NCBI GenBank assembly: GCA_002029975.1
Contig: LQBE01000055.1
Location: forward strand, 51,139 to 87,084
From: a delta proteobacterium ML8_F1
GTDB taxonomy: Bacteria; Bacillota; Clostridia; Peptostreptococcales; Acidaminobacteraceae
Length of the DNA: 35,946 nucleotides
Reading direction: 5' to 3'
Shown here: positions 1-35,946 of the stretch, piece by piece
Layout: each line of letters opens with the position of its first letter
Position numbering within the stretch: position 1 is the stretch's first letter
Notes under the pieces: model-generated
Databases searched by the model: none
What the model was told of the DNA's origin: nothing
What the model saw: only the letters and a program-made list of their open reading frames with translations
Translations under genes and position numbers: made by a program

Positions 1-858
1 CTGGGTCTGATTGTCACCCTGGCAGTGGTGGTGGTGCCGAGGCTGGTGCTGAGCATCACGGAACTTGTCAATCGCCTGCCCCAGTTGATTGTCACCCTGG
101 AGGATTTCCTGGCAAGCAGTATTGCCAACCTCAAGAACTACAGTTTTTCCCAGTATATCGATTTTACGGCAGTGGATGAATACATTGGTCACATCAGCAG
201 TGTCTTCGATACCTTCATCACCACACTCCTGGACTCTGTCCTCGGTTTTGGCTTCGGGCTGTTCAAATTTTTCATGGGTCTGATTATTTCAATCTACATC
301 CTCAAGGACAAAGAGGTTTTTGCCAGGGGGATAAAAAAATTCCTGTATGCCAGTTTTTCTGAAGAACAGACCCAGTATTTCCTGGAACTCTTCAAGGATT
401 CCGACAAAATATTCTCTGCCTATATCGTTGGGAAACTCCTGGATTCGGTGATTGTCGGCATTCTGGCTTTTCTGGGATTCAATGTCCTGGGCGCCCCCTA
501 CACCCTGCTATTGGCGATGATTATCGGTGTCACCAACATGATTCCCTACTTCGGGCCCTTTATCGGAGCGGTTCCTGTGACCATCATCATTCTCTTCTTC
601 GATCCGGTCATGGCCATCTGGGGCGTTGTTTTTATCTTCGTTTTGCAGCAGTTGGACGGCTATGTGATCGGGCCAAAGATACTGGGGCAGTCCATGGGAA
701 TGTCTCCCTTCTGGATTATTCTGGCCATCCTCATTGGCGGAGGACTTTTCGGACTGCTGGGGATGCTTGTCGGGGTGCCGGTGATGGCCATCCTCAGGAA
801 TGTGGCCATGAAGAGCATCAATCACAGGCTGGATGAAAAAAATATCATCGTAAAATAA
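1..858 (+). CDS. AI-2E family transporter/permease (5' truncated by window edge)
   Basis: An open frame already runs at base 1 and ends at TAA 856-858, so the gene begins upstream of the window. The visible 285 residues are very hydrophobic, with several membrane segments. The C-terminal half has the Gly/Pro-rich pattern of the AI-2E_transport (PF01594) family, for example VTNMIPYFGPFIGAVP, the QQLDGYVIGPKILG stretch and a final GLLGMLVGVPVMAIL segment. Members are about 350 residues long, so roughly 60-80 N-terminal residues are missing. They are polytopic inner-membrane proteins; only a few have a tested role (AI-2 export, Na+/H+ antiport), so the substrate cannot be named. A terminator follows directly, making this the last gene of its transcript. 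Family assignment is confident; function is open. Confidence 0.88.
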   Translation: MGLIVTLAVVVVPRLVLSITELVNRLPQLIVTLEDFLASSIANLKNYSFSQYIDFTAVDEYIGHISSVFDTFITTLLDSVLGFGFGLFKFFMGLIISIYILKDKEVFARGIKKFLYASFSEEQTQYFLELFKDSDKIFSAYIVGKLLDSVIVGILAFLGFNVLGAPYTLLLAMIIGVTNMIPYFGPFIGAVPVTIIILFFDPVMAIWGVVFIFVLQQLDGYVIGPKILGQSMGMSPFWIILAILIGGGLFGLLGMLVGVPVMAILRNVAMKSINHRLDEKNIIVK

Positions 859-860
859 TT

Positions 861-890
861 GACAGCCGTCACTGGCTGTTTCATTTTTTC
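861..890 (+). terminator. Rho-independent terminator after the permease gene
   Basis: ACAGCC (862-867) pairs with GGCTGT (874-879) around the six-base loop GTCACT, and a T-rich tract follows at 880-889. It lies just behind the stop codon at 858 and just before the uvrB promoter. Confidence 0.8.
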
Positions 891-920
891 TTGAAAAAGA
901 GTAGAAGTTTCCTGTATAAT
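891..920 (+). promoter_or_regulatory. Sigma-A-type promoter of uvrBAC
   Basis: TTGAAA at 891-896 and TATAAT at 915-920 are separated by 18 bases, with the uvrB start 27 bases further on. No LexA-type operator (CGAAC-N4-GTTCG) was seen around it, though none can be excluded by eye. Confidence 0.75.
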
Positions 921-947
921 GAATAAAACATATGTTCGGGAGTTGTT

Positions 948-2933
948 ATGAAACCATTCAAAGTCAAATCAGAGTACACCCCCCAGGGGGACCAGCCCAG
1001 GGCCATTGACCAGCTGGTGGCTTCAATCGATTCAGGCAACCGGTTCCAGACCCTTCTGGGGGTCACGGGTTCCGGCAAAACCTATACGGTGGCCAAGGTC
1101 ATCGAAAGGGTGCAAAAGCCCACCCTCGTCATTGCCCACAACAAGACCCTTGCGGCCCAGCTTGCCGGGGAATTCAAAGAATTCTTCCCGGACAATGCGG
1201 TGGAGTTTTTTGTAAGCTACTATGACTACTACCAACCGGAGGCTTACATTCCCGGGGCAGACCTCTACATTGAAAAGGATGCCTCTATCAATGACGAAAT
1301 TGACAAATTGAGACACTCCGCCACCACGGCTATCTTCGAAAGGCGGGATGTGATCGTTGTGGCCTCGGTTTCCTGCATCTATGGTCTGGGAGACCCTGTG
1401 GACTACAGGAATATGGTGATTTCCCTGAGAAGGGGGATGGAAAAGCCCAGGAATGAGATTCTCAAAAAACTGGTGGAAATTCAATATTCCCGCAATGACA
1501 TGGATTTCAGCCGTGGGACTTTCCGGGTGAGAGGGGATACCGTGGAGATTTTCCCGGCCAGCAGCAGTGAAAATGCCATCAGGGTGGAACTCTTCGGCGA
1601 TGAAATCGACCGGATAGCGGAAATCAACGTTCTGACGGGAGAAATCATTGGCCTGAGGGAGCATGTGGCCATATTTCCCGCCTCCCACTACGTGACCCGG
1701 GTGGACAAGCTCGAGAGAGCCATCGGGGTGATCGAGGAGGAACTTTTAGAGAGAATCGCCTACTTCAAGGACCAGGGGAAGCTGTTGGAGGCCCAGCGAA
1801 TCGAACAGCGGACCCGCTATGATATTGAAATGCTGCGGGAGGTGGGCTTTTGCCAGGGAATAGAGAACTATTCCAGGATTATCTCCCAGAGAGAGCCGGG
1901 TTCCAGGCCCTTTACCCTGATTGATTATTTTCCAGATGATTTTCTGATTGTGGTGGACGAGTCCCACGTGACTCTCCCCCAGGTCAGAGGAATGTTCGGC
2001 GGAGACTTCTCCAGGAAAAAAAATCTTGTAGAATACGGATTCAGACTTCCCTCTGCCTATGACAACCGGCCTCTTAATTTCCAGGAATTCGAAGGACTAA
2101 TCAATCAGGCCCTGTTTGTCAGCGCCACCCCGGGACCCTATGAACGCGAACATGCCCAAAGAGTGGCGGAGCAGATTATCCGTCCCACGGGACTCCTGGA
2201 TCCCGAGATAGAGGTCCGGGGGGTCAAGGGCCAGATTGACGACCTCTATGGTGAAATCTCCATCAGGGTCAAAAAAAAAGAGCGGGTGCTCATTACCACC
2301 CTCACGAAGAGAATGGCCGAGGATTTGACGGACTATCTGAAATCCTACGAGATAAAGGTCCGATACATGCATTCTGATATTGATACCCTGGAGCGGATGA
2401 AGATTATTCGTGACCTGCGCCTGGGTGAATTTGATGTCCTGGTGGGCATCAATCTCCTCAGAGAGGGTCTGGACCTGCCGGAGGTGTCCCTGGTGGCGAT
2501 TCTGGATGCGGACAAGGAGGGCTTTCTGCGTTCCGATACGGCCTTGATTCAAACCATCGGTCGGGCAGCCCGTCATCAGGAGGGCAGGGTCATCATGTAT
2601 GCCGACAAGATGACCCCCTCCATGACCTTCGCCCTGGAGGAAACCAACCGCAGACGAGAGATTCAAAAGCAATACAATGACACCCACGGCATCACTCCGA
2701 CCACCATTGTCAAGGAAATCCGCGGCATCATTGAAGCCACCAAGGCAGCGGAGGACTTCGAGACCTTCAAGGGTGCCGAGGCGGCAATGAGCCAGAAGGA
2801 AATCAGGAATAAACTCAAAGAATATGAATTCAAGATGTTTGAAGCTTCTACAAAGCTGGAATTTGAAAAAGCCATTGAGTATCGTGATATCATCAACAGA
2901 CTAAAAAAACAATTGAGAGGTAGAAATGAATAA
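948..2933 (+). CDS. uvrB: UvrABC excinuclease subunit B
   Basis: UvrB is the DNA-damage-verifying helicase-like subunit of nucleotide excision repair. It is loaded by UvrA, opens the strand around a lesion and recruits UvrC. The 661-residue length is typical. Walker A GVTGSGKT lies at residues 38-45. The beta-hairpin that clamps DNA starts at [12 protein letters not shown] (91-102). A DESH Walker B, SATPGPYE and the RecA-like second domain with QTIGRAARH follow. A UVR domain (about 620-656) ends the protein and would bind UvrC. The ATG at 948 sits behind a GGGAG Shine-Dalgarno. The last 8 bases overlap the uvrA start, so the two are translationally coupled. Nothing is missing. Confidence 0.98.
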
Positions 2934-5751
2934 TGTCATTTATGTGAAGGGGGCCCGGGAACACAATCTGAAACAGGTGGATGTGAAAATTCCACGGGAC
3001 CAGTTTGTCGTGGTTACGGGTCTGAGTGGCTCGGGGAAGTCTTCCCTGGCCTTTGATACCATCTATGCCGAGGGCCAGCGCCGTTATGTAGAGAGCCTGT
3101 CCTCTTATGCCCGCCAGTTTCTGGGACAAATGGAAAAGCCCAACGTGGAATTCATCGAGGGGCTTTCTCCGGCCATTTCCATTGACCAGAAGACCACTAA
3201 CCGCAATCCCCGGTCCACGGTGGGAACCGTAACGGAGATTTACGATTATTTGAGATTGCTGTATGCCAGGGCGGGAACCCCCCACTGCCCGGTCTGCGGC
3301 GAGGTGATTGAGAGCACCACCCTCGACCAAATAGTAGACCAGGTCATGGTCTTGCCGGAGGGGACCAGGATTCAGGTGATTGCGCCAGTAATCAGGGGAA
3401 AGAAGGGGACCCACAAGAACGAAATCAGCCGGATGATCAGGCAGGGATATCTCAGAGCCAGAATAGACGGCGAACGGCTGGAGCTCGATGAAAATATTGA
3501 ACTGGATAAAAACAAGCGGCACGATGTCCAAATCATCATCGACCGGCTGGTGATTAAAGAAGGGATTGAATCCCGCCTCAGTGATTCCGTGGAAGCCAGT
3601 CTCAAGCTTTCTGAGGGCTCGGTGATTATTGAGAGACTTGACCAGGGGGAAACCCTTTACAATACCAGTTTCGCCTGTCCTGTCCATGGGACTGGAATCA
3701 GTGAAATGGAGCCCAGAATGTTCAGTTTCAACGCTCCCTACGGGGCATGTGAACACTGCAAGGGAATCGGTTATCTGCAGGAGGTCGATCCCGAGCTGGT
3801 GATTCCCAATCCCGGGCTGTCTGTGAAGGAAGGCGCTATTGCGCCCTTTATCAACACCGCCGAAGGGACATATTATCATCAAATGATCCGGTCTCTTCTC
3901 AAGGACTTTGAGGTCGATGAAACGACTCCCGTGAACAAAATGCCCAAAAAGCTTGTCGAGGAGTTACTCAACGGCACCGGCAAGAGAAAAATCCGCTTTT
4001 ATTATGAATCAAAATACGGGGGGACCCGGGAATTCTACGCCCCCTTTGAAGGGATTGTCAAAAATCTGGAGCGGCGCTACAAGGAAACCAACAGCGATTA
4101 CATCAAGGAGAAGATCCAGGACTACATGAGTCTCGTCCCCTGTTCCGTCTGTCATGGCAAAAAACTCAAGGACGAAGTCCTGGCGGTGACCGTGGGGGGG
4201 CTCAATATCCATGAGATGACGGAGCTTGCTGTGAGAGAGGCCCTTGAATTTTTTGAAAATCTTGAGTTTTCCAGTTCGAAAGCAAAGATTGCCGGGCAGA
4301 TTGTCAAAGAAATCGGGGGCAGACTCTCCTTCTTGAAGAATGTGGGGCTGGACTATCTCACCCTTTCACGTTCTGCAGGGACCCTCTCAGGAGGGGAATC
4401 CCAGCGGATTCGACTGGCGACCCAGATTGGGTCCGGCCTCGTCGGGGTCCTCTATATTCTGGACGAACCCAGTATCGGACTGCATCAAAGAGACAATCGC
4501 AAACTTCTGGATGCCCTGAGAAACCTGACGGACATAGGCAATACGCTCATTGTGGTGGAACACGATACGGAAACCATACAAAGTGCCGATTTCATCGTTG
4601 ACGTGGGACCCGGGGCCGGAGCCCAGGGGGGAGAAATCGTGGTGGCAGGCTCCTATGAAGAGGTGCTCAACTGTGAAAGGTCCATTACCGGAGACTACCT
4701 TTCCGGAAGAAAATCCATAGAGATTCCCCTTGAGCGCAGGGCGCCCAGGGGTGAATATCTTGAAATTATCGGTGCGCAGCAGAACAATCTCAAGGCTGTG
4801 GATGTGAAGATTCCCCTGGGAATTTTCACCTGTGTCACCGGCGTATCCGGTTCCGGAAAAAGCTCCCTTATTAACGAAATTCTCTTCAAGGGGGCTTATG
4901 TGGCCATCAACAAAAGAAGTCGGCTGAAACCGGGAAAACACGAGGCATTGCGTGGGATTGAGCATATCGACAAGGTCATTGACATCGACCAGTCGCCCAT
5001 TGGCAGAACACCCAGGAGCAATCCGGCCACCTATACCGGGGTTTTCGACCCGGTCCGGGATCTCTTTGCCCAGATGCCGGAATCCAAGATTCGCGGTTAC
5101 AAGAAAGGGCGGTTCAGCTTCAATGTCAAGGGTGGCCGCTGTGAAGCCTGCAACGGTGACGGCATCAATCGCATTGAGATGCACTTTTTGCCCGATGTCT
5201 ACGTCCAGTGTGAGGTCTGCAAGGGCAAGCGCTACAACCGTGAAACCCTGGAGGTCAGATACAAGGGGAAAAATATTTCTCAAGTCCTGGACATGACAGT
5301 AGAGGAGGCCCTGCCTTTCTTTGAAAACATACCGAAAATTCACGCAAAGCTTTTGACCCTGAAGGAAGTGGGACTGGGCTACGTGAAGCTTGGACAACCT
5401 TCCACCCAGCTTTCCGGTGGAGAAGCCCAGCGGATCAAGCTGGCCACGGAGCTCAGCAAGCGAAGTACGGGCAGGACTTTGTACATTCTGGATGAGCCGA
5501 CTACGGGACTTCACATGGCGGATGTCCACATGCTGATTGATGTGATTCATCGACTGACCGAAGGCGGAAACACAGTGGTGATTATCGAACACAATCTCGA
5601 TGTCATTAAATCAGCGGATTATATCATAGACCTGGGGCCCGAGGGAGGAGACCGGGGGGGAGAAATCATCGCCCTTGGCACACCGGAGGAAATCAGTCAG
5701 AGCAGGACCTCCTTCACGGGAGAGTATCTCAGAAAAATCCTCAAGGAATAA
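2926..5751 (+). CDS. uvrA: UvrABC excinuclease subunit A
   Basis: UvrA is the damage-recognition ABC ATPase that delivers UvrB to DNA lesions. The 941-residue length is standard. Two ATP-binding cassettes are visible: Walker [10 protein letters not shown] (32-40) and GVSGSGKSS (about 639-647), and signature motifs LSGGESQR (about 488) and LSGGEAQR (about 829). The C-terminal zinc module is intact, with CEAC and CEVCKGK pairs around 740-770. The first zinc module reads C251-x2-H254 ... C275-x2-C278, so one usual Cys is His; this can still bind zinc. The start overlaps uvrB by 8 bases and shares its AGAGGT ribosome site region. It is the middle gene of a uvrB-uvrA-uvrC operon. Confidence 0.98.
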
Positions 5752-5812
5752 AAGAGGCCGGGTCTTACTGCGGGAGGATAAAGCGTGGCCTTTTCCCCTG
5801 GAGGTGAATGAA

Positions 5813-7651
5813 GTGAAAATCAAAGAGAATATTGGGGAAATCCTTGCCAAACTGCCTGCGGCACCCGGAGTCTATCTCATGAAGGACGCCTACGGACGGA
5901 TTGTCTATGTGGGGAAATCAAAGCACCTGAAGAACCGGGTGTCCTCCTATTTCAAGGGCTTTGACTCCCACTCGCCAAAGACCCAGACCCTGGTGGTCAA
6001 TATTGATGACATTGAATACATCATCACGGATACGGAGGAAGAGGCCCTGGCCCTGGAGTCCAATCTGATAAAGAAGCACCGTCCGAAGTTCAATGTGCTT
6101 CTGAAGGATGACAAGCAGTACCCCTATATCATGATCACTTATGAGGATGAATTCCCCCGGGTAATCAAGACGCGAAAGGTAGTGAAGGACCGCAACAAGT
6201 ATTTTGGCCCCTACAGTTCAAATTTTGCCGTGAACGAGACCCTTGAAACCCTGCACCGAATTTTTCCCATTCGCAAATGCAATCGGGACCTGTCCCGGGT
6301 GAAGCGGCCCTGCCTCAATTATCACATTGATCGCTGCCTGGGGCCCTGTGTCTATGGCAAAGAAGTTTCCGCCGACTATGGGAATCTCATCAGGGAAATC
6401 GAAGTCTTTCTCAAAGGGAATCAGAAGAGTCTCTTGAAGGTTCTGAAGGCCCAGATGCTGGAGGCCTCGGAGGCCCTGGCATTTGAAAAGGCCCTGGAAC
6501 TTCGGGACAAAATTGCCGTGCTGGAATCCCTGACCCTGGAACAGAAGGTGGTCAGCGCCAGAGGAACCGACCAGGATCTCATCGGCCTGGTTCAAGGAGA
6601 CAAGGAGATGGTTGTCACGGTGTTCTTTGTGCGCGGGGGCAGGCTTGTGGACCGGCAGCACTTTGTGCTGGATGAGGGAGTGGACACGGCCTACGGAGAA
6701 ATCATCAGGAGCTTTATCCTGCAGTACTACACGGAAACCTCCTTCATGCCCAGGGAAATCATACTGGAATATCCTTTTGAAGAATCCCGGGCGCTTGAAA
6801 GGATTCTGTCGGAAAAGGGCCGACGTTCCGTCGTCATCACGGTGCCGAAAAAGGGGAACAAGAAAAAGCTTCTGGAACTGGTGAAGGTCAACGGCAAGGA
6901 CTATCTTGACAAGTACTTGAAGCAGCATCGGTCCAGGCAGGACAAGTACCGGCGGATTGTGGAGGAACTCAACGCTCTGATTCCAGTGGGGGCGGTGGAA
7001 CGGCTGGAAGCCTACGATATTTCAAATATCTACGGGGTTTACAATGTCGGCACCATGGTGGTTTATGAAAACGGGCAGAAAAAGAAGAATGATTATCGCA
7101 AATTCAAAATAAAATCCCATCAGCGGATTGACGACTATGCCTCAATGCGGGAGGTCCTTGACAGAAGATTTTCACGACTCGTCGACGAGTATTCTGAAGC
7201 GTCCTTTTCCAGGTGGCCCAATTTGATTCTTATTGACGGCGGCAAGGGTCAGGTCTCTGTGGTGGAGGAGGTGATGGCCTCTTACGGGTTGAAGATCCCG
7301 GTTGTGGGAATGGTAAAGGATGAATTTCACCGCACCAGGGGGCTTGTTTTCAATAACCGGGAGTATTCCCTCTCAGGATCGAGGGAACTCTACACTTTCA
7401 TTTATGAAATCCAGGAGGAAGTTCACCGCTTTGCCATTGATTATCACAAGACCCTCAGGTTCAAGGGGATGACCGAATCCTTTCTGGATGAGATTCCGGG
7501 GGTGGGCAGGGTGAAAAAAACTGCCCTCCTCAGGCATTTCGAAAATGTGGCGGCAATCAAACAGGCGACCCTTGAGGAGCTTCAGGCGATTCCTGAAATT
7601 GACCAAAGAACAGCCGGAAACATCATAAAATACTTTGCTGAAAACCAATAA
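5813..7651 (+). CDS. uvrC: UvrABC excinuclease subunit C
   Basis: UvrC makes the two incisions flanking a lesion in the UvrB-DNA complex. I place the start at GTG 5813 because GGAGGTG (5800-5806) lies 6 bases before it and the product then begins MKIKENIGEILAKLP like other family members; the frame stays open further upstream but that part overlaps uvrA and looks non-coding. The product is 612 residues. An N-terminal GIY-YIG nuclease is visible (GVYLMKDAYGRIVYVGKSK, about 19-37), followed by a Cys cluster, a UVR domain near 205-240, the RNase H-like C-terminal nuclease (EAYDISNIYG, LILIDGGKGQV) and tandem helix-hairpin-helix motifs at the end (IPGVGRVKK). It follows uvrA by 61 bases with no terminator between them. 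Confidence 0.97.
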   Translation: MKIKENIGEILAKLPAAPGVYLMKDAYGRIVYVGKSKHLKNRVSSYFKGFDSHSPKTQTLVVNIDDIEYIITDTEEEALALESNLIKKHRPKFNVLLKDDKQYPYIMITYEDEFPRVIKTRKVVKDRNKYFGPYSSNFAVNETLETLHRIFPIRKCNRDLSRVKRPCLNYHIDRCLGPCVYGKEVSADYGNLIREIEVFLKGNQKSLLKVLKAQMLEASEALAFEKALELRDKIAVLESLTLEQKVVSARGTDQDLIGLVQGDKEMVVTVFFVRGGRLVDRQHFVLDEGVDTAYGEIIRSFILQYYTETSFMPREIILEYPFEESRALERILSEKGRRSVVITVPKKGNKKKLLELVKVNGKDYLDKYLKQHRSRQDKYRRIVEELNALIPVGAVERLEAYDISNIYGVYNVGTMVVYENGQKKKNDYRKFKIKSHQRIDDYASMREVLDRRFSRLVDEYSEASFSRWPNLILIDGGKGQVSVVEEVMASYGLKIPVVGMVKDEFHRTRGLVFNNREYSLSGSRELYTFIYEIQEEVHRFAIDYHKTLRFKGMTESFLDEIPGVGRVKKTALLRHFENVAAIKQATLEELQAIPEIDQRTAGNIIKYFAENQ

Positions 7652-7655
7652 GGAC

Positions 7656-7685
7656 TTTAGTCCTAGAAGGGTTTAGTGCTATAAT
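7656..7685 (+). promoter_or_regulatory. Candidate extended -10 promoter of the formate dehydrogenase operon
   Basis: TGCTATAAT at 7677-7685 is a full extended -10 box, 34 bases before the TTG start of the first gene. The -35 region is weak (TTTAGT, 7656-7661, 18-base spacer). A small inverted repeat AGGAC-TTTA-GTCCT (7651-7664) covers the -35 area and could be an operator or a weak uvrC terminator; it has no T-tract. Confidence 0.55.
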
Positions 7686-7718
7686 GATGTCAAGTTGTTT
7701 TGACAGGGGGTAAAAGTT

Positions 7719-8195
7719 TTGCTGGAAAAAATTCTAACAGAAGAAAACTTCAAAGCACTCGATGAACTATTGAATCGCTATGAGAAGGTTCCGGGGCCCC
7801 TGATGCCCCTGCTTCAGGGGGCTCAGGACATTTTCACCTGTATCCCTGAGGAGGTTCAGAGCTATATTGCTCAAAAGGCCCGGATTCCCCTGGCAGAGAT
7901 TTATGGCGTGGTCACTTTTTATTCCCAGTTCCGGATGACCCCGAGGGGTGAAAATGTGATCAGTGTGTGTCTGGGGACAGCCTGCTATGTGAAGGGATCA
8001 CAGCATATCATGGACAGGATTTCCAAGGACCTGGGGATTGGAATCGGGGAAACCTCCAAGGACGGCAGGTTCACCCTTGTAGGCACCCGGTGCATCGGTG
8101 CCTGTGGTCTTGCTCCGATTGTCACTGTCAATGAGGATGTCTACGGCAAGGTGAAAGAAGCGGAAATTCTGAAGATTCTCAAGAAATACAAATGA
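7719..8195 (+). CDS. NuoE/HndA-like [2Fe-2S] subunit of NAD(P)-linked formate dehydrogenase
   Basis: This 158-residue protein is a thioredoxin-fold [2Fe-2S] subunit of the NuoE (complex I 24 kDa) family, also found as HndA or HydC in NAD(P)-linked and electron-bifurcating hydrogenases. The four cluster ligands are C84, C89 (CLGTAC), C125 and C129 (CIGAC). An N-terminal helical domain precedes them, and IYGVVTFYSQF is the usual family signature. The start is TTG 7719, chosen because AGGGGG (7705-7710) lies 8 bases upstream and no in-frame ATG fits. It is the first of four tightly spaced genes (13, 12 and 11 base gaps) that end with the formate dehydrogenase catalytic subunit. It likely relays electrons beside the NuoF-like flavoprotein. 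Confidence 0.93.
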   Translation: MLEKILTEENFKALDELLNRYEKVPGPLMPLLQGAQDIFTCIPEEVQSYIAQKARIPLAEIYGVVTFYSQFRMTPRGENVISVCLGTACYVKGSQHIMDRISKDLGIGIGETSKDGRFTLVGTRCIGACGLAPIVTVNEDVYGKVKEAEILKILKKYK

Positions 8196-8208
8196 TGGGG
8201 GGATTGCA

Positions 8209-8562
8209 GTGAAAACCTTTGAAGAATTGATCGCCCTGAAGGAAGAGATTATCGCCGGGGAAGCACCGGATGAAATCAAAATCATGGTGGGTATGGCGAC
8301 CTGTGGCATTTCAGCGGGGGCGAAGCCGGTGATGCAGGCGCTTAAGGATTGTGTCGAGGAAAAAGGGCTTTCAAAAGTCAAAGTGAAGCAGACCGGATGC
8401 ATCGGAGTGTGCCGGCTGGAGCCCATGTTTGAAATTTTCGAACCCGGCGGCAGGAGAACCACCTATGTCGATATGACGCCTGAAAAAGCCGTCGAGGTGG
8501 TTGAAGAGCATCTGATCAAGCACCACATCATTGAACGCTATACCATCGGAGCCTACGATTAA
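8209..8562 (+). CDS. HndB-like thioredoxin-fold [2Fe-2S] ferredoxin subunit
   Basis: This 117-residue protein resembles HndB of NADP-reducing hydrogenase and the N-terminal [2Fe-2S] domain that larger HydB proteins carry fused. Cysteines C32 (MATCGISAGA), C48, C64 and C68 (TGCIGVC) are candidate cluster ligands. It starts at GTG 8209 behind GGGGGGA (8197-8203). Its separate coding next to a NuoF-like protein without that N-terminal domain matches the HndA-HndB-HndC gene order. The role is electron transfer within the soluble formate dehydrogenase complex; which route electrons take is inference. Confidence 0.88.
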   Translation: MKTFEELIALKEEIIAGEAPDEIKIMVGMATCGISAGAKPVMQALKDCVEEKGLSKVKVKQTGCIGVCRLEPMFEIFEPGGRRTTYVDMTPEKAVEVVEEHLIKHHIIERYTIGAYD

Positions 8563-8574
8563 GGGGGTAATGGG

Positions 8575-10068
8575 GTGGAAAACAAGCACTCGATCCTGGA
8601 AATGGATTATATTGAAAGACAAGAGCGGATTGCTCTAAAAAATTGCGGACTCATAGACCCTGAAAGAATCGAGGAGTATATCCGCTATGAGGGCTATCAG
8701 GCATTGGCCAAGGCGATCTTGAAGCTGGGTCCTGAAGGGGTCATAGAGGAAATAGAGGCCTCGGGCCTCAGAGGCCGTGGTGGGGCGGGCTTTCCCACCG
8801 GTAGGAAATGGCGCAGCGGCTATCTGGCCAAGGGCGGGGAGAAATTCATTATCTGCAATGCGGATGAAGGCGATCCCGGCGCTTTCATGGACCGGTCCAT
8901 TCTCGAGGGTGATCCTCACAGTGTGATAGAGGCCATGACCATCGCCGGCTACGCCATTGGGGCGTCCAAGGGTTTTATCTATGTCAGGGCGGAGTATCCC
9001 ATCGCGGTAAAAAGGCTTCAGATTGCCATTGACCAGGCCCATGGGATGGGCTTTCTGGGCCGGGATATTTTCGGGTCCGGGTTTGAATTCGATATCGAGC
9101 TCAGACTTGGCGCCGGGGCGTTTGTCTGCGGCGAGGCCAAGGCCCTGATTGCTTCCATAGAAGGCAAGCGGGGAATGCCCACGCCCAAGCCTCCGAGGAC
9201 CAATGACAAGGGACTCTGGGGAAAACCGACGATTCTCAACAATGTTGAAACCTTTGCCAACGTTCCCCCCATCATCCGAAAGGGGTCTGGGTGGTATGCC
9301 GGAATCGGTTCTGAAAAATCCAAGGGCACCAAGGTCTTTGCCCTTGGTGGCAAAATCAACCGGACAGGGTTGGTGGAAATTCCCATCGGCACCCCCCTCA
9401 GGGAGGTCATTTATGATATCGGGGGTGGCATTCCCGACAACAAGAAATTCAAGGCAGTCCAAACCGGCGGTCCCTCGGGAGGTTGCATCCCAAAGGAGCA
9501 TCTCGATGTCAAAATAGATTATGAATCCCTTCAGGAGATTGGATCCATGATGGGCTCCGGCGGCATGATTGTCATGGATGAAGACAACTGCATGGTGGAC
9601 ATCGCCCGGTTTTTTCTGGAATTCTCTGTTGAGGAATCCTGTGGCAAGTGCACGCCCTGTCGTGAGGGGACCAAAAAGATGCTGAGCATTTTAGACAAGA
9701 TTGCCTCTGGCGAGGGGGTCATGGAGGATCTCGATTACCTGCAAAGCCTGGGCAATGTGATTAAAGAAACCTCTTTGTGCGGCCTCGGAAAGACGGCACC
9801 CAACCCGGTGCTCTCTACCCTGAAGTATTTCAGGGATGAGTACGAGGCCCATGTAAAGGATAAAACCTGTCCGGCAGGAGTCTGTCAGGCGCTGCTCGAG
9901 TACTATATCACCGAGAAATGTATTGGCTGCGGTGCCTGTAAAAGGGTTTGTCCGGTCAACTGCATATCAGGGGAGAAAAAGCAACTCCATACCATCGATC
10001 CAGTGGCTTGTATCCGCTGCGGGGCCTGCCAGGAAGCCTGTCCGGTGGATGCCATCATCAAAAGATAG
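8575..10068 (+). CDS. NuoF/HndC-like FMN- and NAD(P)H-binding subunit of formate dehydrogenase
   Basis: This flavoprotein (497 residues) exchanges electrons between iron-sulfur clusters and NAD(P)(H). The FMN/dinucleotide site shows GRGGAGFPTGRKW (67-79) and CNADEGDPGAF (94-104). A [4Fe-4S] ligand set is C356, C359, C362 and C402. Two further [4Fe-4S] ferredoxin motifs end the protein (C449/452/455/459 and C479/482/485/489), as in HndC and HydB. The nucleotide-binding motif usually written CGEET reads CGEAK (185-189): a conserved acidic residue is lost and a lysine gained, which would suit NADPH. It lacks the N-terminal [2Fe-2S] domain, which is encoded by the gene upstream. The start is GTG 8575 behind AAGGGGGT. 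It is cytoplasmic; no membrane segments. Confidence 0.94.
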   Translation: MENKHSILEMDYIERQERIALKNCGLIDPERIEEYIRYEGYQALAKAILKLGPEGVIEEIEASGLRGRGGAGFPTGRKWRSGYLAKGGEKFIICNADEGDPGAFMDRSILEGDPHSVIEAMTIAGYAIGASKGFIYVRAEYPIAVKRLQIAIDQAHGMGFLGRDIFGSGFEFDIELRLGAGAFVCGEAKALIASIEGKRGMPTPKPPRTNDKGLWGKPTILNNVETFANVPPIIRKGSGWYAGIGSEKSKGTKVFALGGKINRTGLVEIPIGTPLREVIYDIGGGIPDNKKFKAVQTGGPSGGCIPKEHLDVKIDYESLQEIGSMMGSGGMIVMDEDNCMVDIARFFLEFSVEESCGKCTPCREGTKKMLSILDKIASGEGVMEDLDYLQSLGNVIKETSLCGLGKTAPNPVLSTLKYFRDEYEAHVKDKTCPAGVCQALLEYYITEKCIGCGACKRVCPVNCISGEKKQLHTIDPVACIRCGACQEACPVDAIIKR

Positions 10069-10079
10069 GGAGGGAGCAA

Positions 10080-12761
10080 ATGATCAAGTTAACCATAGAC
10101 GGCATTGGCGTAGAAGTTGAAAAAGGCACCTCTATACTTGATGCGGCAAAATCAGTCGCCATCAACATACCGACTCTTTGTCACGATGATCGGCTCAAAC
10201 CATCGGGAGCCTGCCGTATCTGCGGTGTGGAAGTCGAAGGTTCAGATGAACTTCAGGCCTCCTGCACCACTCCCGCCAGGGAGGGGATGGTAATCCATAC
10301 CCGGAGTGACCGGGTTGCCGCAGCCAGAAAGCAGCTGCTGGAACTCATCTGGGAGGACCATCCCAACGAATGTCTGAGCTGTCAGAAGGCCGGCGAGTGT
10401 ACACTCCAGGACCTTTGTTACGATTACGGTGTGGAGGCTGAGGGATTTGCCCCTCTGAAGGTGAGAACCCCCTTGGACACCTCCAATCCTTTTTACACCT
10501 TTGACAAGGACAAGTGCATCCTCTGTGGCAAATGTGTCCGGGTCTGCGAAGAACTGCAGGGGGAAAGCGCCATCCACTTTGTACAAAGAGGGCACGAAAC
10601 CATGATTTCCCATCCCTTTGAAAAGGGAATGGCTTTTTCCACCTGTGTCAGCTGCGGCAATTGTGTGCAAGTGTGTCCCACTGCCGCTCTGATGCCGAAA
10701 ACTGAAGAAAAATTCCGGGTCTGGGATATTGAGAAAAAGGTTCGCACCACCTGCTCCTACTGTGGTGTAGGCTGTCAGTTGGATCTGGTAATCAAGGACA
10801 ACAAGGTGGTCCGGGTGGACGCGGCCAGAGACGGGGAGAATGAGGGAATGCTCTGCGTCAAGGGCAAGTTCGGCTACAGTTTTCTCAACCACAAAGACCG
10901 GCTCACCATGCCCCTGATCCGGGAGGGTGGCGTTTTCAGGGAAGCCTCCTGGGATGAAGCTCTGGACCTGGTTGCCGGCAGGATGACTGAGGTGTATGAC
11001 CACAGCGGTTCGGATGCTTTCGCCGCTTTTGCCTCCGCCCGATGCACCAACGAGGATAACTATGTCCTGCAGAAGATGATGCGGGGCATCTTCAAGACCA
11101 ACAATATCGACCACTGCGCCCGCCTCTGACACAGCTCCACAGTTGCAGGTCTTGCAACTACACTGGGCAGCGGCGCTATGACCAACAGCATCAGGGAGGT
11201 CATCCACAACGAGGTTATTTTCGTCATCGGCAGCAACACCACGGAAAACCATCCGGTTATCGGTGCCATGATGCGGCAGGCTGTCAAAAATGGCGCCAAA
11301 CTGATTGTGGCGGATCCAAGAAGAATTCCCTTGGCCAGGGATGCCGACATCTATCTGCCAATCCAGCCGGGAACCAATGTAGCGCTCCTCAATGGCATGA
11401 TCAAAACCATCCTTGAGGAAAAGCTTTATGACGAGGAATTTATCCGGGAGAGAACAGTGGACTTCAATCGGATGGCTGAAGCCTTGAAGGACTGTTCCGT
11501 GGCGAAATCCGCCGCCCTGTGCCAGGTGTCCGAGGAGGACATCAGAAGGGCCGCCAGACTCTATGCTTCCAGCCACAAGAGCGGTATCTACTACGCCATG
11601 GGAATCACGCAGCATTCCAGAGGAACTGAAGGGGTTTACAATATTGCGAATCTGGCCATGATGACGGGCAATGTTGGCGTGGAATTTGCTGGAGTCAACC
11701 CCCTGAGAGGCCAGAGCAATGTCCAGGGATCCTGCGATCTCGGCGGATTGCCCGATGTCTATCCGGGTTATCAGAAGGTTGCCGATGAAAAGGCGAAAGC
11801 CAGGTTTGAAGCCTCCTGGGGTGTCCAGGGACTTTCCAGGGAGCCGGGGCTGACGCTCCCGAAAATGGTGGACAAGGCTCTGGAGGGAAAAATCAAAATG
11901 ATTTATATCATGGGTGAGAATCCCATGGTTTCAGATCCGGACCTCACCCATTTCGAGGCGGCTCTCGACAACCTTGATTTTCTGGTGGTTCAGGACATTT
12001 TCATGACAGAGACGGCCCAAAAGGCCGATGTGGTTCTGCCGGCGGCAGCCTTTGCCGAAAAGGACGGAACCTTCACTAACACGGAAAGAAGAATTCAGCG
12101 CATCAGAAAGGCCCTGGACCCGCCGGGAGAAGCGAAAGCCGACTGGTGGATCATCAATGAGCTGATGAAACGCATGGGCTACCAGAACGCCTTTGCCAAT
12201 CCGGAAGAAATCATGGCGGAAATAGCCGGGGTCACACCCATCTACGGGGGGATTGACTATGAGCGGATTGATTCGAAGGGACTGCAGTGGCCTGTCAAGG
12301 ACAAGTCCCATCCCGGGACGCCCTATCTTCACAGGGACCGGTTTACCAGGGGACTCGGACAGTTCATGCCTGTGACCTACACCGAATCCGCGGAAACGGC
12401 GGATGAGGCCTATCCCTTGATACTCACCACCGGGAGACTCCTCTATCATTACCACACCCGGTCCATGACGGGCAGAATCCCAGGCCTCAATGAGGTGGTG
12501 GGAGAATCCTATGTGGAAATCTGTCCGAAGACGGCGGCGCTTTATGGCCTTGAAAATGGCGAATGGGTCACGGTCAGGTCGAGACGGGGGGAAATAAAAA
12601 TCAAGGTGAAAATCACCGAGGACATCAAGGAGGACGTGGTGTTCATTCCCTTCCATTTTGCCGATGCCGCAGTGAATCGTCTTACCAATGTGGCGTTGGA
12701 CCCCATTGCCGACATACCGGAATTGAAGGTAGCGGCTGTCCGGATAGAAAAACTGGCATAA
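10080..12761 (+). CDS. fdhA: Selenocysteine-containing formate dehydrogenase, catalytic (alpha) subunit
   Basis: This catalyses reversible formate/CO2 conversion at a Mo- or W-bis-pyranopterin site. The frame from ATG 10080 to TAA 12761 (893 codons) is interrupted only by TGA at 11127-11129, codon 350. The context CARL-U-HSSTVAGL is the active-site motif where FDH has Sec or Cys followed by His, and a SECIS-like hairpin follows, so TGA is read as selenocysteine. The N-terminus is NuoG/HydA-like: [2Fe-2S] ligands C34, C45, C48, C62; His-Cys [4Fe-4S] H94, C98, C101, C107; two [4Fe-4S] sets at 146-156 and 189-199. The catalytic domain has a [4Fe-4S] set C225, C228, C232, C259. The C-terminal molydopterin dinucleotide-binding domain (LILTTGRLLYHYHT) is intact. 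Conventional gene calling would split it at the TGA (downstream half 11178-12761). Last gene of the operon. Confidence 0.96.
11141..11159 (+). promoter_or_regulatory. Bacterial SECIS element directing Sec insertion in fdhA
   Basis: AGTTGCA (11141-11147) and TGCAACT (11153-11159) form a 7-bp stem around the loop GGTCT (11148-11152). The hairpin starts 11 bases after the TGA. As I recall the Escherichia coli fdhF element, it has the same GGUCU loop at the same distance from UGA. It lies inside the coding sequence, as bacterial SECIS elements do, and would bind SelB. Confidence 0.88.
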
Positions 12762-12767
12762 AGCCAT

Positions 12768-12800
12768 AAATACCGTGACAAAGGTCACGGTATTTTCTTA
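12768..12800 (+). terminator. Strong rho-independent terminator of the fdh operon
   Basis: A perfect 12-bp stem, AAATACCGTGAC (12768-12779) with GTCACGGTATTT (12784-12795), loop AAAG, then T-rich sequence. It sits 6 bases after the fdhA stop. The downstream tmk promoter overlaps it. Confidence 0.93.
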
Positions 12801-12804
12801 TAAT
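12775..12804 (+). promoter_or_regulatory. Promoter of tmk, embedded in the fdh terminator
   Basis: TATAAT at 12799-12804 lies 31 bases before the tmk start. GTGACA (12775-12780), five of six bases like the -35 consensus, stands 18 bases upstream and is part of the terminator stem. Confidence 0.6.
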
Positions 12805-12834
12805 GGAGGCATAAAGGGAAAAGCGGGTGAAGAA

Positions 12835-13467
12835 ATGACCAGACAGAAAATCATCTCCCTTGAAGGTGGAGATGGCAGTGGCAAGACCACACTGATTAAA
12901 AAAATCGAAAAGTATTTCATTGACAAAGAGATTCCCTACATGATAACCAGGGAGCCTGGTGGCGTCAGGATTTCTGAAGCTATCCGGGAAATCATCCTCG
13001 ATACCCGGTATACTGAAATGGACTACAAGACCGAGGCTTTACTCTATGCCGCAGCAAGACGCCAGCATTTGACTGAGAAGGTGATTCCCCAGCTCGACAG
13101 CGGCAGGGTGATTCTCTTCGACCGCTATGTGGACTCCTCGGTAGTCTATCAGGGCTATGTCAGGGGCATCGGCATGGAGGAGGTTTACCGGATGAATCTT
13201 TTTGCCACAGAGGGTTTTTTACCTGTGCTGACCCTGCTACTGGATGTGGATCCAAAGGAGGGTATCAAAAGAATATCAGAAAACGAGCGGCATGAGGACC
13301 GGTTGGATCTGGAGGGGATTTCTTTTCATCAGAAGGTCAGGGAAGGCTATCTCTTGCTGGCAAAGAAGTACCCAGACAGAATAAAAATCGTGGACGCCAA
13401 CGGCACACCCCAGGCGGTTTATCGTCAGGTGGAGGCCCTGCTTGATGCGTATCTGGAGGAGCAATGA
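12835..13467 (+). CDS. tmk: Thymidylate kinase
   Basis: Tmk phosphorylates dTMP to dTDP with ATP. I start it at ATG 12835 (210 residues), the usual length; the frame is open further upstream but that part overlaps the fdh terminator and the -10 box. The P-loop GGDGSGKTT lies at 11-19 after MTRQKIISLE. REPGG (about 39-43), the DRY motif in LFDRYVDSSVVYQG, and an Arg-containing lid region (ENERHEDRLDLEG) are visible. Upstream GGGTGA is a moderate ribosome site. The last bases overlap the next small gene (ATGA). In many Firmicutes tmk sits near holB and yaaQ; here it is followed by small envelope genes instead. Confidence 0.96.
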   Translation: MTRQKIISLEGGDGSGKTTLIKKIEKYFIDKEIPYMITREPGGVRISEAIREIILDTRYTEMDYKTEALLYAAARRQHLTEKVIPQLDSGRVILFDRYVDSSVVYQGYVRGIGMEEVYRMNLFATEGFLPVLTLLLDVDPKEGIKRISENERHEDRLDLEGISFHQKVREGYLLLAKKYPDRIKIVDANGTPQAVYRQVEALLDAYLEEQ

Positions 13468-13628
13468 ATTATTTGTCCCTGGGAAAAAAAATGTTTTTCA
13501 GTACGGTGGCCCTGTTGATTCTTTTTCACTATATTGAAGCGGTGTACTGGATCCGGCTTTTCATCGGATCCTTCGGCTTTGGTGGCGCCCTGGTCTTGTG
13601 GATAATTGAAAAATCCAGCACCCATTGA
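13464..13628 (+). CDS. Small (54 aa) predicted membrane protein
   Basis: ATG 13464 overlaps the tmk stop in an ATGA arrangement, with GGAGGAG (13455-13461 region) as ribosome site inside tmk. The 54-residue product is mostly hydrophobic: one segment at about 10-24 (MFFSTVALLILFHYI) and a second at about 30-48 (IRLFIGSFGFGGALVLWII), with charged ends, so a two-pass membrane protein is likely. A terminator begins at its stop codon, so it is the last gene of the tmk transcript. I recognise no family. The tight coupling and terminator placement argue that it is a real gene; its function is unknown. Confidence 0.6.
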   Translation: MNYLSLGKKMFFSTVALLILFHYIEAVYWIRLFIGSFGFGGALVLWIIEKSSTH

Positions 13629-13657
13629 TCCATCCCCTTTAAGGGGGTGGATTTTTT
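13628..13657 (+). terminator. Rho-independent terminator after tmk and the small membrane gene
   Basis: ATCCATCCCC (13628-13637) pairs with GGGGGTGGAT (13643-13652), with one G-T pair and loop TTTAA, followed by six T residues. Confidence 0.9.
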
Positions 13658-13680
13658 ACTTGCCAAAAAGGAGCGATTGT

Positions 13681-13887
13681 GTGGATAACCATGGGAGATT
13701 GATGATTGAAGCGCTGCTGATAGTGACGGTGATGCTGGTCATTGTGGCGGGGGTTCTTCAAAAAATTGTGGATTTTGAAACGATTTCAAAGAATTATTTC
13801 AATGGGGAGGTGATGGATTATGCAGCCTGTCTCGAAAAAAGTTTCAGGCGGATTCTTGTGGAAAAACTGTTTCTTGACGCCTTCTAG
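13681..13887 (+). CDS. Small TadE-like/pilin-like single-pass protein
   Basis: I start this at GTG 13681 because AAGGAG (13668-13673) lies 7 bases before it. The 68-residue product begins MDNHGRLMIEALLIV and has one hydrophobic helix at about 8-28 with a Glu at its start, the layout of TadE-like pseudopilins and of pilins generally (short charged leader, then Glu near the helix start). The rest is a 40-residue amphipathic tail. The end overlaps the next gene by 68 bases in another frame. A pilus or secretion-surface role is inferred from the neighbours; the protein itself is too short for a firm family call. Confidence 0.65.
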   Translation: MDNHGRLMIEALLIVTVMLVIVAGVLQKIVDFETISKNYFNGEVMDYAACLEKSFRRILVEKLFLDAF

Positions 13888-15070
13888 GGGAGCTGTCACC
13901 CCCATGCTGACCCTTGTCATGACAGTTCTAGTGCTTCTTGGGGGGGTGATTTTTGATATTGGTGAATATTATTCAAGAAGCCGCACCTTTGAGCGGGAAG
14001 GCTATCTCATGCTTCATTCACAAATGAAAGCCTTCGACCGGAATCTTTTTGACCGTTACGGAATTCTTGCCACAAAAGCCCTGAACCAGCGGTTTGATTA
14101 CGGGGATTCCCTGGGGGAACCGGCTATCCTCAAGGGAAAAATCACTGAAGTGATGGGCTACCGCACTCAGGGGAATCTCGCCGGGGATCTTCTTGGATCG
14201 GCCGAGGGATTCCAGGAGATCACACAAATCATTCAGGAAGTGAGTCAGGTGAACAGCCTCAAGAACACCATCAACCGGGAGCTGCAAAACCAGAGGATTC
14301 CCGATGAAAGGATTCTTACAGGATTTTTGGAGAGCTTTGTGAAGGTAGGCATTTTTTTTGAGGGATCGCCTCCATCCTTAGAAGGGCTTATGGAGGGAGA
14401 AATCATCGATATCCATCTGAAAGGTGAATTTGCTGAAATTTTTGATTCCTTCACCGGTCTTTCCTCCCAGACGGGGCTGCTCAATTTCCTGAGTCCCTTT
14501 CTTCTGGGTGAGTATGTGGTGGATTATCTGGGTTACTCCAGTAATTTGAATCCCCGGAATCCCTTTGGCGCGGAATACGTCCTGACGGGAATAAGCTATG
14601 GACCGGTGCAGCGTTCTTTAGTGATGTCGGAGCTGTCCGGACTGAGGCTGGTGCTCAATACAGGAGCCTATCTGAAAAGTCCCAGGCATATGAAACAGTT
14701 CATGACCCAGGGTGGACCGGACCCCAGGGCGCAGCTGGCCCTGCTGCTTTTAGCGGCACTGAAGACTTCGGTGATGGATGTCAGCAAACTATATCAGGGC
14801 GGGAGAGTGCCGCTTCTAAAAACTCCCGCAGAACTGGACCAGACCACCTTCAACAGGGGTGTGACGTATCCTGATTATCTGAAAATCATGTTAATTACCT
14901 TGCCGGAGTTTATGATTCTGAGCCGGACTAAAAAGGTCATGGAGAGGTTTCTCGAGGTGCCTCTGGCGGAATACTATACCCGGGTTGGCATCAGGAGGGA
15001 GTTTTCCTATGAGTTCAAAACCTTCAAGCATTTCAAAAGCCAGGCAAAGACCTTTGAAGCATCCTACTAG
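13820..15070 (+). CDS. TadG-like envelope protein (Tad/Flp pilus type)
   Basis: The 416-residue product begins at ATG 13820, 9 bases behind GGGGAGG (13804-13810), inside the end of the preceding gene. After a positively charged start, PSRGAVTP leads into one membrane helix (about 25-47), followed by FDIGEYYSRSRTFEREGYLMLHSQMKAFDRNLFDRYGILA. This RG-x-x-x-P plus helix, then coiled region with an LFDRYGI stretch, is what TadE/TadG-like proteins of Clostridia look like. The rest is predicted extracytoplasmic with no catalytic motif seen. It overlaps the following TadE-like gene by 62 bases, so all three are coupled. The pilus ATPase and platform genes (tadA/B/C) are not in the window. Confidence 0.72.
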   Translation: MQPVSKKVSGGFLWKNCFLTPSRGAVTPMLTLVMTVLVLLGGVIFDIGEYYSRSRTFEREGYLMLHSQMKAFDRNLFDRYGILATKALNQRFDYGDSLGEPAILKGKITEVMGYRTQGNLAGDLLGSAEGFQEITQIIQEVSQVNSLKNTINRELQNQRIPDERILTGFLESFVKVGIFFEGSPPSLEGLMEGEIIDIHLKGEFAEIFDSFTGLSSQTGLLNFLSPFLLGEYVVDYLGYSSNLNPRNPFGAEYVLTGISYGPVQRSLVMSELSGLRLVLNTGAYLKSPRHMKQFMTQGGPDPRAQLALLLLAALKTSVMDVSKLYQGGRVPLLKTPAELDQTTFNRGVTYPDYLKIMLITLPEFMILSRTKKVMERFLEVPLAEYYTRVGIRREFSYEFKTFKHFKSQAKTFEASY

Positions 15071-15518
15071 GGGATCCATCAGCATAGAGGGAATTCTCGT
15101 GTTTCCTGTGTTCCTGATGCTGATGCTGGTCATTCTTTATGGCATTCTGGCCCAGGTGCATTTTGACCATTTTGAGGAAATATTGACCCGGGCTCTTTTC
15201 GATTCAACGACTCAGAGCCTGAGCTTTCGGGAAGTCACATCTTTGGTTCGTCCCTATGAGGCCCTGGCAATCTGTGAATTTGAACTTTCCCGGGATGCCA
15301 TGACCCTTTGCGTCTCCTTCAAGAGCATATTCCGGCGCCGCTGGGTGGTGCATTACGATACCCGGCTGCCGTCCTTTGAATCCCTGTTGTATGTTACGGA
15401 CACCGGTTCAAAGTTCCACCGGTTCGGGTGCAGGCATCTGAACCAGAGCATGATCCCCCTTCCAGCCAGTGAAGCCCTGGTAAATTTCAGTCCCTGCGGG
15501 GTTTGCTCTTTGAATTAG
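15009..15518 (+). CDS. TadE-like pseudopilin with C-terminal Cys/His module
   Basis: ATG 15009 follows AGGAGGGAG (14993-15001) and gives 169 residues. RGSISIEGILVFPVFLM (21-37) is a clear TadE-type N-terminus: basic residues, Glu at the helix start, one membrane helix (about 28-50). The last 45 residues differ from plain TadE: YVTDTGSKFHRFGCRHL then, 19 residues on, SPCGVCSLN. This His/Cys pattern (H137, C141, H143, C163, C166) resembles the small presumed metal-binding tail seen at the end of some secreted nucleases and surface proteins (YHxxGCRxL...PCxxC). The fusion suggests metal binding or a folding clip outside the cell. It overlaps the TadG-like gene by 62 bases. Confidence 0.75.
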   Translation: MSSKPSSISKARQRPLKHPTRGSISIEGILVFPVFLMLMLVILYGILAQVHFDHFEEILTRALFDSTTQSLSFREVTSLVRPYEALAICEFELSRDAMTLCVSFKSIFRRRWVVHYDTRLPSFESLLYVTDTGSKFHRFGCRHLNQSMIPLPASEALVNFSPCGVCSLN

Positions 15519-15537
15519 GCCATATTAATAATATAAT
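15510..15537 (+). promoter_or_regulatory. Promoter of the GH18-kinase-regulator operon
   Basis: TTGAAT (15510-15515, overlapping the TadE-like stop) and TATAAT (15532-15537) are 16 bases apart, 30 bases before the GH18 start. No terminator is seen between the Tad genes and this promoter. Confidence 0.7.
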
Positions 15538-15567
15538 GGACATATCCCGGGAAATTAGGAGGATCAA

Positions 15568-17202
15568 ATGAAAAACAGTGAAAAAATACTCCTCGCCCTC
15601 CTGCTAGTCCTGGCCATAGGCTCTGGCCTGGCCTATCGTCAGCTGACTCAGGAAATGAAGGCGATCACATCGGAACTGGTCACAGAGCATTCACAGCAGG
15701 AAGGCTTCTATTTCAACGGTGAGCTCTTGGGTGCCAAGGCCATCCAGGTATTTGAAGACAAGCCCTATATCAGCTATCACTTTGTGAAGGAATTCATTGA
15801 CCCTTCTCTGGAGCTCTCCGGGACCGGCCAGAGGGTCTATATCCCCATTGATTCGAAAACCCTGGACCTCGGGGACGAGACGCTCAACAATTATTTGAAG
15901 GAGCATCTTGTGGATATCAACATACCCCTTTATCAGGGAGAGTTTATGCCCCTTGAAATCCTCTCGAGAGTCTATTTTTTCGAATACGGTCAAGCCGGCA
16001 ATTACTGGTATCTGTTGACGCAGGACAGGTTGATGGAAGGCACAATTTCCGGAAATCTTTATATTAATCAAAACCTCAATATCGCAGGGGGGAGCATCAA
16101 GGCCCCTCTCGAGGCCCGGGGAGTGGCCCTGGGGGAGGGGGTTTTTGTGGTGGCGGGGGATGTTCTGGGATTCGTCAAAGGGAAGGATTTTGAGAAGTCG
16201 CCAGGGGAGCCCCGGTATTTTTCGAGGCTGTCCTTTAGGGAAAATTCCAGCCTTGACGGCCCCATCTACCTGGTGTGGGACCAGGTCAACTCCTATGAGG
16301 AGGCGGTAAACCATGACAAGGAGCTTGTGGAGGAAAGTGCGGATGTGATTTCACCCACTCTTCTGGCTCTCAACATCAATGGCATCGTCATCAATTCCGG
16401 AGAATTGACTTATACCGAGTGGGCCCACGGCAGGGATAAAAGAGTATGGGTCTTGGTCTCCAACTCCTTCAATCCCGACTGGACCAGGGAAATGCTTCAA
16501 GACAAGGCCCTGAGAAGCCGGTTCATCTCCCAGCTGGTGCTGCTGAGTCTCATCTATGAATATGACGGCATCAATATCGATTTTGAAAATATTTATCTGG
16601 AGGACAGGGAACTGCTGAATGATTTTGTCAAAGAGGTTTCTGAAATCATCGGGAGGACCGGACTGCCCCTTTCCATGGACTTCACAGTTCCCGAGGGGAG
16701 TGACCAGTGGTCGAAGGTTTACGACCGGCAGACCCTGGTGGAGTATCTGGATTACTTCATTTTGATGGCCTATGATGAATTCTGGGCCTCCTCCGAGGTC
16801 AGCGGACCGGTGGCCTCCCTGCCCTGGACCCTTGAGGGTATTGTGAAAACTCTGGAAATGGTCCCCGCAGACAAGCTGATTCTCGGGGTCCCCGGCTATA
16901 TGCGGGTTTGGGAGGATGTGGGGGCTTCAAACACCTCCAAAACCCTCACAATCAGGAATTTGGACGACTACCTGGGTCAAAGGGATTTCGAGCTCACCTA
17001 CCTGGAGGATGTTTCCATGAACTACGCTTCCAGGCGGGAAGGCAATGTCCTGTACCAGATCTGGATAGAGGACGAAATTTCCATGGGTAAGCGTCTGGAG
17101 CTTGTCAGGGAGTTCAATCTTCCGGGAATAGCCCTCTGGAGAAGAGGTTTTATCGATGAACAGATGGAGCACTTTATTCAGGAGAATCTACACGAGGAGT
17201 AG
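15568..17202 (+). CDS. Membrane-anchored glycosyl hydrolase family 18 protein
   Basis: GH18 enzymes cleave beta-1,4-linked N-acetylglucosamine polymers such as chitin or peptidoglycan glycan strands. The 544-residue protein has an N-terminal signal-anchor (about 7-23), then about 230 residues with beta-rich, SH3/copper-amine-oxidase-N-like character, and a GH18 barrel from about 260. The catalytic motif YDGINIDFEN (332-341) has the DxxDxDxE spacing with E340 as the acid/base; the SMDFTVP and YFILMAYDEFW strands and a final GIALWRRG strand complete the barrel. This architecture resembles the YaaH/YdhD/SleL group of cell-wall and spore-cortex enzymes. AGGAGG precedes ATG 15568. Three bases separate it from the histidine kinase gene. 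Cell-wall glycan is the likely substrate; spore involvement is not shown. Confidence 0.88.
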   Translation: MKNSEKILLALLLVLAIGSGLAYRQLTQEMKAITSELVTEHSQQEGFYFNGELLGAKAIQVFEDKPYISYHFVKEFIDPSLELSGTGQRVYIPIDSKTLDLGDETLNNYLKEHLVDINIPLYQGEFMPLEILSRVYFFEYGQAGNYWYLLTQDRLMEGTISGNLYINQNLNIAGGSIKAPLEARGVALGEGVFVVAGDVLGFVKGKDFEKSPGEPRYFSRLSFRENSSLDGPIYLVWDQVNSYEEAVNHDKELVEESADVISPTLLALNINGIVINSGELTYTEWAHGRDKRVWVLVSNSFNPDWTREMLQDKALRSRFISQLVLLSLIYEYDGINIDFENIYLEDRELLNDFVKEVSEIIGRTGLPLSMDFTVPEGSDQWSKVYDRQTLVEYLDYFILMAYDEFWASSEVSGPVASLPWTLEGIVKTLEMVPADKLILGVPGYMRVWEDVGASNTSKTLTIRNLDDYLGQRDFELTYLEDVSMNYASRREGNVLYQIWIEDEISMGKRLELVREFNLPGIALWRRGFIDEQMEHFIQENLHEE

Positions 17203-17205
17203 CCC

Positions 17206-18501
17206 ATGGTCAAAAATCAGTTCAATAAGATTTTCATCATTGCTTTAGCCACTACAATATTCGGTCAAGTGTACATGAATCCCTTTGGAACGGACTTCAG
17301 AATATCCGTTGGTATTGTGGTTTTGACCCTGCTGCTGATTCGATTCGAGGACACGCCCATTTTCAGGACAGCCCTGGTGACGGGGTTTGTTGTGGTCATT
17401 TTCAGAATCCTTCTGGGTGTCGCCTCCGGGGGGATTGCCCTGGAGCTTTTCAGGGTCCATTTCCCGGCATTTTTCTTCTATGTCAGCTATGGCTTTGTCT
17501 TCAAATTTCTCAATGTCCGGGAATCGGTCAGGCAGCCGGCTTTAATGGTTGTCTTCATCAGTCTCACTGACGTGGCTGGGAACCTTGTGGAGGCCCTGGT
17601 GCGATATGAGTTCAATCGGTCGAGTGTGGAAGTGGTTTTTACAAGTATTCTCATTGTCGGGGCCATCAGGGGACTGATAGTTCTGATTCTGCATATTCTG
17701 CTGCTGTTTTACAATGTGGTGATTCTCAAGGATGAAAACAATATGCGGATCAAGGAGTTTTTGCTGTTGGCTTCAAAAATGCGCTCAGGGTCGTTTTTCC
17801 TTAAAAAAAGCATGAACGACGTGGAAAAGGCCATGAGCAAGAGTTATTATCTTTACAGCAAGCTTTCCCATCGCGGCAGTGAAGCTTTCAGTCCCGGGGA
17901 GATTCAACAGTTCAAGGAAGAAATTCTGGCATTGACCAATGAAATCCATGAGGTCAAAAAAGACAATGAAAGGATTATCGCCGGTCTTGAAAAAATCATT
18001 CCCTCGGACATCCATATGGACAGGATTCCCCTGCAGGAAATCATCGAAATCCTTGTGGAGAACACCGAGAGTCTGGCGGCGGTTCAACATAAGAATATTG
18101 AAATCCATAGGGTGATCAGGGACAAGAAAATACTCATCGGGGACTACTACCCCTTGATTACTATTTTGATCAATCTCCTCAGCAACAGTGTGGACGCCAT
18201 CAAGGGAAAAGGGATTATCGAAGTCAGGCAGGTAGAGGACCCAGAAGACCTGATTGTTGAAATCATGGATACGGGGGAGGGAATCAGGCAGTCCAAGAAA
18301 AACATTGTCTTTTCTCCAGGGTATTCCACCAAATTTGATATCAAGACGGGACAGATGTCCTCCGGGGTGGGACTGACCCATGTCAAGGCACTGGTGGAGG
18401 ATTTTTACAAGGGGAAAATCGAGCTTGATGAGAATCAGTCGGGCCACACGGTTTTCAGAGTTCGAATAAAAAAAGACCGGTTACTGGGAGGTGTATCATG
18501 A
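17206..18501 (+). CDS. Sensor histidine kinase, YcbA/GlnK-like
   Basis: The 431-residue protein has an N-terminal membrane domain of about six segments (residues 8-170) with no large extracellular sensor loop. A coiled linker leads to the likely phospho-acceptor His248 in LTNEIHEVKKDNERI, resembling the acceptor of Bacillus subtilis GlnK (YcbA). The ATPase domain shows N-box LLSNSVDAI (324-332), DTGEGI (355-360), and GVGLTHV (387-393). It overlaps the response regulator start by 4 bases (ATGA). The pair matches GlnK-GlnL, which senses glutamine in Bacillus; the ligand here is not determined. Its operon position after a GH18 gene is unusual. Confidence 0.88.
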   Translation: MVKNQFNKIFIIALATTIFGQVYMNPFGTDFRISVGIVVLTLLLIRFEDTPIFRTALVTGFVVVIFRILLGVASGGIALELFRVHFPAFFFYVSYGFVFKFLNVRESVRQPALMVVFISLTDVAGNLVEALVRYEFNRSSVEVVFTSILIVGAIRGLIVLILHILLLFYNVVILKDENNMRIKEFLLLASKMRSGSFFLKKSMNDVEKAMSKSYYLYSKLSHRGSEAFSPGEIQQFKEEILALTNEIHEVKKDNERIIAGLEKIIPSDIHMDRIPLQEIIEILVENTESLAAVQHKNIEIHRVIRDKKILIGDYYPLITILINLLSNSVDAIKGKGIIEVRQVEDPEDLIVEIMDTGEGIRQSKKNIVFSPGYSTKFDIKTGQMSSGVGLTHVKALVEDFYKGKIELDENQSGHTVFRVRIKKDRLLGGVS

Positions 18502-19382
18502 GAATCTACTTGATTGATGACGATGAGGCCATACTCAACATGCTAGACAATATTATTTCAGACTATGACATTGGCCAGGTGGTGGGCAGATCCACTGACG
18601 GCGAACAGGCCCTCAAGGATTTGAATATCCTCAAGCCGGATATTGTCATGGTGGATCTGCTGATTCCGAGGATTGACGGGGTGGAGATTGTCACCAGAGC
18701 CAAGGAGAAGCATCCGAAAATCCAGTTCATCATGCTCTCCCAGGTCACCTCAAAAAACATGGTAGCCGATGCCTATCGGGCAGGCATCGAGTTCTTTATC
18801 AACAAGCCCATCAATGTGATGGAGGTGAAGACCATCCTTGAGAAGGCGGTGGAAAAGGTCAGTCTTATGAATATCATATCGAAAATTCAAGAGACAGTCA
18901 GGGTGCCGGGAAATCATCCAAAGGATGAAGAGAAAAACCAGAGCTCGACTCTGGAACAGATCAACGAGATCCTCTCGGACCTGGGGATTGTCAACGAGCG
19001 CGGGGGACAGGACATTCTGAGCATTGTGTCCCTGATTCTGGAATCAAGGGAGGGTTCCAACCCCAAATATCAACGGTATAATATCGGGGACATGTACAAC
19101 CGGCTCCATGAAATCTATGATTCCGAGGACTACAACGGCTCCTTCAATGTCAGAGCCATTGAGCAGCGGGTCAGAAGAACCATTCAACAGGCCATGGACA
19201 ATGTGTCCATGCTGGGGATAGAGGATTTCAGCCACTACAAATTTGAACGCTATTCCTCCCGACTGTTTGATTTCATTGAAATCAAACGCAATATGGACTA
19301 TATCCGCAAGAAGTCCAATTACCGGGGAAAAATCAGTGTAAAAACCTTCATTGAGGGGTTGATCAGTATGGTAGAAGATTGA
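18498..19382 (+). CDS. Response regulator with YcbB-type DNA-binding domain (GlnL-like)
   Basis: The 294-residue protein has a receiver domain (1-120): acidic residues D7-D9, phospho-acceptor D53 (DIVMVDLLIP), and K103 (FFINKPIN). The C-terminal half (about 150-290) matches the YcbB domain (PF08664) seen in B. subtilis GlnL, including NIGDMYNRLHEIY, FNVRAIEQRVRRTIQQAMDN and the ending YRGKISVKTFIEGL. That domain is the DNA-binding output of GlnL, which activates glutaminase and glutamine transport genes. The start ATG 18498 overlaps the kinase stop and follows GGGAGGTG. A terminator covers the stop codon. Target genes are not in the window. Confidence 0.9.
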   Translation: MRIYLIDDDEAILNMLDNIISDYDIGQVVGRSTDGEQALKDLNILKPDIVMVDLLIPRIDGVEIVTRAKEKHPKIQFIMLSQVTSKNMVADAYRAGIEFFINKPINVMEVKTILEKAVEKVSLMNIISKIQETVRVPGNHPKDEEKNQSSTLEQINEILSDLGIVNERGGQDILSIVSLILESREGSNPKYQRYNIGDMYNRLHEIYDSEDYNGSFNVRAIEQRVRRTIQQAMDNVSMLGIEDFSHYKFERYSSRLFDFIEIKRNMDYIRKKSNYRGKISVKTFIEGLISMVED

Positions 19383-19398
19383 GACTTCTACCTTTTTT
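19370..19398 (+). terminator. Rho-independent terminator overlapping the glnL-like stop
   Basis: GGTAGAAG (19370-19377) pairs with CTTCTACC (19385-19392) around loop ATTGAGA, followed by TTTTTT (19393-19398). The stop codon TGA 19380-19382 lies in the loop. Confidence 0.9.
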
Positions 19399-19500
19399 CA
19401 TTTCAAAATGTTCTATATGAATAAAAATGAAGTAAAACATTCATAAAATAGAAAAAAATCGATGATATAAAGGTTTTTTTGAAGTTTTTTCAGAAAAATG
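19399..19500. other. AT-rich non-coding stretch with an inverted repeat
   Basis: This 100-base segment between the terminator and the next promoter is distinctly richer in A/T than its surroundings and holds no ORF with a ribosome site. AGGTTTTT at 19471-19478 is repeated in inverted form as AAAAACCT at 19505-19512, just behind the -35 box of the small-protein promoter; it may be an operator. Confidence 0.4.
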
Positions 19501-19529
19501 TTGCAAAAACCTCCCTGAGTAAGTATAAT
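19501..19529 (+). promoter_or_regulatory. Promoter of the 51-aa zinc-ribbon gene
   Basis: TTGCAA (19501-19506) and TATAAT (19524-19529) are 17 bases apart, giving a near-consensus promoter about 42 bases before the ATG. Confidence 0.8.
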
Positions 19530-19571
19530 CACATTAGATAATAACTGTATACAATAATGGGGGGAAGCAAA

Positions 19572-19727
19572 ATGATTAAAGAAGTCTACAAATTTGAAAT
19601 CACTGACAAATGCAACCGCTGTGAAGATGAAAAAAAAGTCAACCGCTTTGGTCTGTGTGAATCCTGCCAGGAAAAAGTGGATCATGAGTATAGTTTTCTC
19701 TACAGAATCAAAACCATGGAGGATTAG
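19572..19727 (+). CDS. Small (51 aa) zinc-ribbon-like protein
   Basis: ATG 19572 follows GGGGGGAAG and the frame ends at TAG 19727, giving 51 residues. Two CxxC pairs are visible: C14-x2-C17 in DKCNRCEDE and C29-x2-C32 in GLCESCQEK, separated by 11 residues. That spacing fits a four-cysteine zinc ribbon. The protein has its own strong promoter and its own terminator, so it is a monocistronic unit. I do not recognise a named family. Small ribbons of this kind can bind nucleic acid or regulate partners, but no role can be assigned here. Confidence 0.75.
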   Translation: MIKEVYKFEITDKCNRCEDEKKVNRFGLCESCQEKVDHEYSFLYRIKTMED

Positions 19728-19735
19728 GAAGTATG

Positions 19736-19768
19736 AAAGAGCGGTCTCAGTACCGCTCTTTTTTTTTG
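19736..19768 (+). terminator. Strong terminator after the zinc-ribbon gene
   Basis: AAAGAGCGGT (19736-19745) pairs fully with ACCGCTCTTT (19752-19761) around loop CTCAGT, with a run of T residues to 19768. Confidence 0.94.
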
Positions 19769-19793
19769 ATTTTTTTGCAGGATGTGTTAGAAT
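19766..19793 (+). promoter_or_regulatory. Promoter of the pantothenate operon
   Basis: An extended -10 TGTTAGAAT ends at 19793; TTGATT (19766-19771) stands 16 bases before the -10 hexamer. It begins at the T-tract of the preceding terminator and is about 60 bases before the first start codon. Confidence 0.6.
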
Positions 19794-19852
19794 GACTGTG
19801 GACGGTATCCCCTTTTGGGGAACTGTACTGATGGTTGGAAGGAAGTGGGCAA

Positions 19853-20665
19853 TTGAAGATCGCATTCCTTGGAGCTGGAAAAGTGGGTACGAATCTGGCG
19901 CGTTATTTCGCTGCCGGCGGCCTGGAGATTTCTGGTTTTTTTGTGCGTAAAAATCACAGCCTGGAGGATCTCGGTCATTTGATCGAGGACAGCGATGTGA
20001 TATTCATCACAGTTAATGATGACAGCATTGGCGATGTGGTGAGGACAGTCTTGTCTCTGGGGGTGGCCTTAGAAGGGAAATCCTTCGGACATACCTGCGG
20101 CAGCCTGTCCGTGTCAGAACTGGAGCCTCTCAGAGAAGAAAGAGCAATGGTGTTCACCTGTCATCCCCTGCAGACTTTTTCGAGCCTTGAGGTGGAGGAG
20201 GACTTGCTCAGGGAGATGCATTTTTTTGTTGAAAACCTTCAAAATCCCCATCTGCAGTTGATTTTTGAAAAAATCCCCAATCCCGTCCATGAAATCAAAT
20301 CACAGGACAAGGTGAAATATCATCTGGGGGCTTCAATTATGGCGAATCTAACCATGGGATTGATGGATTTCGCCTTCGACCTGATTGAAGAAATCGGGGT
20401 AGAGAAAAAAGTGGGCTACGAGGCTTTCAAGCCGCTTTTGAAGGGGACATGCGCCCACTTGATCGCATCTGGGCCAAGAGCAGCCCTGACGGGGCCCATC
20501 AAGCGAAAGGACAGGGACACGATTTCAAAGCATATGGCGGTGCTTGGGCAGGAGGATTTGATGCTCTACCGGTTGCTTGCCCTGAAAACCCTCAATCTTG
20601 TGGAGGATGACCCGGAGAAAGACCTGATTGAAAAAATGTTGAAAGAAGGGAATATAAATGGCTAA
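19853..20665 (+). CDS. panG: Rossmann-fold/DUF2520 reductase, probable ketopantoate reductase (PanG-type)
   Basis: I start at TTG 19853, which follows GGAAGGAAG (19837-19845) and begins [16 protein letters not shown], a dinucleotide-binding GxGxxG motif right at the N-terminus (270 residues). The Rossmann domain includes [12 protein letters not shown]. The C-terminal helical domain matches the DUF2520-type half ([30 protein letters not shown]). It is the first gene before panB, panC and panD, and overlaps panB by 8 bases. Pantoate synthesis needs a ketopantoate reductase between PanB and PanC, and no PanE is nearby. PanG, described in Francisella with clostridial relatives, fills this step, so the same role is inferred here. 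Family call is good; the reaction is inferred from context. Confidence 0.82.
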
Positions 20666-21488
20666 ATTTACAGTACAGTCTTTTGTAAAATCCAAAATGG
20701 AAGGACACAGGATTTCCATGCTGACGGCCTATGACTATACTACGGCAAAGCTTATCGACGAGGCGGGTATTGACACTGTTCTTGTGGGAGACAGTCTTGG
20801 GATGGTCATGCTGGGTTATGAGGATACTTTGAAAGTCACCTTGGAGGATATGATTCATCACACAAAGGCCGTGACCCGGGGGGTCAGGGAGGCCTTTGTG
20901 GTGTTTGACATGCCCTTTATGACCTATCACACCACCGTGGAGGATGCGGTGAAAAATGCAGGAAGGGCCATTCAGGAAACTGGAGCCCACGGTGTCAAGC
21001 TTGAAGGCGGAGCTCACATCAAGGATAAAATCAAGGGGATTATCGACGCCCAGATTCCGGTGGTGGGACATCTGGGTTTGACCCCCCAGTCAGTGAATGT
21101 TTTCGGCGGCTTCAAAGTTCAGGGTAAGGGAGAAGCCCAGGCAAAAAAAATCATCGAGGATGCCTTGATGCTTGAAGAGCTGGGGGTGGTGGCGATTGTG
21201 CTTGAAGCGGTTCCCGAGGAACTGGCCAGAATCATTTCCCGGAAGCTGACCATTCCAACAATCGGTATTGGCGCCGGCCGATACACCGACGGCCAGGTGC
21301 TGGTCATCCAGGATTTCCTGGGAATGTACCCGGACTTCACGCCGAAATTCGTCAGGAAGTACGTGGAGATGGGAGAAGCTGTCAAAGAGGCTGTCAGACA
21401 ATTCAACGAGGACATCAATACAGGCGTTTTTCCTGAGAAAAAACACGGCTTCACCATGGATGAATCCGTGCTGAAGGCCTTGGAGTAG
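20658..21488 (+). CDS. panB: 3-methyl-2-oxobutanoate hydroxymethyltransferase
   Basis: PanB transfers a hydroxymethyl group from 5,10-methylene-tetrahydrofolate to alpha-ketoisovalerate, giving ketopantoate. The 276-residue length is normal. Family motifs are visible: [33 protein letters not shown] (metal-binding Asp), [30 protein letters not shown] and [19 protein letters not shown]. The start overlaps the preceding reductase gene by 8 bases, and AAAGAAGGGAAT is the ribosome site. Second gene of the pantothenate operon. Confidence 0.98.
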
Positions 21489-21497
21489 GAGAGACTG

Positions 21498-22367
21498 ATG
21501 GAAAGAATCAGCGATATAAGTGTTTTGAACCAGAGCATTGAAGGGGCCCGCCGGCAGGGTTTGACGGTTGGGTTGGTTCCCACCATGGGCTTTCTTCACC
21601 GGGGGCACCTTTCCCTGGTCAAGGCGGCCAGAGCGGCCTGTGATTTCGTTGTGGTGAGTATCTTTGTCAATCCCACTCAATTCGCACCGGGAGAGGATCT
21701 CGAGGACTATCCGAGAAATCTTCAAAGGGATGAAGCCCTCCTTCAGGAAGAGGGGGTGGATGTGGTATTCCTGCCCTCGGTGGCTGACATGTATCCCCGG
21801 GGCTTCAACACCCTGGTGAAGGTGGGGGAGGAGATGACATCAAAGCTCTGCGGGAAGTCCCGGCCAACCCATTTCAACGGGGTGACCACGGTGGTGGCCA
21901 AGCTTTTCAATCTTGTCAGACCCCATAAGGCTTTTTTTGGTCAAAAGGACGCCCAGCAGCTCAGTATTATCAGGAGAATGGTCAAGGACTTGAATTTCAA
22001 TATTGAAATCCTGTCCGGCCCCATTGTCAGGGAAGAGGATGGCCTGGCCCTGAGCTCCAGGAATGTCTACCTCAGTGAAGAGGAGCGAAGGGATGCCAGA
22101 GTCCTGAGCCAGTCCCTGGGTGTGGCCAGGGCGATGGTGGGTGAAGGGATTTTGGAATCCCGGAGGATTATCCATGAAATGCAGTCCCTGGTGGCCGGGA
22201 CCCCCAGGGCACGGGTGGATTATATTGAAATTGTGGATCCAGAGACCCTGGAGCCCCTTGAAAGGATTGCCGGCAAGGCTCTGGTGGCTTTGGCGGTCTA
22301 TGTCGGAAAAACCCGATTGATTGACAATTGGTTATTGGAGGATCAAAATGTTAGTGACAATGTATAA
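21498..22367 (+). CDS. panC: Pantothenate synthetase (pantoate-beta-alanine ligase)
   Basis: PanC condenses pantoate and beta-alanine using ATP through a pantoyl-adenylate. The 289-residue protein shows the HxGH nucleotidyl-transferase motif in [17 protein letters not shown] (about 28-44), [40 protein letters not shown], and [10 protein letters not shown] (KMSKS-like loop region). Nine bases separate it from panB, and AGGAGAG precedes ATG 21498. It overlaps panD by 20 bases. Confidence 0.98.
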
Positions 22368-22731
22368 AAGCAAGATTCATCGTGCGACGGTGACGGAAGC
22401 CAATCTGGATTATGTCGGAAGCATTACCATTGATGAAGAACTGATGGAGGCCTCCGGGCTTTACCCGGGTGAAAAGGTGGCAGTGGTCAATATCAACAAC
22501 GGTGAAAGGGTGGAGACCTATACTCTGGTGGGCGAGAGGGGCTCCGGAATCATCGGAATCAACGGGGCGGCGGCACGCCAGTTTCTCCCGAATGACCTGG
22601 TAATCATCATTGCCTACGGCATCATGGAAACCGAAGAGGCGAAGGATTTCAAGCCCCAGGTGGTATTCGTAGATGAGAGCAACCGGATGGTGGCCAGGGA
22701 ACAGGTGGAAATCCACGCTCAAAGAAGATAA
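22348..22731 (+). CDS. panD: Aspartate 1-decarboxylase (pyruvoyl enzyme precursor)
   Basis: PanD makes beta-alanine from L-aspartate. ATG 22348 is chosen because GGAGG (22337-22341) lies 6 bases before it and the product then begins [18 protein letters not shown] like other PanD (127 residues). The self-cleavage site is Gly24-Ser25 in YVGSITID; Ser25 becomes the pyruvoyl group. NNGERVETY and NGAAARQF are further family motifs. The start lies inside the end of panC, 20 bases of overlap. Last gene of the pantothenate operon. Confidence 0.97.
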
Positions 22732-22733
22732 GT

Positions 22734-22761
22734 AAAAGACAGGGCCTAGACCCTGTCTTTT
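22734..22761. terminator. Bidirectional terminator between panD and the convergent cvfB-like gene
   Basis: AAAAGACAGGG (22734-22744) pairs perfectly with CCCTGTCTTTT (22751-22761), loop CCTAGA. A-rich left and T-rich right flanks let it work for both strands. The loop holds the minus-strand stop codon (22746-22748). Confidence 0.92.
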
Positions 22762-23591
22762 AATGTGATGGCGGTTTCGTGGATTTCGATGGCGCCTTCT
22801 CTGTAGAGTTTTCCCAAAGCCCGCTTGAAGGCCTTCTTGCTCAGGTTGAAGACCCTTCGGATATCATCCGGAGAACTCTTGTCCGTCAAGGACATAGTGC
22901 CTGCATGGTCTTTCAAGTGATCCAGAATCATCTGTGTGTCCTCCTGAATTTGCAGGGGAATGGTTTTTTTAAAGGACATCTGCAGCTGTCCGGCGGGGTT
23001 GCTGCGGGCGACATACAGGACAAGCCGCTCCCCGGGTGTGTAGGTTTTCAGCAGCTCCTGCTTCAGGACAAGGCCCTCATAGAGGTCTTCTACGGCGACA
23101 AAGAGTCCGATATCCGGATGGGTCTTCAGGACGGTAGCGTCGTGGGCTTCCCCTTCCTTGTAGGGGGGATGGGTTTTGAGGTCTCGCTGCACCCTGGTAG
23201 TCGCTGCCAGGCGCTGGGATTTGTCGATATAAAGACGCACCAGCACCTTTTCTCCCTTTTTGACGGGTTCCGTCTGCTCGGCAAAGGGAAGGAAGAGGTC
23301 TTTTTCGAGACCCCAGGCCAGAAAAGCGCCGTTTTCGTCCACCTGCATCACCTCCAGAAGGGCGAGACGCCCCAGGGTCAGGGCGGGTTTTTTCGTGGTA
23401 GCCATGAGACGATCCTTTGTATCCCGGTAGATGAAGACTTCAAGCCTGTCCCCCAGGCCAAGACCTTCGGGGGCGTGGGTTCCGGGCAGCAGGATATCGT
23501 AGTCGATGGTAGAACCGATCACTGAGAGATAGAATCCCGAGCTTTTGATACTGGTGACCTCGAGGGTCTGGTATTCGCCTAAGTTAAACAT
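22746..23591 (-). CDS. CvfB/YitL-like S1 RNA-binding protein
   Basis: The 281-residue product matches CvfB (conserved virulence factor B; YitL in Bacillus), an RNA-binding protein with several S1-type beta-barrels and a C-terminal winged helix. Visible are an N-terminal S1-like strand set (LEVTSIKSSGFYLS), DRLEVFIYRDTKDRLMATT, the second copy VLVRLYIDKSQRLAATTRV, a third region GLFVAVEDLYEGLV, and the winged helix DDIRRVFNLSKKAFKRALGKLYREGAIEI at the end. It lies 12 bases downstream of the lipid kinase gene on the minus strand and should be co-transcribed with it. The effect on gene expression in this organism is unknown. Confidence 0.9.
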   Translation of the reverse strand: MFNLGEYQTLEVTSIKSSGFYLSVIGSTIDYDILLPGTHAPEGLGLGDRLEVFIYRDTKDRLMATTKKPALTLGRLALLEVMQVDENGAFLAWGLEKDLFLPFAEQTEPVKKGEKVLVRLYIDKSQRLAATTRVQRDLKTHPPYKEGEAHDATVLKTHPDIGLFVAVEDLYEGLVLKQELLKTYTPGERLVLYVARSNPAGQLQMSFKKTIPLQIQEDTQMILDHLKDHAGTMSLTDKSSPDDIRRVFNLSKKAFKRALGKLYREGAIEIHETAITLKDRV

Positions 23592-23603
23592 AATTCACCC
23601 GTT

Positions 23604-24485
23604 TCATATAATCATTTGTATGGCCTTGTGGATAATGTCGATGGCATAGGTTCCCGAGCCCAGGTATTCTCCGTCGATATCGACTTCCTCTTCGGTGGTG
23701 AAGGAGAGCCGTGAGGTCTGGAAGTAGGTGACGAATTCCGAGGTGATATGCTGGCCGCTGAGGATTTTGAGGAAAACCTCGACCAGCCGATGAACCGGTG
23801 CCTTTTTGATCAGAACGCAGTCGAACCGGCCATCGTTGACGCTGGCGTTGGGGGCCATGTTGTGGAAGCCTCCGATACTCGAGGAATTGCTGATGAGAAA
23901 AATCACAAAATCCCCTTCGTAGGTCAGTTCCTGGCAGTGTATGGAGATTTTGGCCTTGGGAAGACTTGCGGCGGAGAACTGCTTGAGGACCTCCAGATAA
24001 TAGGCCAGGGGGCCCAGAAGGTTTTTTGATTCCTTGGTGGTGGTATGGGCGACAGAGGTGAAAATCCCCATGGAGGCGACATTAATGAAATAGGTGTCGT
24101 CAATCTTGCCCACATCCACGGGGTAGACCTGGTCATTGAGAATCCTTGGCACCAGCTTTTCCGGATCTCTCGGGAGTTTCAGGAATTCACTGAAGTCATT
24201 CATAGTTCCCATGGGAAATACTGCCAGGGGGATTTTCCGTGGGCTGCTCATGAGGCCATTGATGACTTCGTTGAGAGTTCCATCACCTCCCGCGCAGATG
24301 ATGAGATCATGGTCCCCGGATTCGGCGACCCGGATGGTTTCATGGTATGCATCCCGGGCCTTTTCAGTTTTGAACAGGCTCACGGTGAGTCCGTGGTGGA
24401 CCAGGGACAGAATCAGATCCTCGACGGAGAATCTGTCATCCTTTCGACCTGCCTTGGGATTGAAGAGAATGCGTATCCGGTTCAT
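23604..24485 (-). CDS. Diacylglycerol kinase-like lipid kinase (DgkB/YegS family)
   Basis: Members phosphorylate diacylglycerol or related lipids with ATP. I start at the ATG whose complement is 24483-24485: AGGAGC lies 6 bases upstream and the product begins MNRIRILFNPKAGRK (293 residues); a longer frame upstream lacks a ribosome site. The catalytic glycine-rich motif is CAGGDGTLNEV (64-74), and FPMGTMNDFSEF (90-101) is the conserved nucleotide-binding turn. The C-terminal beta-sandwich ends with VDIDGEYLGSG, as in DgkB. In Gram-positive bacteria such kinases recycle diacylglycerol released by lipoteichoic acid synthesis; which lipid is used here cannot be seen. Confidence 0.92.
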   Translation of the reverse strand: MNRIRILFNPKAGRKDDRFSVEDLILSLVHHGLTVSLFKTEKARDAYHETIRVAESGDHDLIICAGGDGTLNEVINGLMSSPRKIPLAVFPMGTMNDFSEFLKLPRDPEKLVPRILNDQVYPVDVGKIDDTYFINVASMGIFTSVAHTTTKESKNLLGPLAYYLEVLKQFSAASLPKAKISIHCQELTYEGDFVIFLISNSSSIGGFHNMAPNASVNDGRFDCVLIKKAPVHRLVEVFLKILSGQHITSEFVTYFQTSRLSFTTEEEVDIDGEYLGSGTYAIDIIHKAIQMII

Positions 24486-24570
24486 GTCGCAGCTCCTTTT
24501 TATAAAAACAATTGATGGGTGCATTTTTTAAAGCAGGGCCCTGTGAAAAGGGCTGAGTCTCCTCAAGTAC

Positions 24571-24597
24571 AGTATACCAAAGTGTTTGCATTTGCAA
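24571..24597 (-). promoter_or_regulatory. Promoter of the minus-strand lipid kinase-cvfB unit
   Basis: On the minus strand, extended -10 TGGTATACT has its hexamer at 24571-24576, and TTGCAA (24592-24597) is 15 bases upstream. This overlaps the -35 box of the plus-strand mobA-fdhD promoter, so the two face each other. Confidence 0.55.
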
Positions 24598-24614
24598 CAT
24601 AGTCTTGTTAAGAT
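24586..24614 (+). promoter_or_regulatory. Promoter of the mobA-fdhD fusion gene
   Basis: TTGCAT (24586-24591), 17-base spacer, TAAGAT (24609-24614) with TG one base before it (extended -10). The start of transcription would fall near 24621, supporting translation from ATG 24637 rather than from earlier in-frame ATGs. The -35 is half of the palindrome TTGCA-TT-TGCAA (24586-24597). Confidence 0.65.
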
Positions 24615-24636
24615 GAAAGAAAAACAAGGGGTTGCT

Positions 24637-25968
24637 ATGGAAAAATTCGGTTCTGCCGCTATCCTCGCCGGTGGCGAAAGTTTGCGCATGGGCTTTGACA
24701 AACAGATAATCAATCTGGGGCGGGAATACCTGGTGGACAAACTCCATCGGGAACTGAAAGAGATATTCTCCCAGGTGATTGTGATCAGCAACCGACCGGA
24801 GCTTTACCATAACCGGGACTATTTCGTGGTGAGCGACGGGTACCGGGGCCATGGTTCCCTGAGCGGGATTCATCAGGGACTGATGGTTTCAGAATCCGAG
24901 TATCTGTTTGTCACTGCCTGCGATATGCCCTACCTGAATGCCGTTTTGATTGAAAAAATGAAACATCTCCTCCTGGAGAATCCCTCGAAGGCCCTGGTGG
25001 CCAGAAGAGGGGACCGGATTGAACCCTTCCATGGGTTTTATTCCCGGGACCTGTTGCCGGACATCGAGAGGAGCTTTGAAAAAGGGCATTTGAAACTGGG
25101 ACGACTGTTGACAGAATTGGGAGTCAGTACCCTGGATGAGGCGGTTTTGAGAAGCTACGACCGGGAAATGAAACTTTTTACCAATCTCAATACCAAAAAA
25201 GAGCTTCGGGATTATCTGGGCGAGAAAGGGCATAGGGTGATGATTGAGGAAATCTTGATTGAGAAGAATATTTCAGGAAATCAGGAGCCGTTCATGGATG
25301 AGGTGGTGGTTGAAAAAGCCGTGGAAATTGTAATCAACGGTGAAAGGACCCTGGAGATTTACGCTTCAGAAGGCGACCACAGGGAGCTGGTGGTGGGTTT
25401 TCTTAAAAATGCGGGGTTGATTGAGACCCTTGAAGATATTCTCAGTATCAGCTCCGGGGACTCGAAATTCGAGGTGGCCATCAGGCCAGGGGTCCGGGGA
25501 GCGCTTCGCGAGTCAGTCACCTCGGGCTGCCTGGGCAGTGGATTTTCAACTTCGAAGTCTCCGGCGGTTTTATACACGACGCCACACAGAAGCGATCCCG
25601 ATCAAATCAAGGAATATCTGGAGGTGCTCAGGAGCGTCTCAGAGGTTTTTGAAAGGACCGGAGGGGTCCATTCCTCCCTTGCTTTTTTAAGGGACGGGAG
25701 TGTGGTTTTCTATGATGATATCGGCCGCCACAATACCCTGGATAAAATTGTAGGCCATGCCCTCATGACGGGTAAAAATCTACTGGAGGGCACCCTGGTC
25801 ACCACCGGACGGATTTCATCTGAAATGATAAAAAAAGCCGCTATGAATGGCTTCCGAACGGTGATTTCCCGCTCTGCTCCCACGGGTCTTGCCGTAGAAA
25901 TCGCCCGGGAGTACGCAATAGAGCTCATAGGGTTTGCCCGGGGAAACCGGTTCAACCGCTATGTCTGA
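24637..25968 (+). CDS. MobA-FdhD fusion (molybdenum cofactor guanylyltransferase plus FDH sulfur-carrier protein)
   Basis: Two enzymes are fused in one 443-residue protein. Residues 1-200 are MobA, which adds GMP to the molybdopterin cofactor: AILAGGESLRMGFDK (8-22) and CDMPYLN (95-101) are its signatures. Residues about 205-443 are FdhD, which passes sulfur from IscS-type desulfurase to the formate dehydrogenase cofactor: ERTGGVHSSLAF (339-350), DDIGRHNTLDK (360-370), TTGRISSEM (389-397) and RSAPTGLAV (412-420). The FdhD pair normally CxxC reads SGCLGSG, with only C298 kept. The start is ATG 24637 behind AAGGGG. Both activities would serve the Sec-FdhA encoded 12 kb upstream. Confidence 0.93.
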   Translation: MEKFGSAAILAGGESLRMGFDKQIINLGREYLVDKLHRELKEIFSQVIVISNRPELYHNRDYFVVSDGYRGHGSLSGIHQGLMVSESEYLFVTACDMPYLNAVLIEKMKHLLLENPSKALVARRGDRIEPFHGFYSRDLLPDIERSFEKGHLKLGRLLTELGVSTLDEAVLRSYDREMKLFTNLNTKKELRDYLGEKGHRVMIEEILIEKNISGNQEPFMDEVVVEKAVEIVINGERTLEIYASEGDHRELVVGFLKNAGLIETLEDILSISSGDSKFEVAIRPGVRGALRESVTSGCLGSGFSTSKSPAVLYTTPHRSDPDQIKEYLEVLRSVSEVFERTGGVHSSLAFLRDGSVVFYDDIGRHNTLDKIVGHALMTGKNLLEGTLVTTGRISSEMIKKAAMNGFRTVISRSAPTGLAVEIAREYAIELIGFARGNRFNRYV

Positions 25969-26023
25969 AAGGCTCCTGAAGCCTGTTGAAGGATTTTGGG
26001 GACTAACTAGTTTGGAGGAATCA

Positions 26024-26938
26024 ATGAAATCAATAATCAAGGCACTGGTAGAAATTGTCGGGTCGCAAAGGGTTCTGCTTGAGGAGCCCCTGAAGAACCA
26101 CACGTCCTTTAAAATAGGCGGTGCCGCCCGGGTGGTTGTGCTGCCCCAGACCCCCCTGGAGGTGGCGGCGGTTGTCAGGACGCTTTTCAGTTCTAAAGCG
26201 AAATACATGATTCTGGGCAATGGCACCAATCTCCTCTTTCCCGATGAAGGCTACAGGGGAATCGTGGTGAAGCTGGCAGAGAATCTGTCCCAGATCGAGG
26301 TCAGGGGCACTCTTGTCCAGGCCCAGGCGGGGGCGCTGCTCTCAAGGCTCAGCAAGGTGGCGTTGAAGAACCATTTGTCCGGATTGGAATTCGCCTCAGG
26401 CATCCCCGGGACCCTCGGTGGCGCTGTGGTGATGAATGCCGGGGCCTATGGCGGGGAAATGAAGGATGTGGTCACCGAGGTCAAGGCGCTGACTGAAGAG
26501 GGGGAACTGCTAGTCTTTGACCGGGAGGCCATGGAATTTGGCTATCGCAACAGCATTGTCAAGGAGAGGGGCCTGATTGTCCTTGAAACCACCCTGGCCC
26601 TGGAAAAATCCGAGAAGGAGCGCATTGCTTCCAGGATGAGTGAACTTGATGAAAAAAGAAGGGCCAGGCAGCCCCTGCATCTGCCAAGTGCGGGGAGTAC
26701 CTTCAAGCGTCCTTCAGGCAACTATGCGGGAAAGCTCATAGAGGAGGCGGGCCTCAGGGGGCTCAGATACGGCGGGGCCATGGTGAGTGAACGTCACTGC
26801 GGCTTTGTGGTCAATGTCGGGGAGGCCACCTATGAGGAAGTCACGACTTTGATGGGAATCATTCAGCGGACGGTTTTCGAAAGGTTTGGCATCAACCTGG
26901 AACCGGAAGTCAAAATAATTGAGAGGGATCAATCATGA
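26024..26938 (+). CDS. murB: UDP-N-acetylenolpyruvoylglucosamine reductase
   Basis: MurB reduces UDP-GlcNAc-enolpyruvate to UDP-MurNAc with NADPH and FAD, a committed step of peptidoglycan synthesis. ATG 26024 behind GGAGGA (26014-26019) gives 304 residues. Motifs: NHTSFKIGGAARVVVLPQT, GNGTNLLF, ASGIPGTLGGAVVMNAGAYGGE (FAD binding), YRNSIVKERG and PSAGSTFKRPSG, whose Ser is the proton donor. The length and lack of the extra loop indicate a type IIb MurB. Its stop overlaps the next start (ATGA). It opens the murB-PHP-rapZ-yvcK block that is conserved in many Clostridia. Confidence 0.97.
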   Translation: MKSIIKALVEIVGSQRVLLEEPLKNHTSFKIGGAARVVVLPQTPLEVAAVVRTLFSSKAKYMILGNGTNLLFPDEGYRGIVVKLAENLSQIEVRGTLVQAQAGALLSRLSKVALKNHLSGLEFASGIPGTLGGAVVMNAGAYGGEMKDVVTEVKALTEEGELLVFDREAMEFGYRNSIVKERGLIVLETTLALEKSEKERIASRMSELDEKRRARQPLHLPSAGSTFKRPSGNYAGKLIEEAGLRGLRYGGAMVSERHCGFVVNVGEATYEEVTTLMGIIQRTVFERFGINLEPEVKIIERDQS

Positions 26939-27675
26939 AAATGACCATGGATCTGCACACCCATACCACTTACTCCCACGGTCTTGGCAGCATTGAAGAC
27001 AATGTGAAGGAGGGAATCAGAAAGGGCCTGGAGGCAATGGCCATCAGCGACCACGGGCCGGGGCACCTGGGCTTTGGCATCAAACCCGGCGCCTTGAAGC
27101 AGATGAGAAGAGAACTGGACGCCCTTCAGGAGAAGTATCCCCAGATCAAGCTCTATCTTGGGATAGAGGCCAATATTCTGGGAAGGGACGGGGCCATCGA
27201 TGTTTCTGAAGAGGATCTGGGCCTCCTCGACTATGTGCTGTGCGGCTATCACTTTGGATCAAAGCCCGGCAAATGGACCAGGGACCTGCCGGTGCACTTG
27301 TTCAATTTGCTGAATCGCTGGACCGGAGGCTTTGAAAAAAAAGCCAGGGCCCTGAATACCGAGGCCACCGTGAACTGCCTGATGAACAATCGAATCGACG
27401 TGCTGACCCACCCCGGAGCGAAGGGTCCAGTGGATATGCTGGAAGTTGCCAGGGCGGCGGAGAAAGCGGGCACAATGTTAGAAATCAACAATTCCCACGG
27501 TCATTTGTCGGAGGAGGAGTTGAAAATCTGCATGCTGACAAAGGTGCGCTTCATTGTGGGTTCCGATGCCCACAAGCCGGGGGATGTCGGCAGATACAAG
27601 GAGGCCCTCAAAAGAATTGTCCAGGCGGGGGTTCCCCTGGAACGGGTGGCGAATCTGAAAGAGGGAATGGAATGA
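26935..27675 (+). CDS. PHP-domain metal-dependent phosphohydrolase (YcdX-like)
   Basis: The 246-residue protein is a stand-alone PHP domain. Metal-binding motifs are visible: DLHTHTTYSHG (6-16), SDHGPGHLG (about 39-47), GIEANIL, CGYHFG, LTHPGAKG and GSDAHKPGDVG. This order matches the YcdX/HisP-like phosphatase family. It lies between murB and rapZ with 4-base overlaps on both sides. The substrate is not known; a histidinol-phosphatase role is possible but no his genes are nearby. Confidence 0.88.
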   Translation: MKMTMDLHTHTTYSHGLGSIEDNVKEGIRKGLEAMAISDHGPGHLGFGIKPGALKQMRRELDALQEKYPQIKLYLGIEANILGRDGAIDVSEEDLGLLDYVLCGYHFGSKPGKWTRDLPVHLFNLLNRWTGGFEKKARALNTEATVNCLMNNRIDVLTHPGAKGPVDMLEVARAAEKAGTMLEINNSHGHLSEEELKICMLTKVRFIVGSDAHKPGDVGRYKEALKRIVQAGVPLERVANLKEGME

Positions 27676-28529
27676 AAGTATTGATTGTAACGGGTTTGTC
27701 AGGAGCGGGCAAAAGCTCCGTGGTCAAGGCCCTGGAGGACATTGGATTCTACACCATCGACAATCTGCCCCCCAATCTGATGGTTGATTTCATCAGATTG
27801 ATCCAACACACCGGACAGGCCATCCATGAAGTGGCCTTTGTCATTGATCTGCGCAGCGGCAAGCTCTTTGATGAACTTGACAAGTCCATCCAGGCTGTCA
27901 GAAAAAAGGTGGACAACATCGAAATTCTCTTTCTGGAGGCCTCTGACACTGTCATCCTTCAACGGTACAAGGAAAGTCGAAGGAGCCATCCCCATTCCGA
28001 GGACGGGACCATTTTTGACGGGATTGCCCTGGAAAAAGAGAAGCTCCGGGGAATCAGGGAGAAGGCGGATTATCTGGTGGATACCTCACAGATGAATATC
28101 CATCAGCTCCGGGAAAGAATCATCTTGACCTTCGACACGAAAGACCACACCGAGATTGAGGTTGTGCTCCAGTCCTTCGGCTACAAAAAGGGCATCCCCA
28201 TGGATGCGGACATGGTATTTGACCTGAGATTCCTGCCCAATCCCTTTTATGACGAGACCCTGAGAGATCTCACGGGCCTGGACCAGAGAATCAGGGATTT
28301 TGTCATGGGAGAGGAAAAAAGCCAGAAGATGCTTCAAAAGATTGAAGAAATGCTCGACTTTTTGATTCCCCACTTTGCCAAGGAGGGGAAAAGCCGGACA
28401 GTGATCGGCCTTGGCTGTACCGGCGGACAGCACCGCAGTGTGACCTTTGTGGTTCTTCTGAAGGAATTTCTGGCCCAGAAGGGCTATAAAGTCAGCGGAA
28501 TCCACCGGGATATGAAGGGAACCCAGTAA
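27672..28529 (+). CDS. rapZ: RNase adapter/nucleotide-binding protein RapZ (YvcJ)
   Basis: RapZ family proteins bind and hydrolyse nucleotides. In E. coli the protein guides RNase E to the GlmZ small RNA; in Bacillus the homologue YvcJ affects competence. The 285-residue protein has Walker A GLSGAGKSS (8-16), the family signature IDNLPPNL, and the C-terminal GLGCTGGQHRSV motif. It overlaps the PHP gene by 4 bases and the yvcK-like gene follows after 1 base. Role in this organism is not known. Confidence 0.95.
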   Translation: MKVLIVTGLSGAGKSSVVKALEDIGFYTIDNLPPNLMVDFIRLIQHTGQAIHEVAFVIDLRSGKLFDELDKSIQAVRKKVDNIEILFLEASDTVILQRYKESRRSHPHSEDGTIFDGIALEKEKLRGIREKADYLVDTSQMNIHQLRERIILTFDTKDHTEIEVVLQSFGYKKGIPMDADMVFDLRFLPNPFYDETLRDLTGLDQRIRDFVMGEEKSQKMLQKIEEMLDFLIPHFAKEGKSRTVIGLGCTGGQHRSVTFVVLLKEFLAQKGYKVSGIHRDMKGTQ

Positions 28530-28530
28530 T

Positions 28531-29505
28531 ATGATGAATCCGAAAATCGTAGTCATAGGTGGGGGGACAGGCCTCTCCGTGATTCTTAAAGGCTTGAAGA
28601 AAATCACCTCTGAAATCACAGCCATTGTCACGGTGGCTGATGACGGGGGAGGATCGGGGGTTTTGCGCGAGGACCTGGGGATGCTGCCTCCGGGGGATAT
28701 CCGCGCCTGTCTGATTGCCCTCTCGGATGTGGAGCCCCTTTTAGAGGATCTTTTCAACTACCGGTATGAGAACGGGCAGCTCAAGGGTCAGTCCTTTGGA
28801 AATCTGATGATTGCGGCAATGCTTGGAATTTCCAAGGACTTCAAGGATGCCGTGATCAAGGTGGGGGAGATTATCGCCATCAACGGCAGAGTGCTGCCCG
28901 TCACCACCGAGAATATCCACATTGAAGCGGTTCTGGCCAATGGCAAGGTGGTGCTGGGGGAATCCAAGATTCCCCTGATGGTGCTCAAGGATCAAACCGT
29001 CATCGAAAGGGTCAGACTGGTGCCCAGTGAACCTGAAGCCACCGAGGGGGTTCTTGAAGCCATAGCGGAGGCGGATCTTGTCATTGTGGGTCCCGGAAGC
29101 ATCTATACCAGCATCCTTCCCAATCTCATGGTCAAGGGGGTGGCCCAGGCTCTGAGGGAAACTTCGGCCAGGAGGGTGTATATCGCCAATCTGATGACCC
29201 AGCCGGGAGAAGCCTTTGACGAGCATCTGAGGAAGTATATTGAAATTATGGAAAGCCATGTCGGGGGCGGTCTTTTCGACCTGGTCATGGCCAATAGTGA
29301 AAGTCTGGACCGGGAGGTAAAGGAAATTTACAGAAAACAGCAGGCCTACCCCGTCAAAACCACCCGCAAAGACCGGCAGTTTCTTGAAAAAAAAGGGATT
29401 GGACTGCTGGAAAACAACTATGTCGATGTGGTGAAGCATTACTGCCGCCACGATTTTGACATACTGGTCAAGGACCTTCAGAAGGTGTTGCAATCAGAAA
29501 ATTAA
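28531..29505 (+). CDS. yvcK: Gluconeogenesis/cell-wall factor YvcK (GlmR)
   Basis: GlmR (YvcK) binds UDP-GlcNAc and stimulates GlmS, linking carbon supply to peptidoglycan precursors. The 324-residue protein shows GGGTGLSVILKGLK (about 10-23), VADDGGGSGVLRED (35-48 region), PPGDIRACLIAL, QSFGNLMIAA and VGPGSIYTSILPNL. It starts 1 base after the rapZ stop; a second ATG follows immediately, so the start could be 28531 or 28534. In most Clostridia whiA comes next, but here a tryptophanase gene is inserted. Confidence 0.95.
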   Translation: MMNPKIVVIGGGTGLSVILKGLKKITSEITAIVTVADDGGGSGVLREDLGMLPPGDIRACLIALSDVEPLLEDLFNYRYENGQLKGQSFGNLMIAAMLGISKDFKDAVIKVGEIIAINGRVLPVTTENIHIEAVLANGKVVLGESKIPLMVLKDQTVIERVRLVPSEPEATEGVLEAIAEADLVIVGPGSIYTSILPNLMVKGVAQALRETSARRVYIANLMTQPGEAFDEHLRKYIEIMESHVGGGLFDLVMANSESLDREVKEIYRKQQAYPVKTTRKDRQFLEKKGIGLLENNYVDVVKHYCRHDFDILVKDLQKVLQSEN

Positions 29506-29512
29506 AAATATT

Positions 29513-29541
29513 TTGCAGGGCTTAAAAAAATATTGTATAAT
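29513..29541 (+). promoter_or_regulatory. Promoter of tnaA
   Basis: TTGCAG (29513-29518), exactly 17 bases, TATAAT (29536-29541). The start codon lies about 59 bases beyond the -10, leaving no room for a tnaC-type leader peptide with a Rho-dependent region. Confidence 0.82.
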
Positions 29542-29545
29542 GGAC

Positions 29546-29562
29546 TTACAAAAATATTGTAA
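29546..29562. promoter_or_regulatory. Operator-like palindrome over the tnaA transcription start
   Basis: TTACAA (29546-29551), spacer AAATA, TTGTAA (29557-29562) is a perfect 6-bp inverted repeat covering the predicted transcription start. A related half, AAAAATATTGTA, occurs once more about 24 bases upstream over the -10 box. A repressor site is the natural reading; the protein is unknown. Confidence 0.5.
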
Positions 29563-29599
29563 CACTTAAAGTAAAATTTTAATTTTGGAGGCGATTTTT

Positions 29600-30982
29600 T
29601 TGGCAACGAGAATTCCGGAACCCTACAAGATCAAAATGGTGGAACCCTTGAGGAAAACCACCCGGGAACATCGCGAAATCAAACTCAAAGAGGCTGGATA
29701 CAATCCCTTTTCCCTCAAGGCCGAGGATGTCTATATTGACCTCCTGACGGACAGCGGCACCGGTGCCATGAGCGACAGACAATGGGCGGCGCTGATGATG
29801 GGGGATGAGTCCTATGCCGGATCCAGAAGTTTCTATCGCCTTGAAGAAGTCGTCAGGGAAATCACGGGTTATCAGTACGTAGTGCCCACCCACCAGGGAA
29901 GAGGGGCCGAGCAGGTGGTCTTCCCCAACATTATCAAGGAAAAGGGCGATTATGTCATTTCCAATATGCATTTCGATACCACCAAGGCCCATGTGGAACT
30001 GGCGGGGGGACGGGCTCTCAATGTCATAGATAAAAAGGCTTTTGATACAGATACCTACGATGATTTCAAAGGTGATTTTGACTTGGAGCTTCTGGAAAAG
30101 GAAATCAAGGAGAAGACCCCCGGGCATATTGCCGGGATTGTCATCACCGCCACCTGCAATTCTGCCGGGGGACAGCCGATTTCCATGAAAAACATGAAGG
30201 GTGTCAAAAAAATCGCCGATCAGTATGGGTTGAAGGTGTTCATTGATGCCGCCCGGTATGCTGAAAATGCCTACTTCATCAAGACCCGGGAAGCAGGCTA
30301 TGAAGACAAGAGTCTGATAGAGATTTCCCGGGAAATGTATGCTCTGGCAGACGGGATGATGATGTCAGCCAAAAAAGACGGACTGGTAAACATGGGGGGC
30401 ATCGTGGCAATCAAGGACGATGAAGCGCTCTATCAGGCAGTGAGAAGCCTGTGCGTACCCTACGAAGGCTTTCCCACCTACGGAGGTCTTTCCGGCAGGG
30501 ACATGGAAGCTCTGGCAGTGGGCCTGATGGAGGCCCTGGACTTTGACTACCAGGAGCATCGAATCGGTCAGATCAAGTATCTGGGTGATCGTTTGAGGGA
30601 AGGCGGGGTGCCCATTCAGTATCCCACCGGGGGTCATGCGGTGTTTGTGGACTGTCGAAAAATCTGTCCCCATATCCCCTTTGACCAGTTTCCCGCCCAG
30701 GCAGTGTGCAATGAGGTTTATCTGGAATCCGGGGTGAGGCCTGTAGAAATCGGATCCTTCCTTCTGGGCCGGGATCCTGACACCAACGAGAGCCTTGAAT
30801 CCCCCCTGGAACTGATGCGACTGACGATTCCAAGAAGAGTCTACACAGACAGTCACATGGATGTGGTTGCCGATGCCGTCATCGCCGTCGCTAAAAGAGC
30901 TGAGGAGCTCGTGGGTCTGACCTTCGATTATGAACCCAAAGTGCTGAGACATTTCACGGCCAGACTCAAACCTGTAAAATAG
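29600..30982 (+). CDS. tnaA: Tryptophanase (tryptophan indole-lyase)
   Basis: This PLP enzyme cleaves tryptophan to indole, pyruvate and ammonia. I start at TTG 29600 (460 residues), since TGGAGGCG (29586-29593) stands 6 bases before it and the product begins [17 protein letters not shown]. The PLP lysine is K259 in [22 protein letters not shown] and [13 protein letters not shown] are also conserved. It resembles tryptophanase rather than tyrosine phenol-lyase: [14 protein letters not shown] at about 374-388 matches tryptophanase, where the lyase has an Arg in MERG for tyrosine. It has its own promoter and terminator, between yvcK and whiA. A related beta-eliminating lyase cannot be fully excluded. 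Confidence 0.9.
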
Positions 30983-30993
30983 GTTCACAAGAC

Positions 30994-31022
30994 AAGCCCA
31001 GTCTTTTTAGACCGGGCTTTTT
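30994..31022 (+). terminator. Rho-independent terminator after tnaA
   Basis: AAGCCC (30994-30999) pairs with GGGCTT (31014-31019), extended by GTCT/AGAC (31001-31004 and 31009-31012) after one mismatch, loop TTTT, then T residues to 31022. Confidence 0.92.
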
Positions 31023-31034
31023 CTATGGTATAAT
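31006..31034 (+). promoter_or_regulatory. Promoter of whiA-dnaE
   Basis: Extended -10 TGGTATAAT (31026-31034) with TTTAGA (31006-31011) 17 bases upstream of the -10 hexamer. The -35 box lies in the tnaA terminator stem. Confidence 0.65.
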
Positions 31035-31040
31035 TGGATA

Positions 31041-31178
31041 AGCAGTCCCCGGTGCCGGACAAGGCGCCGTATCCGGGAAGTGGGCGGTAAAGGGGACGGC
31101 AGTGGCGTATGAGAAGACGGGCCGCCCTTTGATCAAAGGCTGTCAAAAGGGCTGTCTTGAGGAGTCGGGGGAAAGGAT
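31041..31178 (+). ncRNA. Highly structured whiA 5' leader, candidate cis-regulatory RNA
   Basis: About 138 bases separate the promoter and the whiA start, much longer than other leaders here. Several complementary blocks occur: GTCCCC (31045-31050) with GGGGAC (31092-31097); GGTGCC (31051-31056) with GGCGCC (31063-31068); CCGGA (31055-31059) with TCCGG (31072-31076) as an alternative; GGGCGG (31082-31087) with CCGCCC (31122-31127), which would cross the first stem as a pseudoknot; and the palindrome CCTTTGATCAAAGG (31126-31139). I do not recognise a known riboswitch. It holds no long ORF with a ribosome site. Confidence 0.4.
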
Positions 31179-32120
31179 ATGTCATTTACATCAAAAATCA
31201 AAAACGACCTGAGTAAAATCACACAGGATTCCAGGAAGTGTCAGAAGGCTGAACTCAGCGGAATCATCCGCAGCAGCGGTATCGTGGAGATGGAGGGGTT
31301 TCACCGGGTGAACCTCACGATACGGACGGAAAACGCCGCCGTGGCGCGGATGGTTTTCATTTTTTTTAAAAAAATATACAATCTGCATACGGAGCTTTTG
31401 ATCAAGAGAGGTTCCGGGGTCAAAAGAGGGAATCTCTATGAAATGACCCTGGAGGGCGGGGAAGAGATTCTCCTGGACCTGGGCATCATCGCCAACCTTG
31501 AAGAGTTCCTCAAAGTGGTCAACCAGGTGCCGGAGGGGATTTTCGAGGAAGAAAGTTGTCTCAGAGCCTATATCCGGGGAGTCTTTCTAGGGTGCGGCTC
31601 CGTTTCAAATCCTGAAAAATCCTATCATCTCGAGTTCAGTCTCCATTCTGAGGCCTATGCCGGCTCCCTGATGGAAACCCTCAACGGCTATGACCTTGGG
31701 GCCAAAATGATTCCGAGGAAGACGGGATTTATCGTCTATATCAAGGAAAGCGAAAAAATCGTGGATTTACTGAACATCATCGGGGCCCACACCGCCCTGC
31801 TTGATTTTGAGAACGTCAGGATTCTCAAGGACATGAGGAACCGGGTCAACCGACTGGTCAACTGTGAAACTGCCAATCTCAACAAGACCGTCAATGCCGC
31901 CTACAACCAGATTGCCATGATCAAAGCCCTGGATGAGTATATGGGACTGGACCAGCTCCCCGAAGGCCTGAGGCTCCTGGCTGAGCTTCGACTGGAGAAT
32001 CCCGACATGTCACTCAAGGAACTGGGGGAAGCCATGGATCCCGCTGTGGGAAAATCCGGGGTCAACCACCGGTTCAAGAAAATGGAAAACCTGCTGAAAG
32101 CAATCCATACAAAGGAGTAA
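31179..32120 (+). CDS. whiA: Sporulation/division regulator WhiA
   Basis: WhiA combines a LAGLIDADG-homing-endonuclease-like N-terminal fold (without nuclease activity) and a C-terminal helix-turn-helix. It binds DNA and influences cell division and chromosome segregation in Gram-positive bacteria. The 313-residue protein begins MSFTSKIKNDLSKI as usual and shows RGVFLGCGSVSNPEKSYHLEF, NRVNRLVNCETANLNKTVNAA and the HTH end LKELGEAMDPAVGKSGVNHRFKKM. GGGGGAAAGGAT precedes ATG 31179. dnaE follows after 3 bases. It is not restricted to spore formers. Confidence 0.97.
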   Translation: MSFTSKIKNDLSKITQDSRKCQKAELSGIIRSSGIVEMEGFHRVNLTIRTENAAVARMVFIFFKKIYNLHTELLIKRGSGVKRGNLYEMTLEGGEEILLDLGIIANLEEFLKVVNQVPEGIFEEESCLRAYIRGVFLGCGSVSNPEKSYHLEFSLHSEAYAGSLMETLNGYDLGAKMIPRKTGFIVYIKESEKIVDLLNIIGAHTALLDFENVRILKDMRNRVNRLVNCETANLNKTVNAAYNQIAMIKALDEYMGLDQLPEGLRLLAELRLENPDMSLKELGEAMDPAVGKSGVNHRFKKMENLLKAIHTKE

Positions 32121-32123
32121 TCC

Positions 32124-35100
32124 ATGACAAAATTCACCCACCTGCACCTTCATACAGAATATTCGCTGCTGGATGGTTTTACGAAAATTGACGACCTATT
32201 CCCCAGACTCAAGGAACTGGGGATGGATTCCGTTGCCATCACCGATCATGGGACCATGTTCGGGGTGGTGGATTTTTACAAAAAAGCCGTTGCGGCTGGA
32301 ATCCACCCCATTATCGGCTGTGAGATGTATGTGGCACAGCGGTCCATGACCTCCAGGGACCCCCGCCTGGACAAGCAGTCGGGGCATCTGGTACTTCTGG
32401 CAGAGAATGCAACCGGCTATCAGAACCTGATCAAGCTGGTCAGTGAAAGCTTCTTGAAGGGCTTCTACTACAAGCCCAGAGTGGATTTTGAAATTCTCAG
32501 CGCCCACCGGGAGGGCCTGATTGCCCTGTCCGCTTGTCTGGCGGGGGATATTCAAAGAGAACTCTCAAGGGATGATTATCCCAAGGCCCTGGAATATGCC
32601 CGAAAATACGCCTCAATATACACGACAGACAACTTTTTTCTGGAGCTTCAGGACCACGGGATTCCGGAACAGAAAAAAGTCAACGCCGGGCTCAAGAAAC
32701 TTTCAAAGGAGCTGGGCCTCCCCCTGGTGGCTACCAACGATGTGCACTACAGCCGCAAGGAGGATGCCTTCAGCCATGACGTGCTCCTGTGCATACAAAC
32801 GGGGGCCACGGTAGAGGAGACCCAGAGGATGCGTTTTCCCACCCAGGAGTTCTACCTCAAGAGTCCTGAGGAAATGGCGGCCCTCTTCTCAGATACCCCC
32901 GAGGCCCTCGAAAACACCGGGAGAATTGCGCAAAGGTGCCAGTTTGCCTTCGATTTTTCCAAGACCTATCTTCCCAATTTCTCCCTGGAGGAGGACTTTG
33001 ATTCCGGCAAAAGACTCAGGGCACTGTGTCTGGAGGGACTCAACAGAAAGTACACCCCCGGGGAGGTGCATTTTGAGCGTCTGGACTATGAGCTCGGTGT
33101 CATTGATGCCATGGGATACAATGATTATTTTTTGATTGTATGGGATTTCATCCGCTTTGCCAGAGAAAAGGGGATTACCGTCGGTCCGGGAAGAGGTTCC
33201 GTGGGGGGGTCTATTGTAGCCTATGTCCTGGATATCACTGAGGTGGATCCAATCAAATACGAGCTTATTTTTGAAAGATTCCTGAACCCGGAGCGCATCA
33301 CCATGCCGGACATTGACATTGACTTCGAGGATGAAAGAAGACAAGAGGTCATTGACTATGTCATTGAAAAGTACGGCAGTGATCATGTGGCCCAGATTAT
33401 CACCTTCGGGACCTTCGGCGCCCGGGCGGCAATCAGGGATGTGGGCAGGGTCCTCAATATCCCCTACAAGGAGGTGGACCAGCTGGCGAAGATGGTTCCC
33501 TTTTCCCTGGGGATGACCCTGGACAGGGCGATGAAGGAAAACGGGAAACTCCTTGAAGCTTATCAGCAACGGGAAGAGGTCAAACAGATTCTGGATATCA
33601 GCCGGTCAATAGAAGGCATGCCCCGTCATGTCTCCACCCATGCCGCCGGTGTGGTGATTGCCAGGGATCCCGTGGACCACTATGTCCCCCTGTATGTCCA
33701 GGAGGGCAGTGTCAGCACCCAGTTCAATATGAATCTTCTGGAGGAGCTTGGACTCTTGAAAATGGATTTCCTGGGGCTGCGCAATCTCACCATCATCAAA
33801 AATACTCTGGAGCTTTTAAAGAGAGATCGGGACCTTGTCCTGGACATGGACCGGATACCCCTGGATGACCCACTGGTCTTCCAACTCCTGGGTTCAGGGA
33901 AGACCCTGGGCATTTTCCAGCTGGAGAGCGCCGGGATGAGGTCCTTTATGCGGGAGCTCAAGCCAAAGACCCTTGAGGATATCATTGCGGGGATTTCCCT
34001 GTACCGCCCGGGACCCATGGAGTCCATTCCGAAATACATCAAGAACAAGAACAATCCGGCGCAGATCCATTATGACCATCCGAGACTCCGGGGGATTCTT
34101 GATGTCACCTACGGCTGTCTGGTTTATCAGGAACAGGTGATGGAAATCGTGAGGAATCTGGCCGGATATTCCTACGGCCGCAGTGACCTGGTGAGAAGAG
34201 CCATGAGCAAGAAAAAAATGTCGGTCATGGAAAAAGAACGACAGAATTTTATTTACGGGCACAAGGATGACGCCGGAAGGGTGAGCATTGAGGGTTGTCT
34301 GGCCCGGGGAGTGCCTTTGGAGGTGGCTGAGGCAGTCTTTGATGAGATGATTGATTTCGCCAAATACGCCTTCAATAAATCCCATGCGGCGGGATACGCG
34401 CTGTTAGCCTATCAAACCGCCTATCTGAAAGCCCGTCATCCCCGGGAATTCATGGCGGCGGTCATGAGTACGGTGATGAACAATCACAAGAAGCTCGCTA
34501 TGTACATCGAAGATCTCAAGGCGATGGAAATCCCATTGCTGCCGCCGAGTATCAACAAATCCTTTGAGAAATTTGCGGTGGAAGAGGGGGGGATCCGATA
34601 CGGCCTCCTGGCGGTGAAAAATGTCGGCAGGGGCCTCCTCGACGCCATGATCAAAGAAAGACAGACCATACCCTTCAAGGGGTTCAGGAATTTCATTGAC
34701 AGGATTCCCTCGAGTGAGTTGAACAAAAGGGCCTTGGAGGCCTTGATCAAGGGAGGGGCCTTTGACGAATTTGGCCTCACCCGGGCCCAGCTCCTGTCGG
34801 TTTTTGAAAGGGAGATTGAAACCGCTCATAAAAAGGATTTCGGGGTAGTGAAGGGTCAGCTTGGGATATTCAAGGATATGATTGAGGATGATCTCGACGA
34901 TACATCGCTGCACCGGGTCCCGGAGCTTAAAACCAAGTATTTGCTGGATTTTGAAAAGGAAGTTCTGGGTATATATCTGAGCGGACATCCTTTGGATGAA
35001 TTCAAGGAAGTCCTGGGACAGCGCACCTCCATCAGTCTGTTGGAACTCAATGAAATGGAAGAGCCCTATGACCTCATCAAGGACGGCGACAGGGTCATTG

Positions 35101-35573
35101 TGGGGGGCATGGTCATCAAGGAAAATGAAAAAATCACCCGGAGTAATCAGAAGATGGCCTTTATCGACCTGGAGGATTTGACAGATACCATCGAGGTGAT
35201 TATTTTCCCGAAAATCTACGAGTCCTATGAAAGGATTAAAGAGGAGGGACCCTATGTCCTCGTTTCAGGGCGGGTTGTCTTCAAGGAGGATGAACCTCCC
35301 AAGGTCATTGCCGACAAGGTTGCCTCCCTTTTGACGGTTCAGACACCGCCGGGAAAAAGGCTTTATCTCAAGGTTGCCAGTGTCAGGGAACTCAGTTCGG
35401 ACCGACTCAAGGAAATTCTTGTGAACCATCCGGGTGAGGATGAAATCCTGGTCTATCTTGAAGAAAACCAACAGCTGATTAAAAGTCCCGATCATTTAAA
35501 GGTGACAATCAGTGACAAGCTCATCAATTTGTTGAAGGACCAGCTGGGCAGTAGTTCGGTTGTAGTGAAATAG
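32124..35573 (+). CDS. dnaE: DNA polymerase III alpha subunit, DnaE-type
   Basis: DnaE is a replicative family-C DNA polymerase; in Firmicutes DnaE works with PolC. The 1149-residue length fits the DnaE1 type. An N-terminal PHP domain is visible (THLHLHTEYSLLDG, AITDHGTMFG). The catalytic aspartates D396, D398 lie in MPDIDIDFEDERR, with GPGRGSVGGSIVAYVL upstream and KMDFLGLRNL (around 545) holding the third Asp. The little finger/helix-hairpin-helix region follows, and an OB-fold (VIVGGMVIKENEKI...) lies at about 990-1075. ATG 32124 follows AAGGAG (32112-32117). It is the second gene of the whiA-dnaE transcript, followed at 83 bases by pfkA. Confidence 0.97.
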   Translation: MTKFTHLHLHTEYSLLDGFTKIDDLFPRLKELGMDSVAITDHGTMFGVVDFYKKAVAAGIHPIIGCEMYVAQRSMTSRDPRLDKQSGHLVLLAENATGYQNLIKLVSESFLKGFYYKPRVDFEILSAHREGLIALSACLAGDIQRELSRDDYPKALEYARKYASIYTTDNFFLELQDHGIPEQKKVNAGLKKLSKELGLPLVATNDVHYSRKEDAFSHDVLLCIQTGATVEETQRMRFPTQEFYLKSPEEMAALFSDTPEALENTGRIAQRCQFAFDFSKTYLPNFSLEEDFDSGKRLRALCLEGLNRKYTPGEVHFERLDYELGVIDAMGYNDYFLIVWDFIRFAREKGITVGPGRGSVGGSIVAYVLDITEVDPIKYELIFERFLNPERITMPDIDIDFEDERRQEVIDYVIEKYGSDHVAQIITFGTFGARAAIRDVGRVLNIPYKEVDQLAKMVPFSLGMTLDRAMKENGKLLEAYQQREEVKQILDISRSIEGMPRHVSTHAAGVVIARDPVDHYVPLYVQEGSVSTQFNMNLLEELGLLKMDFLGLRNLTIIKNTLELLKRDRDLVLDMDRIPLDDPLVFQLLGSGKTLGIFQLESAGMRSFMRELKPKTLEDIIAGISLYRPGPMESIPKYIKNKNNPAQIHYDHPRLRGILDVTYGCLVYQEQVMEIVRNLAGYSYGRSDLVRRAMSKKKMSVMEKERQNFIYGHKDDAGRVSIEGCLARGVPLEVAEAVFDEMIDFAKYAFNKSHAAGYALLAYQTAYLKARHPREFMAAVMSTVMNNHKKLAMYIEDLKAMEIPLLPPSINKSFEKFAVEEGGIRYGLLAVKNVGRGLLDAMIKERQTIPFKGFRNFIDRIPSSELNKRALEALIKGGAFDEFGLTRAQLLSVFEREIETAHKKDFGVVKGQLGIFKDMIEDDLDDTSLHRVPELKTKYLLDFEKEVLGIYLSGHPLDEFKEVLGQRTSISLLELNEMEEPYDLIKDGDRVIVGGMVIKENEKITRSNQKMAFIDLEDLTDTIEVIIFPKIYESYERIKEEGPYVLVSGRVVFKEDEPPKVIADKVASLLTVQTPPGKRLYLKVASVRELSSDRLKEILVNHPGEDEILVYLEENQQLIKSPDHLKVTISDKLINLLKDQLGSSSVVVK

Positions 35574-35641
35574 GGTCTGAAGATCCGCCCGGTGTCGGGG
35601 TGAAGACACAGGACATTTGACATGAAACCGCGTGTTGATGA

Positions 35642-35946
<305 letters not shown>

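Follow-up and report, generated by a model that had tools for sequence, protein, structure and literature searches.

A MobA-FdhD fusion with a one-cysteine FdhD loop in a clostridial genome, a probable two-step maturase of formate dehydrogenase

A single open reading frame of the studied window (35,946 nt of contig LQBE01000055.1, assembly GCA_002029975.1 of delta proteobacterium ML8_F1, assigned by GTDB to the Acidaminobacteraceae of the Clostridia) encodes a MobA-like domain followed by an FdhD domain (Table 1). We propose, with a probability of roughly 0.7, that this fusion is a two-step formate dehydrogenase (FDH) maturase, in which MGD would be made and the cofactor then sulfurated and delivered. 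A sequence-only reading of the same DNA had claimed that the two domains are fused and that the FdhD loop retains C298 alone; both claims were confirmed, since the two Pfam domains lie in one frame and C298 is the only cysteine of the FdhD domain. In the available parts of the literature, one-cysteine FdhD loops have already been published (PMC6239281, PMC10609526), and the fusion is the less expected of the two features.

Table 1. Features of the window associated with the fused gene and its likely client enzyme
Feature	Position	Strand	Basis
MobA-FdhD fusion gene	24637..25968	+	open frame, Pfam domains
MobA-like NTP transferase domain, aa 7-158	24655..25110	+	Pfam NTP_transf_3, E 5.7e-31
FdhD domain, aa 224-442	25306..25962	+	Pfam FdhD-NarQ, E 3.2e-58; TGGVH, DIGRHN, TGRISSEM, SRSAPT
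FdhD sulfur-carrying loop SGCLGSG, aa 296-302	25522..25542	+	C298 codon TGC, 25528-25530
Sec-formate dehydrogenase catalytic subunit, NuoG-like N-terminal part	9948..12761	+	in-frame TGA, 11127-11129
NuoE-like and NuoF-like NADH-linked electron-transfer subunits, three reading frames	7719..10068	+	Pfam; adjoin FDH gene

The fused gene and its product

The frame extends from an ATG at 24637, immediately preceded by AAGGGG, to a TGA at 25966-25968, and its product has 443 amino acids. An alternative in-frame TTG is present at 24586; the homologue from a same-genus genome begins at a Met matching the ATG. The protein is a member of the FdhD/NarQ family (PF02634, 197.7 bits against a cut-off of 27.2) and passes TIGR00129 (160.3 against 140.9), but misses the stricter cut-off of NF001943 (178.4 against 269). 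Its N-terminal part passes NTP_transf_3 (108.3 against 27 bits) and scores 93.9 bits with the MobA equivalog model TIGR02665, the cut-off of which (151.85 bits) was reached in none of 35 genomes and in one of 14 controls. Residues K22, D67, D96, N183, and N185, which we take to match the active-site positions of E. coli MobA, are kept in all 16 fused rows, except for N183 (15/16), and are also conserved in the neighboring-gene rows. The FdhD motif residues H345, R364, H365, R392, and S411 are likewise kept in 16/16 fused rows, and D361 in 15/16. Cysteine occurs twice in the whole protein: C95 belongs to the MobA motif ACDMP, and C298 to the FdhD loop. The cysteine of the LLCSP/LLCTP region, seen in many of the FdhDs shown, is absent from the window protein, which reads EIYASEGD there.

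Both domains are well formed in an AlphaFold model built on a 39-row alignment (mean pLDDT 89.5, pTM 0.66). Their mutual arrangement is uncertain at this pTM, and pLDDT falls below 50 at residues 196-198 and 292-303, the latter stretch containing the FdhD loop. Foldseek ranked the FdhD structures 4pde and 2pw9 at the top and the MobA structures 1e5k and 3ngw next, with TM-scores by target length of 0.79 for 4pde, 0.77-0.80 for 2pw9, and 0.82 for 1e5k; thus, the C-terminal domain is predicted to adopt the FdhD fold. E. coli FdhD (4PDE) and R. capsulatus FdsC have the same fold and DIGRH/TGR/SRSAPT-type motifs, with C298 aligning at Cys121, but both stand alone and carry CxxC in the loop, whereas the window protein has Ser301 at the position of the second cysteine and MobA in front. 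Closer in loop sequence is the FdhD homologue of Desulfotalea psychrophila (2PW9, solved in 2007), which combines the same fold with a one-cysteine loop (TSGCGGTG, compared with TSGCLGSG in the window); its deposited chain of 268 residues, unlike the FdhD studied here, is not joined to MobA. The MobA domain shares the fold and the presumed active-site residues with E. coli 1E5K and other MobA structures, although identity is low (about 22%) and those proteins lack the fusion to FdhD.

The window comes from a 58-contig draft assembly, in which a stop could have been lost or a Cys codon altered, and the sequence-only reading had itself named a sequencing error at the loop as fatal to its claim. 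Such an artefact can practically be dismissed, because the fusion and the one-cysteine loop both recur in the same-genus genome (G001; 71% identity, loop SGCLGGG). The fusion was also found in two Acidaminobacter genomes (G002 and G022; 39% identity, loop ATSGARL without a cysteine), as well as in others described below.

Genomic context and the likely client enzyme

The genome (2.38 Mb, 98.84% complete) encodes one FdhD and one enzyme matching PF00384. The fusion is also its best match to the MobA model (94 bits), the next being a MocA-like protein at 24.7 bits. The only PF00384 match is the Sec-formate dehydrogenase encoded 12 kb upstream of the fusion (TIGR01591, 876 bits against a cut-off of 666.25), which is probably translated from the Met at 10080. 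SelB is present above its cut-off, and there are two NifS/IscS-type desulfurases, one of them over the NifS cut-off. Together with the fusion, these genes supply the known parts for a Sec-formate dehydrogenase with a sulfurated cofactor, and the fusion appears to serve a single enzyme in this genome, with the Sec-formate dehydrogenase as its likely partner. A link of the fusion to a Sec-dependent enzyme, suggested by the sequence-only reading, therefore held insofar as the single bis-MGD-type enzyme detected is a formate dehydrogenase with Sec; a relation between the state of the loop and Sec was not seen (see below). Three binding proteins scored over the cut-off of PF12849, a model that does not separate tungstate from other ligands. 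The RNA following the FDH UGA (11124-11180) folds no better than its shuffles (z 0.85), no Rfam match reached the gathering score, and promoter and terminator scans stayed near chance level.

FDH and the fusion share one contig in 11 of the 13 genomes with a MobA-FdhD fusion. The two Acidaminobacter genomes and G497 have 4, 5, and 4 PF00384 matches, respectively, with the fusion as the only strong MobA, so that a fused MobA need not be dedicated to FDH. At most one PF00384 match was found in 10/13 MobA-FdhD genomes vs. 9/19 others, a non-significant difference (Fisher p 0.15) in a comparison that omitted the three FdhD-MobA genomes and scored G838, which carries an interrupted fusion, as unfused. 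The three omitted genomes have 8, 20, and 8 PF00384 matches, and two of them contain further strong MobA matches.

Recurrence of the fusion and cysteines of the FdhD loop

An alignment of four fusions was scanned against genome contigs, and the best 80 of 341 relatives were retained. All loci collected contain at least 13 distinct MobA-FdhD fusions and at least 3 in the reverse order, the latter (L106, L109, and L112) in Geobacteraceae and Desulfuromonadaceae with the one-cysteine loop LTSGCGTG. A 14th MobA-FdhD frame, from a Clostridium sp. MAG (L046), has a TAA inside the MobA part, which reflects either decay or an assembly error. Among 79 MobA/FdhD pairs no more than 400 bases apart, 63 are unfused neighbors (58 mobA-fdhD, 5 fdhD-mobA) and 16 are fused. 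In ten of these unfused pairs the two genes are in the same frame and only one stop parts them, which makes fusion an easy step. Of 391 genomes sampled from the class, 80 gave a match of some kind, none of them full-length and fused apart from that of the window; in two, the match spanned the entire fusion but was interrupted by a single stop. Since neighboring genes are far commoner and this sample gave the window's fusion only, the MobA-FdhD fusion is, by these sequence counts, rare.

On a 69-row tree, fused and unfused states are separated by six changes, or five with L046 taken as fused; ten short pairs of the 79 were dropped from this tree, as was the short L067 from a 154-row tree. A single clade of fused MobA-FdhD (12 rows, without L181 and with L046 as unfused) was rejected (p-AU 5e-55), whereas a nine-row group comprising the window, Acidaminobacter, L046 as fused, and four Clostridiaceae/Fastidiosipila rows is compatible with one clade (p-AU 0.42). 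These trees point to at least three origins of the fusion, the reverse order and L181 being counted apart, even if some lines re-split later. FdhD has other N-terminal additions as well: a MobB-FdhD fusion in Clostridium weizhouense (L095:728-2122; MobB PF03205 in front, E 3.9e-42) has no cysteine at the loop position, and in L182 (G772) FdhD is preceded by a stretch of about 265 aa without a Pfam match.

The loop of 148 non-redundant FdhD domains from fetched loci contains one cysteine in 103 cases, none in 31, CC in 14, and CxxC in none; the sample is non-random, with 49 rows obtained via the fusion-alignment scan and 29 via best-scoring phylum matches. CxxC was seen in five reference rows only, E. 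coli and four of six plasmid records (Deinococcus, Thermus, Rhodococcus, and Granulicella); the remaining two plasmid FdhDs, of Sinorhizobium and Cetobacterium, have one loop cysteine each. The view of the one-cysteine loop as unusual, taken in the sequence-only reading, was thus rejected. Judging from the relatives, it is the ordinary state, and by itself it matters little because it is common. The available text of PMC6239281 (2018) describes the same variation: CXXC is not highly conserved and does not define the FdhD family, and FdhDs of group III (Clostridia, Bacilli) have mainly the second cysteine only, CC or none, with no CXXC. PMC10609526, as far as available, likewise mentions FdhDs with one loop cysteine and with none. 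Variants of the E. coli and R. capsulatus proteins further indicated, contrary to earlier E. coli reports, that neither CXXC cysteine is essential (PMC6239281, part of the text). The further expectation that a natural one-cysteine version would test which cysteine is essential consequently fell: with the state common and its variation published, such a homologue alone cannot decide the matter for E. coli.

Alignment with the FdhDs of E. coli, Deinococcus, Thermus, Rhodococcus, and Granulicella places C298 at the first cysteine of CxxC and Ser301 at the second, so that the window loop lacks the E. coli-type CXXC. Equivalence of C298 to the first cysteine is likely but not certain, because the loop is of low confidence in the model and PMC6239281 labels the lone cysteine found in certain FdhDs of group III the "second."

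On the 69-row tree, the window protein falls within a clade of 19 rows (support 96/89), in which 16/19 have no cysteine at the loop position, vs. 5/50 outside. The three exceptions are the window protein, its same-genus relative, and L053. The FdhD motif residues remain conserved while the loop cysteine is lost. Four of the rows counted as cysteine-less (L051, L093, L037, and L038) have a cysteine a few residues off the loop position, and the clade was possibly drawn together by the method because its branches are long. By raw counts, the loop cysteine is absent from 10/13 MobA-FdhD fusions vs. 21/139 separate FdhDs, while all three FdhD-MobA fusions retain one; an association of fusion with cysteine loss was nevertheless rejected, as independent tree pairs were non-significant (median p 0.5 and, on the 69-row tree, 1). 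Nor did Sec-dependent FDH explain the loop state. The comparison of FdhD loops proposed in the sequence-only reading gave a loop cysteine in 16/22 genomes with an in-frame TGA in FDH and in 6/10 without, counted by hand on the best PF00384 match per genome, three of which (Geobacteraceae/Desulfuromonadaceae) may not be the FDH served. In four Oscillospiraceae MAGs (L037, L038, L041, and L042), the loop of the fused FdhD is shortened and additional cysteines occur in its THCCALC/THRCALC region; these fusions adjoin an FDH without an in-frame TGA.

Proposed function and alternative readings

From the domain make-up, the conserved sites, the single FdhD-domain cysteine, and the gene counts, we infer the following course of maturation. 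The N-terminal MobA domain would add GMP to the Mo/W-pyranopterin, yielding (bis-)MGD. The C-terminal FdhD domain would take up bis-MGD, help to provide its terminal sulfido ligand, and hand it to the apo-enzyme, with the upstream Sec-formate dehydrogenase as the putative client. If the FdhD domain carries a persulfide, C298, as its sole cysteine, is the only candidate carrier in that domain and would receive the sulfur from a NifS/IscS-type desulfurase. Coupling of bis-MGD formation to sulfuration by the fusion, as put forward in the sequence-only reading, is plausible, and being a single chain could favor the hand-over. For separate proteins, FdhD and MobA of M. extorquens gave an above-background two-hybrid signal, and a stepwise hand-over was proposed (PMC13197769, available part).

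A real possibility, if the less probable one, is that the fusion is mechanistically meaningless, neighboring mobA and fdhD having merged by loss of a stop, with independent domains and no channeling. The abundance of adjacent or overlapping genes in both orders and the ten same-frame pairs with a single stop agree with such a merger, as do the MobB-FdhD and reverse-order fusions. However, the fused state has been retained over a large divergence, down to the 39% identity with Acidaminobacter, and its recurrence through five to six state changes suggests a benefit, which need not lie in channeling. Doubt also attaches to the FdhD half, which might act as a cofactor chaperone alone, C298 being dispensable and sulfur arriving by another route, e.g., as free sulfide. 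We regard this as rather unlikely, even though the loss of the loop cysteine from most of the supported clade, with motif residues retained, fits it well, and so do two published results seen in the available text: the non-essential CXXC of E. coli and R. capsulatus (PMC6239281) and the sulfuration of R. capsulatus FDH in vitro by sulfide and reductant without a chaperone (PMC12140954). It accords less well with the cysteine kept in the window protein and its same-genus relative, and with the cysteine desulfurases of this genome; moreover, the nearby cysteines of some "cysteine-less" rows and the long branches of a possibly method-made grouping weaken the pattern on which it draws.

The two-step maturase thus remains our preferred reading. 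Only tentatively, and with considerable doubt, would we extend it to the clostridial MobA-FdhD clade as a whole, in which FdhD may have shed its relay cysteine and become a cofactor-making and -loading device with a cysteine-independent sulfido route; the window protein would then be a one-cysteine holdout, and the fused maturase would serve the one bis-MGD enzyme of its genome. Laboratories disagree on whether FdhD must itself carry sulfur or chiefly serves to bind the cofactor and pass it on (PMC6239281 vs. earlier E. coli work as cited in PMC10609526), and MobA-FdhD fusions with one or zero loop cysteines are natural test proteins for that dispute. The fused protein would also permit a direct test of the hand-over from MobA to FdhD, and a late maturase encoded by a single gene could be a handy expression part for formate dehydrogenases in CO2 reduction.

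No description of a MobA-FdhD or FdhD-MobA fusion was found in the openly licensed papers searched. Related arrangements are known, each from the accessible part of its source. The Gottschalkia purinilyticum FDH cluster ends with mogA-mobA-fdhD (PMC4582583), placing the same two functions side by side, although in separate genes. MoeA-MobB fusions are mentioned in PMC13197769, and the NifU-FdhD protein of Pelomyxa schiedti (PMC8887013) similarly joins FdhD to an upstream pathway partner, although that partner is NifU and the host is a eukaryote.
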